Shown piece after piece: positions 1 through 64,000 of a DNA stretch of 64,000 nt (the stretch's first letter is position 1; each line of letters opens with the position of its first letter). Origin of the DNA: Tolypothrix sp. PCC 7910 (GTDB lineage: Bacteria > Cyanobacteriota > Cyanobacteriia > Cyanobacteriales > Nostocaceae). Under the pieces are notes generated by a model. It ran no database searches. It had not been told where the DNA came from and was given only the letters and a program-made list of their open reading frames with translations. A program made the translations under genes and the position numbers. The stretch spans positions 4,775,501-4,839,500 of the forward strand of contig NZ_CP050440.1 of NCBI RefSeq assembly GCF_011769525.1, written 5' to 3'.

Positions 1-715
1 GTTGATTATTTTGGCTTAAGGAACCAAATTCTACACTACTAGTTAATTTGGGTTGTGTATAACCTTCTTTGGTTATGATATTAACTACTCCGCCAAAGGC
101 TGATGAACCATACAAAGCCGATGCAGCGCCACTATACAGTTCTACTCGTTCAATCGCCTCTACAGGAATACTATTTAAATCTGTGCCACCATGATATGTA
201 TTAATATTGGTGTTAATTGATCTGCCGTTAATCAGAAATACAGATTGATTAATAGAAGCGCCGCGGTAATATGTCCCTGTGTGAATATCTGCACCATGAC
301 CAGCATCATTAATAGCAAATCCTGGCATTCTTTTTAACACATCAGCGACGCTATTAGCACCTTGTTTTTTAATTTCTTCTTGCTCAATTACATAGGTTGG
401 AGTTGACTGAGGAAGAGTATCTTCTTCTCCAATTACTTCTATAGTAATATCTGCTTGATCACTGGAATTGGAGTCTGTTGTTGGCTCATCTGCTGGTTGA
501 GTTTCTTGATTTTCTGCGTCTGTTTCTGGTGCTTGTGTTAAGAATTCAGCATTTGTAGAGGGTAATTCAATTTCACTGATATCAAGAATTTGGGTAATTA
601 CTGCAGGCGATTTCTCAACATTTCCCTGCTTGATTTCCGCCTCAGATGCGAAGCAAGCAGCATCTACCAGTAAAGTTTGCACAACCACTGGTAGCAACAA
701 AAAACATTTATTCAC
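1..715 (-). CDS. TonB-dependent outer-membrane receptor, N-terminal part (gene runs off the window)
   Basis: I translated this from the reverse strand: about 238 residues are present and the rest lies left of base 1. It starts with a short signal-peptide-like segment (MNKCFLLLPVVVQTLLVDA), then an acidic Q/E/T-rich spacer, then a clear TonB-receptor plug domain: IEVIGEEDTLPQSTPTYVI, ADVLKRMPGFAINDAG, NGRSIN, IERVELYSGAASALYGSSA, GGVVNIITKEG. Such receptors import siderophores, vitamin B12 or other large ligands across the outer membrane using TonB/ExbBD energy. The start is GTG at 713-715: an in-frame stop lies four codons upstream and a GAGAG element lies about 6 bases before it. The beta-barrel that would identify the ligand is not in the window. 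Confidence 0.88.
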   Translation of the reverse strand, partial: MNKCFLLLPVVVQTLLVDAACFASEAEIKQGNVEKSPAVITQILDISEIELPSTNAEFLTQAPETDAENQETQPADEPTTDSNSSDQADITIEVIGEEDTLPQSTPTYVIEQEEIKKQGANSVADVLKRMPGFAINDAGHGADIHTGTYYRGASINQSVFLINGRSINTNINTYHGGTDLNSIPVEAIERVELYSGAASALYGSSAFGGVVNIITKEGYTQPKLTSSVEFGSLSQNNQ

Positions 716-1200
716 GTTATTCTCTCACACCCGTCAACATACTCACTAAGTATATTTTTTGGGTGATGGGTAAGAAATGTCAAAAGACAAGCTGTCATAG
801 TTAGTTATTCAAGTAATTAGCAATAGTGATGTATGACTGATGTTTGATTTAAAAAAATCTACGAGAAGCGTTAAAAATGATGCGTTACGCTATCGCTAAC
901 TGATGATGCGTTACGCTATCGCTAACGCATCCTACGTGAAATTCCAAAATCAAATATGAGTTCTATAGAAAAATTTTTATGTTCTATTTAGTTGAGATAT
1001 CGAGAATTTATTTTTTTTGGTTTCATAATCTAAAATTTTCAGACAAAATGTTATTTTAATGAAAGAAATATACAGTATTTTATATATATTTTGACGTATT
1101 AATTTAATTTATATCTGAAGGTAGATGTTAAATAAAAGAAATTTTTTCAAAAAATTAATCTTTTAATTGTTGCTGTTAATTTATAATTGGCAATTTTATC
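716..1200. other. Intergenic region between divergent receptor and phytochrome genes
   Basis: This AT-rich region separates two divergently transcribed genes and must hold both promoters; I cannot point to a convincing -35/-10 pair. The only structured element is the duplicated palindromic repeat at 879-931. Long A/T tracts occupy about 1000-1170. Confidence 0.6.
879..931. repeat. Duplicated palindromic repeat
   Basis: A 22-base unit (gatgcgttacgctatcgcta plus ac) occurs at 879-900 and again at 905-926. The second copy continues into taacgcatc, so it forms an inverted repeat with 9-base arms (gatgcgtta / taacgcatc) around cgctatcgc. It resembles the small interspersed palindromes common in Nostocales intergenic DNA. 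Confidence 0.75.
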
Positions 1201-3943
<2,743 letters not shown>

Positions 3944-3956
3944 GTAAGACGTAACT

Positions 3957-6353
3957 ATGCTCCAGCACACTGTTCTGATTGTTGATGACTGCCCAGAGGA
4001 TCGGGAAATTTATCGCCGTTATTTGGCAAGCGATCGCTTCCACAGCTATACCATCCTAGAAGAAGAGTTGGGTGAGCCAGCACTAGCTTTGTGTCAAAAG
4101 ATGCAGCCAGATGCCATCTTACTTGACTTTTTGCTACCCGACCTTGATGGATTGGAATTTTTAGCAGAATTACAGCAGTCTCTCTCCAACCCGCCACCTG
4201 TAATTATGGTCACAGGTCATGGCAACGAAACAGTGGCAGTGCAGGCCATGAAAAATGGTGCCCAAGACTATTTAGTGAAAGGCAACACCACATCCGACAG
4301 TCTGCAAATAGCAATGCGCTGCGTTATCGAGAACAAGCAATTGCGCCAGCAACTTCAGCAAAGCCAAGAGCAGTTCTCCACCTCCATCGAAAATATGCTC
4401 GATTGTTTCGGCATTTACTCCGCGATTCGAGATACAGCAGGCAGAATTGAGGATTTTTACATAGAGTATGTTAATGAAGCGGCCTGTGAAGCTAATCGAA
4501 TGACAAAAGCCGAGCAGATTGGTAAAAGACTGTGTGAGATTTTACCAGGTCATCGTGAATCGGGCCTGTTTGAAGAATATTGCCAATTAGTAGAAACGGG
4601 TAAACCACTGCGTCATGAGTCTCTAATTTACACCGATGTTTATGGAAAGCAGGTGTTAACAAGAGCTTTTGATATTCACGCCAGCAAGTGGCAAGATGGC
4701 TTTGTCGCCTCCTGGCGAGATATTACAGAACGCAAACAAGCAGAAATCCGTCGGCATCAACTGCTAGTTCAGGAACAAGCGGCGCGACACAGAGCCGAGT
4801 TAGCCGAACAGCAGTATAGAATGCTCACCGCAAAGTTACAAGAAAATGAGCAACGTTTCCGAGCAATTTTTAATTCTACCTTTCAGTTTATTGGCTTAAT
4901 CACCCCCGATGGTATTTTGCTAGAAGCCAATCAAACTGCTCTAGATTTTGGTGGCTTAACAGCAGAGGAAGTCATCAATCGTCCCTTTTGGGAAGCACGG
5001 TGGTGGCAGATTTCTGCACAAACTCAAGCGCAATTACAACAAGCAATTGATCGCGCTGCGGCTGGGGAGTTTGTGCGTTACGAAGTTGAAGTATTGGGAG
5101 CAGGTAACCGAGTATTAACAATTGATTTTTCTTTAAATCCAATTCGCAATGAATCAGGAGAGATCATACTGCTCATTCCCGAAGGACGAGACATTAGCGA
5201 TCGCAAACGCCTCGAACAAACCCTAAAAGAGAATGAAGCTCATTTCCGTCAACTAGCTGATGCCATTCCCCAAATGGTCTGGACTACTAATGCTGACGGT
5301 CAACAAGAATACAATAATCAACAATGGTTTAAATATACAGGGCTAACCGTAGAACAAACATACCAGCTTGGTTGGCAGACAGCATTACATCCTGAGGATT
5401 TACAACGTGCTTACGCAATTTGGACAAGCGCCTTACAAACAGGCTCGTTCTATCAAGCGGAATATCGTTATCGCAGAGCAATAGATGGTACCTATCGCTG
5501 GCATCTAGTGCGAGCAATTCCTCTCAAAAATGAACAGGGAAAAGTAATTAAATGGTTTGGTACCTGTACAGATATTGAAGACCAGAAACAGATTGAGGCG
5601 GAACGCACTCGCTTGCTAGAGCTAGAGCAAGCAGCAAGGTTAGAAGCTGAAGCCGCGAGCCGTGCCAAAGATGAATTTATCACTGTCGTTTCCCATGATT
5701 TGCGCTCTCCCCTGAACAGCATTTTAGGCTGGACGAAACTCCTGCAAGCAGGCAATTTGGATAAAGTTACCACTAGTCGTGCCTTAGATGCGATCGAGAG
5801 AGGTGTAACATCTCAAGTTAGATTAATTGAAGATTTGCTAGATATTTCTCGCGTCATTCGAGGAACCCTAGAGCTTCAGGTAAGTTCAGTTGATTTAATT
5901 AGCATTGTTGAGTCAGCTATCACAAACGCCCATCCCTCAGCCATTGCCAAAAATATTCGCCTCAATTCTGTACTACCTAGCTACATTCCCCGAATCATCG
6001 GCGATGCTCAAAGATTGCAGCAAGTGCTTGGTAATTTAGTTTCTAACGCCATTAAATTCACTCCCAACGATGGCCAGGTAGAAATCAAGCTAGAGCAAAT
6101 TAAAACCTTAATTCAAATTACTGTTAGTGATACTGGACGCGGCATTAATGCTGAATTTTTGCCTCATATCTTTGATCGCTATCGCCAGGAATCTGGTATT
6201 AACAAAAAAGCTGGCTTGGGTTTAGGGCTGGCAATCTCTCGCCATATTATAGAACTGCATGAAGGTACAATCAGTGCTGCTAGCCTTGGCGAAGGGCTGG
6301 GTGCGACTTTTACAATCCAGTTACCTATTTTTCGTAAGTTCAAACAGGTTTAG
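3957..6353 (+). CDS. Hybrid sensor histidine kinase: REC-PAS-PAS-PAS-HisKA-HATPase
   Basis: 798 residues. An N-terminal receiver domain (1-125) has DDCPED and the predicted phospho-acceptor Asp57 in AILLDFLLPDLDG. Three PAS/PAC units follow (about 140-265, 295-420 and 425-545), linked by coiled-coil segments rich in Q, E and A. The transmitter has His580 in ITVVSHDLRSPLN, then ATPase boxes NLVSNAIKFTP, VSDTGRGI and GLGLGLAISRHI. No membrane segment is visible, so it should be cytosolic. It begins 13 bases after rcpB and is likely in the same operon, so the phytochrome signal might enter this kinase through its own receiver or run parallel to it. The PAS ligands cannot be told from the sequence. 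Confidence 0.9.
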   Translation: MLQHTVLIVDDCPEDREIYRRYLASDRFHSYTILEEELGEPALALCQKMQPDAILLDFLLPDLDGLEFLAELQQSLSNPPPVIMVTGHGNETVAVQAMKNGAQDYLVKGNTTSDSLQIAMRCVIENKQLRQQLQQSQEQFSTSIENMLDCFGIYSAIRDTAGRIEDFYIEYVNEAACEANRMTKAEQIGKRLCEILPGHRESGLFEEYCQLVETGKPLRHESLIYTDVYGKQVLTRAFDIHASKWQDGFVASWRDITERKQAEIRRHQLLVQEQAARHRAELAEQQYRMLTAKLQENEQRFRAIFNSTFQFIGLITPDGILLEANQTALDFGGLTAEEVINRPFWEARWWQISAQTQAQLQQAIDRAAAGEFVRYEVEVLGAGNRVLTIDFSLNPIRNESGEIILLIPEGRDISDRKRLEQTLKENEAHFRQLADAIPQMVWTTNADGQQEYNNQQWFKYTGLTVEQTYQLGWQTALHPEDLQRAYAIWTSALQTGSFYQAEYRYRRAIDGTYRWHLVRAIPLKNEQGKVIKWFGTCTDIEDQKQIEAERTRLLELEQAARLEAEAASRAKDEFITVVSHDLRSPLNSILGWTKLLQAGNLDKVTTSRALDAIERGVTSQVRLIEDLLDISRVIRGTLELQVSSVDLISIVESAITNAHPSAIAKNIRLNSVLPSYIPRIIGDAQRLQQVLGNLVSNAIKFTPNDGQVEIKLEQIKTLIQITVSDTGRGINAEFLPHIFDRYRQESGINKKAGLGLGLAISRHIIELHEGTISAASLGEGLGATFTIQLPIFRKFKQV

Positions 6354-6735
6354 GGATTAGGGATTGGGCTATAGAGAAAAATTATTGTCTGCTAAAGGTG
6401 ATTTAATTGGCAATCCTGCACTAAGTATCGTGGATTCTTTGAAAAATATTGCCAATTCCTGATTCGATTACCCAACGGGCAGCGCCAAAGGCGATCGCAA
6501 AGTTAAGATTTGAAGATTATGAGCGTCATGCCAAACTTTGCGCTAAGTAAGGGAGTTCAACTATAGCGCCTGTAATCTTTTGTAAACAAGGCAAAAATTA
6601 CTATCAATCTAATTGGGCTATTGATTATACGTTGCACACACAATAACTTATTATGAGTAACTTGCCGGACATCATATCAAGTACTCTTTCTTCGATACCA
6701 TGTCCCTCAATAAGTAATTGTCTTTGAGTGCACTT
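6354..6735. other. Intergenic region between hybrid kinase and serC
   Basis: This starts with a short TAGGGAT heptamer pair just after the kinase stop. I see no hairpin with a T-run and no gene. The serC promoter must lie here or nearby, but no clear elements stand out. Confidence 0.5.
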
Positions 6736-7914
6736 ATGTCCCAACTTGTTTCTCCTCCTACAACCAAGCCTAGCAATCCTTTCTTCTCTTCTGGCCCATG
6801 TTCTAAGCGTCCCGGTTGGTCTGTTTCGCAACTAGAAAACGCCTGTGTAGGTCGTTCTCACCGTTCCAAAGATGGTAAAGCTAAATTAGCTGCAGTCATT
6901 GAACGTTCTAAACAAATTCTCGGTGTTCCGGCTGATTACCGCTTGGGTATCGTTCCCGCTTCTGATACAGGTGCAGTGGAGATGGCTTTGTGGTCACTAC
7001 TAGGACACAAACCCCTTGATATCCTGGCGTGGGAAAGCTTTGGTCAGGAGTGGGTAAAAGATGTCACCGATGAATTAAAGTTACCTGATACCCGCCTGAT
7101 TAAAGCACCTTATGGTAGTTTGCCAGATTTAAGCCAGGTAGATTTTAGCCATGATGTAGTCTTTTTATGGAATGGCACAACCTCTGGTGTGAGAGTACCT
7201 AATGGTGATTGGATTCCAGATAACCGTGAAGGTTTGACTATTTGCGATGCGACATCGGCTGTATTTGCGATGGATATACCCTGGAATAAATTGGATGTAG
7301 TAACTTATTCCTGGCAAAAAGTATTAGGTGGCGAAGCACAGCATGGTGTGATTGTTCTTTCACCCCGCGCTGTAGAACGCCTAGAAACTTATAAACCAGC
7401 TTGGCCTTTACCTAAACTCTTCCGGATGTCCCAAAAAGGGAAGCTGATTGAAGGTATTTTCCAAGGAGATACCATCAACACCCCATCAATGTTGTGTGTA
7501 GAAGATGCGCTAGATGGTTTAATTTGGGCAGAAAGTATTGGCGGACTACCTGGTTTAATTAAGCGTAGTCAAGCTAACTTAAACGCGATCACAAAATGGA
7601 TTGAAAAAAGCGATTGGGCTGGCTTTTTGGCAGAAAACCCAGAAATTCGCTCTTGTACTTCCATTTGCTTGAAAATAACTGATTCTTGGTTCACTAGCCA
7701 AACTCCAGAAGCACAAGCAAAATGTGCTACTCAATTAGCCAAACTCCTAGAAAAGGAGAAAGTCGCTTATGACATCGGCGCTTACCGTGCAGCACCTCCA
7801 GGATTGAGAATTTGGGGAGGCGCGACAGTAGAAACCGCAGATATTGAAGCACTGCTTCCTTGGCTAGACTGGGCTTACAGTTCAGTTAAAGCTGAGTTGG
7901 CGGCTGTGGTTTAA
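6736..7914 (+). CDS. serC: Phosphoserine aminotransferase
   Basis: 392 residues from the ATG at 6736. This is a PLP-dependent class V aminotransferase that converts 3-phosphohydroxypyruvate and glutamate to phosphoserine in serine synthesis. Visible family marks: [16 protein letters not shown] at the N-terminus, [35 protein letters not shown] and the Schiff-base Lys195 in [13 protein letters not shown]. The sequence follows the shorter SerC subgroup found in alphaproteobacteria and archaea (the serC_2 type) rather than E. coli SerC. An in-frame TTG at 6718 would add six residues; ATG is preferred although neither start has a strong ribosome binding site. The gene stands alone. Confidence 0.9.
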
Positions 7915-7920
7915 AGATTG

Positions 7921-7972
7921 GGGCATAGGGCATAGGGCATAGGGCATTGGGCATGGGGAATGGGTAATTGGT
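7921..7972. repeat. Heptameric short tandem repeats (GGGCATA/GGGCATT)
   Basis: Several tandem seven-base units (gggcata, gggcatt, gggcatg, gggtaat) lie directly downstream of serC. This is the STRR class typical of filamentous heterocystous cyanobacteria. The following 7990-8060 holds a second GC-rich repeat-like stretch (ttcgggttcgcagtcgccta). Confidence 0.85.
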
Positions 7973-8075
7973 GTTTGTTATTTCCCCTTGTCCCCCTTCG
8001 GGTTCGCAGTCGCCTACGGAGGGAAACCCTGCTACAGCGCTGTCTCACCTTGTCTCCTTGCCCCCTCATCCCCTG

Positions 8076-8993
8076 TTAAACAAACTCTGAAGCGGATGGT
8101 ATTTGCTTTTGCATTGTCTCGAGTATTTTGACAGCCTTTTGGTAGGCTAGCTTTTCACCTGTAAAGCCAAAGAACTCGGATGCTTTTTGTAAATCAGCGA
8201 TCGCGCCTTGATAGTACCCTAGTTGATAGCGCGCGACTCCACGGTTCACATAAGCCATGCCATTACTAGGATTGAGGCGGATGACTTTGGAGAAATCACG
8301 CAATGCACCAAAGTTATCTCCTTTTTTACCGCAAGCACAACCTCGGTTAAAGTAGGCTCTGTAATCGTTAGCATCAAGTTGAATTGCTTTACTAAAATCG
8401 GCCATAGCGGCTTCAAAATCTTGCAACTGCAACCGCGCTAAACCTCTGTCATTGTATATATCTGCGAGGAGTATATTTGCGGAGGGGGAAATTTGGCTGA
8501 GGGCTAAATTATAATCAGCTATCGCCTCTAAATACTTGTCTGTGGCAGCATGAGCAAGAGCAAGATTATAGTAAGCTCGAAAATCAGCAGGCTTCAGGGC
8601 GATCGCGCGTTGATAATCGACAATAGCAGAGAGATAATCTTTCTGTCTGTAGCTTGCCAACCCCCGATTGATATAATCCTCAGCGTTGTCTGGTGAGAAA
8701 TTGATTGCTTGCGTACAATCTGCGATCGCTTGCTGGTATTCTTGTATCTGAAGATAGGCAAGGCAGCGCTCGCTATAAGCCTCCCCAAAATTATTTTGCA
8801 GTTGAATTGCCTGATCGAAATCCGCGATCGCTTCTTGGTAATGACTGTGGCTAATTTTATCTACACCCATCTGCAAAAATTCCCGCGCATTAGTTGGAGT
8901 GTGATTTAGGGGTGAAGCGTTAGCCGTATGAGTCGAAAAAGTAAAAGCAAAAACTGCGATTGTACTCAAAATTAATCGCCAAAAATAAGCCAT
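8076..8993 (-). CDS. Exported tetratricopeptide-repeat protein
   Basis: 305 residues from the ATG at 8993; a TTG six bases upstream is also possible. A signal peptide is visible (MAYFWRLILSTIAVFAFTF, with likely cleavage near ANA-SP). The rest is about six TPR units of 34 residues with regular signatures such as YQEAIADFDQAIQL, YQQAIADCTQAINF, YLSAIVDYQRAIAL, FEAAMADFSKAIQL and YQGAIADLQKA. TPR arrays make protein-binding superhelices; the export signal places this one in the periplasm or lumen. Neighbours give no clue to the partner. A Cys-rich turn (GCACGKKGD) lies in one repeat. Confidence 0.85.
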   Translation of the reverse strand: MAYFWRLILSTIAVFAFTFSTHTANASPLNHTPTNAREFLQMGVDKISHSHYQEAIADFDQAIQLQNNFGEAYSERCLAYLQIQEYQQAIADCTQAINFSPDNAEDYINRGLASYRQKDYLSAIVDYQRAIALKPADFRAYYNLALAHAATDKYLEAIADYNLALSQISPSANILLADIYNDRGLARLQLQDFEAAMADFSKAIQLDANDYRAYFNRGCACGKKGDNFGALRDFSKVIRLNPSNGMAYVNRGVARYQLGYYQGAIADLQKASEFFGFTGEKLAYQKAVKILETMQKQIPSASEFV

Positions 8994-8999
8994 AAGCAA

Positions 9000-9595
9000 T
9001 ACATTTGAGCAAATAATTACTAATTCGTAATTCGTAATTAATCGATTGACGTTTAAATCTTGTAGAGACGCGATTCATCGCGTCTCCACAACCCCAAAAT
9101 CATGACGAAAAGTTCTTAACCAAACCCTATTACCCTATTTGTAGCGTGTATTAGGTGTAAGCTGTAACGCACCACAAGCTTTGATAAAGCTGCGTCATGC
9201 TTATTTCAACAATCAAATATAAGTCTCTAGATTAATTACGAATTACAGCATTTTCCCGGTCGATGAAGTACAAGGGTATTGAAAAATTGTTTGCCCTCCT
9301 GAAATAATCTGTACCTCAATCTTTTGTTCTCTGCTGTATAAATTACTAATTATTTGAATAATTTTAGTATTGCTACAATTAAGCGGGACAAAAAGCCCCG
9401 CTAATGAACGAATTTAATCAACTAAAAGATGCAAGATGAAGTGAAAATTATTACAAGCTGAATAGAATACTAGGCGAAAAAATCAAGTTTCTCCATGATG
9501 ATCATCTTATCCCCTCATAGATGTAATAATTTTATACGTCAGACTTCATACTTTCAACTTTAGCTGTCAGTCTACCTCTAGAGTTGAGTTAATAC
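9000..9595. other. Intergenic region between petJ and TPR gene
   Basis: About 600 bases between two minus-strand genes. It contains the dispersed palindrome at 9066-9085 and a weak hairpin at 9382-9402 (agcggg / cccgct, 9-base loop) without a T-run on either side. No reading frame with recognisable protein sequence was seen. Confidence 0.5.
9066..9085. repeat. Dispersed palindromic element, copy 1
   Basis: The core agacgcgattcatcgcgtct has 9-base arms around a TC centre. The same core, or its perfect form agacgcgattaatcgcgtct, occurs six times in the window (also at 10738, 14218, 22379, 46870 and 55440). Confidence 0.9.
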
Positions 9596-9937
9596 TTAAC
9601 TTTTTTTCCAGCTTTTATCTGCACTTTCAAGTACGTAAGCAGCTACGTCTTCAATTTGGTTAGGCTTTAAACGGCCTTTGAAAGCAGGCATAGCATTTTT
9701 ACCATTTGTCACTTGCGCGATGATGGCATCGGCGGAGTACATACCGTATTTTTCTAAAGCATCTTTCTGCAAGTTTTTATTGGCTTGAACCAAATTTTTC
9801 CCACCTGCATGACAAGAAGCACAATTAGCACTAAATACCTTGGCTCCACTAGCACTATCTGCTGCTAAAGCTGGCTTACTGAAGGCAAAAGTGAAGATTG
9901 CTATGCCTAACAGTACTATTGAAAAAAACTTCTTCAT
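9596..9937 (-). CDS. petJ: Cytochrome c6 precursor
   Basis: 113 residues: a 25-residue signal peptide ending [11 protein letters not shown], then a mature class I c-type cytochrome. The heme is bound by Cys39-Ala-Ser-Cys42-His43, and the likely sixth ligand is Met83 in [11 protein letters not shown]. The end ([19 protein letters not shown]) is typical of cyanobacterial PetJ. The protein carries electrons in the thylakoid lumen from cytochrome b6f to photosystem I or to cytochrome oxidase, and in many strains it replaces plastocyanin when copper is short. An AGAGGA element precedes the ATG. No regulatory site could be assigned. Confidence 0.95.
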
Positions 9938-10147
9938 TTCGTGTTTCCTCTACAACCAAAGCGTATTCGGCGCTATTTCCTTCATATTTTCAGATGAGCA
10001 AAGATCTTCCGTCAATAGACATGCTGTCATACTTCGCTGTAAGCCTTTACTAGCTTGAGTTTCCAGCTTTTTTTGTTAATTAACTGCTGATACAAATTAT
10101 TGTCAAAATAGTGAAGAATTGTTAATTTTTTCTCCATTATTTTGCCT

Positions 10148-10651
10148 TTATGAGATATTGTATCTTGCCGCTAATTGTGCCATTGATTGTTCAGTAACGC
10201 GACAAATTCGCCAATCTTCTAAAATATCAGCCCCCATACTACGGTAAAATTTTTGTGCAGGTTCATTCCAATCCAAAACGCTCCATTCTAACCTGCCACA
10301 ATTCCGTTCAACAGCTATTTGGGCTAATTTAGATAACAGCGCTTTACCTATTCCTTGACGGCGATATTCAGGGACAACAAACAAGTCTTCTAAATAGATA
10401 CCCGGCTTAGTCAAGAATGTTGAATAATTGTAAAAAAATAGGGCAAAACCTACAGACTGCCCTGCATATTCTGCTAAAATCGCATCCACAAATTTGGGGG
10501 AGCCAAATAAATGCTCTTGCAATGCGATCGCATTGCCAGTAACAGCATGAGAAAGTTTTTCATACTCAGCTAGCTGCTGAATTAAGCCAAATAAAACATC
10601 GCAATCAGCAGGTTCGGCAAAACGCAAAGTTAAATTGCTACCCAAGGTCAT
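10148..10651 (-). CDS. GNAT family N-acetyltransferase
   Basis: 167 residues spanning a complete GNAT fold. The acetyl-CoA binding motif is VPEYRRQGIGKALLSKLAQI, preceded by the beta-4 strand GIYLEDLFV, and the C-terminal part has LEWSVLDWNEPAQKFYRSMGA. The sequence pattern (YEKL near residue 30, NYSTF, WNEPAQKFYRSMGA) resembles the diamine/thialysine (SSAT-like) acetyltransferases, so a small polyamine or amine may be the substrate; this is inference. It lies alone, upstream of the sigma-factor 3' end, with heptamer repeats between. Confidence 0.88.
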   Translation of the reverse strand: MTLGSNLTLRFAEPADCDVLFGLIQQLAEYEKLSHAVTGNAIALQEHLFGSPKFVDAILAEYAGQSVGFALFFYNYSTFLTKPGIYLEDLFVVPEYRRQGIGKALLSKLAQIAVERNCGRLEWSVLDWNEPAQKFYRSMGADILEDWRICRVTEQSMAQLAARYNIS

Positions 10652-10761
10652 TAGTCCATAGTCTATAGAGATAGTCCATAGTCTATAGCTAATTGGGTAA
10701 TGGGTAATGGGTAATGGGTAATGGGGAAAATTTGTACAGACGCGATTAATCGCGTCTCTCC
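10652..10761. repeat. Direct repeat, GGGTAAT heptamers and dispersed palindrome copy 2
   Basis: Three elements are stacked here: a 17-base direct repeat (tagtccatagtctatag at 10652-10668 and 10672-10688), four GGGTAAT heptamers (10695-10726) and the perfect 20-base palindrome agacgcgattaatcgcgtct (10738-10757) with flanks tgtac and ctcc. Confidence 0.9.
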
Positions 10762-10787
10762 AACCCTTGATCTTTGACCCTTGACCC

Positions 10788-11921
10788 TTAAATCAACCAG
10801 CCTTTTAAACGCTTGGCTATATGTGGACGGCGTAATTTTCGCATCGCCTTACTTTGAATTTGGCGCACTCGTTCGCGGGAAAGGTTGAACATATTGCCAA
10901 CTTCTTCTAACGTGCAGGGTTCGCTGGTTGTTAAGCCGTAACGCAGAGAAATTACGTCCTTTTCTCTGGGGGTTAAAACATCACCCAAAACTTCCCAAAT
11001 CTCCTGACGCATCATGTTTTCATTCATTTTGGCTTCTGGAGATTGGTTATCTTCATCTTCCAGTAAGTCCATCAATTCCGTGTCTTCTTCTTTACCTACA
11101 CGGTGGTTGAGGGAAAGTGCTTGTCGCCGCAGTTGTTGCAATTGGCGTAGTTGCTGCACACTCATTTCCAAAGCTTCTGCCATTTCTGCTTCGGAAGGAT
11201 TGCGGGAAAATTTCTGTTTGAGTTCGCGTTGTGCTTTTTTGAGTTTATTAAGTTTTTCAACTATATGGATTGGTAAGCGGATTGTGCGCGCATCATTAGC
11301 GATCGCTCTAGTAATCGCTTGTCTAATCCACCAGTAGGCGTATGTGGAAAATTTATATCCTTTATCTGGATCAAATTTTTCTGTAGCGCGGTTTAAACCC
11401 ATTGCGCCTTCTTGGATTAAATCTAGAAAAGGCACTCCGCGATTAAGATATCGTTTAGCAATGGAGACGACTAACCGCAGGTTTGAGCGAATCATTTTCC
11501 GTTTCGCTACTCTACCTTGATATAAGCGACTTTCTAGCTGCTTTTCTGTCATGTCGAACTCGGCAGCTATTTGTGCTTTGGTCGGTTGTTGTCCTAAGTT
11601 TGAGTATAATTTCTCTTGTTTTTCGCGAAATTCTTCTAAAAATCTGACCCTATTTGCTAATTCCACCTCTTCTTCGGCTTTTAGCAAGGGATAGCGCGCC
11701 ATTTCCTTAAAAAATGCGCCCACAGCATCATCATGCTCGGTTTTATTGTATCCCGAAGGGCGGGCTGCCGCCATCTCATCGCCATCGCGTTCCTCCGATT
11801 CCAGTGGTTCTGGAATTGGGGAATCTTCTTCTGCCACTGCTTCTAAAATTTCAAATGATTGTTCTTCATTTTCAGCAGCATTCTCCAGTAGTTCCATTGT
11901 TCCCAATTGAGCAATATTCAT
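10788..11921 (-). CDS. Group 2 RNA polymerase sigma-70 factor
   Basis: 377 residues. An acidic N-terminal stretch is followed by region 1.2 (DAVGAFFKEMARYPLLKAEE), region 2 (SNLRLVVSIAKRYLNRGVPF, LIQEGAMGLNRATEKFDP, YKFSTYAYWWIRQAITRAIA), region 3 and region 4 (LTPREKDVISLRYGL, LEEVGNMFNLSRERVRQIQS). The N-terminus lacks the long acidic start typical of cyanobacterial SigA, so this is one of the non-essential group 2 factors (SigB to SigE type). I cannot assign the letter with confidence. These factors redirect transcription under carbon, nitrogen, light or stress changes. AAAGGAAA lies just before the ATG. The adjoining 830-base upstream region is long and may be regulatory. Confidence 0.93.
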   Translation of the reverse strand: MNIAQLGTMELLENAAENEEQSFEILEAVAEEDSPIPEPLESEERDGDEMAAARPSGYNKTEHDDAVGAFFKEMARYPLLKAEEEVELANRVRFLEEFREKQEKLYSNLGQQPTKAQIAAEFDMTEKQLESRLYQGRVAKRKMIRSNLRLVVSIAKRYLNRGVPFLDLIQEGAMGLNRATEKFDPDKGYKFSTYAYWWIRQAITRAIANDARTIRLPIHIVEKLNKLKKAQRELKQKFSRNPSEAEMAEALEMSVQQLRQLQQLRRQALSLNHRVGKEEDTELMDLLEDEDNQSPEAKMNENMMRQEIWEVLGDVLTPREKDVISLRYGLTTSEPCTLEEVGNMFNLSRERVRQIQSKAMRKLRRPHIAKRLKGWLI

Positions 11922-12751
11922 AACTTTCCTTTAGGGATTGTTGCTTTGTTTGGTACATATTTCAGTGACAGCTGCTTGCTTGAGGCTTGGTAGTTTCCCT
12001 AAGGGACAAATGCACACGTCCGGTAGCAAAACGCAAGTTTATGCTAATTTCTCATTAGAAGTTAGAATCATTGTCTAGCTGTCATTCTTAAGTTCCTGCT
12101 AGATAGATATCATCACAAATACTGGCCTATGCACCCACCAACTTTCTCCTCAGCTCCCCCAACCATATATTCCTCATTCTTTTCTCGATCACCAAATATG
12201 TCAAATGCCCTCAAACTTTCTCAACCTGAACTCATATAAATTTTGCAGCTTGGCATTCCCAAATCTTAAATTTTTATGTAATTTTACAGTTATTTTTATA
12301 AGGTTGGGAGTCATTACCAAAATGTAAATTTTACGGCTGAGTTTTAACTTGTTGACAAATTTTGTGGGCGATACAAAATTAGCAATTTAAAATGCGGAAA
12401 TTTTGTGTTTGATTTGTATAAAAGCATCTCATATATATAAACGAGGTAATATCTATCAATAGGGTGAAAATTCGATACCCTCTTTAGTAGATATAACTAC
12501 TGTTTAGAAAATCGCAGATGAAACGCTTCTTTTAGGTGTGGGGAGTAGCGAATATTTATGGCATCTATAGTTGAGGTGAAATAGGCAAGTGAATTACATA
12601 AGAGGAAACTTACCAAGTCTTATGCGGGATAAAAGTATTGCGATTTACAGTTTATGCCTACAAAATCAAAAAGTTAAATTCTTTGGTAGAAGTTAACTTT
12701 TGTCAAACTAGATTAAAGGCATAGAAAAATCTATCTATTAACACACAACAT
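11922..12751. other. Long divergent intergenic region between sigma factor and priA
   Basis: 830 bases between divergent genes. A TTGACA-like hexamer at about 12353 and AT-rich TATA-like stretches around 12418-12445 are possible promoter parts, but spacing is poor and I do not call a promoter. Only very short reading frames occur. Nothing else recognisable. Confidence 0.45.
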
Positions 12752-15349
12752 ATGTATATTGATGGCGTAAATTTATCCCATTTGGTAGTTAATGAGCCGG
12801 GAGAATCATATCAGTCAAAAACAAATGTAAATCGCTGGGTTGAAGTCCTGGTAGACTGTCCAGGTAACTTAGGGTTATTTACATATCGTTTACCCGAACA
12901 GTTAGAAATCAAACCAGGTGATATTTTAACTGTACCCTTCGGCACACAACAAATGGGAGGGATTGCCATCCGTTTATTATCACAACCAAATACTGATATA
13001 CCACTAGAGAAAATCCGCGATGTAGAAGATGTTGTGAGTGCAGGTTTTTTTCCTAGTGGTTATTGGGAATTATTAAATAAAGTAGCAACGTATTATTATA
13101 CACCTCTAATTCAAGCGATTAGGGTAGCTTTACCACCAGGTTTATTAGGGCGATCGCAGCGTCGGATTCGTTTGACTTCTTTAGTCCAGCAAAGTGAAAA
13201 AATAACGAATCGGAGTAATGATGTAATAACTCCTACTATTTCTCCCACTGCGTCCTTCCTCAGTTCATCTGCCCAGCAAATTTTACAACTTTTACAAGCT
13301 CAACCAGCAGGAGACTACAGCTTTGCTTACCTGCAACAAAAAGTGAAATCTGCTTATCGAGGCGTGCGGGAGTTAAGGCGATTTGGTTTAGTAGAAAGTT
13401 ATTTAGAACCTCCCAGATTAACGCGACCAAAATTACAGAAAGCTGTTACACTTATTGCCACCATAGATATAGATTTAACCGCGCGCCAACGAGAAATTGT
13501 AGAAGTACTACGAAAACGTGGCGGTGAATTATGGCAAAATGAATTATTGCAAATTTGTCATAGTACTTCTTCTATCTTAAAGACGTTAGCAAATAAAGGC
13601 TACATTACTATAGAAGAAAGAGAAGTTTTACGCACAGAACAAGGCCCAGAAATTACAAGCGATCGCGCTAAATCTTTAACAGCAGATCAATCTCATGCTT
13701 TAGCTAGAATTCAAGCAATCGATGGATATGCTCAAGTGTTGTTGCATGGGGTTACAGGTTCTGGTAAAACCGAAGTTTACCTACAAGCGATCGCACCTTT
13801 ATTACAAAAAGGTAAATCAGCCTTAGTTTTAGTCCCCGAAATTGGACTGACACCCCAGCTAACCGATCGCTTTCGCGCACGCTTTGGTAACAAAGTTAGC
13901 GTCTATCACAGTGCCCTCTCGGATGGAGAACGCTATGATACGTGGCGGCAAATGCTCACAGGCGAACCCCAAGTAGTAATTGGCACCCGCAGCGCCATTT
14001 TTGCCCCCTTACCCAACTTGGGTTTAATCATCCTAGATGAAGAACACGACAGCAGCTTTAAACAAGATACCCCCATCCCCACCTACCATGCGCGCACCGT
14101 TGCTCAATGGCGCGCCGAAATCGAAAATTGTCCCTTAGTATTAGGTTCTGCAACACCTTCCTTAGAAAGCTGGGTAAATTTCACCAACAACGAACTCAGC
14201 ACTCAGAACTCTTGTACAGACGCGATTAATCGCGTCTCTCCAACTCAGCACTCACCACTCAGCACTCACTACCTCTCCCTTCCCAACCGCATCAACTCTC
14301 GCCCCTTACCGCCCATAGAAATAGTAGATATGCGACAAGAATTACAGGCGGGAAATCGTTCTATATTTAGTAGATCCCTACAAGCAGCTTTAAACGAACT
14401 GCAAGAAAAACAACAACAGGGAATATTATTTATCCATCGCCGGGGACACAGTACCTTTGTCTCTTGTCGCAGTTGTGGCTATGTGTTGGAATGTCCCCAC
14501 TGTGATGTATCCCTAGCCTATCACCACACCGAAGACGGCGCGCCGCAACTTTTGCGCTGTCATTACTGCAATTATGCGCGATCGCATCCGCAATTCTGCC
14601 CCGATTGCGCTTCCCCTTACCTAAAATTTTTTGGTAGCGGTACTCAGCGTGTGGCGCAAGAATTATCACGCCAATTTCCCCAACTGAAATATATTCGCTT
14701 TGATAGCGATACCACCCGCAACAAAGGCGCACATCGTACCCTCCTCACTCAGTTTGCCAATGGTGAAGCACATCTATTAGTTGGGACACAAATGCTGACT
14801 AAAGGTTTGGATTTACCACAGGTGACATTGGTGGGTGTTGTTGCTGCTGATGGATTGTTACATCTCTCAGATTATCGTGCCAGCGAACGAGCATTTCAAA
14901 CTTTAACCCAAGTCGCCGGACGTGCGGGGAGAGGTGAAGATCCTGGTAGAGTAATTATCCAAACTTACAACACAGAACATGAAGTAATTGAGTCAGTCAA
15001 GCATCACGATTATCACTCTTTTTCTACTGCCGAACTAGAACAAAGACAAGCACTGAATTACCCTCCCTACGGCAGGTTAATTTTATTGCGCTTGAGCAGT
15101 TTAGATCCAATTCAAGTGCAAAATACTGCTCAGATCATCGCCACAGCATTAGGAACAGAAGACGGATTTGAAATTTTAGGCCCAGCACCAGCCAGTATTT
15201 TACGAGTAGCTAATCGTTATCGCTGGCAAATCCTAATTAAATTTGCACCCGATGATTTACCAAATTTACCAGACTGGGAACAAGTGCGATCGCTTTGCCC
15301 CGCTTCTGTAAGTTTGACTATAGATGTTGACCCGCTAAATATTATGTGA
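12752..15349 (+). CDS. priA: Primosomal protein N' (replication restart helicase PriA)
   Basis: 865 residues. Order: 3'-DNA-end binding domain (about 25-130), winged-helix part, helicase lobe 1 with Walker A Lys339 (HGVTGSGKTEVYLQ) and DEEH box from Asp429 (LIILDEEHDSSFKQ), motif III (LGSATPSLESW), eight Zn-binding Cys in pairs (CRSCGYVLECPHCD, LRCHYCNY, CPDCASPYL), and lobe 2 with VGTQMLTKGLDLPQV and QVAGRAGRGEDPG. PriA reloads the replisome at collapsed forks. Unusual feature: about residues 481-506, between motif III and the RINSRPLPP segment, are encoded by a dispersed palindrome plus heptamer repeats (see 14193-14270). The reading frame stays open through it. Confidence 0.96.
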   Translation: MYIDGVNLSHLVVNEPGESYQSKTNVNRWVEVLVDCPGNLGLFTYRLPEQLEIKPGDILTVPFGTQQMGGIAIRLLSQPNTDIPLEKIRDVEDVVSAGFFPSGYWELLNKVATYYYTPLIQAIRVALPPGLLGRSQRRIRLTSLVQQSEKITNRSNDVITPTISPTASFLSSSAQQILQLLQAQPAGDYSFAYLQQKVKSAYRGVRELRRFGLVESYLEPPRLTRPKLQKAVTLIATIDIDLTARQREIVEVLRKRGGELWQNELLQICHSTSSILKTLANKGYITIEEREVLRTEQGPEITSDRAKSLTADQSHALARIQAIDGYAQVLLHGVTGSGKTEVYLQAIAPLLQKGKSALVLVPEIGLTPQLTDRFRARFGNKVSVYHSALSDGERYDTWRQMLTGEPQVVIGTRSAIFAPLPNLGLIILDEEHDSSFKQDTPIPTYHARTVAQWRAEIENCPLVLGSATPSLESWVNFTNNELSTQNSCTDAINRVSPTQHSPLSTHYLSLPNRINSRPLPPIEIVDMRQELQAGNRSIFSRSLQAALNELQEKQQQGILFIHRRGHSTFVSCRSCGYVLECPHCDVSLAYHHTEDGAPQLLRCHYCNYARSHPQFCPDCASPYLKFFGSGTQRVAQELSRQFPQLKYIRFDSDTTRNKGAHRTLLTQFANGEAHLLVGTQMLTKGLDLPQVTLVGVVAADGLLHLSDYRASERAFQTLTQVAGRAGRGEDPGRVIIQTYNTEHEVIESVKHHDYHSFSTAELEQRQALNYPPYGRLILLRLSSLDPIQVQNTAQIIATALGTEDGFEILGPAPASILRVANRYRWQILIKFAPDDLPNLPDWEQVRSLCPASVSLTIDVDPLNIM
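14193..14270. repeat. Palindromic element copy 3 and heptamers inserted in frame in priA
   Basis: The perfect palindrome agacgcgattaatcgcgtct lies at 14218-14237. It is flanked on both sides by ACTCAGC-type heptamers (aactcagcactcagaactc before, aactcagcactcaccactca after). Translated in the priA frame this gives LSTQNSCTDAINRVSPTQHS and PLSTHY. The same flank actcagaactcttgtaca precedes the copy at 55440, which shows that the whole block is a mobile repeat rather than PriA sequence. Confidence 0.88.
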
Positions 15350-15396
15350 TTCTGGGAAAATAAACCAATACAGTGCATTTAAAAAAATAAATTGAC

Positions 15397-15552
15397 AACA
15401 AAACCACAAAACTAGTTACTCAACAAAAAACCGAACAATAATTTTGGAGGGGGTTTGGGGGACGCAACCGTCACCCAATCGGGGGTTTGGGGGAGAATCC
15501 CCCAATTGAGCTAGCTGTTTCCACAACTGACAAATCAATCACTAATGATCTT
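15397..15552. repeat. About 156-bp dispersed repeat, copy A
   Basis: This block matches 45114-45270 over its whole length with few differences. Its centre, including ttttggagggggtttggggg, is almost identical in both copies. It contains a strong hairpin at 15487-15505 (ttggggga / tcccccaa, loop gaa). It sits about 47 bases after the priA stop and could act as a transcription barrier there, though no T-run follows. Confidence 0.88.
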
Positions 15553-15602
15553 ATTTGACCTGTATTGTCCTATAAACTTTTGAGATTTTCTTGATTTAAT
15601 CT

Positions 15603-15826
15603 ATTGTTAAGAAATTAGCGATCGTGGGTGCTGGCCCTAGCGGACTTCTCCTAGCACACTATTTACTGCGTTCAGACAACGTCTGTCGCAAATTTTGCAC
15701 CAACTGTTTCCCCAACGCTTCTTACCATCCTTATTTGAGGCAGTATTTGACACTACAGTTACCTATGGAGAAATTTTGCAGTCCTACCAGGGTTGGATAT
15801 CTAAAGTCAAAAATGCTAACAACTAG
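15603..15826 (+). pseudogene. Gutted FAD-dependent monooxygenase remnant
   Basis: The first part reads KKLAIVGAGPSGLLLAHYLL, a textbook N-terminal FAD-binding Rossmann motif (GxGxxG). Immediately after it the frame shifts by one, and the new frame reads QRLSQILHQLFPQRFLPSLF then EAVFDTTVTYGEILQSYQGW and ISKVKNANN before a stop at 15824-15826. The second part looks like the C-terminus of the same kind of flavoprotein (kynurenine 3-monooxygenase-like), so the roughly 400 central codons have been deleted. The C-terminal assignment is from pattern memory only. No intact copy is in the window. Confidence 0.65.
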
Positions 15827-16462
15827 TTTTACAGCAACCTGTAGCAATTAATCACAGAACCCAAAAATTTAATTCCTAATCTCTGGGTTCAACATCAATA
15901 TGTTTATGGTAGGGTGCGTTTGCGATCGCGATCGCACCGAAAACTTCAGATACCGCAGCATTCCAACCTTTTGAAGTTTTAAAGCCATCTGCTCGTTTAT
16001 ATGTACAAGGGAACGGCAGAAAGTAGAAAATCTCGGTTTCTAATTTTTTTCATTAAAGATCTAAAAAAATTAAATTTTAACTTTTCTTAACACACTCCAT
16101 ACCAGTATACAACGCATCTTATTCACACATTTCCTGCATACGTATATTGCGTATATTCTTGTAGTTAAATTTGTTAATTATAAATCTGAGATGAGCAAAT
16201 CCGATTCAGATAAAAACTTTTGATTTCAATATCAAAGCTTTAACAACATTCTACGTGGTATTACTGTATAACTTGTTTGTTTTGTTCTAATTCTCGTATC
16301 CGGATTTATAGATTGGCTATTGAAGATGTATTTAGGAACACTGGAAGACAACCTGCAAAATACTGAGTCTAAGGATTTGGATTTTTGAATAACCCAGAAC
16401 CTAACACAGTGAATAACTAAACTTCTATCAAAACACTAATCATAACCAAGGGTGTAAAAATT
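15827..16462. other. Intergenic region upstream of the 288-residue unknown gene
   Basis: No gene with recognisable protein is present. Two overlapping HIP1-like sites (gcgatcgcgatcgc) occur near 15920-15936. The last 300 bases are AT-rich and presumably hold the promoter of the following gene. Confidence 0.45.
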
Positions 16463-17329
16463 ATGAAAACCATGAATTTAATGAATGACCAAATTTTAAT
16501 CGAGCAATATATCCAAGGTAAAATTAAACTGGGATTTAGCCATAACTTCCGCATAGAATCTATAGGCGAAACCGTTCAATTATTAACTAAAAATGGCTTC
16601 TTTATCGCCACCACAAACTTAGCAGATGAAACCAGAGTTTTTCAGGTGCGGCAAGAATCTCATCATTGGGAATGTCTTAATCAAATATTGCTCGATAATA
16701 AATTCATGCCAACTATTAAAAGTGGTAGCGGATTATTACAATATGAATATTATCCCCTGCCTAAATGCTACAAAATGCATTATACAGAAGCTTTAGATTT
16801 ATGGAAGTTGTGGCGTTCTCATAGTCATCAAAAAGGGAATAATTGTGAGCAACTAAACTTACTAGTATTGAATAATAATAATTGGCAGAAAATTCAAGAT
16901 ATAGCATTTAGCAGAGAAAGCGTATTTATCAAAACCCCTGCTGATGAGATTGTAGTTGATAACTGCGATCGCGTTATCTGGCTCCTGTATATCCAAGAAG
17001 AACCAGAACTTGCAACTGTAATTCAAACAAGTAAAGTAGTCAAAGAAAATAACTCTCCAAAAATGGTAAAAGAGACTGAATATAAAGCCATTAGTGTAGC
17101 GCAAGATAAACAGCAAAATGATTATCTAGCTTGCGAAACCAATCCATTTATTGCATCTCTAGTATCATCACCTACAGTTACAAGTAATAATATTGTCAAA
17201 CTACATCAAGGAAAACTTTATATCCAAACACCTGAAGGTGAAATTGTAGTAGAAGGTTCTAACCTTAAATTCTGGTTTACTCAACCAGGAACTCAAAATC
17301 TTGTTCCCCAATCTTTAGTAATGCAGTAA
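16463..17329 (+). CDS. Protein of unknown function with a duplicated beta-strand motif
   Basis: 288 residues that I do not recognise. No signal peptide, membrane segment or catalytic motif is visible. The C-terminal half holds two copies of the same motif: VFIKTPADEIVVDNCDRVIW (about 154-173) and LYIQTPEGEIVVEGSNLKFW (about 252-271), both of the form [VL][FY]I-x-TP-x-[DG]EIVV followed by a hydrophobic strand. A weaker relative (FFIATTNLADETRVFQV) lies near residue 46. The duplication suggests a repeated beta-hairpin fold. It ends about 140 bases from the convergent FHA gene. Expression is likely since the frame is long and codon use matches neighbours. Confidence 0.75.
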   Translation: MKTMNLMNDQILIEQYIQGKIKLGFSHNFRIESIGETVQLLTKNGFFIATTNLADETRVFQVRQESHHWECLNQILLDNKFMPTIKSGSGLLQYEYYPLPKCYKMHYTEALDLWKLWRSHSHQKGNNCEQLNLLVLNNNNWQKIQDIAFSRESVFIKTPADEIVVDNCDRVIWLLYIQEEPELATVIQTSKVVKENNSPKMVKETEYKAISVAQDKQQNDYLACETNPFIASLVSSPTVTSNNIVKLHQGKLYIQTPEGEIVVEGSNLKFWFTQPGTQNLVPQSLVMQ

Positions 17330-17472
17330 ATAATCAGCAGTATACAGCCATCAGATATAATTGATGAACTTATACCCTGTTGAACTGGAAATTTTGGCAC
17401 AGAAGAAACGCTGATACTGTATACATAATTTAATTTGAATTCCGCTTTATACCACTAGCTACTCCTTCACAG

Positions 17473-19458
17473 TTATTGTTGTAAGTGTTGAAGATAAAAT
17501 ACGAGCGCCTCTGCTGTGGGTACATTAGTTGCTAGTAAAACTTTATTAATATTGCAGCTCCTCAATAATGCTTCTTCATTGGCTTGGCTAGTCTGAGGGA
17601 TGATGAAATCTCTCAAGAAAATAACTGCTGAGATATCACCAGAGTTAACTAATGTATTAATCGCTTGATAACCTGCAGATATTGCGGCTGGTATTTGCTG
17701 ACTAATGGTGATACCTGCTTGTTCATGCAAAAATTTGCTAATAGATGACCAAGCAATAGTATAATTATGTGCAAAAAACTCTTGATGCTGATTAACAAAT
17801 TCAGCTAACTCTGATTGTTTGCTTTCATGAGCTAAAAGAACTATATTTTTTTGAGCAATTCCTGGAAGAGAATTACTGACAGACGCTTCCTCAGAAGTTT
17901 CCCTATATTCTTCTTCTGATGTGTCATAAATTTCAGCAAAAAGTTGATTAATTGACTCAGATGTTAATAGAGTTAATTCTGAGCTAAAATCAGCTTCTAG
18001 TTCTTCATCTAATAGAGAAGATAGAGCATCCGATTCGCTCACATCGCTGGTATCTTCGGGTAATTTGATAGGAACCGCAACTTCGCTAACTACCCCTGCA
18101 TCATCAGTATTGGTATCCGCATCCTGATTGCTGATCGGTTCTGGTACTTTACAAAATAACCCTGCTGATTCAATCAGCGTTTCGTCTGAGAATATAGCCT
18201 CTTCATTGCTAAACTCGGGAGTAAAACCATCCACAAATTTTGGAGCTTCGACACCACCAATATCAACTTTAAAATCATCTTCGATTACTTCATCACTTAT
18301 ATGTGGTGGGACTTCAATGACTATATTTCGTGGTTGTTGAAATACACTACGTGGTTGTACAATCGTCAATTCTTTCGGAATTTCTGCATCCCAATCTATA
18401 TCTTGCTCGGTGATCTCTGAAGAAGTTTCGCTTACCACTTCTGCTGATTGCCGGAATTTATCACGCGGTTGTACGTCGGTAAAATCTTGCAGAATTGGCA
18501 TTTCTAAATCGAAAAAATCATTTTTATCATCTGGAGCAACTTCATTCAATTCCTCTACTAGTGGACTCAATTTCTCACGTGGCTGTACAATCGTCAATTC
18601 TCTCGGAATTTCTGCGTCCCAATCGATATCTTCAATGTTTATCTCTGCAGGAATTTCGCTGACAGCCTCTGGTACTGATTCATTTAAATCTTGTGGCTGT
18701 ACAAAAGTAACTTCTTCTAGAAAAGGTGTAGGTACATCAACATCTACATTATTAACCTCTGCAGAAATTTCTTTTACTACCTCTGGTACTGGAGACATTA
18801 AACCCTGCAGCTGCACAACGGTGATTTCTTCTATAACTGGTTTAGCAGCATCAGCGTTTAGATCGCTTACAGATGGGGTAATTTCATTTACTACAGGTAT
18901 ATTTTCAATAACCTTTTCTTGTGCATTAATTTCTGATTCTAGTTCTGAAGTTTCCATTTCGCCTTTATCTGCACTAAATGCTTCAGCCGATTCAGAGCTT
19001 AAATCATGGGAAACTTTGCTATTTACTTTTGCTGCGGGATTAGCAACATTAATATTGCCGAGATTTTCATTTACTCGCCAACCAGCAAACAGTGTCGGAT
19101 CGATAGTCCTAAATACCGTCACTGGCAATTGTTGAGGTGCAGGAATAATATCTTCCACAGTCATCACGTAATCACCAATGCGGATAATGTCTTTATCCTT
19201 CAACTGGACTGGGACATTTTTTTTAGCCAATCTCCCGTTAATAACTGAACCATTTCTACTTCCAAGGTCGCAGAAGTAGTAATTACCATTGTGAGCAAAA
19301 AATTTACCATGTACTCTGCTCACATCAGGACTGTTTAAGACTAAATGAGAATCGGGAGAACGACCAATTAAGCATTCTCCTGTCGGTGCAGTTGCTAATG
19401 CTAGATCAAGTTCGTTAACTTCATCTGCTGCTAGTGAATAGTTAACTTTTATTTTCAT
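17473..19458 (-). CDS. FHA-domain protein with C-terminal methylglyoxal-synthase-like domain
   Basis: 661 residues. An FHA domain (about 20-100) is clear: GECLIGRSPDSHLVLNSPDV, SRVHGKFF, LGSRNGSVINGR, IRIGDYVMTVED; FHA binds phosphothreonine. Residues about 190-430 are an acidic linker with degenerate repeats (two near-identical DIDWDAEIPRELTIVQPR units plus FTDVQPRDK, VTFVQPQD and ITVVQLQG). Residues 538-661 align along their whole length with methylglyoxal synthase: NIVLLAHESKQSELAEFV, ISAVIFLRDF, EEALLRSCNINKVLLATNVP, TAEALV. Compared with E. coli MgsA, His19 and Asp91 are kept (His544, Asp617), but Thr45, Ser65, Asp71, His98 and Asp101 become Trp, Ala, Tyr, Ser and Asn, so enzymatic activity is unlikely. 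Probably a ligand-sensing signalling protein; function unknown. Confidence 0.85.
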   Translation of the reverse strand: MKIKVNYSLAADEVNELDLALATAPTGECLIGRSPDSHLVLNSPDVSRVHGKFFAHNGNYYFCDLGSRNGSVINGRLAKKNVPVQLKDKDIIRIGDYVMTVEDIIPAPQQLPVTVFRTIDPTLFAGWRVNENLGNINVANPAAKVNSKVSHDLSSESAEAFSADKGEMETSELESEINAQEKVIENIPVVNEITPSVSDLNADAAKPVIEEITVVQLQGLMSPVPEVVKEISAEVNNVDVDVPTPFLEEVTFVQPQDLNESVPEAVSEIPAEINIEDIDWDAEIPRELTIVQPREKLSPLVEELNEVAPDDKNDFFDLEMPILQDFTDVQPRDKFRQSAEVVSETSSEITEQDIDWDAEIPKELTIVQPRSVFQQPRNIVIEVPPHISDEVIEDDFKVDIGGVEAPKFVDGFTPEFSNEEAIFSDETLIESAGLFCKVPEPISNQDADTNTDDAGVVSEVAVPIKLPEDTSDVSESDALSSLLDEELEADFSSELTLLTSESINQLFAEIYDTSEEEYRETSEEASVSNSLPGIAQKNIVLLAHESKQSELAEFVNQHQEFFAHNYTIAWSSISKFLHEQAGITISQQIPAAISAGYQAINTLVNSGDISAVIFLRDFIIPQTSQANEEALLRSCNINKVLLATNVPTAEALVFYLQHLQQ

Positions 19459-19864
19459 ATTAATTTTCTGTTATTTTTATTAATTTCTGCCACCCAACAC
19501 TGACGGGTTTAATGCTCTAAATTTAAAATAACATCTGTGTGAGCGATGGACATGGTAACAATAAAGTCTATCTGCTCATGGAGATTTATTTCTGATGAGT
19601 GATGGAATATAGGGTATTGATGATTAGTGACTGTGCTTAGTTCCCTTGATTTCCCTTGTTCCAATTCCATTATTACGTAAACGCAAAAGCGCGATCGCAC
19701 CCAGCAAACAGTGCTAAGCCAGAAAACAGCAAATTCAGCAGACTACTACCCCAGGTAAGTAACTGCAGAACATTTTCATCATCAAAAATACTTCCTAAGC
19801 TGCAGAGATTTGCTTAGGTCGCTCTTTCACCTTGTCCCTTTCCCCTTTCCCCTTTTCCCAGTCC

Positions 19865-21652
19865 TTACTTCCCAAGACAGTCATCACCACAGGTAACAAT
19901 TACTGGTTGTTGATACAAGGGTACAGTAAATGTCACTGTCGAACCCAGTCCTTCGCCTAAGCTGTAAAAATTGACTTCACCACCCATTGCTTCTACCAGC
20001 TTTTGAGATATAGCCAGTCCTAAACCAGTTCCCCCATACTGTCGGGTACGGGAACCATCAACTTGAGAAAATAATTGAAATAGTTTATCTTGCTTATCTA
20101 AAGAAACACCAATACCTGTATCTGCTACGCGTACTTTTACCATACCAGGATATTGCTGTTCCTGGAATTTAGCCTTTTTAATTACAATATCAGCACTGAT
20201 AGTAATACCACCTTCTTGAGTAAATTTAATTGCATTACCTACCAAATTCAGCATTACTTGTAACAGTCGTTGGTAGTTACCTTGAACAATTATTTCATCA
20301 GAAGTGGGGGGCATTTGCATCTGGAAGCTGAGGTTTCTCATCTCGGCTTGAGGACGCATGAAACTTTCTACGTCGTTAAATAACTCAGCCAATTGCACAG
20401 GAGTACAATCAAGCTCCATTTTACCTGCTTCAATTTTGGCAATATCCAAAATATCGTTGATGATATTCAGCAGGTGGATTGATAATTGATGTGCTTCTAA
20501 CAAAAACTGATTTTGTTCTTCTGGATCATCTGCCATTCCCTCCAGAATCAGCTTTAAAAATCCGATCATCCCATTTAGGGGAGTACGAATTTCGTGGGAG
20601 ACATTAGCTAGAAATTCACTCTTGAGGCGGGAAGCATCTTCGGCTTTTTGACGCGCTACTTCCAATTCTTTGTACAAAGTAGCATGAGCGATCGCAGTCC
20701 CTAACTGATCCGCTACTTCTTTGGCTAGCTCGATTTCTGCATCTGTCAGCGGGTAGCATTCATCTCGCAAATTCAACGCCACCAAACCATTTGCTTGGTC
20801 TTGATAGGATGTCGCCACCACCAAAATTTTCTGGTTGGGGCATAGACTAGAGCTTGGTGCTTGCACTACTATCGGTTCCAGGGTATCCACCGCCTGAGCA
20901 AAAGCAGGTTCAGCCGCTAAATCTATATCTGAACCCAACAGAGATTTGCACTCTGGCTGGTGATACTCTGCGATTACCCGTACTTTTTGGCTAGAAGGCT
21001 GGTAAGGACAAATAATACAGCGCTCTAGCCGCAGTACTTTTCCCAAACTATCAACTGTTTGTTGCCAAATAATGTCTATATCCAGGTTGCGACGAATATT
21101 TTTGGTAATTCGGTTCACCAGTTTTTGATGCTGCTGTGAGCGCACAGCCAACTCTATCTGTGTAGGTGTTTTGGCAATTACATCTACTTTATTGATGTTG
21201 ACTTTCGCTTGCAGTAACCGTCCCATCACCAAAACTGTAGTAGCCGCTTTACCCAATTGCGGCATAATCGGAGTGATTACCAACTCCAACTCAAATAATT
21301 CCTGCCCATAACTAAACCAGCATTGCAATTTTTCGGGCACCAAATTTGTCAAAATCCGGTGTAACCGTTCCAAATAAGCCACATTATCCACTGGGACAAA
21401 GTTAGCTTCCTCATTAAACTCATCAACTATCTGCTCAGGATTTAACCCAAGGATTTCACTGTGCTGCCAATAAAAATTCAGGTAACGTCCTGACCCATCT
21501 TGTGTATATACCAACTCGGCTCCTAGAGTTGGTAACATATAGTCTGTCTGATGATTAATAGAGTTGCGATTCTGGGAGAATAAGTTGGGCAATTGCGAAT
21601 GGGCAGTAATAGTCATTATCGAGTTGGATATACGATTAGCAGCCGACAACAT
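19865..21652 (-). CDS. Sensor histidine kinase, PAS-like/GAF/HisKA/HATPase
   Basis: 595 residues with no membrane segment. An N-terminal PAS-like part (about 45-160; YLNFYWQHSEILGLNPEQIV) is followed by a linker, a GAF domain (about 195-330; LRLERCIICPYQ and LVALNLRDECYPLTDAEIEL), HisKA with His353 in FLANVSHEIRTPLNGMIGF, and an ATPase with NLVGNAIKFTQEGG, VADTGIGV and YGGTGLGLAISQKLVEAMGG. No receiver domain is attached and no response regulator gene lies nearby, so its partner is elsewhere. A Cys pair (CIICPY) in the GAF domain could take part in redox or metal sensing, but this is speculation. Confidence 0.9.
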   Translation of the reverse strand: MLSAANRISNSIMTITAHSQLPNLFSQNRNSINHQTDYMLPTLGAELVYTQDGSGRYLNFYWQHSEILGLNPEQIVDEFNEEANFVPVDNVAYLERLHRILTNLVPEKLQCWFSYGQELFELELVITPIMPQLGKAATTVLVMGRLLQAKVNINKVDVIAKTPTQIELAVRSQQHQKLVNRITKNIRRNLDIDIIWQQTVDSLGKVLRLERCIICPYQPSSQKVRVIAEYHQPECKSLLGSDIDLAAEPAFAQAVDTLEPIVVQAPSSSLCPNQKILVVATSYQDQANGLVALNLRDECYPLTDAEIELAKEVADQLGTAIAHATLYKELEVARQKAEDASRLKSEFLANVSHEIRTPLNGMIGFLKLILEGMADDPEEQNQFLLEAHQLSIHLLNIINDILDIAKIEAGKMELDCTPVQLAELFNDVESFMRPQAEMRNLSFQMQMPPTSDEIIVQGNYQRLLQVMLNLVGNAIKFTQEGGITISADIVIKKAKFQEQQYPGMVKVRVADTGIGVSLDKQDKLFQLFSQVDGSRTRQYGGTGLGLAISQKLVEAMGGEVNFYSLGEGLGSTVTFTVPLYQQPVIVTCGDDCLGK

Positions 21653-21789
21653 TATTACTAAAGCTGCTTAAAGTCTGGCATAAATTATTACAGCTTTTGA
21701 ACCTTTGGTTGAGCATTTTAGATATTTTGTCAGCCAAAGTGGCAAACTTTACATTCTTTTGATTTTTTATTTACAGTTTATTTATGAAT

Positions 21790-22026
21790 TCAGTCGTTCC
21801 ATTCGCCTCTAGGTGGAATCGGAGCGCGTACCGGGGTACGTGTCAATTCATCATCTCTGGGAATATCACCCCGCAACCATTGCCGAATTGCCACTTCAAT
21901 AACCTTGCTAGGATCATTGGTTAAATGCTGAATTTGCTCTACTAACTCGGAGTCTAGGCGGACAGCTATTTCTACCTTATCGGCTTGTCTGTTGTCCGCA
22001 TCCGTAGCTTTCTCTTTCATATTCAT
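21790..22026 (-). CDS. Small ribbon-helix-helix-like protein
   Basis: 78 residues. The core KVEIAVRLDSELVEQIQHL then SKVIEVAIRQWLRGD fits a ribbon-helix-helix (CopG/MetJ-type) DNA-binding fold: a short beta strand followed by two helices. Charged N- and C-terminal tails surround it (PVRAPIPPRGEWND at the end). Such proteins are often antitoxins or small repressors, but no toxin-like gene is adjacent. It is possibly autoregulated. Two close ATGs (22026 and 22020) are equally plausible. Confidence 0.65.
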   Translation of the reverse strand: MNMKEKATDADNRQADKVEIAVRLDSELVEQIQHLTNDPSKVIEVAIRQWLRGDIPRDDELTRTPVRAPIPPRGEWND

Positions 22027-22572
22027 AGGTTTATATACTCTGAAATTGTTGTGTCAAAAGCTTTTTAAAGCAGTACTATTAATAAATTTCGGATCAGTTT
22101 ACTGACAAATGAAAAAAATTATAGTTACATAGTTCCCCGAAATTTTACCAAAGTAACAGCTTCCCCTCGCAAGTGGCAATTTTCATAGAAGATACCAAAC
22201 AGTAGCTCTATTGCATTTGTGTCAGTAAATCAATAATTTACGGGCAATTACGCCTGGAATTACTACGCTATCTACACTATGTACTTATACATCTTCATTG
22301 TACGCTTCTGGTTGATCAATACCATCGGCCGAAGGGAAAATGGGGAATGGGGGAAAGAATGTATCTTGACTCTTGTACAGACGCGATTAATCGCGTCTGT
22401 ACAACCCTTGACAAATGACCAATGACCAATGACAAATGACAATTAACAAATATTTCTTTGGCTAATGATGGTTGTCTCGCCCGATTAGCAGCGTCGTTGC
22501 CTAAGAAAGCATTAAAATACATTAAGTAATTTGCTCTCTCTACCTTGGTTGCTTTTTCAGCAAAAATAGTAT
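22027..22572. other. Intergenic region with repeats upstream of lepA
   Basis: About 545 bases between divergent genes. The right half holds the longest palindrome of the window (22373-22404) and TGACCAA-type heptamers (22407-22447). The frame on the minus strand through these repeats is not a gene. The left half is AT-rich without visible structure. Confidence 0.6.
22373..22404. repeat. Dispersed palindromic element, copy 4 (perfect 32-bp palindrome)
   Basis: The 20-base core agacgcgattaatcgcgtct (22379-22398) is extended by ttgtac and gtacaa, giving a perfect 32-base palindrome. It is followed by heptamers (tgaccaa, tgacaaa) to about 22447. Confidence 0.95.
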
Positions 22573-24384
22573 ATGACTGACGTTCCCGCAGTTCGCATTC
22601 GCAATTTTTGTATTATTGCTCACATCGACCACGGGAAATCCACCCTTGCCGATCGCTTACTCCAAGCCACTGGTACTGTTGAAGATCGGCAGATGAAGGA
22701 GCAGTTTCTCGACAATATGGATTTGGAACGGGAGCGCGGCATTACCATTAAGCTGCAAGCTGCCCGGATGAATTACACTGCTAAAGATGGTCAGCAGTAT
22801 GTGCTGAATTTGATTGATACGCCGGGACACGTGGATTTTTCCTATGAGGTGTCACGTTCTCTTGCTGCTTGCGAAGGGGCGTTGTTAGTGGTTGATGCTT
22901 CCCAAGGCGTAGAAGCTCAAACTTTGGCGAATGTGTATTTGGCACTGGAACATAACCTGGAAATTATTCCGGTGTTGAATAAAATCGACTTACCAGGTGC
23001 AGAACCAGATCGAGTCATCAGCGAAATTGAAGAAATTATCGGTTTAGATTGCAGCGGTGCAATTTTAGCTTCAGCTAAAGAAGGTATTGGCATTAATGAG
23101 ATTTTAGAAACAATTGTAGAACGGGTACCACCAGCCCCTAATACTGTAGATCAGCGCTTGCGGGCGTTAATTTTTGATAGCTACTACGACAGCTACCGAG
23201 GTGTAATTGTTTACTTCCGAGTGATGGATGGTAGCCTCAAAAAAGGCGATCGCGTTTATTTGATGGCTTCTGATAAAGAATATGAAATTGATGAATTAGG
23301 GGTGCTTTCTCCGACTCAAAAGCAAGTTAATGAACTGCACGCCGGGGAAGTAGGTTATTTAGCCGCCGCTATTAAAGCTGTAGCTGATGCGCGGGTAGGT
23401 GATACTATTACTCTGTCTAACGCTAAAGCTGCAGAACCTTTACCAGGTTATACAGAAGCCAATCCAATGGTCTTTTGCGGGATGTTTCCCATCGATGCTG
23501 ACCAATTTGAAGACTTGCGGGAAGCTTTAGAAAAGCTCAGGCTTAATGATGCAGCCCTACATTACGAACCGGAAACTTCCAGCGCTATGGGGTTTGGTTT
23601 CCGTTGTGGGTTCTTAGGTTTGCTGCACATGGAAATTGTCCAAGAACGCTTAGAAAGGGAATACAACTTAGATTTAATTATTACAGCGCCTTCAGTAGTT
23701 TATAAAGTAACTACTGTGAAGGGTGAGGAACTGTATATAGATAATCCTAGCCATTTACCCTCTCCCAACGAGCGCGAAAAGATTGAGGAGCCTTACGTTA
23801 AGGTAGAAATGATTACGCCTGAAACATACGTAGGTACGTTGATGGAGTTATCCCAAAACCGCCGGGGTATTTTTAAGGATATGAAATATCTTACCCAAGG
23901 TCGGACAACCTTAACTTACGAGTTGCCTTTGGCGGAAGTAGTTACAGACTTTTTTGACCAAATGAAATCGCGATCGCGTGGTTATGCCAGCATGGAATAT
24001 CACCTGATTGGTTATCGCGAAAATCCTTTGGTGAAGCTGGATATTATGATTAATGGCGATCCGGTGGATTCTTTAGCCATGATTGTGCATCGCGATAAAG
24101 CTTACAACGTCGGTCGCTCAATGGCTGAGAAGCTCAAAGAATTGATTCCCCGCCATCAATTTAAAGTACCAATTCAAGCGAGTATTGGTAGTAAAGTCAT
24201 CGCCAGCGAACACATCCCCGCTTTGCGGAAAGACGTATTAGCCAAATGCTACGGTGGTGACATCAGCCGGAAGAAGAAACTTTTGCAAAAGCAAGCAAAA
24301 GGTAAAAAACGGATGAAATCTGTAGGTACGGTAGATGTTCCTCAAGAAGCATTTATGGCAGTATTGCGTTTAGACCAAAGTTAA
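22573..24384 (+). CDS. lepA: Elongation factor 4 (LepA), ribosome back-translocating GTPase
   Basis: 603 residues, the normal family length. The GTPase domain has [16 protein letters not shown] (G1), [11 protein letters not shown] (G2), [12 protein letters not shown] (G3) and NKIDLPGA (G4). Domain II, the EF-G-like domains ([20 protein letters not shown]) and the LepA-specific C-terminal domain ([40 protein letters not shown]) are complete. LepA binds the ribosome and affects stalled or mistranslocated complexes and initiation. It forms a single-gene unit closed by a hairpin terminator 80 bases downstream. Confidence 0.97.
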
Positions 24385-24465
24385 TTAATTGGGTATGGGG
24401 CATTGGGACTGCTTTCTTGTTCTCAGCCCTAAATCTGCTTTATCCCTAACTAAATAAAAATTTTT

Positions 24466-24506
24466 AACGGAAACACTCCATCAAGGCTGTGTTTCTGTTA
24501 TTTTTT
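24466..24506 (+). terminator. Rho-independent-type terminator after lepA
   Basis: The arms aacggaaacac (24466-24476) and gtgtttctgtt (24489-24499) pair with one mismatch. They are followed by a T-rich run (tattttttgg). Confidence 0.8.
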
Positions 24507-24581
24507 GGAGTTTTTATGCAAAATTTGCCTAATAATTACCTGGAAAAAATTAATTACATATTCTCTATCCTGTCCCCTTTT

Positions 24582-24599
24582 AGGTTCACCTGTGAACCT
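24582..24599. promoter_or_regulatory. Perfect 18-bp dyad, possible operator
   Basis: The sequence aggttcacctgtgaacct has 8-base perfect arms around CT. It lies 273 bases before the glycosyltransferase start in an otherwise AT-rich leader region (24510-24872). It could be a binding site for a dimeric regulator; no regulator is known. Confidence 0.4.
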
Positions 24600-24872
24600 G
24601 AATTCTGCGTCATACATCTATAAATTTGAAAATTTTTGAGCAATTAATCTGAAGTTGCTGTATCATGGCAATTCATTGAATGCATATGAAGGTAAATATG
24701 AAAAGTTAGCTTCACTAATATTCATATTTACAGAAAGATGAATCCAAAGAAAATGTTAAGAATATTGACAATTTTAGTATATATACTCACTCTAATTGTC
24801 ACACTTGTACCTTTAGATAAATTATAGATTTTAGCTATTTATCAATTTGAAAAGCTTTGGGGAGTCCAGTTA

Positions 24873-26063
24873 ATGAAGATATTGGTATTAAGTTGGGAGT
24901 TTCCACCCAGGATTGTGGGTGGAATTGCTCGCCATGTAGCGGAGTTATATCCGGAATTAGTGAAATTAGGACATGAAATCCACTTGATTACTGTGGAACA
25001 TGGTCAGGCTTCGATGTATGAATTAGTTGAGGGAGTACATATACATCGTGTACCTGTAGCTGCTAGTAGAGACTTTTTTCACTGGATAGTCAACTTAAAT
25101 GAAAGTATGGGGCATCATGGCGGCAAGCTGATGCTAGAAGAAGGGCCATTTGATTTAATCCATGCTCATGATTGGTTAGTTGGTGATGCGGCGATCGGAC
25201 TGAAAAATAACTTTAAAGTACCTTTAATAGCGACAATTCATGCAACTGAATACGGACGCTACAACGGCCTGCATACAGATATCCAACGCTATATCAGTGG
25301 TAAAGAAAATCTGTTAGCTTTTAACGCTTGGCGAATTATCGTTTGTAGCGAATATATGCGCCACGAAGTAGAAAGAGCATTACATAGCCCTTGGGACAAA
25401 ATTGATGTCATTTTTAACGGTATTCGGCCAGAAAAGAAACAGCATCATGAAGATTTTCATGCTCAAGCTTTTCGCCGCCAATTTGCTGAAGATTATGAAA
25501 AAATTGTTTATTATGTTGGGCGCATGACTTATGAAAAGGGTGTGCCTTTATTACTCAATGCTGCACCCAAGGTTCTGTGGGAAATGGGTGGTAATGTCAA
25601 ATTTGTGATTGTTGGAGGTGGTAATACTGACCATCTCAAGCGTCAAGCCTGGGATTTGGGAATTTGGCATAAATGCTATTTTACTGGTTTCCTTTCTGAT
25701 GAATACTTAGATAAATTTCAGACTGTAGCTGACTGTGCAGTTTTCCCTAGCCTTTATGAACCCTTTGGTATAGTTGCATTAGAAAGCTTTGCCTCTCGCG
25801 TTCCCGTGGTTGTATCTGACACTGGTGGTTTCCCGGAGGTAGTACAACATACTAAAACAGGCATTGTCACCTGGGTGAACAGTCCTGAGTCCATTGCCTG
25901 GGGTATTTTAGAAGTGTTGAAAAATCCTGGTTATCGCCAATGGCTGATAGATAATGCTTATGAGGATTTAGAGAAACGCTTTAGTTGGCCAAAATTAGCT
26001 ATGCAAACCGAAGCTGTTTATCAGCGGGTGGTGCAAGAGCGATCGCGAGTAGAATGGTTTTAA
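24873..26063 (+). CDS. Glycosyltransferase family 4
   Basis: 396 residues in the GT-B fold. The N-terminal domain opens with MKILVLSWEFPPRIVGGIAR and contains DLIHAHDWLVG. The C-terminal nucleotide-sugar domain has VGRMTYEKGVPLLLNA, KFVIVGGGN, and the EX7E motif in PSLYEPFGIVALESFA followed by PVVVSDTGGFPEVV. The pattern is close to bacterial glycogen/starch-synthase-like and sucrose-type GT4 enzymes, but donor and acceptor cannot be told. A GGAG ribosome binding site precedes the ATG. The cyanophycinase-like gene follows 149 bases downstream. Confidence 0.9.
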   Translation: MKILVLSWEFPPRIVGGIARHVAELYPELVKLGHEIHLITVEHGQASMYELVEGVHIHRVPVAASRDFFHWIVNLNESMGHHGGKLMLEEGPFDLIHAHDWLVGDAAIGLKNNFKVPLIATIHATEYGRYNGLHTDIQRYISGKENLLAFNAWRIIVCSEYMRHEVERALHSPWDKIDVIFNGIRPEKKQHHEDFHAQAFRRQFAEDYEKIVYYVGRMTYEKGVPLLLNAAPKVLWEMGGNVKFVIVGGGNTDHLKRQAWDLGIWHKCYFTGFLSDEYLDKFQTVADCAVFPSLYEPFGIVALESFASRVPVVVSDTGGFPEVVQHTKTGIVTWVNSPESIAWGILEVLKNPGYRQWLIDNAYEDLEKRFSWPKLAMQTEAVYQRVVQERSRVEWF

Positions 26064-26131
26064 ATTGCACAAGCAGCAAAAAACCAAACAGAGAATAAAA
26101 TATAACTCTGCATTTTTGGCATTAAAAAACA

Positions 26132-26207
26132 GTACAAGCCTTGTACGCTGGGAATTACACCCCTTCTGGTGAGAGAGTTAGCAATATTTGCAGTTTGCAC
26201 CAGAAGG
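26132..26207 (+). promoter_or_regulatory. Two hairpins before the cyanophycinase-like gene; the second covers its ribosome binding site
   Basis: The first is gtacaag-c-cttgtac (26132-26146). The second has perfect 10-base arms ccttctggtg (26162-26171) and caccagaagg (26198-26207) with a 26-base loop. The 3' arm contains AGAAGG, the Shine-Dalgarno sequence for the ATG at 26213, so pairing would block translation. Confidence 0.6.
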
Positions 26208-26212
26208 TTAGC

Positions 26213-27274
26213 ATGACCAAGGCCTTTCCAAATATAGCAAAGTGGTTAAAGAACCTAGGAACCATGTTGCTGAAGATGGGAAATACCTTCATAACCCATA
26301 TTACAGCAAACTTGAGACGCTATTTTCAGGACATTACCGAGGATGTCGATTCTTTATCCCCCTTACCGACCTTACCTGCTTTACCTGCCCTACCTCATCT
26401 AGCTGGGCCTGTTCTTAACCTGGGTGGAGGTGGCCCGGATGTAGAGGAGGCGATTCAATGGATGATCCATCAGGTTAGGGGTGGTACTAACTGCGCGACC
26501 AAAGTGAATGTTGTAGTTCTACGCACCTATGGTAATCACGATTACAATCGGCCGATTCAAGGGATGAAAGGCGTGAGGTCTGTAGAGACGCTGATTATTA
26601 GTAATCGCCATGATGCCAACAAAGGGGAGATTATTGATAAAATCCGCAGAGCAGATGTAATTTTCATTGCTGGCGGCGACCAATGTCAATATATTCGCAA
26701 CTGGAAAAATACTAAGCTACAGGCTGCAGTTCACTCTGTTTACGCCAGAGGTGGTGGTATTGGGGGTACTAGCGCGGGTGCAATGATCCAAAGTGAATTT
26801 GTTTATGATGCTTGTGCTTCTTCTGAAGAAGGGATTGAAACCAGAGATGCTTTGGAAGATCCTTATAAGGATATTACCTTCAGTTATCACTTTTTTAACT
26901 GGAGGTATTTAGCAGGAGCAATTGTCGATACCCACTTTGACAGGCGTAAAAGAATGGGGCGAATTATGGCTTTTATCGCCCGTCAAATTCAGGATGGCAG
27001 AACTCAGCGTGCTTTAGGTATCGCCATTAGTGAAGAGACATCGGTTGTCATTGACAAATACGGGATAGCCAAAGTCATGGGGAGAGGTGCAGCATATTTT
27101 GTCTTGGGAGATCATCCCCCAGAAATTTGCAAACCTCGTACACCTTTAACATTTCACGACTACAAAATTTGGCGTGTCCCCCGTGGCGATACCTTCGACT
27201 TAAAAAACCTGCCCACCAAAGGTTATTATCTCCGCAGTGTGAAACGGGGAAGGTTTAGTTCAGATCCGTATTGA
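26213..27274 (+). CDS. Cyanophycinase-like peptidase (S51 family)
   Basis: 353 residues from the ATG at 26213, which has AGAAGG five bases upstream; an in-frame TTG at 26141 is less likely. The N-terminal 60 residues are basic, then Pro/Leu-rich (LPTLPALPALPHLAGP). The catalytic domain begins with VLNLGGGGPDVEEAI and carries IFIAGGDQCQYIRNW and the nucleophile Ser187 in GGTSAGAM, as in cyanophycinase and dipeptidase E. Cyanophycinase cleaves the Arg/Asp storage polymer cyanophycin. The sequence differs from the classical CphB enzyme in length and in its N-terminal extension, so the real substrate is uncertain. Confidence 0.82.
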   Translation: MTKAFPNIAKWLKNLGTMLLKMGNTFITHITANLRRYFQDITEDVDSLSPLPTLPALPALPHLAGPVLNLGGGGPDVEEAIQWMIHQVRGGTNCATKVNVVVLRTYGNHDYNRPIQGMKGVRSVETLIISNRHDANKGEIIDKIRRADVIFIAGGDQCQYIRNWKNTKLQAAVHSVYARGGGIGGTSAGAMIQSEFVYDACASSEEGIETRDALEDPYKDITFSYHFFNWRYLAGAIVDTHFDRRKRMGRIMAFIARQIQDGRTQRALGIAISEETSVVIDKYGIAKVMGRGAAYFVLGDHPPEICKPRTPLTFHDYKIWRVPRGDTFDLKNLPTKGYYLRSVKRGRFSSDPY

Positions 27275-27276
27275 AA

Positions 27277-27390
27277 TGGGGCATGGGGCATTGGGCATTG
27301 GGCATGGGGTTGGAAATTAGTTGTTTCCCCCTCATCTCCCTCATCTCCCTTATCTTCCTCATCTCCCAGTCCCCAGCCCCCAGTACCCAA
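27277..27390. repeat. Heptameric repeats (GGGCATT and CTCATCTCCCT types)
   Basis: Tandem gggcatt/gggcatg units fill 27277-27308. Ctcatctccct-like units and ccccagt units occupy 27329-27390 between two convergent genes. Confidence 0.85.
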
Positions 27391-27394
27391 TCCC

Positions 27395-28561
27395 TCACAC
27401 CAAACTGGCTTGTTTGCGTAAACTCTGAATAGTGGTGATCGCGTGTTTGGCTATGATATCAATCTCCTCTGGGGTATTGAAGCGACCAATGCCAAAGCGT
27501 ACTGATGCATAGGCTAGCTGTGAGGGATGTCCTAAGGCGGTGAGAACGTGGGAAGGTGCTGTACTGGCTGAGTTACAAGCAGAACCGGAAGAAACTGCCA
27601 TGACTGGTTGTAATCCTAAGCTAAGTGCAGCCCCATCTACCCCCTCAACGCTGATACTCAGGTTTCCTGCTAAGCGTTGGGTAGAATGTCCGTTGAGATG
27701 AACTCCTGGTATTTGGGAAAGCTGTTCCCAGAGTTTGAGCCTGAGTGCTGTAATGCGTTGGTTTTCTGCGGCTTCTTCTGTTAGGGCGATTTCCACCGCT
27801 TTCCCAAAGCCGACGATTTGCGGTGTATATAAAGTACCCGATCGCATTCCTCTCTCATGTCCACCGCCATGTTGTTGCGGGGCTACTTGGACTCTGGGGT
27901 TGCGTCTTTTGACATATAGCGCACCGATGCCTTTGGGGCCGTATACTTTATGTGCAGTTAGTGACATCAAGTCAATTTTCTGTGCTTGCACATCCAAGGG
28001 AATTTTACCAATAGCTTGGGCAGCATCGGTGTGGAAAATAATATTGCGATCGCGGCAGATTTCGCCAATGGCTGACAGTGGCTGCAATACCCCAATTTCG
28101 TTATTTGCAGCCATCACCGATACTAAAATTGTCTCTGGACGTATAGCTTTTTCTAACTCATTTAAATCAATTAACCCATCTTTTTGGACGGGTAGCACTG
28201 TAATGTCAAAACCCAGTGTTTTTAAATAGTTACAGGGGTCGAGAACAGCTTTATGTTCTGTCGCCACAGTAATAATATGTTGTCCTTTTTGGAAATAAGC
28301 TTCTGCTATACCTTTAATGGCTAAATTATTGGCTTCTGTTGCACCACTAGTAATAACAATTTCTTCTGGTGAGGCGTTGATAGCTGCTGCTAAAATCTCT
28401 CGCGTTTGTTTAACCGCTGCTTCTGCTTCCCAACCGTAAACGTGACTGATACTTGCTGGATTACCAAATTTTTCTGTGAAATAAGGCAGCATTGCTGCTA
28501 ATACTCGTTCATCAACGGGGGTAGTAGCATGGCAATCTAGGTAGATGGGGCGATTCGACAT
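27395..28561 (-). CDS. Cysteine desulfurase (NifS/IscS family)
   Basis: 388 residues from the ATG at 28561. The PLP Lys205 lies in SLTAHKVYGPKGIGALY, the cofactor region has TSGATEANNLA and HTDAAQAIGKIP, and the catalytic Cys329 lies in VSSGSACNSAST. The loop length fits group I (NifS/IscS) enzymes, which take sulfur from cysteine as a persulfide for Fe-S clusters and tRNA thiolation. MnmA, a sulfur acceptor in tRNA thiolation, is encoded at 56.7 kb but is not linked. No nif or isc genes are adjacent, so a housekeeping role is likely. Confidence 0.93.
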   Translation of the reverse strand: MSNRPIYLDCHATTPVDERVLAAMLPYFTEKFGNPASISHVYGWEAEAAVKQTREILAAAINASPEEIVITSGATEANNLAIKGIAEAYFQKGQHIITVATEHKAVLDPCNYLKTLGFDITVLPVQKDGLIDLNELEKAIRPETILVSVMAANNEIGVLQPLSAIGEICRDRNIIFHTDAAQAIGKIPLDVQAQKIDLMSLTAHKVYGPKGIGALYVKRRNPRVQVAPQQHGGGHERGMRSGTLYTPQIVGFGKAVEIALTEEAAENQRITALRLKLWEQLSQIPGVHLNGHSTQRLAGNLSISVEGVDGAALSLGLQPVMAVSSGSACNSASTAPSHVLTALGHPSQLAYASVRFGIGRFNTPEEIDIIAKHAITTIQSLRKQASLV

Positions 28562-28673
28562 AATCAACTCAAAATTTGACTTAATTTTTTTAATATCCTG
28601 AGAACTTGATATAAGTAGGTCTGCGAAATTAAAGATAACTGGCTGAGGCTGTCATTCTTACAAAGTTCTGATC

Positions 28674-28688
28674 GGAGGAAACCTCCGC
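28674..28688. repeat. Small perfect hairpin cggagg-aaa-cctccg
   Basis: Six-base GC-rich arms around AAA, 113 bases upstream of the cysteine desulfurase start. No T-run follows on either strand. It could be a leader structure or a degenerate repeat. Confidence 0.4.
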
Positions 28689-28753
28689 TCAGACTTTGCG
28701 CTTTGTCCTTGGTCATTGGTCATTAGTAAGGATTTCAAGCCTATTTACGTTTG

Positions 28754-29390
28754 TTAACATAGTTGGTTTATTTCCACTGACTTACTTAATGCATTTTCTC
28801 GCTTGGATAACGTAAATTTATTAGACAAAGCATCCTCAGATTTATCTTGCTTGATGAGCTTGATAAACTGGCAATCTTCTCCACTAGTTACACAGCCAAA
28901 CATAGGTTTGTCTGAATGAGCATTAATCAGCATATAAGCGATTGCTAGAGGTATAGCTTCTAAAAGTTCAAAATTAGCTCTTTTAGATTTAATTGCTGAC
29001 AACAGTAGTTGTTATTGCATAACTAAAACGTCAATGCAACCTCTAACAGTTTCGGATTGATCCTCAATCGCAATTTCTAAAGACTCTTCTGTAGCCAGTA
29101 AGAATGGTTATCGATAAAATATTGCTCAATCTAATAAAGGAGATAATAGCACCATTTCGGCTACATTCTCGAAAGTTAGTGAGCGCTTTACCAAGCTGAT
29201 GAAGCTTAGTTTTAAATCTGTCAAGATATTGCCTGGCTAATTCCGTTATCGCCAGTAAACTGGCAAAACACTCTGTAAAAAATTGCTTATCTTCACATTT
29301 ATTCCGAGCAAAGTTTTCCTTGAGGTAAGAGATAGCCAGTTTAAAAATCAGCATCCCAGCCTTGAAATTAATTGAAGGAGAATAAAACAA
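28754..29390 (-). pseudogene. Decayed gene for a small type I restriction endonuclease-like (HsdR N-terminal type) protein
   Basis: Reading the minus strand across several stops restores one protein of the roughly 200-residue cyanobacterial family often annotated as a type I restriction subunit R-like protein. Pieces in order: KQFFTECFASLL and ITELARQYLDRFKTKLHQLG; then, after a frameshift, ENVAEMVLLSPLLD, a stop, AIFYR, a stop, PFLLATEESLEIAIED, ETVRGCIDVLVMQ, a stop, QLLLSAIKSKRANFELLEAI, IAYML, KPMFGCVTSGEDCQFIKLIK. The nuclease-like core D...(E)SK motif is IDVLV...IKSKRA, where the usual IESK acid has become Lys. At least three stops and one frameshift show loss of function. Confidence 0.75.
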
Positions 29391-29547
29391 CTAAAACAAC
29401 ATTACTTTGAGCCTACATAAAAAAAGGGTAGGTGATGAATTTTGTATTTTGTAGTGCTTGTGCTAACTGCAGGGTATGTTGAATTCCCCGTATGGTTTGG
29501 TATTTTGACCTTAGATAATTTACACCATAGGTTATTGCAGCAAAATT

Positions 29548-30042
29548 TTAAGATGATGCGCCTGATATAGCTGCTAATTCCTGTAATTTAGTTAAAACCT
29601 GTTGAGCATGGGCTTTAACTTTCACATTTGGCCAAGTATAAGCAATTTTGCCATCAGGAGCGATGAGAAAAGTTGAGCGCACAACACCCATATATTCCTT
29701 ACCCATAAACTTCTTTAATTGCCAAATTCCATAAGATTCAGCTAACTCATGTTCTGGGTCGCTTAACAGGGTGATTGTTAAGTTATGTTTAGCGATAAAC
29801 TTACAATGAGACTGGCTAGAATCTGGGCTTACACCTAATATTTTTGCACCCAGGGCGCTGAAGTTTTGATTTAACTCGGTAAAATCTTTTGCTTCTGTCG
29901 TGCAACCAGGAGTGTTATCTTTCGGGTAGAAATAAAGAATCACCCATTGACCACTAAAATCAGCGAGGCTGACAGCATTACCATTTTGGTCAGGAATGGA
30001 AAAATTAGGGGTTGGTTGTCCAACTTGGGGAATATTGCTCAT
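29548..30042 (-). CDS. bcp: Peroxiredoxin Q / bacterioferritin comigratory protein
   Basis: 164 residues. The peroxidatic Cys47 is in FYPKDNTPGCTTEAKDF and a second Cys80 lies in SPDSSQSHCKF. There is no Cys five residues after Cys47, so this is the BCP subtype with the resolving Cys in helix 3. It reduces peroxides with electrons from thioredoxin. The start is the ATG at 30042. The gene is followed by the restriction-type pseudogene and preceded 71 bases upstream by the kinase gene on the same strand. Confidence 0.94.
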   Translation of the reverse strand: MSNIPQVGQPTPNFSIPDQNGNAVSLADFSGQWVILYFYPKDNTPGCTTEAKDFTELNQNFSALGAKILGVSPDSSQSHCKFIAKHNLTITLLSDPEHELAESYGIWQLKKFMGKEYMGVVRSTFLIAPDGKIAYTWPNVKVKAHAQQVLTKLQELAAISGASS

Positions 30043-30113
30043 ATTGGAAAATTCAAGAATTGCGATCGCTTTAGAATTTTACCGATATTTGTCACCCATT
30101 GAAGGAAGATACT

Positions 30114-31967
30114 CTATTCTATGTTTCCACGGCGCTGTACCTTAGAAGTGCTATCTATATAAAACGCGCCGAGATTATTACCGCTTAAATCGCAGTTTTC
30201 CACTGTACCCAAACCACTATCGTGGACATAAACGCCGCGTCCCTTATTCTGATTGATTTTACAGCGTTGAATTATAGCATTACCATTTACTCTAATTTCT
30301 ACACCTGATAAATCATGACCTAAGATTTCGCAATCTTCCACTGTGGCTTGTCCATCCTCATAAACCAGAACTCCGCCTTGTTTGCCATTATGAAATTTGC
30401 ACCTTTGGATTACAGCATTGCTATTATCCTTAATTGCTATGCCTGATAAACCATTACCGAAGATATCGCAGTCTTGTACTGTTCCGCGGCTGTTTTTTTG
30501 AAAAAAGATTCCTGCTTGTGCGCCATCGTGGATTTTACACTGTTGGATAATGGGATTAGCTGTTGCACCGATAACACTGACGCAAGAAAGGGAATCGGAA
30601 GTAATGTCGCATTCAGCTAAGGTTAATTGACCTTGAGGAATGTCTACAGCAAAGAAATTGTTATTCTTTTTTCCTGCTACACCACGTAAAGTTAAACCTC
30701 GGACTTCCGCTTGATTTGTTTGCATAACAATGCAATTTGAGTTTGCACTCTCAATCACAATGTTAGATACAGGCCCATCACCAATAATCTTGATTGGCTT
30801 GTCAATGATTAAACTTTCTTGGTAAAAACCTGGATTTACCAAAATCCGGGTACCAGGTTGAGCATTTTTAATTGCTTCACTAATAGTTTTAAAGTCACCC
30901 AATCCATTACTAGAAACAGTTAGAGTCGTTTTGTTTTTAGTAAAAAATGTATATAAACCAATTGGTATAGCTAATCCAATGCTACCAAAACCTAGCATTT
31001 GCACTACACGCCTTCTAGGCCATTTGGGTGGTGCTAATGGTGGCGGTGGCGGTGGGGGTTGTAAACTTTGGTCGATTTGGTCTAATCGTTGTAAAATTTC
31101 CTGAGTATTCGCTGGTCGGTGACCGGGTAAATGCGCCATCATTTGGTCGATTAAATCTGCCAAAAGTGGCGAAATGTGAGGCGCATAACTCCGCCAGCCC
31201 ATCTCATTGGTGTAAGAATTATAAATTGCTGGGTCAGTAGGTTGTTTACCTGTGAGTAAATAAACAAATGTGCGTGCCAAAGCAAAGAAATCGGACTGAA
31301 GTACAGCCTGACCGTTCATTTGTTCGAGTGGTGTGTAACCTGCGGAAATAATTCCTGTTACCTGACCTTGAGCCTGTGCGAAATAATAAGTTTGTGTGAG
31401 TTCTCTAGCTGTACCAAAATCAATTAATGCTAATTCCCCAGAACTCGCTCTTAGCATAATATTAGGTGGCTTGATATCCCGATGGAAAAAGTTTTGTTTG
31501 TGTACGCAATCGAGAATCGTTACTAATTCCCGAAACCATTGCAGCGCCAAATGTTGATCAATCGGTCGCATCCCCCGATTTTCCATATATTTCTGCAAAT
31601 CCATCCCCACAATTTTTTCCATGACAAAACAATGGCTGGGGTTTTGGCTGTTTCTGGGAAAATAAACAAAGTAAGCATCGCGCTCAACTTTGGGAATACC
31701 AGGGTGATTAAGTTTACTTAAAACTTCTGCTTCTTGCTGAAATAATTCTATTGCTTTTTGATGATTGTTTGTGAGAATTTTAATCACTTTCGGCGTGTTA
31801 GTGCGAACTTCTATCGCCTCAAAAGTGACTGCAAAACCACCACCGCCTAACTGACGCACGACACGATAACGGCCTTGTAGCAGTAGTTCTGAGCCGCAAC
31901 TAATACAAAATAGTTCATCATTACTATTCTGTGGGTTTGTGCATTGAGGATTGATGCAGAAGCTCAT
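30114..31967 (-). CDS. Serine/threonine protein kinase with N-terminal zinc ribbon and C-terminal beta-helix
   Basis: 617 residues. A short zinc-ribbon-like start with two Cys pairs (CINPQC and CISCG) leads into a Hanks-type kinase domain (about 33-300): GRYRVVRQLGGGGFAVTFEA, catalytic loop FHRDIKPPNIML, DFGTARE. A proline stretch and one membrane segment (VVQMLGFGSIGLAIPIGLYT, about 325-345) follow. The outer part (about 350-617) is a right-handed parallel beta-helix of about 22-residue turns such as VQDCDIFGNGLSGIAIKDNS and VEDCEILGHDLSGVEIRVNG. The kinase is thus membrane-anchored with an extracytoplasmic pectate-lyase-like sensor or binding domain. Substrates are unknown. Confidence 0.9.
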   Translation of the reverse strand: MSFCINPQCTNPQNSNDELFCISCGSELLLQGRYRVVRQLGGGGFAVTFEAIEVRTNTPKVIKILTNNHQKAIELFQQEAEVLSKLNHPGIPKVERDAYFVYFPRNSQNPSHCFVMEKIVGMDLQKYMENRGMRPIDQHLALQWFRELVTILDCVHKQNFFHRDIKPPNIMLRASSGELALIDFGTARELTQTYYFAQAQGQVTGIISAGYTPLEQMNGQAVLQSDFFALARTFVYLLTGKQPTDPAIYNSYTNEMGWRSYAPHISPLLADLIDQMMAHLPGHRPANTQEILQRLDQIDQSLQPPPPPPPLAPPKWPRRRVVQMLGFGSIGLAIPIGLYTFFTKNKTTLTVSSNGLGDFKTISEAIKNAQPGTRILVNPGFYQESLIIDKPIKIIGDGPVSNIVIESANSNCIVMQTNQAEVRGLTLRGVAGKKNNNFFAVDIPQGQLTLAECDITSDSLSCVSVIGATANPIIQQCKIHDGAQAGIFFQKNSRGTVQDCDIFGNGLSGIAIKDNSNAVIQRCKFHNGKQGGVLVYEDGQATVEDCEILGHDLSGVEIRVNGNAIIQRCKINQNKGRGVYVHDSGLGTVENCDLSGNNLGAFYIDSTSKVQRRGNIE

Positions 31968-32111
31968 TGCGTCAGCAGGTTACAGTTTTATCTGCTAGTT
32001 TACCTTTATCACCTGGATTTTTCGGTAAAGAGTTTTTAGCGATCGCAATATTTAGGGACTTCCAAATAAAAAAATCATCATCGCTTTGGCAAGCAGAGGA
32101 GAAAAGCAATT

Positions 32112-32145
32112 ATCAATGCCCAATGCTCAATGCCCAATGCCCCAT
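32112..32145. repeat. Heptameric repeats (CAATGCC type)
   Basis: Tandem caatgcc/caatgct units lie immediately after the lipoxygenase stop, between convergent-side ends. Confidence 0.8.
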
Positions 32146-32147
32146 AG

Positions 32148-34055
32148 CTAAATATTAATGCTGTTAGGAATGCGAGATGGTAAAAGGTAAGGATACTCAA
32201 CACCGCCATCGGCTACACGCTGTTGATTGCGGTTTTTAATTGTTCTTTCAATATCTTTGAGTTCATTTTGAAACTGGGTGAGGATTTGGCGATCGCCTTG
32301 TTCGGTAAAATTGATTAAATCAGAACTGCCAAGTTTTCCCCAATTAATCCCACTCAGGGAAAATGATAACTGCATCTGTTCTAAATCCTGTAAGGCTGGC
32401 GGTAACAATTGCGTCAGGGTACTTGGGGTATCTGGTTGGCTGTAAAGTGCTAAAGGTGCGTTGGGAACATAGCCGACATAATCAAACTGGCTAAAGTTAA
32501 CCGCGGCGTGTTGCGGTCCAGAGGTAAAGATAATTACAGTGGCAATATCTATGAGTTGTTGCAAGCTGGTGATTTCTGGAAACCCTGGTACGCGGGGATA
32601 GCTAGGTAATTCTTCAATCTCTAACCCAGCGGCGATCGCCCATCCTTTCGGTACCCAACTTGGTGCTTGAGCAAACTCCGATAGCGGACGGGAGTCTAAG
32701 GGTGCGCCTAGTTCTGCTGTCCAAGCTTGCAGATATAAGTCTTGTTGGACTGCGCGGTCATCGCCATAGTAGCGTTGTAAATAACGGGTAGTATAATTAG
32801 CGATCGCTGCCCACAACAATAAGGCATCATCACGGTAAGGAAACTCTGAGATGAATTTTGCTTCTATTCCCCGAGTTGTGATGTTATTAAGTAAAGAATA
32901 TTCCCTAAAAGGACGTTTTCTATAAGCGCGATTAATTAACCCTAAAGAAGTTTCTCTGGTAGTCGCCATTAACTGATCAATGGCAGAACCTTCACCCAGC
33001 AATAAGCTATTCCCTCTAGTATTAATTGCCAACAGAAACTGAAAATGGGGACGCAATAGCCGAGACAGGGGATGATTTTCTGGTAACTGTCGAGCAGTGG
33101 CGATCGCAAATGTCTCCATTGCCAAATGAGTATAGGCTAAGTGAGTAATCAACTCATGGTCGGTGACATCGGCAGTTTGTACAGAGAGTTTTGCCCTTGT
33201 CCAGTCGTCGGCATTATCCCTAGCTGTGACGACTCTGCCTTTTTCTACCTCAATCAGTAATGGTTCAAGTCCATCATCAGAGCGATAAAACAGCGCCGTA
33301 GGACTCCCTACATAGCGACCATAATGCAAATCTGTGGCTTTTAAATCTTGCAACAGGGGATATTCAGCAATAAACAAACGGTTAGCCCCTGCGGATGCTA
33401 TTAAGTCTATCACGCTATCATCAGCCAATTTATAAGGCTGATTGATCCAAGCTTGCAATCTACCCGTTTCCTCAGACTGCAAACGCCTTAATACCATTGG
33501 GTTTTGCCCCGCTAACCGTTGCCGCCCAAACTCGCGATCGCTTAAGCCACCATCTCGCTGATGAATTAAGCTCACTATGGGGCGTTGGGGTGAGTGAGGC
33601 TGACATTTTCCGCTTTGTTCTAGGGATTGGTAAAAGTGCGATCGCTGTTGCTCATGAGAATTTGCCTTTTTTGCTGCGTCCGTTGCTTTCAAAAGTTGCT
33701 GTAACATTTGCTTGCGTTGGCGAACATAGCTGGCATTAAACTGTTCATTTGGTGGCAAATAAAAATTAAACCATCCCGATTGAAAAATCTCGAAATCTGC
33801 CAGCAAAGTAGATAAATTATCGAAGTTTCCCTCAAAATCATGAATTAGCTTTTCTAACTCTGCTACTAGCAAACTCAAAGGTTGCGATACTTGTCCTTGA
33901 CTTAGCTGATTTTGCCGCAGTTTCATCAATATATAGCGCAATACCCCATCTTCTCCCCCATAGGGAAAAATCCGTGCAGGCCCCTTATCATCAAGAGTAG
34001 CTGGGTTATAGCGATATTGACCTTGTTGTTTTGTAGAAAGTGCTTGGCGTTGCAT
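32148..34055 (-). CDS. Lipoxygenase
   Basis: 635 residues with the full set of non-heme iron ligands: His305 and His310 (HLAYTH, spacing HX4H), His516 and Asn520 (GPQHAAVNFSQF) and the C-terminal Ile635 (PNSINI-stop). Other family marks are LLRPHFQFLLAINTRG, PYRDDALLLWAAIANY, PSWVPKGWA and FPEITSLQQLIDIATVIIFT. Lipoxygenases insert oxygen into polyunsaturated fatty acids to give hydroperoxides. The first 150 residues do not look like a PLAT lipid-binding domain but like the helical N-terminus of bacterial enzymes. The regio- and stereospecificity cannot be read safely from the sequence. It is divergent from the photolyase-like gene at 34.2 kb. Confidence 0.92.
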   Translation of the reverse strand: MQRQALSTKQQGQYRYNPATLDDKGPARIFPYGGEDGVLRYILMKLRQNQLSQGQVSQPLSLLVAELEKLIHDFEGNFDNLSTLLADFEIFQSGWFNFYLPPNEQFNASYVRQRKQMLQQLLKATDAAKKANSHEQQRSHFYQSLEQSGKCQPHSPQRPIVSLIHQRDGGLSDREFGRQRLAGQNPMVLRRLQSEETGRLQAWINQPYKLADDSVIDLIASAGANRLFIAEYPLLQDLKATDLHYGRYVGSPTALFYRSDDGLEPLLIEVEKGRVVTARDNADDWTRAKLSVQTADVTDHELITHLAYTHLAMETFAIATARQLPENHPLSRLLRPHFQFLLAINTRGNSLLLGEGSAIDQLMATTRETSLGLINRAYRKRPFREYSLLNNITTRGIEAKFISEFPYRDDALLLWAAIANYTTRYLQRYYGDDRAVQQDLYLQAWTAELGAPLDSRPLSEFAQAPSWVPKGWAIAAGLEIEELPSYPRVPGFPEITSLQQLIDIATVIIFTSGPQHAAVNFSQFDYVGYVPNAPLALYSQPDTPSTLTQLLPPALQDLEQMQLSFSLSGINWGKLGSSDLINFTEQGDRQILTQFQNELKDIERTIKNRNQQRVADGGVEYPYLLPSRIPNSINI

Positions 34056-34112
34056 TATTAGCTCCTATTTGCAACAGTGGAATGGGAGGTTGGAGAATCA
34101 GGGAAAAATTTT

Positions 34113-34175
34113 CATTACTAATTACCCCCATTACCAATTACCGATTACCAATTACCCATTCCCAATTACCAAATG
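34113..34175. repeat. Heptameric repeats (ATTACCA/ATTACCC type)
   Basis: Tandem attaccc, attacca and attaccg units lie just before the photolyase-like gene. The open frame through them is not protein-like (repeated ITNYP), which argues for the start at 34201. Confidence 0.85.
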
Positions 34176-34200
34176 CCAAAATTATCAATTAATCGAAAAA

Positions 34201-35040
34201 ATGCGACGTGAATTTTCTCATCGGGATGAATTAATAGCCTATCTTCGCCAAGAATTCCCGAAAGCAGCGGAACGGGATGATTCTATCAGCGAAATAGTGG
34301 GGGGACGGAAAGCTGCAGAACAAGCATTAGCAAAAGTTGAGCCTGTTACCTATGCAAAAACACGTAACTTTTTAACTGGTGCAGTTACAAAGCTTTCACC
34401 TTATATTCGCTATGGGATTCTCAGTCTGCGAGAAATTAGGGATTATGTAAAAGCGCAGATACAAAACCCAGAAGATGCGACTAAATTAATTAATGAATTA
34501 GGCTGGCGCGATTACTGGCAGAGATTATATGCGAAGTTGGGTAATGGGATTTGGGAAGACCAAGAAGCATATAAAACTGGTTACACGGCTGAAAATTACG
34601 CGCCTGATTTACCAGAGGACATTCAAACAGGTAGTACGGGTTTAGTATGTATTGATACTTTTAGCCAAAATTTAAGAGAGATAGGCTATCTGCATAACCA
34701 TGCTCGGATGTGGTTAGCAGCTTATATTGTCCATTGGCGGCGGATTCGTTGGCAAGCTGGGGCGAAATGGTTTCTACAACATTTATTAGATGGCGATCCT
34801 GCTAGCAATAATATGTCATGGCAATGGGTGGCGAGTACCTTTAGCCAAAAACCCTATTATTTCAACCGCGAAAATTTAGAACGTTACACCAACGGAGTTT
34901 ATTGTCGCCAATGTCCGCTTTATGGTCATTGTGATTTTGAAGGTAGTTATGAAGAATTAGAACAACGACTATTCCCCCACGGTGAATTTAACAAACAACC
35001 GAATAGCCAAAGTTGGCAACGTGGGAAGAAGAAAAGATAG
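34201..35040 (+). CDS. Short photolyase/cryptochrome-like FAD-binding protein without antenna domain
   Basis: 279 residues from the ATG at 34201. The sequence matches only the C-terminal, FAD-binding helical half of the photolyase/cryptochrome superfamily: KLSPYIRYGILSLREI, ELGWRDYWQRLY, LHNHARMWLAAYIVHW, HLLDGDPASNNMSWQWVAST. The N-terminal alpha/beta domain that binds the antenna chromophore is absent, and upstream bases are repeats, so it was not lost recently by frameshift. A CX2CX5C cluster (YCRQCPLYGHCDF) near the C-terminus could bind metal or an Fe-S centre. DNA repair or light signalling are both possible. It stands alone on the plus strand. Confidence 0.82.
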   Translation: MRREFSHRDELIAYLRQEFPKAAERDDSISEIVGGRKAAEQALAKVEPVTYAKTRNFLTGAVTKLSPYIRYGILSLREIRDYVKAQIQNPEDATKLINELGWRDYWQRLYAKLGNGIWEDQEAYKTGYTAENYAPDLPEDIQTGSTGLVCIDTFSQNLREIGYLHNHARMWLAAYIVHWRRIRWQAGAKWFLQHLLDGDPASNNMSWQWVASTFSQKPYYFNRENLERYTNGVYCRQCPLYGHCDFEGSYEELEQRLFPHGEFNKQPNSQSWQRGKKKR

Positions 35041-35064
35041 GTATTTGGTGTTTGTTCGGCAAAA

Positions 35065-35982
35065 CTAAGGATTGTATTCAAATTCGCTTGTTGAACGTAC
35101 ACCAATCCAATCGCCTGTTGGAGTTTGTCCGACTTCGTAAGTGTAACCAATATCCCAAAAGCTGATAGTGTAGAGAGTGCGATCGCTCAAACACTGGTTC
35201 ATAAATTGGCTGAGTTTGCGACTATTGTAGGCATCGCTAGCATACTCAACCGTTGGCTTTTCTATCATCACCATTGCTGCGGCTTGTAGTGCTAGTTCAA
35301 TGGCAGATATTTTAGTTTTGGCGTATGCACCTACAAGGTGATGTTTATAAGTATAGTTATATCCGCCGTGATAGTAGCCGTAAATGGTAATTGGTGTGAG
35401 GTGATCGAGACAGGATTGCACTTCAGTTATCAAACTGTCATCAGCTAAAGTTGCTGATGCTTCGCATACAATTTGGGTTGTGGGTGGGTTTGTTTTACGG
35501 CGATTATAGCTGACTTGATCGGGGACAGTAGGTGCAAGACATAGCCAGTTATTATCGCGAGTTTCAGCTACTAATATTGATACAGAAAAATCAGGATGTC
35601 CCCATTCAAAATTTTGATGGTTTGATTTTGGGATAGATAAACTATAAGCTTGCAAATTTTGACAATTGTTAGTCAGTATATGCTGAATTTTTTGATAATA
35701 TTCTCGGCATTCAGCAGCAATATTTTGATTCCAGTTATTGTTTTTGCGTTCGGAACGAGTCGGAGCATACTCACCATATTCTTTTTGATTTGTAGGCGTT
35801 CCCCATTCCTCAATGTTTTGCCAATGTTCAAAAGCAAGCTCTATATCTGTAAGGGTGACGAATCTTTGAGCAATCATCAAACTCCACAGGTTTAAGTCAC
35901 CTTGGTTTATAGTTTCCCACACAAAGGAATTAGAAGCGAGAATCTCTAATGTCCCCAGTAATTTTTCTGTTTCGGCGTTCAT
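35065..35982 (-). CDS. NuiA-like double-module protein, paralogue 1 of 3
   Basis: 305 residues. It belongs with the next two genes: all start M-x-x-x-T-E-[KE]-[IL]-L-[AG]-T-L and end S-E-F-x-Y-N-P. The N-terminal half has VTLTDIELAFEHWQN, a helix ending ILTNNCQNLQAYSL, and VSILVAETRDNNWLCLAPTV. The C-terminal half has IYGYYHGGYNYTYKHHLVGA, then LSQFMNQCLSDRTLYTISFW and YEVGQTPTGDWIGVRSTSEF. Both helix-strand-strand units resemble the C-terminal part of Anabaena nuclease A inhibitor NuiA (helix, x-N-L-x-N-x-x-V-Y-R, V-Y-V-I-G-x-T, G-I-S-T-K). This copy is the most diverged. It is last in the LRV operon, 29 bases after paralogue 2. The similarity is by eye only. Confidence 0.72.
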   Translation of the reverse strand: MNAETEKLLGTLEILASNSFVWETINQGDLNLWSLMIAQRFVTLTDIELAFEHWQNIEEWGTPTNQKEYGEYAPTRSERKNNNWNQNIAAECREYYQKIQHILTNNCQNLQAYSLSIPKSNHQNFEWGHPDFSVSILVAETRDNNWLCLAPTVPDQVSYNRRKTNPPTTQIVCEASATLADDSLITEVQSCLDHLTPITIYGYYHGGYNYTYKHHLVGAYAKTKISAIELALQAAAMVMIEKPTVEYASDAYNSRKLSQFMNQCLSDRTLYTISFWDIGYTYEVGQTPTGDWIGVRSTSEFEYNP

Positions 35983-36011
35983 AGTTATTTGCGTAAATAT
36001 AATATTTAAAA

Positions 36012-36950
36012 CTATGGATTATATACAAATTCACTTTTGATATATAAACCAGCCCAATCACAGCCTGCAATCTCGCCAATTATATATATATTCTCCTGAG
36101 TCCAAAAACTGAATCTATACATCATTACTTCCGCAAAAGTATGATGTAAAAATTGGTTTAATTTCTCATATGTTGCATATTCTGCTGCTGAATCACGCAC
36201 CCGAAATTGTAAGTATTGTGTATCAGGGTAAAAATTATGAAATTGGCTAATTTCTAGCATCCCTGAAGCTTGTAGAGCCTGTGCAATTGCTGCTTCTTTC
36301 GTTTCAGCCGCACCATAGACGATATGATAATCGTAATTATAGTAATACCCACCACCAAAATCTCCCTCTAAGTGAATTGTTCCTAGTTCTGATGTGATGG
36401 CTTGAAGTTGTGAGACTATATTTACTGTGTTTTCTCCTAATGCTTGAGTAGAGATAGATTGAGTAATAGGAAAACGAGAAATTTGCCCTTGTGTAATATT
36501 AGTTTCTTTATAAAGGGTATGGAAAACAGCAATCCAGTTTCCATCTGCGGTTTTACCAACTATCAACCCCACTAAATCGTTGTCTGGGAAATACGAGGAA
36601 GTTTTAACATTAAAGGATTCTAAATCTTGCAAATTCTGAGTAAGTAATTGAGATAATATTCCTATTTTGTTAGCCCAGGCAGTTTTCTCAGTTGAATTTA
36701 AAGAAAAGCTATTAAAATTACCTGCATAATCCATTGTCTGCCAATTTTTAATTGTGGCATCAATATCTGTAAGTTTTAACCAGCCTTTCTCAAGGCTGAG
36801 ATTCAGTATATTAAATTTACCATTTTGGGATAACTCCCAAACAAAGGGATAAATATATCCGCCATCTTCATGTCCAGGTAAATTAAAGCCTGATTGAGGC
36901 TCGATGATAACTTGTAGTGTTGCTAGAATTTCCTCTGTTTTTGATTGCAT
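36012..36950 (-). CDS. NuiA-like double-module protein, paralogue 2 of 3
   Basis: 312 residues. Module 1: YPFVWELSQNGKFNIL, LKLTDIDATIKNWQ, LLTQNLQDLESFNV, LVGLIVGKTADGNWIAVFHT. Module 2: GDFGGGYYYNYDYHIVYGAA, KLNQFLHHTFAEVMMYRFSF, YIIGEIAGCDWAGLYIKSEF. The two modules each end in the strand pair typical of NuiA. No signal peptide or membrane segment is seen, so it should be cytosolic. It sits 47 bases after paralogue 3 and 29 bases before paralogue 1 in the same direction. If it keeps NuiA's role it would bind a nuclease, but no nuclease gene is adjacent. Confidence 0.74.
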   Translation of the reverse strand: MQSKTEEILATLQVIIEPQSGFNLPGHEDGGYIYPFVWELSQNGKFNILNLSLEKGWLKLTDIDATIKNWQTMDYAGNFNSFSLNSTEKTAWANKIGILSQLLTQNLQDLESFNVKTSSYFPDNDLVGLIVGKTADGNWIAVFHTLYKETNITQGQISRFPITQSISTQALGENTVNIVSQLQAITSELGTIHLEGDFGGGYYYNYDYHIVYGAAETKEAAIAQALQASGMLEISQFHNFYPDTQYLQFRVRDSAAEYATYEKLNQFLHHTFAEVMMYRFSFWTQENIYIIGEIAGCDWAGLYIKSEFVYNP

Positions 36951-36997
36951 GGTGGAATAGGTAATTGGTAATAGGTTTTTTCCTGTGCTTTTACTAG

Positions 36998-37942
36998 CTA
37001 AGGATTATAATCAAATTCACTTTCGATATATATTCCTGCTATGTCTTCAGCCTTTGTTTGACCGAAAATATATATACATTCAAGATTCCAAAAGCTACAT
37101 CTAAACATCTTCAGATTGGTAAGATTTTGATTTAAAAATTGATTTATTTTGTGGTATTTAGGATAAAAATCACCAATCTCTTTTTCGTCCCACATCCAAG
37201 ATAAAGCTTCTGTGTCAAACTCATGAAATTGAGCTATGTCAAGCATTCCTGCTTTTTGTAGAGCAATTAATAATGCTTTCTCTTGCGAATTGGCTATTCC
37301 TTGGACTAAATAATGCTTGAATTGATAATCATACCCACCACCGTAATAACCATAAATATTAATTGGTGGTAACTGATTGATGATTTGCTGAAAGTTATAT
37401 TGTAATTTAGCTGTATTGCTGCCCAAAGATAGCTGCATTGTTAAATCAGGTAAATTAGAACATTTGATTTCTCCTTGCAATTTTGTTTCTCTAGCAACAG
37501 TTTGAGAAAAGCAAAACCAATCATTATCTGTGGTTTGACCCAACACAATATAAAAAGAATAGACAGGAATTTTACTAAATTTTAATACCTGTATATTTTG
37601 GAGATTTTTCTGGATAGCATCAGCAAAGGTTTCGTATATCTTTGCTCTTGCATCAGCTAATTCAGGAGTGATCCTATCTTCGTAATCATCTGGAAAATCG
37701 TCTGGGTTTAAATAACCTCGACGTTCTAATGCTTGCCAACTTTTTACAGCAACATCAATATCTGTGAGAGTTATCCATTTGCGATCGCGTCCCAAATTCA
37801 GCAAGCTAAAATCGCCTTTTTCCTTTACATCCCAAACAAAAGGTATTAAAGAAGAATAGTGATTATAGTGCAGACGAAACTCAAGGCTTTTTTCAATCAG
37901 TACTTCAAGAGTACCTAAGATTTTTTCCGTTTCTAAGTTCAT
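36998..37942 (-). CDS. NuiA-like double-module protein, paralogue 3 of 3
   Basis: 314 residues from the ATG at 37942 (MNLETEKILGTLEVL), which matches the starts of the two paralogues; a longer frame opening at 38056 would overlap the LRV gene. Module 1: IPFVWDVKEKGDFSLL, ITLTDIDVAVKSWQ, FADAIQKNLQNIQVLKF, YIVLGQTTDNDWFCFSQT. Module 2: GYYGGGYDYQFKHYLVQGIA, KINQFLNQNLTNLKMFRCSF, YIFGQTKAEDIAGIYIESEF. This copy shows the clearest NuiA similarity. It starts 13 bases after the LRV stop codon, so the two are almost certainly cotranscribed. Confidence 0.75.
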   Translation of the reverse strand: MNLETEKILGTLEVLIEKSLEFRLHYNHYSSLIPFVWDVKEKGDFSLLNLGRDRKWITLTDIDVAVKSWQALERRGYLNPDDFPDDYEDRITPELADARAKIYETFADAIQKNLQNIQVLKFSKIPVYSFYIVLGQTTDNDWFCFSQTVARETKLQGEIKCSNLPDLTMQLSLGSNTAKLQYNFQQIINQLPPINIYGYYGGGYDYQFKHYLVQGIANSQEKALLIALQKAGMLDIAQFHEFDTEALSWMWDEKEIGDFYPKYHKINQFLNQNLTNLKMFRCSFWNLECIYIFGQTKAEDIAGIYIESEFDYNP

Positions 37943-37955
37943 ATTTATATTTGAT

Positions 37956-40900
37956 TTATAAATTTGCGATCGCAACTGCTTTGACAACTCGATTACTATC
38001 TTGGGTAAGCTGCTGGCGTAATTCCCTTGGAGTTGCGGGGTTATCTGCAACTGCATAGCGTTCCAGCCAAGATGCAGACTGCGTTGCTTGTATCAAAATT
38101 TCTGGGGGAGTTAGCGGGTGGAGTAGGGTTACTAAGCGGACAAAGGCACTTTCGGAAGTCGCATATTCTGTAAGTATGCTCGTTATATCATCGCTGCTGG
38201 GGTTGTAAATGCGGTTGATTCCACGCAAGGTGGTACTCGTGGCTTGCTGGGTGTTAGGTTGAACAAGCAAATCGCGCAGCGTTTGTTTAATAGCAGCCGG
38301 AGTGTTGGGATTTTGAGCAACTGCGCGGCGAACTTCGACTTTTTCATCGCTGGCTAGTTGTGTCAGGATGCTTTCTGGTAGATGAGGATTACTAGCCGCA
38401 GCAGTTCTGACACTGGGGTTTTCGTCGCTGGCTAAAAGTTCTAGGACAGGAATTGGTATATGAGAGTTTGTGGCGACTTTAATTCGTACCTCGCTTTGTT
38501 CATCCTGCGCCAATAATTCCAAAACACTCACAGGTGCGTTGTTTGCAGCTGCAACAGCTTCCCGTACAGAGATTGCTGTATCTTCAGCCAAGCGCAACCA
38601 TAAAGCCTCTGTTAAATTGGGATGACGGACTAAACAAACCCGCACCTCTACGCTAGGGTCTTGGGTGAGAATGCCCAGCAGTTGTGGTGTTAAGCTGGGG
38701 TTGTATGCAAGCGATCGCACTATCTCATCATTCGTTGTAGGTGGAATCAATGCTTGCGGATCGGGTGTTGCACCGACAAATTCCCTTCTGGCTAAAATCT
38801 CTAATGCTTCAATAGGTGTGTGCGGATTACCAGCTATGGAACGCAGCACATCATTATGATTACCAGGAAATGCACTCTTGAGCAGATCCACAGTTTGATT
38901 TGGGGTATTTCCTGAATTTTGGGTACTTTGAACAATTTCGGAAAGTGCGCGAGGTGGTGTATTGGGATTGCGAACCACATCCAAGCGGGTTGTGAAATCT
39001 GGATGACTGGCGAGTACTTCCAACGTTTCCGGGGATGTGTTGGGATTACTGGCGACAGCACGAACTGTAGCGACATACGAATCTCTGGCTAACTGTCTTA
39101 AAACTGTGGCTGGGGTGTTGGGGTGCGACGCGACGCGATAACGCACCGAACTATCGGTGTGAGTTGCTAACTGTGCCAAAGTTTCTGCCGGCATTTGCGA
39201 ACCTTTGACAGGATGTTTAATAAAATCAGCGAGATTTTTCCCACTCATGCTTTTAACTGCTTGAGCCAGGACAATTCCTGGTGTATTGGGATTGCGTTGA
39301 TTAACGAGATTTTCTTCTAATCCCAAGCGATTTAAAATTGTTGTGGGAGTGTTAGGGTTAGCAATTAGTTTGGTTTTCACTTCACGGCTGCTATCGTTGG
39401 CTAACAGCACCAATATTTCCACAGGTGTATCTGGATGTTCTGCAACTCTGGCGCGAATTCGCTCAGATTCATCTTGTGCCAATATTGCTAATAGTTGAAT
39501 AGGTGTTGGTGTTTTACTATGAGATGGTTTGTAGGCAAGATTTGAGCGCACATTCACACTTGGATCTCGCGCCAATTCTAGTAATTTATTTAAAGGTAAA
39601 TTGGCATTTTTGGAGACAGCTTGCCGCACAGCTTCATCTGCATCTTTTGCTAGTTGTTGTAATACTTGGATAGGAGTTTTATTGCTACGTGCGGCAGTGA
39701 GTTTAGAATTGCGATCGCCTTTTTCTACAACCTGCGCCAATGCATAAGGACTATCCGCACGACGCGCCATTAATTGATGAGCATTCGTAATTTCTTGCGC
39801 CTCTGCTTTCTCTAGTAATAATCGATAACGTTCTAAAACAGGTAAGTTAGGATGAGCAATCACTAAGTCAAACATAGTGGTATTACTATAAACTGTTTTC
39901 TCAACTTCTTCATTAAGAAAACGCAGTAATAAATCAGCAGGAGTATTGGGATTTTCTGCTAAAGTGCGCCATAAATACTCTTTTCTATCATCAGCGATGC
40001 GTCTCAGCAGGTATTCAGGTGTAGCGGGATTTCTGGCTAATTTCTCGCGGAAATTATTGCTTGTTGCCATTAATTGTTGTAAATATTCATTACGCTCAAA
40101 TTCAGGTACAATCGGATTAAGAACTAGTGCCATCCGAAGTTTAGCATCTTTTAAATAGCGTCCCAATTCGTCAGGACTTTTTTGGGATTGTTGCCACAAT
40201 CGCTCTCTTAAAGTTGCTGGTGTAGAAGGATTACCTAATAATGCTGCCACAACTTCTAAATTACTGTGATCGCTGTTGTACGGACTATTTAATAAATGCA
40301 ATATTCCATCTAGCATTTGATAATTTTCTGCTGCTTTAGAATCGCTAGGTACTGATTTGCTTCCTGAGCGATCGCGTCTTTCTGCTGTAAATCTCCATTT
40401 CTGGCTAACTAAGTATGCCAGTGTTTGCCTCTCTGATTCATGTAATGACTCGACTAAATCATTCCATTCTTTTAATATAGAGTTGCGAAATTCTTCACCC
40501 TGTTGCAGCCTAAAAATAATTAATTCTGGTGACTGGTGGTTATCGATAAATGCTTTGATTCGGTTAAGTAATGATGGTGTCGCATCCGGGGCAATTTGCT
40601 GTAACATCTCTATCATTGTATTGAGGGAAGATGATGCACTCGCAAGCTTTTCTAAAATTTCCACCGGAGTTTGGGGATTGCTTGCCAATTGAATCCGAAT
40701 ATTTGCATTTGAGCCTACTGCTAATTTTTGTAATAGCATATCTCGCAAAGCTTCAGGTGTTTGGGGATTTTGCGCGACAGCCAGATGTATATATGGATTA
40801 GGATATTGTGTTAAATGCTGTAATATTTCTCTGGAAACTTGGGGATGTTTGGCAACATCGGCTAAAAATCTTGTCTCATCTTGAATCCATGTTTCTAAAG

Positions 40901-42005
40901 TTTGGATAATCGGTGAAGAATTACTTTTAATAAGTATCTCTGCTCTCAATTCTTCTAAATCAACATTCGCTAATTCAGCTAAAATCCAGGTTGGTGTATT
41001 TGCCTGTTCTAGAAATAGATACCGCCAATCGTAATTTTGCCAAATCGGTTTATATGTCGCCACTCCGTTAAAGAATCTTTCTATAATACTAGCTGGCAAA
41101 TTTTTCCGCTTTTCCAAAGAATTCTGCTGAGTGGTAAATAATTGATGCAATATTTCTTCGGTAGCATTTATATGTTCGGCTACAGTTGCTTGGATTGTTT
41201 TATCTTGATGTTGCGCTAATACAGCTAACACAGGTGCGGGTGTTTCTGGGTTCTTCGTCACCGCTAACTGAATTTTGTACACCCCATCTCCAGCCAACTG
41301 CATCAAAGTTTCTACTGTCGCTGAGGGATTTTGCGCCACCGCCAAACGAATCCAAGGCCAATGGCTTTGTCCTAACATGGTTAGCTGTTCTGCATCGGTA
41401 TTCCAATCAGATGCGACGGTATGCTGTCCTTCCACCAGTTCAATTAATGATGGTGGACAACCGGGGTTAAATTTCACCGCTAACCTAATAGGTAATTCTA
41501 AATCGCCAGCCAACTGCTCTAATACTGCTAACGGTGTTTCTGGTGATTCTGCTACTTGTAAGCGTGGCTCTAAAGTTGGTTCCTGCGCTAGACGTTCTAG
41601 GAGTTGCAAGCGATATTTTAACGGTATATGGGGATTACGCAACGCCGGAATTAGCCGTTCTGCGGGAACCCATTCGCTGAAAAAGCAGGGTGGTACAGTT
41701 CCCAGTTTGAGCAATTCTACAGCTAGCCTGTCATTTTGTCCGAGTTGCTGTTGTTGCAGTATTGTATCTACCGCTTTTTGCCAATTCTCTGTGATTTCTC
41801 CCGCCCAACTTACGTGTAATCTAGCAGCTTGTGATACTTGCTCATCAGGGCTATTGACTAGAACTTCTAAGAGCGATCGCGGCGTTTCAATGTAACTAGC
41901 AACAGCTAATTGCAATTGCGGCGACTGCTGTAATAACTGCTCTGGTGTATCTAAAAATGCTTGTAAATCGGCTACGCTAACAGGCTGAAGAGGTTGCATC
42001 ACCAT
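37956..42005 (-). CDS. Giant leucine-rich-repeat-variant (LRV) protein
   Basis: 1349 residues built almost wholly of 23-25-residue LRV units of the form NPNTPxxxLxxLAxDxxxxVRxxVA. Examples: VASHPNTPATVLRQLARDSY, VAENPNTPADLLLRFLNEEV, VVRNPNTPPRALSEIV, VAQNPNTPAAIKQTLRDLLV. LRV proteins form a right-handed superhelix of alternating alpha and 3-10 helices and serve as binding scaffolds. The Cys-rich 4Fe-4S start of the Azotobacter LRV protein is absent. No signal peptide or membrane segment is visible. Repeat spacing is looser near residues 480-620. It leads an operon with the three NuiA-like genes. Two ATGs two codons apart are possible starts. Confidence 0.9.
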   Translation of the reverse strand: MVMQPLQPVSVADLQAFLDTPEQLLQQSPQLQLAVASYIETPRSLLEVLVNSPDEQVSQAARLHVSWAGEITENWQKAVDTILQQQQLGQNDRLAVELLKLGTVPPCFFSEWVPAERLIPALRNPHIPLKYRLQLLERLAQEPTLEPRLQVAESPETPLAVLEQLAGDLELPIRLAVKFNPGCPPSLIELVEGQHTVASDWNTDAEQLTMLGQSHWPWIRLAVAQNPSATVETLMQLAGDGVYKIQLAVTKNPETPAPVLAVLAQHQDKTIQATVAEHINATEEILHQLFTTQQNSLEKRKNLPASIIERFFNGVATYKPIWQNYDWRYLFLEQANTPTWILAELANVDLEELRAEILIKSNSSPIIQTLETWIQDETRFLADVAKHPQVSREILQHLTQYPNPYIHLAVAQNPQTPEALRDMLLQKLAVGSNANIRIQLASNPQTPVEILEKLASASSSLNTMIEMLQQIAPDATPSLLNRIKAFIDNHQSPELIIFRLQQGEEFRNSILKEWNDLVESLHESERQTLAYLVSQKWRFTAERRDRSGSKSVPSDSKAAENYQMLDGILHLLNSPYNSDHSNLEVVAALLGNPSTPATLRERLWQQSQKSPDELGRYLKDAKLRMALVLNPIVPEFERNEYLQQLMATSNNFREKLARNPATPEYLLRRIADDRKEYLWRTLAENPNTPADLLLRFLNEEVEKTVYSNTTMFDLVIAHPNLPVLERYRLLLEKAEAQEITNAHQLMARRADSPYALAQVVEKGDRNSKLTAARSNKTPIQVLQQLAKDADEAVRQAVSKNANLPLNKLLELARDPSVNVRSNLAYKPSHSKTPTPIQLLAILAQDESERIRARVAEHPDTPVEILVLLANDSSREVKTKLIANPNTPTTILNRLGLEENLVNQRNPNTPGIVLAQAVKSMSGKNLADFIKHPVKGSQMPAETLAQLATHTDSSVRYRVASHPNTPATVLRQLARDSYVATVRAVASNPNTSPETLEVLASHPDFTTRLDVVRNPNTPPRALSEIVQSTQNSGNTPNQTVDLLKSAFPGNHNDVLRSIAGNPHTPIEALEILARREFVGATPDPQALIPPTTNDEIVRSLAYNPSLTPQLLGILTQDPSVEVRVCLVRHPNLTEALWLRLAEDTAISVREAVAAANNAPVSVLELLAQDEQSEVRIKVATNSHIPIPVLELLASDENPSVRTAAASNPHLPESILTQLASDEKVEVRRAVAQNPNTPAAIKQTLRDLLVQPNTQQATSTTLRGINRIYNPSSDDITSILTEYATSESAFVRLVTLLHPLTPPEILIQATQSASWLERYAVADNPATPRELRQQLTQDSNRVVKAVAIANL

Positions 42006-42321
42006 AAAACCTAAACTGATAGTACATTTATACTACGAAAGTTGCGGGAGATAAACTACAGTCGTAGTTTTTATTCCTATTTTCATAATTCCCAGAACTG
42101 TTACATAGCAAACAGAATTCGACTTTGTCATATAAAGTTGCGATTTGAAAATCAACGCTGATTTTCTTGCGAGAAAATGGAAGAATGTAAGGAAACTGCA
42201 AAAAATAAATTATTTTATTTAAAGTTGTTGACAGTTCACAGTTAACAGTCAACAGTCAACAGTTAACCATTAGTGTTCACTGACTCAGCAAAAGTCTCTC
42301 AAAAGAGTTGATGGTGTTGCC
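42006..42321. other. Divergent intergenic region between LRV operon and dhaM
   Basis: 316 bases that must hold two promoters. Heptamers of the AACAGTC type (gttaacagtcaacagtcaac) occupy 42228-42268. Nothing else stands out. Confidence 0.6.
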
Positions 42322-44799
42322 GTGGTCGGAATTGTTATTGTTTCTCACAGTCAACAACTCGCGCTTGGCGTACAGCAACTAGCAGCGCAAATGGTTCAGG
42401 GTCGAGTTCCCTTAGCGATCGCAGCGGGGATTGACGATCCGGAAAATCCTTTGGGTACAGATCCGATGCAGGTTTATGAGGCGATCGCATCTGTATTTGG
42501 TGATGATGGTGTGCTGGTATTAATGGATATGGGTAGCGCTTTGATGAGTGCAGAAATGGCGCTGGAGTTCCTCTCACCAGAACAACGGCAAAAGGTGCAT
42601 TTGTGTGAAGCACCGCTAGTAGAAGGTGCGATCGCAGCTGTGGTTGCAGCTTCACTTGGTCATAATATCCAGCAAGTCATCGCAGAAGCACGGTCTGCTT
42701 TAGTAGCAAAAGCAACTTTATTAGGGGTAGTGAATAGTCCCTTGGCAGTTGTCTCCACAGCTAGCACAGCATTCCCTACGAAGAAAATTTGCCTTACAGT
42801 TAACAACCGCTTGGGTTTACACGCTCGTCCGGCAGCACAATTTGTCACCACTGTCTCTAAATTTCAATCGCAGATTTGGGTAAAGAATCTTACTAGAAGT
42901 ACAAATACTGTTAGAGGTGACAGTATTAATCAAGTCGCAACTTTAGGGGTGCGTCAAGGACACGAGTTAGAGATTACAGCCAGCGGTGCTGATGCAGAAC
43001 AGGCTTTAGCAGCTTTAGCAGAATTAATCGCCAATAATTTTGGAGAAGATGATTCTGCTTTAGAATTACCACCAGCCGTAGAACACCATACCCCAACAAC
43101 TCATGGCGAACTTTCGGGAATTGCAGCTTCTCCTGGGGTAGCGATCGCACCTGTAATTCATTATCAAGCGGCTGCTATTACGCCTACAGAATACAACGTA
43201 GAAGATGTAGAAGCCGAGTGGCAAAGGTTAGAAACAGCGATCGCTACCGCACAACAGCAAATTCAAGCATTATTTTCCCAAGCTTCCATGCAAATTGGCG
43301 ACACAGAAGCGGGGATTTTTGTTGCCCATCTGCTGTTTTTAGAAGATCCAGTATTGTTAGAAGCAGTACGCCAAAGGATTTACGACCATCATCTCAACGC
43401 CGAAGCCGCTTGGCAAGCTGTGGTTGATGAAGTCGCTGCTAGCTATCACCAATTAGAAGATGCATACTTACAAGAACGAGTTGAGGATGTGGTGGATGTG
43501 GGACAGCGAGTGCTGCGGTTGTTAGGAGGGACATCAGCGCAGGCTTTGGAACTCAGCGAACCAGCGATTTTAGTAGCCAGTGATTTGACTCCCTCCGACA
43601 CCATCGGATTAGATCCCAGCAAAGTTTTAGGTATTTGTACGACTTCTGGAAGTGCCACATCTCACAGTGCAATTATTGCCCGTACATTAGGGATTCCCGC
43701 AGTATTAGGCGTAGATGCAGGCATATTGTATCTGGAAGACGGTACAATCATGGCTCTTGATGGTGAGAGTGGCAAAGCTTGGGTAGAGCCAGAACCAGAT
43801 ATTTTGAGTATATTAGAAGCTAAACGCGAAGCATGGCAAACCACGCAACAAGAAGCGCTAGCCAAAGCACACCAACCAGCCATTACTCGCGATGGTAAGC
43901 AAGTAAATGTATTTGCCAACATCGGTAGTATAGCTGACGTTCAAGTGGCCTTAGCTAGCGGCGCTGAAGGAGTAGGACTACTGCGTACAGAATTTCTGTA
44001 TCTAGGTAGGACAAGTGCTCCCACGGAAGAGGAGCAATTAGCAGTATACCAAGCGATCGCACAAGTTTTAAATCAACAACCATTAATTATTCGGACATTG
44101 GATGTCGGTGGCGATAAACCACTGCCTTACATTAAGGTTCCATTAGAGACAAATCCCTTCCTCGGCTGGCGGGGAATTCGCTTATGTTTAGATCATCCCG
44201 ATTTATTTAAAACCCAGTTACGGGCAATTTTGCGCGCCAGCCACGGACACAATATTAAAATTATGCTGCCGATGATTGCTACAATCACCGAAGTTCGCGC
44301 AGCTAAAGCCATATTAAATGAAGTGCAAAGGGAACTGACACAAGCAAATATACCCTTTGATACCAAGATAAAAATCGGCATCATGATCGAAGTACCCGCA
44401 GCGGTCGCGATCGCCGATCAACTAGCAGCCGAAGTAGACTTTTTTAGTATCGGAACTAACGACCTTAGCCAGTATGTCATGGCAGGCGATCGCAACAATC
44501 CCCGTGTCGCCAATTTAACAGACGCACTCCACCCAGCAGTTTTGCGAATGGTACAACAAACAGTCCAAGCCGGTCATGCAGCGGGAATTTGGGTAGGATT
44601 ATGTGGAGAACTCGCCGCCGATCCATCAGCGACAGAGATTTTATTAGGTTTAGGATTAGATGAATTGAGCCTCAATCCCCAAGCCATCCCCATTTTAAAA
44701 CAAGCGATCGCCCAATTAACTATCAGTGAGTGTCAGGCGATCGCCGCATCAGCCTTACAACTAGATTCCGCCACCCATGTTAGACAACTCACTTCATAA
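42322..44799 (+). CDS. dhaM: Multidomain PTS phosphotransferase, DhaM type (EIIA-HPr-EI)
   Basis: 825 residues. Domain 1 (1-130) is the mannose-EIIA-like DhaM domain: GIVIVSHSQQLALGVQ with His9, and VLVLMDMGSALMSAEMALE. Domain 2 (about 153-240) is HPr with His167 in NNRLGLHARPAAQF. Domain 3 (about 260-810) is enzyme I with His448 in SGSATSHSAIIARTLGIPAV, the PEP-binding GVGLLRTEFLYLGR and MIEVPAAVAIADQLA, and SIGTNDLSQYVMAGDR. DhaM passes phosphate from PEP to the DhaL-bound ADP for dihydroxyacetone phosphorylation. DhaK and DhaL are not next to it. It may be annotated elsewhere as ptsP. GTG is the start. Confidence 0.92.
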   Translation: MVGIVIVSHSQQLALGVQQLAAQMVQGRVPLAIAAGIDDPENPLGTDPMQVYEAIASVFGDDGVLVLMDMGSALMSAEMALEFLSPEQRQKVHLCEAPLVEGAIAAVVAASLGHNIQQVIAEARSALVAKATLLGVVNSPLAVVSTASTAFPTKKICLTVNNRLGLHARPAAQFVTTVSKFQSQIWVKNLTRSTNTVRGDSINQVATLGVRQGHELEITASGADAEQALAALAELIANNFGEDDSALELPPAVEHHTPTTHGELSGIAASPGVAIAPVIHYQAAAITPTEYNVEDVEAEWQRLETAIATAQQQIQALFSQASMQIGDTEAGIFVAHLLFLEDPVLLEAVRQRIYDHHLNAEAAWQAVVDEVAASYHQLEDAYLQERVEDVVDVGQRVLRLLGGTSAQALELSEPAILVASDLTPSDTIGLDPSKVLGICTTSGSATSHSAIIARTLGIPAVLGVDAGILYLEDGTIMALDGESGKAWVEPEPDILSILEAKREAWQTTQQEALAKAHQPAITRDGKQVNVFANIGSIADVQVALASGAEGVGLLRTEFLYLGRTSAPTEEEQLAVYQAIAQVLNQQPLIIRTLDVGGDKPLPYIKVPLETNPFLGWRGIRLCLDHPDLFKTQLRAILRASHGHNIKIMLPMIATITEVRAAKAILNEVQRELTQANIPFDTKIKIGIMIEVPAAVAIADQLAAEVDFFSIGTNDLSQYVMAGDRNNPRVANLTDALHPAVLRMVQQTVQAGHAAGIWVGLCGELAADPSATEILLGLGLDELSLNPQAIPILKQAIAQLTISECQAIAASALQLDSATHVRQLTS

Positions 44800-44929
44800 G
44801 GTTAAGGGCAAAAGGGCAAGGGGAAAAGGGGCAAGAAAAAACCTTTAACCCTTACCCTTTCTCCTGCAAAGACGCTACGCGTAGCTTGCTACCCCGCAGG
44901 GGTACACCTTTTCCCCAAACCAAATTCTG

Positions 44930-45032
44930 ATACCAATTCAAATAATGTTTACGACACATCAATAAATATGCTGAAGGGTAAGGCAATGCCTGTACCCCTA
45001 CAATCTGTCACATTCTTTTTTCAAATTGGTAT
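44930..45032. repeat. About 103-bp terminal-inverted-repeat element, copy R1
   Basis: It starts ataccaattcaaataatgtt and ends tttttcaaattggtat, giving imperfect terminal inverted repeats. Related copies lie at 45918-46018 and 58669-58769 in the opposite orientation. The inside shows a conserved pattern around ggcaatgcc and acacatcaataaatat. It has no coding capacity: MITE-like. Just before it, 44870-44912 holds the palindrome ctacgcgtag and a GC-rich repeat. Confidence 0.82.
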
Positions 45033-45061
45033 GAGTTGAAAATCCTTAACCGAGCATTATT

Positions 45062-45107
45062 GCACTACGTTCCGGTCGCAATGACAAATTTTGCTTGCGT
45101 AAGTCCT
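45062..45107. repeat. Half copy of the AGGACT terminal-inverted-repeat element
   Basis: On the minus strand it reads aggacttacgcaagcaaaat, then ttgtcattgcgaccgga. This matches the left half of the full element at 57890-58015. It is wedged between elements R1 and Q copy B. Confidence 0.75.
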
Positions 45108-45113
45108 GTTAAT

Positions 45114-45270
45114 AACAAAACCAGAAAACTAGTTACTCAATAAAAAAACAGAACAATCATTTTGGAGGGGGTTTGGGGGACGCAACCGTCACCCAATCGG
45201 GGGTTTGGGGGAGAATCCCCCAATTCTTCTGCCTTTTTTAATAAGTGACAAATCAATCGCTAATGAGCTT
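45114..45270. repeat. About 156-bp dispersed repeat, copy B
   Basis: It matches 15397-15552 along its length, including aaaactagttactcaa, the G-rich centre, the ttggggga/tcccccaa hairpin and gacaaatcaatc near the end. The main divergence is a short stretch just after the hairpin. Confidence 0.88.
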
Positions 45271-45341
45271 AACCCAAGCGTATTGATTTATAAGTAAGCG
45301 CAGCATGGGAATACTAGGATTATAAATTACATATAATTCCT

Positions 45342-45626
45342 ATGTATTGTCTCAATAAAAAAGCTCTACAAATTTTGCAAGCAGAAGTTCAACGATGTAG
45401 TGGTATTGAAACTCGACGCAAAGCCGAAAGTGAAGCACAAGCATCTCTCCAAGAAGCAAATGAGCAAATTCAAGGTTTGATAGCGTCTCCTCCCACTAGC
45501 CCTCAGCAGCTAAAAGGTAAAATCCAAGGCATTATCAATCGTTTGAAAACTATCAAAGTTGGGACAACAGCCTACGCAGAAGCACAAAAATTGCTAGTAT
45601 CTGCTCAGAAAAGGCTGCAACAGTAA
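45342..45626 (+). CDS. Small coiled-coil protein of unknown function
   Basis: 94 residues that I do not recognise. The sequence is helical and charged throughout (LQILQAEVQRCSGIETRRKA, ASLQEANEQIQGLI, KGKIQGIINRLKTI, AEAQKLLVSAQKRLQQ) with a short Pro/Ser break (ASPPTSPQQ), so a two-helix coiled coil is likely. Codon use looks normal and the frame is clean, but the gene sits inside a repeat-rich stretch with no partner genes and has no clear ribosome binding site. It may be real and lineage-specific. Confidence 0.55.
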   Translation: MYCLNKKALQILQAEVQRCSGIETRRKAESEAQASLQEANEQIQGLIASPPTSPQQLKGKIQGIINRLKTIKVGTTAYAEAQKLLVSAQKRLQQ

Positions 45627-45680
45627 GGGCTGGCATTTGTATTATATTTTTTGTGAATTAGTATAAGTTTGTTGGTTCAA

Positions 45681-45880
45681 AACACAAGTTGATTCGTCCA
45701 GAACACAAGTTGATTCGTTCAGAACACAAGTTGATTTGTTCAGAACACAAGTTGATTCGTTCAGAACACAAGTCGATTCGTTCAGAACACAAGTTGATTT
45801 GTACAGAACACAAGTTGATTTGTACAGAACACAAGTTGATTTGTACAGAACACAAGTTGATTTGTACAGAACACAAGTTT
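45681..45880. repeat. 21-bp tandem repeat (minisatellite), 9.5 units
   Basis: Nine complete 21-base units (aacacaagttgattygtncag) begin at 45681, 45702, 45723, 45744, 45765, 45786, 45807, 45828 and 45849, with a partial tenth at 45870. Variation is confined to two or three positions, and neighbouring units share variants: the last ones all have tgtac where earlier ones have cgttc. Because 21 is a multiple of three, open frames run through on both strands, but they are pure repeat. Confidence 0.95.
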
Positions 45881-45917
45881 TTTGCTAAAAATTTCTGGCT
45901 ACAAAATCGGCATAATT

Positions 45918-46018
45918 TACCAATTTGGAAAAATAATCCGACAGATTATAGGGGTACGGCAATGCCGTGCCCTCTAGAATATTTATTGATGTGTCGCAAA
46001 CATTATTTGATTTGGTAT
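45918..46018. repeat. Terminal-inverted-repeat element, copy R2
   Basis: It runs from ttaccaatttgg to tttggtat and shares the inner blocks acagattataggggtacggc, ccctctagaatat and gatgtgtcgcaaacattatt with the copies at 44930 (inverted) and 58669. Confidence 0.82.
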
Positions 46019-46144
46019 TAGAAGCTGCGATCGCTTTGACTACAATTCAAACATCGCCAGTCACAAAAGCGATCGCAAAACATTATCCATCAGACTTTAA
46101 AGGCTTTTCAGCCTGAAAACCTGATTCTGATTTAATCCCAGCGA

Positions 46145-46825
46145 CTAAGGTAACTGTGGGCTATCTGGACTTGTGGGAACTACTGGAGTGTCTGGTTGTT
46201 TCTGTTGTCGTTGCAAATATTTACTTAATACATCAGCCATATCCCCCCGAGTCATAGGACGTAATGGGAAAATATTGCCTTGAGCATCTGTAGAGAGAAA
46301 TCCTTCGCTAATTACAGTTGCGATCGCTTGTCTAGCCCAAGTTGGAATTGAACCTGCATCTGGATGGGAAGAGAGAATTTCTTTGACAGTATCTTCAGGG
46401 AACTGAAATACACCGTAAGCTTGGGCAAAAATTGCTAAGGCTTCTGCCTTTGTCACCCTTTGATTAGGGAAAAACAAATTACCCCGATAGCCTTTCATAA
46501 TATCGGTTTTTAAAACTGTTTGAATATCATTAAATGCCCAATGAGAGGATGGTACATCTGGAGTGGCGACATTTTCTTTGCTAATAGCTTGGCGTTTATC
46601 CAAGCGAAATACCTTAACCATAATTGCGGCTAATTCCGCCCGACTCACAAACCTTTCTGGATAAAACTTGCCATCCGAAGAGTTACTCATCCATTTAGCA
46701 GCAACTACTTGTTGAATAGCCTCAGATGAGTCACTAGAAGTTGCTTGTGCTACTTGTAATAGTTGAAATGCTGGTAAGTTTTGTAGCAAAAAAACTAAAG
46801 AAACCACACTGAGAAATTGACGCAT
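46145..46825 (-). CDS. SLH-domain exported protein
   Basis: 226 residues from the ATG at 46825; the frame extends further upstream but only through heptamers and a palindromic repeat. A signal peptide (MRQFLSVVSLVFLLQNLPAF) is followed by three S-layer-homology-like units: AAKWMSNSSDGKFYPERFVS with RAELAAIMVKVF, FNDIQTVLKTDIMKGYRGNL then FFPNQRVTKAEALAIFAQAY, and ATVISEGFLSTDAQGNIFPL then RPMTRGDMADVLSKYL. SLH domains usually attach proteins to cell-wall polymers. A Pro/Thr-rich tail ends the protein (PDTPVVPTSPDSPQLP). No other domain is attached. Confidence 0.87.
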   Translation of the reverse strand: MRQFLSVVSLVFLLQNLPAFQLLQVAQATSSDSSEAIQQVVAAKWMSNSSDGKFYPERFVSRAELAAIMVKVFRLDKRQAISKENVATPDVPSSHWAFNDIQTVLKTDIMKGYRGNLFFPNQRVTKAEALAIFAQAYGVFQFPEDTVKEILSSHPDAGSIPTWARQAIATVISEGFLSTDAQGNIFPLRPMTRGDMADVLSKYLQRQQKQPDTPVVPTSPDSPQLP

Positions 46826-46869
46826 AATTATATTTTTTTTAGTTGTTTGGGGTTGGTTAAGAGTCGGAG

Positions 46870-46889
46870 AGACGCGATTCATCGCGTCT
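46870..46889. repeat. Dispersed palindromic element, copy 5
   Basis: The core agacgcgattcatcgcgtct is followed by gtacaagag. It lies 45 bases upstream of the SLH gene start and may form part of its transcript leader. Confidence 0.9.
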
Positions 46890-46969
46890 GTACAAGAGTG
46901 AAAGTTCAAAAGTAAAGTATATTTCTTAACTTTTGAATTGTGAATTATTTCTCCCCTCATTTCCTTTGT

Positions 46970-47025
46970 CCCCAATCCCCAGTCCCTAGTTCCCAATCCC
47001 CAGTCCCTAGTCCCCAATCCCCCAA
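46970..47025. repeat. Heptameric repeats (AGTCCCT/CCCAATC type)
   Basis: Tandem cccaatc, cccagtc and cctagtc units lie between the divergent SLH and rpiA genes. Confidence 0.85.
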
Positions 47026-47096
47026 ACTCCAGCGCAAAATGTATGTGACTTTAGGTTATGTTCATTTTAGATAAGTTATATGGAGCATTTTTGGGA

Positions 47097-47807
47097 ATGA
47101 CCGCAGCAGCAGACCCCGTGAAGTTGATGAAACAAGAAGTTGGCAAAGCCGCAGCCGCTTTAGTCAAATCAGGTTCGATTGTCGGGTTGGGTACGGGTTC
47201 AACCACGGCGTACACCATTCAGTTTTTGGGGGAACGCCTTCAATCTGGTGAACTCAAAGATATTGTGGGCGTTCCTACTTCGTTTCAATCAGAAGTGCTA
47301 GCAAAGCAATACGGCGTTCCTCTCACTACTTTGGACGCTATTGACCACATTGATATTGCCATTGATGGGGCTGATGAAGTTGACCCCCAAAAGAATTTAA
47401 TTAAAGGTGGTGGCGCAGCCCACACCCGTGAAAAAGTTGTAGATTACTTGGCAAATCAGTTTATTGTCGTAGTTGATAGTGGGAAGTTAGTAGACCGTTT
47501 GGGTTCTAGCTTTGCGGTTCCAGTGGAAGTAATTCCTATGGCGATTACTCCTGTGACTGATGCCATTAAGAAACTAGGCGGTAAACCAGAACTCCGTATG
47601 GGCGTTAAAAAAGCAGGCCCAGTCATCACCGACCAAGGAAACTTCGTTTTAGATGTGCGCTTTGACTCCATTGACGACCCTGTAAACCTCGAGAAAACCC
47701 TGAATAACATTCCTGGCGTTCTCGAAAATGGTATCTTCGTCAATTGCGTCGATTTAGTCTTAGTTGGCGAAGTTAAAGACGGTCAGCCATTGGTAAGGCA
47801 GTTTTAG
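47097..47807 (+). CDS. rpiA: Ribose-5-phosphate isomerase A
   Basis: 236 residues from the ATG at 47097 ([20 protein letters not shown]), the usual cyanobacterial start, with GGAG 11 bases upstream; an in-frame ATG at 47058 would add 13 residues. Conserved parts are [60 protein letters not shown] and the active-site Glu/Lys in these blocks. The enzyme interconverts ribose 5-phosphate and ribulose 5-phosphate in the Calvin cycle and the pentose phosphate pathway. It forms a single-gene unit and its stop is followed at once by TAGGGAT heptamers. Confidence 0.97.
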
Positions 47808-47919
47808 GGATTAGGGATTAGGGACTGGGGACTGGTGATTGGGGACTGGGGGAGAATAGCAATTAGCAATTACCCATTACCCCATGCCCAATGCCCCATG
47901 CCCCATGCCCCATGCTCCA
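47808..47919. repeat. Heptameric repeats between convergent genes
   Basis: Units gggatta and gggactg fill 47808-47852, and cccatgc/caatgcc units fill 47873-47919. They occupy the whole space between the rpiA and TPR stop codons. Confidence 0.88.
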
Positions 47920-49545
47920 TTAAAAATTCTCCACCAATAGTTGAGTATCGTTATCTTTCCAAACAGTGTTGAATTGAGCTTGCACTAGTTTGGCGGCGTT
48001 TTCTTGTCCTTGTGCTTGCAAACTTGCTTGTAAGCCAAACAAAGAACGCCCGTTTAAAGGATATTTTTGCAAATCTGCACGAAATACTTTTTCGGCGGCT
48101 GCATAATCACCCTTGGCTAATAAAGCGCCACCTAATGCTTCTCTGGTGGAAATGTACCAGTCTGGTGGTTCCATGTACTTAAGGGCATCTTCCTGGGCTA
48201 CTGCTGTTTCTAGGTATTTAATTGCAGATTCATAGTTGTGTTTGGCTTTAGCAATCTTCGCATCTAACTGGTTGCTGGCAATGTCTAAAATACTACTGGC
48301 AGGACTCATGCCAATAGTTGCAGTGGCGGGCATTGTTTTTTGAGCAGTTAATAAAGCCGCGCGATCGCTCTCTGCATCCTTCAGTTTACCAGTGCTAGCA
48401 TTCGCCATCCCCTGAGCAAAATGCCACAGCGCTTTAGTTGTCACAAATTTATCATCGGGAGCAGGTGTTTTTAAAATATTATCCCAATCACTAAAGCGTG
48501 TTTGAATCAATAGTTTAGTCCCTAGGTAGCCTTCAACCATTGGTTCTTTCTCGGCAAAGGGTGTAGCCATTGTGACTAATTTATCTGCGGCTTGCAAAGC
48601 ATCCTGATATCTACCAGCCATCGCTGCAGCTACTGCCAAGAAATGCACATTGTGGCTATAGTACATTGCGGGATAAACGCCCTCAATGTGATTTTTGACG
48701 ATGTAAGCTTCATCTTGAGCGATCGCTAGCGCATTTGACTGCATAGCTTTGGTATATTTTCCCACACGGAAATAAATATGGGACGGCATATGTACCAAGT
48801 GTCCGGCTGCAGGTACTAGGGTTTGTAAACGGTTAGCACTTGCTAAGGCGCGTTCTGGAGTTAGTGACGCTTCAACTGCATGGATATAGTAGTGATTCGC
48901 CCCTGGATGGTTGGGGTCACTTTGCAGTACCGATTCTAAAACAGCTACAATCTCTTCGGTATCTTCTAACGGTTTGCCATCTTTAGACCAGTGTTGCCAA
49001 GGATGCAAATCCATCAAGCTTTCAGCGTATAGTGTTTTGGCATCCAAATCTTGAGGATAACGCTTGACTAAATCTGACATCGCGTTTTTGTAATCTAGCG
49101 CCAGCTTATATAAATATGCATGGGGATTATTAGAGTAGCGCTTGGCTAGGGCATTAATATAACCTTGTTCCTGTTGTGATGCATATTCAGACAACGCTAC
49201 AGCTTTTTGTATAGCTTCATAAGCCGCTAATTCGCGATCGCTGTCTACATCCAGGTTAATATTAGGCCCCAAAGCCAGGGCCATTCCCCAATACGCCATT
49301 GCTAAATGTGGATCTAGTTCGGCAGCATATTTAAAAGAACGCGCCGCCTCATCATGGTTGAAGGCGTAAATTAAATTTAACCCTTGATCAAAAAACTGTT
49401 GCGCTTGGGTATTTTCGGTAGATACCGGATGGTGATGTGTTCCCAGCCCAGATATTAAAGTATATGACTCTTGCGTGATAGCAATCGCACTACTTGGAGC
49501 AAATAAAGATAATATCAGCACCCATATTAAAAATAAATATTTCAT
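47920..49545 (-). CDS. Exported TPR-family protein (HHPVST type)
   Basis: 541 residues from the ATG at 49545, preceded by GAGGAAGGA. A signal peptide (MKYLFLIWVLILSLFAPSSA) leads to a conserved start GLGTHHHPVSTENTQAQQFF and helical repeats: FNHDEAARSFKYAAELDPHL then AMAYWGMALALGPNIN, NHPGANHYYIHAVEASLTPE, PAAGHLVHMPSHIYFRVGKY, and a final TPR DYAAAEKVFRADLQKYPLNG. The His-rich blocks (HHH, HYYIH, HLVHMPSH, HNVHF) are highly conserved in this uncharacterised family and could bind a metal. It is encoded 17 bases after a small membrane protein gene, probably as one operon. Its function is unknown. Confidence 0.85.
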   Translation of the reverse strand: MKYLFLIWVLILSLFAPSSAIAITQESYTLISGLGTHHHPVSTENTQAQQFFDQGLNLIYAFNHDEAARSFKYAAELDPHLAMAYWGMALALGPNINLDVDSDRELAAYEAIQKAVALSEYASQQEQGYINALAKRYSNNPHAYLYKLALDYKNAMSDLVKRYPQDLDAKTLYAESLMDLHPWQHWSKDGKPLEDTEEIVAVLESVLQSDPNHPGANHYYIHAVEASLTPERALASANRLQTLVPAAGHLVHMPSHIYFRVGKYTKAMQSNALAIAQDEAYIVKNHIEGVYPAMYYSHNVHFLAVAAAMAGRYQDALQAADKLVTMATPFAEKEPMVEGYLGTKLLIQTRFSDWDNILKTPAPDDKFVTTKALWHFAQGMANASTGKLKDAESDRAALLTAQKTMPATATIGMSPASSILDIASNQLDAKIAKAKHNYESAIKYLETAVAQEDALKYMEPPDWYISTREALGGALLAKGDYAAAEKVFRADLQKYPLNGRSLFGLQASLQAQGQENAAKLVQAQFNTVWKDNDTQLLVENF

Positions 49546-49562
49546 CTTCCAGCTTTCCTTCC

Positions 49563-49793
49563 TCAAACATTCTTCTTGGCGCTATTCAAACGCCAAGCCT
49601 TCTCTAAATAAGCGATTTTTTCCCGCCGTGCAGCAATACGGTATTTTCTATAAGCATTAATACTGAGAACTAAAATAATGGGAAAAACAATCGCTGAAAC
49701 TCCTACAGCAATGTCAAATACTCCATAATTTTGACTGGTATTGCCTATAACAGCAGGGTTTGTGGCAACTTGACTACTAGTATTGTTGGACAT
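49563..49793 (-). CDS. Small single-pass membrane protein
   Basis: 76 residues. A Ser/Thr/Asn-rich start is followed by one membrane segment (FDIAVGVSAIVFPIILVLSI, about 26-45) and a basic, helical tail (YRKYRIAARREKIAYLEKAW), which would face the cytoplasm by the positive-inside rule. I do not recognise a family. It directly precedes the exported TPR gene (17-base gap), so the two products may work together at the membrane. Confidence 0.65.
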   Translation of the reverse strand: MSNNTSSQVATNPAVIGNTSQNYGVFDIAVGVSAIVFPIILVLSINAYRKYRIAARREKIAYLEKAWRLNSAKKNV

Positions 49794-49993
49794 AGATTAC
49801 TCCTATTTGCGGACATAGATTTAGTAGAAAAAATACCTTTGACAGATATTAATTTCAGGAAAGTGTGTTGTCGCCAATAACTACTCTTCACCGATAATCA
49901 GAAAATTTATGTAAATTCCCGCCTAATTTCGCCCGGGAATATAGACTTCATCGTGAATATGCTCAATTTCTGATTCAGAAAAGTGTTTTTTAT

Positions 49994-50157
49994 TGGGCAT
50001 TGGGCATTGGGCATTGGGCATTGGGCATCGGTAATTGGTAATTGGTAATTGGTAATAGGAATTTCTCCCCTTGTCCCCTCATCTCCCTCATCCTCCTCAT
50101 CTCCCTAGTCACCAATCCCTAATCCCCAGTCCCCAATCCCTAATCCCCAATCCCCCT
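49994..50157. repeat. Dense heptameric repeats overlapping the end of nnr
   Basis: Units gggcatt (five copies), ggtaatt (four), ctcatctccct-like blocks and ccctaat/ccccaat units follow each other. The last units, up to 50157, code for the final residues and the stop codon of the nnr gene. Confidence 0.88.
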
Positions 50158-51726
50158 AACCGCTTTCATCAAATACTGTGTCAAAGTAAACGCATCTACA
50201 CCTAATTCTGTACGCTCATGGGCTGCTAAAATTCCGGCTTGGGAATGCCACCAGGAAGCAGTTGCAACCATATCTTCTAGGGCAATTTGTTTTTTTACGG
50301 CTTGCGCCAACAGTCCACCAAGTATTCCAGTTAACACATCACCGCTACCACCACGGGCTAATGCTGGGGTACTTTCAGGATTTAGCCATACTGAACCTTG
50401 GGAATTGGCGATCGCAGTTCTTGCGCCTTTTAATAAAACTATTGCGCCACTTTGCATGGCTGCTGATCGCACAGCTTTGACTCTATCTTGATGGATATTC
50501 GGGATATCGGGAAATAATCGCTTAAATTCACCTTCGTGGGGTGTAAGTATGGTTGTAGCTTGGCGTTTTTGTAAGGTGGGGATAGTTCCCATTTGCGCCA
50601 AGATATTTAAACCATCAGCATCAAGCAACAAGGGGCGTTCGCTTGCGATGACTTGTTCCACAATAGGAGTACTATCTGTAGTTAAACCAGGGCCACAAGC
50701 GATCGCATCGAAGGAATTTAAATCGGTCTTTTCTGGTAATTGTAGTTTAGCGATGGCTCCGCCAACACCTCCGGTGAACGCTCCTGTCTCTGTTTCTGGA
50801 CAGCCTACAACTAAAGCTTCTGGTAAATGGGACACCAGAATCGGTTTAATATACTCTGGTACAGCAATAGACAGCATTCCCACACCACTAGCACGCGCAC
50901 CCAAAGCGGTTAAAATTGCCCCACCAGCATAACGATGAGAACCACAAATTAACAGTAAATGTCCTTCTTTGTATTTGTGGGTGACTGGGGGACGAGGTAA
51001 TGGTAAATTCGATATAGCTTTGGCTGTAGTGATGCGGGTAATTTTCGGTGCATCTTTGAGTACAGCTTGCACATCAGCTAAGGGAATATCAAAATCTATT
51101 AACTCAGCTTTACCAAGATAATCTAAAGCCTGATCCTGTAGAAAAGCTTGCTTCCATAAACCCAAGCAAAACGTATGTGTAGCGCGAATTGCTGTTCCCA
51201 ACACTTCACCAGTATCAGTGTGTAAGCCGGAAGGTAAATCAATGCTAAAAATCGGCTGCTTCCAGGTATTCAACTGATCGATAGCAGATGCGATCGCATC
51301 AGTTAACTTTCTTTCTAAACCAAAGCCGAATAAGCCATCAACTAATAAATCACAATCTGGCAACTGCTCAATTGCTTGATAACAAGGTATCCCTAAACTC
51401 TGGGCATATTGCAAATGCTGTGAAGTTAATTCCTTGAGTTTAGGAAAAGGGTTGTAAATCCAAACCTCATATCCCTGAAAGTGCAATTCCCTTGCTACTA
51501 CCAAAGCATCGCCGCCGTTATGTCCCGGGCCGACTAAAACCCCCACACGAGATTTACCCGGAGGAATCATCGCCAGCAGGCGACGGGAAATTAGTCCCGC
51601 CACCTTTTCCATTAAAGCCACTACAGGCATTCCCGCGGTAAATATCCTCTCTTCAATATCCCGCATCTGCGCTGCGGTAACTACGTATTGGGAAATTTCT
51701 TGTTCCCTTTGCTGAAGATGAGTCAT
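50140..51726 (-). CDS. nnr: Bifunctional NAD(P)HX epimerase/dehydratase
   Basis: 528 residues from the ATG at 51726. The N-terminal half is the YjeF epimerase domain (AAQMRDIEERIFTAGMPVVA, VLVGPGHNGGDALVVARELH, LFGFGLERKLT, FSIDLPSGLHTDTGEVLG). The C-terminal half is the ribokinase-like dehydratase domain (HKYKEGHLLLICGSHRYAGG, CGPGLTTDSTPIV, LDADGLNILA, ILTPHEGEFKRLFP, ARGGSGDVLTGILGGLLAQA). Together they repair hydrated NADH and NADPH. The last residues (GIGD-stop) come from the heptamer repeat array, so the original C-terminus was altered by the repeat. It is a monocistronic unit. Confidence 0.95.
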   Translation of the reverse strand: MTHLQQREQEISQYVVTAAQMRDIEERIFTAGMPVVALMEKVAGLISRRLLAMIPPGKSRVGVLVGPGHNGGDALVVARELHFQGYEVWIYNPFPKLKELTSQHLQYAQSLGIPCYQAIEQLPDCDLLVDGLFGFGLERKLTDAIASAIDQLNTWKQPIFSIDLPSGLHTDTGEVLGTAIRATHTFCLGLWKQAFLQDQALDYLGKAELIDFDIPLADVQAVLKDAPKITRITTAKAISNLPLPRPPVTHKYKEGHLLLICGSHRYAGGAILTALGARASGVGMLSIAVPEYIKPILVSHLPEALVVGCPETETGAFTGGVGGAIAKLQLPEKTDLNSFDAIACGPGLTTDSTPIVEQVIASERPLLLDADGLNILAQMGTIPTLQKRQATTILTPHEGEFKRLFPDIPNIHQDRVKAVRSAAMQSGAIVLLKGARTAIANSQGSVWLNPESTPALARGGSGDVLTGILGGLLAQAVKKQIALEDMVATASWWHSQAGILAAHERTELGVDAFTLTQYLMKAVRGIGD

Positions 51727-52364
51727 GAGTCTTAAATCCAGAGTGATGAATTGCAAAGTTTGAGGTGACTTCTCAATTTTGATTCTTCACACGGAAAATT
51801 TGTTTTCTATTTTGAACAAGCTAGTAGCTAAAACTCAATTCCTGAATTTTTGAAGTACTTAAGTGCTTGCTTTGATGCATTAACTGCAATTGGTTGTATC
51901 CTGCTATACAATTAATCAGTAACAGCAACAAGCTCAAAAGCCAATTTTTATGCATATTTAAACAGGAGAATATATCTTAAACTATTGTTTAAATGTCATA
52001 ATTTTAAGTCTGCTTAGAATGCAATAATTTATAGATAATAACAGTAAATTACCAGGCTTAAAAAATTAATTTTCAATATCGATTAGCTATTTAAAAATTA
52101 TTTTTTCCGCTTCATAATATGAGCGTAATAGTTAATATTTCCTGTTTAATCCTGGTTTCAGGCTAATTTTGCTGTTTCTAAACTAGATATTTGCTATCTC
52201 ATAGATGATTGTTTATGTAAATCATCAGCATTTATATATAAATTAGATTTGATTTATTGCAAAAATTAAGAAATAATAAACGCATAAGTCTACTTAAGCG
52301 TAAATACAAAAATTTACAATTGCTAGATATACAAGTTTTATTAGTTGAATAAAATTTAGAAGAT
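51727..52364. other. AT-rich divergent intergenic region
   Basis: 638 bases between nnr (minus) and the aldo/keto reductase (plus), very AT-rich from 51950 onward. I see no gene, repeat or clear promoter. Confidence 0.5.
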
Positions 52365-53333
52365 ATGGTAGAAAAAACCACACGGCGTAATTTTTTACTT
52401 ACTAGCGTGGCTGTAGCGAGCGGTGTTGTGGGCGCACATACTTTGCAACAGGAAACTTCCAATGCAGCTCAATCAACCGCTACAATGCCAGAGCGAGTTC
52501 TAGGACGCACTGGTGTAAAAGTTCCTATCTTTGGATTGGGAGGTGCAGGTACAAAAACACCACTCGATAAAAAAGATAGAGAAGCTGATGCTTTGGCCAT
52601 AATTCAAAGAGCGTTTGAACTCGGTATTCGTTATTTTGATACTGCTGCTAGCTACGGAGAGAATGAAATTTATTTGGGAAAAGTGCTACCATCTCACCGC
52701 TCCGAAATATTTTTAGCTAGTAAGACTTTTAATAAAGATAGGGATGGCGCTTGGCGAGAATTGGAGCGTTCTCTTAAACGGCTTAATACCAATTATCTAG
52801 ACTTGTGGCAGTTACATAGCGTTGCTTTACCCGAACATGTGCAGCAAATCTTTGCCAGCAATGGTGCAATTAAAGCTTTACAAGAGGCTCAAGAGCAGAA
52901 AATTGTCCGGTTTGTTGGTGTTACAGGACACCGCGAACCAGATGTCATAGTTGAAGCTTTGCGTCGCTATCCCTTCCATACCACCCTGATTCCCGTAAAC
53001 CCGGCAGATAAACACCATCCACGCCCTTACTTTCCCTCCGTTTTACCATTAGCTCGGCAAAAAAATGTCGGTGTAATCGCCATGAAAGTACCTGCTTACG
53101 GGAAGTTGTTCCAATCAGGTGCTTTAACAGGAATGCAGGAAGCAATGGGTTATGCTTTATCCCAAAAAGGCGTAAATTGTTGCGTAATTTCTGTAGATGA
53201 TGTGCAGCAATTAGAAGAAAATTTCAAAGTAGCTCGTGCTTTTGAGGAACTGAGCAATAGCCAACTCGCAGAGATTGAAAAACGCACAGCTAAAATTTGG
53301 CAGGACAGCACATTCTATCGTGCGTGGGGTTAA
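52365..53333 (+). CDS. Aldo/keto reductase with Tat signal
   Basis: 322 residues. The N-terminus has a twin-arginine export motif (TTRRNFLLTSVAVASGVVGA). The rest is an aldo/keto reductase TIM barrel starting RVLGRTGVKVPIFGLGGAG, with catalytic Asp and Tyr in YFDTAASYGENE, Lys in FLASKTF and His in LDLWQLHSV; the late part has VISVDDVQQLEENFKVARAF. These enzymes reduce carbonyls with NADPH. Export of an NADPH enzyme by Tat fits folding with cofactor in the cytoplasm, and the substrate is unknown. It lies 96 bases before the ABC transporter gene on the same strand. Confidence 0.9.
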   Translation: MVEKTTRRNFLLTSVAVASGVVGAHTLQQETSNAAQSTATMPERVLGRTGVKVPIFGLGGAGTKTPLDKKDREADALAIIQRAFELGIRYFDTAASYGENEIYLGKVLPSHRSEIFLASKTFNKDRDGAWRELERSLKRLNTNYLDLWQLHSVALPEHVQQIFASNGAIKALQEAQEQKIVRFVGVTGHREPDVIVEALRRYPFHTTLIPVNPADKHHPRPYFPSVLPLARQKNVGVIAMKVPAYGKLFQSGALTGMQEAMGYALSQKGVNCCVISVDDVQQLEENFKVARAFEELSNSQLAEIEKRTAKIWQDSTFYRAWG

Positions 53334-53429
53334 TACAGCCGCAGCAATTATTTAAATATCTAAATACATCATTGTAATTCGTACAAGTACAAAATAACTT
53401 GTTCGTTGAATATACATTAATTATGTAAT

Positions 53430-55136
53430 ATGGCAAATTATTTTGCGGTAATAAATCTGAAAGAGTATCTAAATAATAAATTGCAGTTTTTTCATAAATT
53501 TTGGGCAATTGCTAAACTTTACTGGTTTAGTAATGAAAAATGGGGTGCAATCTTTTCTATTTTACTGCTTTTAGGATTGTTGCAATTTTCCACACAGATG
53601 AATGTCATTGCCAACACTGAGGAGGGGAATTTTATTTCTGCTCTAGCAGCGAAAGATCCTCAGAGGTTTTGGAGAAGTATCGGCATATTTGTAGGCTTAC
53701 GGATTTTTTTAGTTGTCTTGAGAGTTTGGTACACTTATGTTCGGTTTAAACCTATTCTGGCTTGGCGGTTGTGGTTAACTAATTATTTTATTGGTAAATA
53801 TTTAAATCAACGTTCTTTTTATGAAATCAATAATTTTCAAAAAGAACTTGATAACCCTGATCAGCGTATAGCTGAAGATATCCAAGGCTTTACAGAAATT
53901 TCAATCTCTATATTTTTGGATCTTTTTAATACTTGTATACAAGTTATTGCTTTTAGTGGAGTTCTCTGGAGAATTTCACCCACCCTAATGATTTTTTTAA
54001 TCATTTATGCTGGTACTGGTACTCTCATATCGATTGGTTTTTTTGGAAAAAAACTAGTTAACATTAATGTCGAACGGCAAAAAAAAGAAGGTGATTTCCG
54101 TTTTGGTTTAGTCCGCCTGAGAGAGAATGCAGAATCAGTAGCTTTCTATCGCGGAGAAGCACAGGAAATCAACTTGCTCCAATATTTATTTAAGCAAGTA
54201 TTTAATAATTTCATTAGTTGGATAATTTGGCAACAAGTATACTTCGGCGCTTTCATTAGAGTTTATGATATTATTCCTCCAATTCTACCCGCATTGGTTT
54301 TAGCTCCCAAGGTTCTAGCTGGAGAATTAGAAGTTGGGAAAATTGCAGAAGCTGCAGGTGCATTTATGGCTCTTAACGGAGCTTTGTATGTCATTGTCAG
54401 AAGGTTTGAAAATTTGACTAATTTGGGTGCGGGAATTGAGCGTTTATTTGAATTTTATAATTTCCTGCAACAGCCAAAAAGAAATATTCAGAATGGGCTA
54501 ACACAGTATCAAACAATTAATACTATAGAAGATAAATGTTTAGCTATCCAAAATTTAACTTTGTATACGCCAAACTATCAAAGAATTTTATTTCATGATA
54601 TTTCATTCACACTGCAACCAGGACAAGGACTCTTAATTCAAGGTACTAGTGGCTGTGGGAAAAGTTCTTTATTAAGAGCGATCGCCGGATTATGGGATTA
54701 TGGTACAGGTACAATTATTCGACCAAAGTTAGAGGAAATGCTTTTCTTACCTCAACGCCCTTATATGGTTTTGGGGAATCTCCGCAATCAGTTAATCTAT
54801 CCTCAACTAACTGTAAATATAACTGATGATGAACTTGAAAAAGTTTTACAACAGGTTAATCTACCAAATTTAGTGAACAGATTTGGCAGTTTTAACGTAG
54901 AAAAAGACTGGTCTGATGTACTATCTCTAGGAGAACAACAGCGTATTGCTTTTGCTCGCTTGATTATTACTAAGCCAAAGTATGTGATTTTAGATGAAGC
55001 TACTAGCGCTTTAGATATAGAAAACGAAAGAAATTTATATCAATATCTTTTAGATACACAGACAACTTTTATCAGTGTCGGTCACCGTCCTACTATCTTC
55101 AAATATCATCAAATAACTTTAGAATTGATGAATTGA
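53430..55136 (+). CDS. ABCD/SbmA-type ABC transporter, fused permease and ATPase
   Basis: 568 residues. The N-terminal membrane domain (about 35-340, six predicted helices) matches the ABC_membrane_2 (SbmA/BacA, peroxisomal ABCD) type: WRLWLTNYFIGKYLNQRSFY, NPDQRIAEDIQGF, DFRFGLVRLRENAESVAFYR (the EAA-like motif). The ATPase domain has Walker A QGTSGCGKSSLLRAIAGLW, signature LSLGEQQRIAFARL, Walker B YVILDEATSALD and switch His in FISVGHRPT. It probably works as a homodimer. In cyanobacteria the cargo of this family is mostly unknown; relatives carry acyl-CoA, vitamin B12 or peptides. Confidence 0.93.
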   Translation: MANYFAVINLKEYLNNKLQFFHKFWAIAKLYWFSNEKWGAIFSILLLLGLLQFSTQMNVIANTEEGNFISALAAKDPQRFWRSIGIFVGLRIFLVVLRVWYTYVRFKPILAWRLWLTNYFIGKYLNQRSFYEINNFQKELDNPDQRIAEDIQGFTEISISIFLDLFNTCIQVIAFSGVLWRISPTLMIFLIIYAGTGTLISIGFFGKKLVNINVERQKKEGDFRFGLVRLRENAESVAFYRGEAQEINLLQYLFKQVFNNFISWIIWQQVYFGAFIRVYDIIPPILPALVLAPKVLAGELEVGKIAEAAGAFMALNGALYVIVRRFENLTNLGAGIERLFEFYNFLQQPKRNIQNGLTQYQTINTIEDKCLAIQNLTLYTPNYQRILFHDISFTLQPGQGLLIQGTSGCGKSSLLRAIAGLWDYGTGTIIRPKLEEMLFLPQRPYMVLGNLRNQLIYPQLTVNITDDELEKVLQQVNLPNLVNRFGSFNVEKDWSDVLSLGEQQRIAFARLIITKPKYVILDEATSALDIENERNLYQYLLDTQTTFISVGHRPTIFKYHQITLELMN

Positions 55137-55466
55137 TAATTTAAAAAGATATTTTAAAAATTATTTGTAGGGAAAATGTTCTACTTATAGGTGTCTAGTT
55201 AATGTAAAACCATTATCATACTTGGCTTACATGCTTTGCATTCGAGCTTATATATAGCATCTTGCCCGCCCAAATTATGCAATTTAAACAACGATTAGCT
55301 TATCAGTACACTTGGATGAACTTAAATATCAGCCTTGCACTTGAGTGCAAGGCAAAATATCAGTAAGTAGCCTCGATAAAAAAAATTCACAGGCGTTGTA
55401 TAAAAGTCGGAATGAGATTTTTACTCAGAACTCTTGTACAGACGCGATTAATCGCGTCTCTGCAAG
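55137..55466. other. Intergenic region with dispersed palindrome copy 6
   Basis: The convergent space between the ABC transporter and the SPOR gene. It holds the palindrome at 55440-55459 and a short complementary pair around ttgcacttgagtgcaag (55334-55350), which could form a small hairpin. No gene is seen. Confidence 0.6.
55440..55459. repeat. Dispersed palindromic element, copy 6
   Basis: The perfect core agacgcgattaatcgcgtct lies 8 bases beyond the SPOR gene stop. It is preceded by actcagaactcttgtac, exactly the flank found inside priA. Confidence 0.93.
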
Positions 55467-56294
55467 TTACCTACCGTAATAAACTCTGGCATTACCAAAT
55501 CCTAGCTCTCGTAGATAGTCATTCCATCGTTCCGCATCCGAACGTTGGGCAAAAGGCCCTACTGCCACATGAGGCCCCAATGGTTGTTGCCTTTCCACTA
55601 CAATGTCATAACGTCCAGAGTTTTGGCGAATGCGACTGGCAATATATGATAAATCTTGCGCTCTTGCAGGAATAGTTACATAGTAATAATTGATTTGTTC
55701 TTGCCTAGCAGGCCTTCTACTAGTGTCATAAGAACGAGCAACTTCCTGCCCATTCGATTTGATAATTCTTGCCCCATTAATCCCGCTTAATTCCAGTTCT
55801 CTCACACGTTGCTGGGCATTAGCTTGTCTGCTAAAAGCTCCCGACTGGATAACAGCACGTCCATTGAAATGGCGGATATAAGCACTGCGTTCTAGCTGAC
55901 GTATGCGTTGTAATTGCTGGGAATCATTACCATCAACATATACTATATAGCGCTCGGCACTCCAGCTATAGGAAGTAGCTTGCACTGTTTGATAAGGTCG
56001 AGAGATTTGATTATATTGATTAACCCTCACTCTAGGTGAGGGCTGAAATTTTGGATTATATGTATTCCAGGGTGTTGCTTGTGTTTTTATTCGTGGCGGA
56101 TTATAAGGAATAGTTTGGAAATTGGGTGGAGGTGGTAAAGTATTAACCACCGTTCGTTCTGCTAGTAAAAAGTGACCTTTGGGAGTTTGTGCTTGTACGG
56201 GAGTTGTCGAGTCAGGGAGTAATGCCAAGCATCCTCCCAGGAAAAAAGGCACAATAGGAAATGCAATCAGTTGATCTGGTATTTGTTTGGACAT
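55467..56294 (-). CDS. SPOR-domain-like exported protein
   Basis: 275 residues from the ATG at 56294. A hydrophobic N-terminal segment (LIAFPIVPFFLGGCLALLP) may be a signal anchor or, given the Cys, a lipoprotein-type signal. A Pro/Tyr/Asn-rich middle follows. The C-terminal part has two SPOR-like repeats: AVIQSGAFSRQANAQQRVRE with LELSGINGARII, and HVAVGPFAQRSDAERWNDYL then RELGFGNARVYYGR. SPOR domains bind denuded glycan of septal peptidoglycan, so a role in cell division or wall maintenance is likely. The family call rests on the repeated V-x-[VS]-G-[AP]-F-x(3)-[SA]-x-A pattern. Confidence 0.75.
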   Translation of the reverse strand: MSKQIPDQLIAFPIVPFFLGGCLALLPDSTTPVQAQTPKGHFLLAERTVVNTLPPPPNFQTIPYNPPRIKTQATPWNTYNPKFQPSPRVRVNQYNQISRPYQTVQATSYSWSAERYIVYVDGNDSQQLQRIRQLERSAYIRHFNGRAVIQSGAFSRQANAQQRVRELELSGINGARIIKSNGQEVARSYDTSRRPARQEQINYYYVTIPARAQDLSYIASRIRQNSGRYDIVVERQQPLGPHVAVGPFAQRSDAERWNDYLRELGFGNARVYYGR

Positions 56295-56723
56295 AGTAGT
56301 AACAGGTGTTCTCAATAATTTCCTTGGGAAATAGAGCCGTCTGTCGTAGCACCTACATCAGTGTTAACTTAGAAAGTTTTTTTCCGGCTGAGTGGCATTG
56401 CATAGGTTTCCACAAAATCTGGAATATTTAGTTTTAACGCTGAATAAGAAATAAAAGCTAAGGACTGGAGGCTAGAGTGAGTGGATTTTTATCCTTGAGA
56501 TTGCATAGGGAGCCAAAAATCAACATCTCAAATTTGGTTATTATTACTTATATATCCTGAAGTGCTTATATAGCAAGGCTTTTAAGTTATATATGCTACA
56601 ATTTAAGATAATCAGGCTGCATGGCATGGATTTTAATACCGCAAAACCTGCGTTTGATGTTTAGCATTAATGTGATGAGCAGGCAATAGCCTCATAATCT
56701 GGCCTCATAAATATTTAAAGGAT
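56295..56723. other. Divergent intergenic region between SPOR gene and mnmA
   Basis: 429 bases. A 15-base dyad (atttcc-ttg-ggaaat, 56318-56332) lies 24 bases before the SPOR gene start and might be an operator or leader hairpin. The rest shows no gene or repeat. Confidence 0.45.
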
Positions 56724-57779
56724 ATGAAAAAAGTCGTCGTTGGTCTTTCCGGTGGCGTTGACAGTTCCGCCGCTGCTGCAATCCTACACAATCAGGGCTA
56801 TGAAGTTATTGGTTTGACCCTTTGGCTAATGAAAGGTAAAGGTCAATGTTGCTCTGAAGGAATGATCGACGCGGCTAATATCTGCGAACAATTGGGTATT
56901 CCCCATCAAGTTGTTGATATTCGCGATGTCTTTCAGACAAATATTGTCGATTACCTGGTGTCTGGTTACAGCGCTGGGATCACACCTTTACCTTGTTCGC
57001 AGTGCAATAAAACGGTGAAATTTGGCCCAATGGTGCAGTATGCGCGTGAACAACTCGGATGCGATCGCATCGCTACGGGTCATTATGCCCGCATTAACTA
57101 TGATGAAGCTACTAGACGCTATCAATTGCTAAGAGCTGTTGACCGCAATAAAGACCAATCTTATTTCCTCTACGATTTGTCGCAAGATTTACTCGCAGCT
57201 ACCGTATTTCCCCTAGGTGAAATGCAAAAAGCTGACACCCGCAGGATTGCTGCTGAATACGGACTCGCAACCGCCGACAAACCAGAAAGCCAAGATTTAT
57301 GCTTAGTAGAAAGCAACGGTTCCATGCGGGCATTTCTAGATCAATATCTCGCCCCAAAAACAGGCGATATTGTTGATACAGCCGGTAAAGTTTTGGGACA
57401 GCATGATGGTGTCCATCATTACACCATTGGGCAGCGTAAAGGCTTGGGAATCGCCGCCGCTGAACCACTGTATGTAATTGAATTAGATGCAGTCAATAAT
57501 AAAGTGATTGTAGGCGATCGCACTAAAGCCACCCAACCAGAATGCACCGTTAATCGGGTAAATTGGGTTTCTATTGCTGAACCATCAGCCCCCATTCACG
57601 CTGAAGTACAAATTCGCTATCGTTCCCAACCCACTCCAGTCACAGTAATTCCCTTAGAAAACTCCCGCGTCCGTTTAGTGTTTGATGAACCCCAGTTCAG
57701 CATCACCCCCGGACAAGCTGCGGTATGGTACGAAGGCGAGAAAGTCTTAGGCGGCGGAATTATTGAGCAGTTTACCTAA
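56724..57779 (+). CDS. mnmA: tRNA-specific 2-thiouridylase
   Basis: 351 residues, normal for the family. The PP-loop is [18 protein letters not shown], followed by [20 protein letters not shown]. The catalytic Cys91 lies in [14 protein letters not shown] and Cys193 in ESQDLCLVE; the conserved [10 protein letters not shown] and [12 protein letters not shown] blocks are present. MnmA thiolates U34 of tRNA Lys, Glu and Gln using sulfur relayed from a cysteine desulfurase. The tandem Cys pair GQCCSE near residue 42 is usual in cyanobacterial MnmA. It is a single-gene unit with a GC-rich hairpin 55 bases downstream. Confidence 0.97.
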
Positions 57780-57833
57780 AATCTGAGATTGCAGGTAGAT
57801 GATGCCCAAATATTAATTTTATAGCTCATGTGG

Positions 57834-57852
57834 AGCGGGCAATATGCCCGCT
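57834..57852. terminator. GC-rich hairpin downstream of mnmA
   Basis: Arms agcgggc and gcccgct (7 bases) with loop aatat, followed by tctcttataaag rather than a T-run. It is probably a terminator or a short interspersed palindrome. Confidence 0.5.
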
Positions 57853-57889
57853 TCTCTTATAAAGAAGAGCTACCAAATATTAATTATGC

Positions 57890-58015
57890 AGGACTGACGC
57901 AAGCAAAATTTGTCATTGCGATCGGAAGGTAGTATGGGGAAGCAATTCCATAATTTTAGGCGATTACGTCGCTACGCTCGTAATGACGTAATTCCGTCAC
58001 TTTTGCGTAAGTCCT
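57890..58015. repeat. 126-bp element with AGGACT(G/T)ACGCAA terminal inverted repeats
   Basis: The left end is aggactgacgcaagcaaaat and the right end, on the other strand, is aggacttacgcaaaagtgac. An inner pair (gtcattgcga / taatgacgta) continues the dyad. A half copy lies at 45062-45107. It has no coding capacity: MITE-like. Confidence 0.82.
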
Positions 58016-58110
58016 ATTATGGATATTACGAATATTCTCCTCAAGGGTACTAGCCGTAAATAAGCGAAATTAGTTACTTTAAAAAAGTATTGATAAAAAT
58101 ATATGCCTTT

Positions 58111-58659
58111 ATGGTTCGTATAAATAAAGCCAAACTAAATTGGCTATTTATCATATTATTTTTAACTAGCGGTATTGCCTTTCTTACTAACAAAACTCCC
58201 TTGGGAAATATATCTTCCAATCGGCTAGCAAAAGCTCAGAAAAAGTGGAATGAACAGAATATTTCCCATTATCGTTTAACTCTTAATTACTCTTTTCATG
58301 ATAATTGTCAACAAGAAGTAGAAATTAAAGATGAAAAAGTAATTGCTGTGAAGCGAAACAATTGCCCAACCATACCCGCACAGACAATCAGCGAATTGTT
58401 CCAGCAAATCCAAGCTTCAGAAGATGGAACAAAATGTGGGCCAAACGGATGCGCCTGTGATGGGCCAGTTGATATTCATGCAAAATACGATGCTCAATAT
58501 GGATATCCGCATCAATTAGAGATGGAATTAGCATCCAATAAACGTTGGCAATATTTGGATTACTGGCACAACCAAATGCAGGGTTTACCTTGTACAATGA
58601 TTGGATTTATTAATCAAAAAATTACTGTTACTAACTTTACACCTATTCAGCCACAGTAA
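58111..58659 (+). CDS. Membrane-anchored DUF6174-like protein
   Basis: 182 residues from the ATG at 58111; an in-frame TTG at 58090 would add seven. A membrane or signal segment (LNWLFIILFLTSGIAFLTN) is followed by a small domain: KAQKKWNEQNISHYRLTLNY, QEVEIKDEKVIAVKRNNC, TISELFQQIQ and HAKYDAQYGYPHQLEM. The W-x(5)-Y-x-[LF] plus V-x-[VI]-x-[DN]-[GE] pattern and the sequence YDAQYGYP are typical of the DUF6174 family of unknown function. Six Cys, four of them in two close pairs (KCGPNGCACDG), suggest disulfides in the periplasm. Confidence 0.78.
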   Translation: MVRINKAKLNWLFIILFLTSGIAFLTNKTPLGNISSNRLAKAQKKWNEQNISHYRLTLNYSFHDNCQQEVEIKDEKVIAVKRNNCPTIPAQTISELFQQIQASEDGTKCGPNGCACDGPVDIHAKYDAQYGYPHQLEMELASNKRWQYLDYWHNQMQGLPCTMIGFINQKITVTNFTPIQPQ

Positions 58660-58668
58660 TTAGGAATT

Positions 58669-58769
58669 ATATCAATTTGAAAAAAGAATGCGACAGATTT
58701 TATGGGCAAGGTATTGCCTTGCCCTCTAGAATATATTGCTGTGTCGCCAACATTATTTGAATTTGTATT
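58669..58769. repeat. Terminal-inverted-repeat element, copy R3
   Basis: It runs from atatcaatttgaaaaaagaa to aatttgtat, with inner blocks gcgacagattttatgggcaa, ccctctagaatat and gtgtcgccaacattatttga shared with R1 and R2. It begins 10 bases after the DUF6174 gene stop. Confidence 0.82.
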
Positions 58770-58970
58770 AGTACTTGATGTAAATTTTTTTAGGAAAATA
58801 AAATACTCAGTTAAAGACATAAAATTATTGTTTCCTATAAATAATTGGCACTTCACCAACTAATCATCTTAAAGTTCATAATTTCTCAGTATTCCATACC
58901 ACTTGACAAAAGGGAGCAAAATACTGAAATATAGCGTCATAAATAGTTGCAACTATTTAAGTGTTCACCG

Positions 58971-60377
58971 ATGTACAAGGGTTTTTCGGCTAAGCTGCCT
59001 CTGCTGTTGACATTCTTTTTATTTACTGGCTTTTTACCTGCCTCTGGCTCAGTTGTATGTCCAGCATTTGCTGATCAAGAGTATGGTAAAGCTGGTAAGA
59101 ATTATGGCACAGATGGTAGCCAGGGGAGTGATGGGCGATCTGGGAGAAATGGGCGCGACGGTCAAAACCAAACTATCTTTGTAGATGGTTCTCCTGTGAA
59201 TCTCAATCTTGCCGGAGAAAATGGTGAGGATGGAGAAGACGGCCGACGCGGAAGTAAGGCTGACTGCGGTTACAAACATGAAAACGTCAACCGTGATATT
59301 AATGCACCCAGTGGCGGGAATGGTGGCGATGGTGGTAGAGGTGGAGATGGCGGAAACGGCGGTTCTGTTACAGCCTATTACACTAATTTGTCCGACTTGC
59401 GGCAAGTTTTAATTCGCGCTACTGGAGGCGAAGGCGGACGCGGTGGACGTGGTGGTAATGGTGCTAGAGGTTGCAATTGTCGTGTACGCAGTTGGGAAGT
59501 CAAAAGTTGTACGGGAACCCCTGGAAACCCAGATTACAAATGTACAGATAAGGTTTACCGATGTAACGATGGCAGAGATGGTCACTATGGTAGCGATGGT
59601 AGCGATGGAAAACAAGGGCGCTTAGGGACTTTAAGTATTATTCAAGGTAAAGAATCTTTAGCCGGGGATTTACCAACTTTGCAAGCTGCCGTTACAGAAC
59701 TGGCTGGGAAACAATTTAACCTTTCCAAGAATAAATGGAATATTCGCAACGGGGCTGCGTCTTTACTTGCGCCTGGTTCAGTAATTGCCGATGAATATCG
59801 CGAATTTGATCGCCGTTTAGAAGGGGCTTTTCAGCTAAATTGGCAAGAGAAGCAACCTATCAGTAGTTTTGGAAATCCCGTAGCTACCTTAAATTTAAAT
59901 GATAGTAAGGAAGTAGAAATCACTTTTCCAGAAGACTTGTGGGTTGATGGTAGCAGTCAGACTACGACTAATTTGACAACATTTACAGTCAAGAATGCAA
60001 TTCCTAAGCAAGATGTGACGCGGTTAGCAGTGGCAGAATTTGTTGGTGCAGAACAAGATCTAAATTTAAAAATTGTAGATTTGGCAGCAAAATCTCAGGC
60101 AATTCAGACTCAGTTTCGCGTAAAATTCCAGGCAAAGGATAATTCCTCTGGTTTGTCTGATTACCGAACTGTATACGAAGGTGATATACCTGCGGAACTT
60201 GTCAGCCGCGACTATAACCGTTTTACCTTGGCATTAGGTAAGCTGCCAATGTCTCGTCCTGTGGATCTGACTCCAGGTGTAAATGTTGATATAGAGGTTG
60301 TCGCTACTCGTTCTTTAGGTGGACGTTCAGCGAAGCAAAGCATTAATTGGCAGGGTGCTATCCGCAGAGTTAGATAA
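58971..60377 (+). CDS. Exported collagen-like Gly-X-Y protein
   Basis: 468 residues from the ATG at 58971. A signal peptide (SAKLPLLLTFFLFTGFLPAS, cleavage probably near CPAFA-DQ) is followed by four interrupted Gly-X-Y tracts: GTDGSQGSDGRSGRNGRDGQ, GENGEDGEDGRRGS, GGNGGDGGRGGDGGNGG and GRDGHYGSDGSDGKQGRLG. Cys-containing inserts (GARGCNCRVRSW, KSCTGTPGNPDYKCTDKVYR) separate them. The C-terminal 250 residues (from about 220) are a globular, beta-rich domain without a recognised family (LNLNDSKEVEITFPEDLWVD, TPGVNVDIEVVATRSL). Charged D/R/N-rich triplets replace proline. It is probably a surface or periplasmic structural protein; I do not know the family. Confidence 0.8.
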   Translation: MYKGFSAKLPLLLTFFLFTGFLPASGSVVCPAFADQEYGKAGKNYGTDGSQGSDGRSGRNGRDGQNQTIFVDGSPVNLNLAGENGEDGEDGRRGSKADCGYKHENVNRDINAPSGGNGGDGGRGGDGGNGGSVTAYYTNLSDLRQVLIRATGGEGGRGGRGGNGARGCNCRVRSWEVKSCTGTPGNPDYKCTDKVYRCNDGRDGHYGSDGSDGKQGRLGTLSIIQGKESLAGDLPTLQAAVTELAGKQFNLSKNKWNIRNGAASLLAPGSVIADEYREFDRRLEGAFQLNWQEKQPISSFGNPVATLNLNDSKEVEITFPEDLWVDGSSQTTTNLTTFTVKNAIPKQDVTRLAVAEFVGAEQDLNLKIVDLAAKSQAIQTQFRVKFQAKDNSSGLSDYRTVYEGDIPAELVSRDYNRFTLALGKLPMSRPVDLTPGVNVDIEVVATRSLGGRSAKQSINWQGAIRRVR

Positions 60378-60603
60378 TAGTGCTGCTGAGGGTAAGCTGT
60401 TAACCATTTAATTTGCACCTTGAGGCTGTAGAGGGGCAGGGAGCAGGGGGCAATAGAAGCGTGCTATGAATCCCCTTGCCGGAGTTGCTAAAGAATGCTA
60501 ATTGGACTCGGAGTTTGCCCTGCTAATATATATCTCCACAGTAGAAGCCGCAAAGCATACGAGCAAGTTATAATTCTCTTGCGGAGAGACGTAACAAAAA
60601 TTT

Positions 60604-60930
60604 ATGAGTAACCCCCTTTTGCAAGCCTTTTTTGTCGGTAGAGCAGTCGCTGAAGTGGTCAACGAACGCTTAGAGGTCGCTTTGACTGATGCTTTAAGTG
60701 AAATTGGCAAATTTGACGCTGAAGCTAGAGAACAGTTACGCCAGTTCACAGATGAAGTACTAGAACGGGCAAATCGTGCTACTGAGGCTGCTGGTACTGG
60801 TCAACCTACTACAGTCCGCGGGCCTAGCGGTTCTGACCCTGTTGACTTGCAAGCGATGATTGATGAACTACGAGCAGAAATCGCTCTATTACGTACCGAA
60901 TTACAAAAGTATCGTAGTAGTTCTGTGTAA
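60604..60930 (+). CDS. Conserved small cyanobacterial protein (DUF6825-like)
   Basis: 108 residues. MSNPLLQAFFVGRAVAEVVN opens a helix, followed by long charged helices (ERLEVALTDALSEIGKFDAE, REQLRQFTDEVLERANRATE), a Gly/Pro/Ser linker and a C-terminal coiled coil (LQAMIDELRAEIALLRTELQ). I recognise the pattern as a small protein conserved across cyanobacteria, of the type annotated DUF6825 or thylakoid-associated; the exact role is not known to me. Ribosome binding sequence GCGGAGAG lies about 17 bases before the ATG. It is monocistronic. Confidence 0.72.
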   Translation: MSNPLLQAFFVGRAVAEVVNERLEVALTDALSEIGKFDAEAREQLRQFTDEVLERANRATEAAGTGQPTTVRGPSGSDPVDLQAMIDELRAEIALLRTELQKYRSSSV

Positions 60931-60962
60931 AGGCTGCAAACAATCCACTAGGAAGCATATTT

Positions 60963-61040
60963 TAGTCATTGGTCATTAGTCATTGGTCATTAGCTATTAG
61001 TCATGGGACAAATGACATCTGACAAAGGACAAATGACATT
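60963..61040. repeat. Heptameric repeats (TTAGTCA / TGACAAA types)
   Basis: Tandem ttagtca/ttggtca units followed by acaaatgacatctgacaaag-type units run up to the start region of the ABC1 kinase gene. Confidence 0.85.
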
Positions 61041-61066
61041 TGATCGCAAACAGTTTAGGAATCAGA

Positions 61067-62803
61067 GTGTCTTTTCTTCCAAGTGATTCGGTTAAAAACC
61101 AACGGTACGCAAAAAATATGGAAAAAGGTTATTCAGATAAGGCATACCGTTGGAATCGCGAAAATTATTCTAGCCGACGGCGTTTTATTGACATTTGGTC
61201 GTTTGTTTTGACCTTAATGTTCAAGCTTTGGCGATACAACAAAGCTTGGAGTTATCCTGGTGGCATGACAGAGGCCAAGCAAGCTGCAAGGCGCAAAGCC
61301 CAAGCTGTCTGGATTCGTAATACCCTGCTAGACTTAGGGCCAACCTTTATTAAAGTGGGGCAGTTATTTTCCACCCGTGCTGATATCTTCCCCGTTGAAT
61401 ATGTAGAAGAATTAGCAAAGTTACAAGACAAAGTACCCGCCTTTAGTTATGAGCAAGTAGAGGCAATTATTGAGCGAGAACTAGGTAAGAAAATTCCGGA
61501 ACTTTTCCAGAGTTTTGATCCGGTTCCTTTAGCGGCTGCTAGTTTGGGACAAGTCCACAAAGCTGTCTTATACACTGGCGAAGCAGTTGTTGTCAAAGTA
61601 CAACGTCCAGGACTGAAAAAGTTATTTGAAATAGATTTACAAATTCTTAAGGGAATTGCCCGTTATTTCCAAAACCATCCTAAATGGGGGCGAGGTCGAG
61701 ATTGGATAGGAATTTACGAAGAATGTTGTCGCATTCTTTGGGAAGAAATTGATTACCTGAATGAAGGACGCAATGCTGATAGTTTTCGGCGTAACTTCCG
61801 CGGCTATGAATGGGTGAAAGTACCGAGGATTCACTGGCGTTATACTTCGTCGCGAGTGCTGACCTTGGAATACGTTCCTGGCATCAAAATTAGCCAATAT
61901 GAAGCATTAGAAGCAGCAGGTCTAGATCGCAAGCTTATTGCCCGTCAAGGTGCCCAAGCATACCTAATTCAACTGCTGAATAATGGGTTTTTCCATGCCG
62001 ATCCGCACCCAGGAAATATTGCCGTCGGCCCAAATGGCGATTTAATATTTTACGATTTCGGCATGATGGGGCGGATTAAATCTAACATCCGCGAAGGGCT
62101 AATGGAAACGCTGTTTGGTATTGCCCAAAAAGATGGCGATCGCGTTGTCCAATCTCTGATCGATTTAGGAGCGATCGCTCCAACCGATGACATGGGGCCA
62201 GTGCGGCGTTCTGTCCAGTATATGCTGGATAATTTTATGGATAAGCCGTTTGAAAATCAATCAGTGGCGGCAATCAGTGACGACCTGTACGAAATAGCTT
62301 ATAATCAACCATTTAGATTTCCAGCAACCTTCACTTTTGTGATGCGAGCTTTTTCCACTCTTGAGGGAGTCGGTAAGGGCTTAGATCCAGAATTTAATTT
62401 TATGGAAGTTGCTAAACCCTACGCAATGCAGCTGATGACAGATATGAATGGTTCTGAGGGCAATAGCTTCCTCAACGAATTAAGCCGTCAAGCAGTTCAA
62501 GTTAGTACTACTGCTTTTGGGTTACCCCGGAGATTAGAAGATACACTAGAAAAACTAGAGCGAGGTGACATGCGTATGCGAGTCCGTTCTCTAGAAACTG
62601 AACGCCTACTGAGGCGACAAAGTAATATTCAGATAGGTATTAGTTACGCTCTCCTCGTCAGTGGATTTACGCTTTCAAGTACGATTTTATTGGTGAATCA
62701 TTATGTATTGTTAGCAGTATTAGCAGGCTTAATTGCAGCTGCGATCGCAGTACTACTTATCCGCTTACTTTTACGTCTCGAACGTTATGAACGTATGTAT
62801 TAA
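61067..62803 (+). CDS. ABC1/UbiB-family atypical kinase
   Basis: 578 residues from the GTG at 61067, which has AGGA seven bases upstream; the ATG at 61118 (MEKGYSDKAYRWN) is the alternative. The UbiB/ABC1 (ADCK) signatures are complete: the KxGQ motif FIKVGQLFSTRADIFP, the Ala-rich loop PLAAASLGQVHKAVL, VVVKVQRPGLKKLFEID, LLNNGFFHADPHPGNIAVGP and YDFGMMGRIK. Two C-terminal membrane helices follow (ISYALLVSGFTLSSTILLVN, LLAVLAGLIAAAIAVLLIRL). Family members control ubiquinone, plastoquinone or tocopherol metabolism. A PP2C phosphatase is encoded 17 bases downstream. Confidence 0.94.
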   Translation: MSFLPSDSVKNQRYAKNMEKGYSDKAYRWNRENYSSRRRFIDIWSFVLTLMFKLWRYNKAWSYPGGMTEAKQAARRKAQAVWIRNTLLDLGPTFIKVGQLFSTRADIFPVEYVEELAKLQDKVPAFSYEQVEAIIERELGKKIPELFQSFDPVPLAAASLGQVHKAVLYTGEAVVVKVQRPGLKKLFEIDLQILKGIARYFQNHPKWGRGRDWIGIYEECCRILWEEIDYLNEGRNADSFRRNFRGYEWVKVPRIHWRYTSSRVLTLEYVPGIKISQYEALEAAGLDRKLIARQGAQAYLIQLLNNGFFHADPHPGNIAVGPNGDLIFYDFGMMGRIKSNIREGLMETLFGIAQKDGDRVVQSLIDLGAIAPTDDMGPVRRSVQYMLDNFMDKPFENQSVAAISDDLYEIAYNQPFRFPATFTFVMRAFSTLEGVGKGLDPEFNFMEVAKPYAMQLMTDMNGSEGNSFLNELSRQAVQVSTTAFGLPRRLEDTLEKLERGDMRMRVRSLETERLLRRQSNIQIGISYALLVSGFTLSSTILLVNHYVLLAVLAGLIAAAIAVLLIRLLLRLERYERMY

Positions 62804-62820
62804 TGTTGCAGTAAAAATTT

Positions 62821-63552
62821 ATGAAACTTAACTTCGCGGGTCTTAGCGATCCGGGACTTATTCGTTCTAATAACCAAGATGCTTACTATATCGACCCAGA
62901 GAAACGATTTTGTATCGTTGCTGATGGGATGGGTGGTCATGCAGGCGGAGAGGAAGCTAGTCGCATCGCTACGCAGCAAATTCAAGCTTATTTAGCAGAA
63001 AATTGGCAAACTTCTCAGTCTGCTCAAGAATTACTAGTACAAGCTTTGTGGCGTGCTAATGAGGCAATTTTGCAGGATCAGCAAAATTCCCCCGAACGCG
63101 CTGATATGGGGACAACGGCTGTCGTTGTGGTTTTCCGGGAATCTGAGTCTCCTTGGTGCGCTCATGTTGGCGACTCTAGGCTTTATCGCTGGCGCGGCTC
63201 CCATTTAGAACAAATTACAGAAGATCATACTTGGGTGGCTCGGGCTATTAAACTGGGCGATATTACTTTTGAAGAAGCGCGGGTTCATCCCTTTCGCCAC
63301 GTTTTGTCACGGTGTTTAGGGCGCGAGGACTTACACCAAATTGACGTACAACCAATAGATCTGATTGTAGGCGATCGCTTACTTTTATGCAGTGATGGTC
63401 TCACAGAAGAATTGGCCGATCAAAAAATAGCGGACTGTCTGCAAGATAACTCTGTCCTAGATAAGGCTGCGTATTCACTAGTTGAGGCCGCTAAAGCTCA
63501 TGGTGGACACGATAACATCACAGTTGCACTCGTTGCAGTCGAGGATAATTAA
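62821..63552 (+). CDS. PP2C-type serine/threonine phosphatase (PphA/Stp type)
   Basis: 243 residues forming a minimal bacterial PP2C without added domains. Metal-binding Asp residues lie in [37 protein letters not shown] and [22 protein letters not shown] and THP-like [12 protein letters not shown] are also in place. It resembles cyanobacterial PphA, which dephosphorylates the PII signal protein, and Stp enzymes paired with Hanks kinases; sequence alone cannot choose. It starts 17 bases after the ABC1 kinase gene and is very likely cotranscribed with it. Confidence 0.95.
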
Positions 63553-64000
63553 CCAGCCAAGGGGCAACTTGGAATTTGAGATTTACTCTATGTAAAAGTA
63601 CAACTTTCTCTTGCCATAATTAGAGATGCTAAATGTCAGCTTGCTTAAGAGTAGGGTTATTAGAAGCTATGCCTAACCTTAGAGGTAGCCCCTACAAGTA
63701 TCTTAGATTGACTGTACAGCCCAAAAGAAAATATAAGTTGAGATTTTAGATTAGTTATCTCCACAATAGAGCTGAAACTAAAATAATCTAAAGTCTAAAT
63801 TGGTATAGTCAAAATTCCGAATTCCACAAGGCAAGAGTTGTATATGGAGAATAAGGGGAAAAGGGTAAGAGTTAAAGGTTTTTTATCTGCCTTTTTCTCC
63901 TTTCCCATGTCCTCCTGACCATTTTTGGTAAATATACTCAGTAATTGTTCAGCCTGAGCATTTTTCCTATTTACTACTTGATAAAAATATTTTTAAGCTT
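63553..64000. other. Terminal intergenic region
   Basis: 448 bases without a recognisable gene. A G/A-rich tract (aaggggaaaagggtaagagt, 63854-63873) and the later tttttctcctttccc (63891-63905) are roughly complementary and could pair. Confidence 0.45.

Follow-up and report, generated by a model that had tools for sequence, protein, structure and literature searches.

True methylglyoxal synthase (MGS) is a hexamer, and the MGS-like domain of carbamoyl-phosphate synthetase (CPSase) is non-catalytic. In the FHA proteins GarA and OdhI the threonine motif is ETTSVFR. In the T6SS, Fha binds a phosphothreonine of TssL (PMC3953482); and a thylakoid-anchored contractile injection system (CIS) has been described in Anabaena (PMC8894136), with no mention of FHA, methylglyoxal, kinase or "phosphorylat" found in the main text of that paper. 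A 2026 abstract (PMC13314943) describes the trigger of CIS firing as unclear. Literature searches found no paper in which "FHA domain" and "methylglyoxal synthase" occur together, nor one that has "FHA domain" and "cyanobacteria" as well as "contractile injection system"; without "cyanobacteria" the search matched a single paper, a review of the T6SS.

The gene analysed here, FHA-MGS, is located at 17473..19458 on the minus strand of the window, the whole stretch of 64,000 nucleotides of Tolypothrix sp. PCC 7910 DNA that was analysed. It is a real ORF with an ATG start and encodes 661 amino acids, arranged as an N-terminal FHA domain, a long acidic repeat linker and a C-terminal MGS fold. An earlier note on the window had proposed an FHA domain joined to an MGS-fold domain without catalytic residues, and this is borne out by the PF00498 and TIGR00160 matches and the residue comparison given below. 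We read FHA-MGS, with a probability of about 0.6, as an adaptor that reads phosphothreonine and arose as a regulatory component of a distinct kind of cyanobacterial CIS, with the pseudo-MGS domain docking or oligomerising.

The FHA domain covers residues 26-102 (19153..19383, minus strand) and was matched by PF00498 at residues 30-95 (E 1.5e-17; 64.2 bits, above the 20.7-bit cut-off) and by PF16697 at residues 26-102 (E 5.6e-8). It carries GRS at 32-34, SRVH at 47-50 and SRNGS at 67-71, which we take to be the phosphothreonine-reading positions. Identity as T6SS TagH or T3SS YscD was rejected, the similarity being confined to the FHA domain; the TagH model TIGR03354 scored 54.9 bits against a cut-off of 120.25. 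Behind the domain lies the threonine motif TVFR at residues 114-117 (19108..19119, minus strand), which is conserved among relatives: 48 of 53 proteins have T[VIL][FVY][RKSH] directly behind the FHA domain, 10 of the 63 having been left out of the threonine motif counts for want of GRS within their first 60 residues. GarA and OdhI likewise have an FHA domain beside such a motif, but in FHA-MGS the motif comes after the FHA domain and leads into repeats and a pseudo-MGS domain, and the NCBIfam OdhI model scored only 27.7 bits, far below its cut-off of 200. The "repeat linker" of the earlier note proved to hold five T-x-V-Q-[PL]-[RQ] motifs (18349..18822, minus strand), beginning at residues 213, 251, 289, 327 and 365 and thus spaced exactly 38 residues apart in all five copies. 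A looser form of this motif occurred 142 times in the 53 relatives, compared with 9.5 times in shuffles.

The MGS-like domain, which has lost its catalytic residues, covers residues 536-655 (17494..17853, minus strand). It was matched by TIGR00160 of NCBIfam (E 9.1e-18, 64.6 bits, under the 146.9-bit cut-off) and by a second MGS family model (60.6 bits, also below its cut-off of 84 bits), and it was not reported in a Pfam PF02142 search; a sequence search of the PDB found solved MGS chains, the best being 2xw6 (E 8.3e-16). On the genome of Tolypothrix sp. PCC 7910 itself, PF02142 found only two other MGS domains, presumably carB and purH judging by frame length, while TIGR00160 found FHA-MGS and a stretch with E 0.18 inside a carB-like frame of 1100 residues. 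As there was no TIGR00160 match over the cut-off, no ordinary mgsA was found in this genome.

A first AF2 model, for which the alignment held just four close rows, reached a pLDDT of 56.8 and was discarded as poor. The model of residues 530-661 used here had an input of 64 rows, viral contigs having supplied 61 MGS relatives (out of 80 viral-contig loci), and reached a pLDDT of 88.9 and a pTM of 0.86. In a Foldseek comparison with the PDB the best 26 matches were all MGS (query-normalised TM 0.80-0.87), so that the segment for which the earlier note had suggested a structure comparison gave an MGS fold and not an unrelated one. Chains of CPSase came next (TM 0.65-0.70); that allosteric domain shares the superfamily fold but is the weaker match. 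Because true MGS sequences dominate the alignment, the model serves to check consistency and is no independent proof, and the predicted MGS fold is carried by the sequence matches rather than by the model.

FHA-MGS and the MgsA proteins of E. coli, Bacillus subtilis and Thermus are alike in fold, align end to end, and share H19, D91, R107 and the TN motif; they differ in that the pseudo-MGS domain is fused behind an FHA domain and linker, scores below both MGS family cut-offs, and has D71, H98, D101 and most phosphate-site residues replaced. We take Asp71, His98 and Asp101 of MgsA to be catalytic, and T45, T48, S65, G66 and K23 to form the phosphate site. In the window protein, compared with E. 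coli MgsA, the replacements are Thr45 to Trp, Ser65 to Ala, Asp71 to Tyr, His98 to Ser and Asp101 to Asn, and the equivalents of His19 and Asp91 are retained, all exactly as the earlier note had named them. Sixty-three FHA-MGS domains were aligned with E. coli MgsA (L035-L037 were dropped as duplicates of L078-L080). H19, D91, G70, T118 and N119 were kept in 63/63 and R107 in 61/63. Position 71 was Tyr in 62 and His in one; position 98 was Gly, Ser, Asn or Glu, and position 101 Asn, Ser or Thr, in all 63. Position 45 was Trp in 45 domains and kept as Thr in 9; S65 was kept in 12, G66 in 4, T48 in 1 and K23 in 51. Position 102 was newly fixed, or nearly so, as Glu (62/63) and position 109 as Cys (63/63). 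The pattern is that of a predicted pseudo-active site, in which a family-wide loss of catalysis, not due to random decay, was followed by new constraint.

The same table bears on whether the protein is still an enzyme, either a weak MGS or one with new chemistry through Y71, E102 and C109. The retention of H19, D91 and R107 and the three other fixed or nearly fixed residues would fit this, but D71, H98 and D101 are each replaced in 63/63 domains and the scores lie under the MGS family cut-offs, and we regard it as very improbable. An adaptor gated by a metabolite, whose pseudo-MGS cleft binds a small ligand and whose FHA arm reports it, comparable to the MGS domains of CPSase with their allosteric ligands, is an unlikely but more serious alternative. 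The five invariant residues, together with Y71, E102 and C109, are what would be expected of a retained pocket, and other cyanobacterial MGS domains are joined to sensors, namely cyclic-nucleotide-binding domains (L019, L009, L028) and EF-hands. However, the idea of a metabolite reporter is weakened because the phosphate site is lost, with only K23 widely kept, and the CPSase domains are the weaker fold matches. A combination, in which the pseudo-MGS pocket reads a stress metabolite, the FHA domain reads phosphorylation, firing needs both and orphan copies are re-used for other control, we hold to be similarly doubtful.

The distribution of FHA-MGS was surveyed with an HMM built from seven MGS domains of this type. 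Of 217 genomes in the same cyanobacterial family, 92 gave a match of at least 150 bits; five additional matches all scored 88.3 bits or less, and the two of them that were fetched are EF-hand-MGS proteins. In a survey of the order (388 genomes), 27 matched at 1e-30, of which G173 and G507 are by sequence of the cyclic-nucleotide-binding (cNMP) type, leaving 25; G161, G164 and G402 lie outside the family. In a survey of the phylum (386 genomes), eight matched at 1e-28, six being FHA-MGS type, all within the family, and the remaining two being by sequence an MGS-kinase type (G013) and a cNMP type (G153). The same genomes recur between the family, chaperone, order and phylum searches. A tree of 136 columns, with 13 of 67 forks drawn open and the duplicates L035-L037 excluded, separated 64 FHA-MGS domains from seven other cyanobacterial MGS domains with support of 100/99. 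The remark of the earlier note that it knew of no described protein with this layout thus stands as far as no paper pairing the two terms was found, but the layout is not a one-off, being carried by 92 of the 217 family genomes. Among ten listed of 13 matching phage records there were matches to the MGS part only, and the 13 matching plasmid records had the MGS part or the FHA part only, except pBOCT2.

Two other kinds of MGS fusion were seen. L131:9730-10554 and L132:9789-10673 encode two EF-hands (by Pfam for L131) and an MGS domain retaining the catalytic residues, possibly a calcium-regulated methylglyoxal synthase; no paper naming EF-hand and methylglyoxal synthase together was found in a literature search. 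Cyclic-nucleotide-binding domains joined to MGS are encoded at L009:90-935, L019:1495-2289 and L028:1048-2016 (by Pfam for L019, by sequence for the others), two of the three being degenerate and one having the catalytic residues.

To examine the gene neighbourhood, 60 loci of the family survey were fetched, and removal of L131 and L132, which are of the EF-hand type, left 58 FHA-MGS loci. CIS tube and chaperone genes lie directly upstream on the same strand in 45 of these 58, and in 44 of those 45 a sheath gene is inside the fetched stretch. The other 13 copies are away from a CIS block, with L081, L111 and L124 scored as not CIS-linked although in each the contig breaks off at the gene or close to it. 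On pBOCT2 of Brasilonema a sheath, three tube and two tail-assembly genes are followed by FHA-MGS, and two copies in G164 likewise share their strand with tube and chaperone genes. When the neighbours were clustered, 45 of 68 loci proved to have a Pvc16-type gene upstream of their sheath gene; on the opposite strand there is a NarL-type regulator in 28/68 and a kinase-like protein in 27/68. The parts of one locus (L106) were identified with Pfam and PHROGs as Pvc16_N, tail assembly chaperones (phrog_508), a CHASE2-Ser/Thr kinase and a WD40 protein. Baseplate genes were present in neighbouring 20 kb stretches in six of ten genomes inspected. The whole CIS of G388 consists, by Pfam, of two eCIS_core, CIS_tube, Phage_base_V, PAAR, gp25, Baseplate_J and an AAA ATPase, followed in order by a Ser/Thr kinase, a Pvc16-type gene, the sheath, two tubes, two chaperones and FHA-MGS. 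In G402, of another family, a sheath, an FHA, an FHA-MGS, a gp25 and a VgrG-like gene all lie within 19 kb. The clusters as named by Pfam are Pvc16/eCIS_core-like. By this gene order, FHA-MGS in the relatives is a CIS gene, conserved as the last of a sheath-tube-chaperone block. As a separate observation, the G402 cluster has a second FHA protein, free of MGS, right after FHA-MGS (L194:8488-9429).

The co-occurrence of the two is in line with this placement: the chaperone was found at 187 bits or more in 80 genomes, all 80 of which have FHA-MGS, compared with 12 of the 137 genomes without that chaperone, although the genomes are related, so that the counts are not independent and kinship would inflate any P value. 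No FHA gene turned up in 16 fetched stretches whose chaperone is more distant, of which 15 have a sheath. This counts against the adaptor reading in that a CIS cluster can exist with no FHA gene at all, and it makes the FHA-MGS adaptor something added to a single CIS subtype. The PpkA/Fha pair of the T6SS resembles this arrangement in that an FHA protein is encoded with a contractile machine, often near Ser/Thr kinases; the machine here differs in being a CIS of the Pvc16/DUF6760/eCIS_core type, and the partner domain in being a pseudo-MGS. The CIS of Anabaena is likewise cyanobacterial, and Tolypothrix sp. PCC 7910 has, from its genes alone, a similar-looking cluster at C1:1.55-1.57 Mb, but this cluster has no FHA-MGS.

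Between the last chaperone and FHA-MGS there is a gap, 142 nt long in 19 of 48 CIS-linked loci, which is occupied by DUF6760 (PF20546, E 4.7e-16); the stop of DUF6760 overlaps the start of FHA-MGS in 25 of 63 loci examined. In two sister clusters (L178, L191) an eCIS_core gene fills the slot behind the chaperones. Such close coupling, the last position in a structural block and the eCIS_core gene in the equivalent slot would also suit a structural component or a cargo of the CIS particle, that is, a cap, anchor, chaperone or delivered protein that the FHA domain merely tethers. Against this, no eCIS_core or tail domain was found in FHA-MGS by Pfam, or by PHROGs in the L106 copy; the FHA domain and threonine motifs are present with kinases nearby, and orphan copies are under selection though the CIS block is absent. 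We consider a structural or cargo part improbable.

The DUF6760 frame was also seen to be shifted by -1 relative to that of the last tail-assembly chaperone, at about 11774-11935 (minus strand) in L133 and in 39 other CIS loci, eight of the 48 having been excluded for long gaps. In 31 of the 40 no ATG, GTG or TTG occurs within its first seven codons. After exclusion of two loci that do not fit the slip pattern, the frame opens right after GCGGGGGAG in 35 of 38 loci and right after GCGGAAAAG in three of 38. Programmed -1 frameshifting is known in phage tail chaperones, and the CIS chaperone is a candidate for it on the basis of these frames.

The adaptor reading that we favour involves a kinase. 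Ser/Thr kinase genes were found in 23 of 48 CIS-linked loci, compared with one of 18 neighbouring stretches of 20 kb taken as controls, six of which had CHASE2-only or kinase-like matches that were not scored as kinases; in the other 25 CIS-linked loci a kinase was not seen, some of the stretches being short. Of 65 proteins with an MGS domain of the FHA-MGS type (63 FHA-MGS and the two EF-hand proteins L131 and L132), 27 carry the motif T-x-[FYVI]-Q-[PL]-[RQ]; so do six of 30 kinases, from few genera, and five of 1200 other ORFs, one of which is the window's own FHA-MGS, missed by its label. Five of the six motif-bearing kinases belong to CIS-linked loci, where they precede the sheath gene on the same strand, and the sixth is encoded near the Mojavia orphan. 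Since it rests on six of 30 kinases, the sharing of the motif is minor evidence. Tolypothrix sp. PCC 7910 has a homologue of the linked kinase at C1:6035892-6037664 (61% identical over residues 1-571), with motifs that are similar but not matching.

The window copy itself is an orphan, which is why membership of a CIS operon was invisible from the window sequence. The FHA-MGS HMM found a single place in this genome, and BLAST of the 20 kb around it (L047) found no CIS gene, the sole trace being a DUF6760 relic. In the whole genome no chaperone of the FHA-MGS-linked type was found, and the one sheath match is of a different type, in a cluster 3.2 Mb away (C1 1549000-1571000; L045, L046), where this match is under the Pfam cut-off and the rest comes from reading ORFs. 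The decayed relic (19455..19604, minus strand) has an internal stop, and its TGA overlaps the ATG of FHA-MGS; its alignment score was 76, compared with a shuffled maximum of 18.5. The 150 bases preceding FHA-MGS were identical at 114 of 141 aligned bases to those of a CIS-linked copy from the same genus (L082). Three more orphans of the window lineage have relic scores of 65 to 82 and the orphan of G279 has a weaker one of 30 (shuffles 15 or less), while the scores of the G280, G161 and G195 orphans were not above shuffles. In the tree the orphans are scattered at several places among CIS-linked copies, and the window lineage adjoins CIS-linked members of its own genus.

Compared with G208, dN/dS was 0.08 for the FHA domain, 0.28 for the linker and 0.20 for the MGS domain, on which grounds we rejected a neutral remnant and conclude that the orphan copy still does something. 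Against the closest relative, L035, the MGS domain gave a dN/dS of 0.8 from very few changes (dN 0.010, dS 0.013). The window copy is thus, as read from its sequence, a presumptive fugitive from a CIS operon, kept under purifying selection with the operon fossil attached. Two further states were seen elsewhere: a second FHA-MGS orphan in G402 is split over two frames (L195:8494-9620) and G148 (L008) retains the FHA part alone, and this orphan seems to be decaying in that genus.

A partner local to the window was also considered. The upstream neighbour is a histidine kinase with GAF, HisKA and HATPase domains (19865..21652, minus strand), found as well beside the orphans L035 and L036; the convergent neighbour is a hypothetical gene (16463..17329, plus strand) with no family over cut-off, which lies beside orphan copies and has homologues in seven loci of the neighbour clustering, some being one genome twice. 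Both neighbours are thus seen with orphan copies, and neither was adopted as the partner. The window further encodes a fusion of a Ser/Thr kinase with a right-handed beta helix (30114-31967) and a PP2C phosphatase (62821-63552).

For the adaptor of the CIS we propose the following course. A nearby Ser/Thr kinase would phosphorylate the threonines of the T-x-Φ-Q-P-R and ETV(F/V)R motifs on the adaptor and/or the kinase, and the FHA domain would then bind the phosphorylated motif, within one molecule or between molecules. The pseudo-MGS domain would make no methylglyoxal; it may act as a docking or oligomerising module and relay the switch to the assembly or firing of the CIS. Together, the kinase, the threonine motifs and the FHA domain would form a phosphothreonine switch for the CIS, like PpkA/Fha in the T6SS. 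In Tolypothrix sp. PCC 7910 the CIS block of the FHA-MGS-linked type is gone, with the adaptor retained along with a close kinase homologue elsewhere on the chromosome. The signalling adaptor proposed in the earlier note is plausible. The role of the pseudo-MGS domain is the least certain part, for which docking or oligomerising is our first guess and ligand sensing the second.

FHA-MGS is a concrete, conserved candidate for a CIS regulator, accompanied by kinases encoded close by and by a motif that is probably phosphorylated, and its hosts are cyanobacteria that can be cultured and in some cases transformed. It represents a pseudoenzyme apparently recruited into a phage-derived machine, and its gene an escape from an operon with the operon fossil still attached. 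It suggests how cells may turn a phage-tail-like injection machine on or off.
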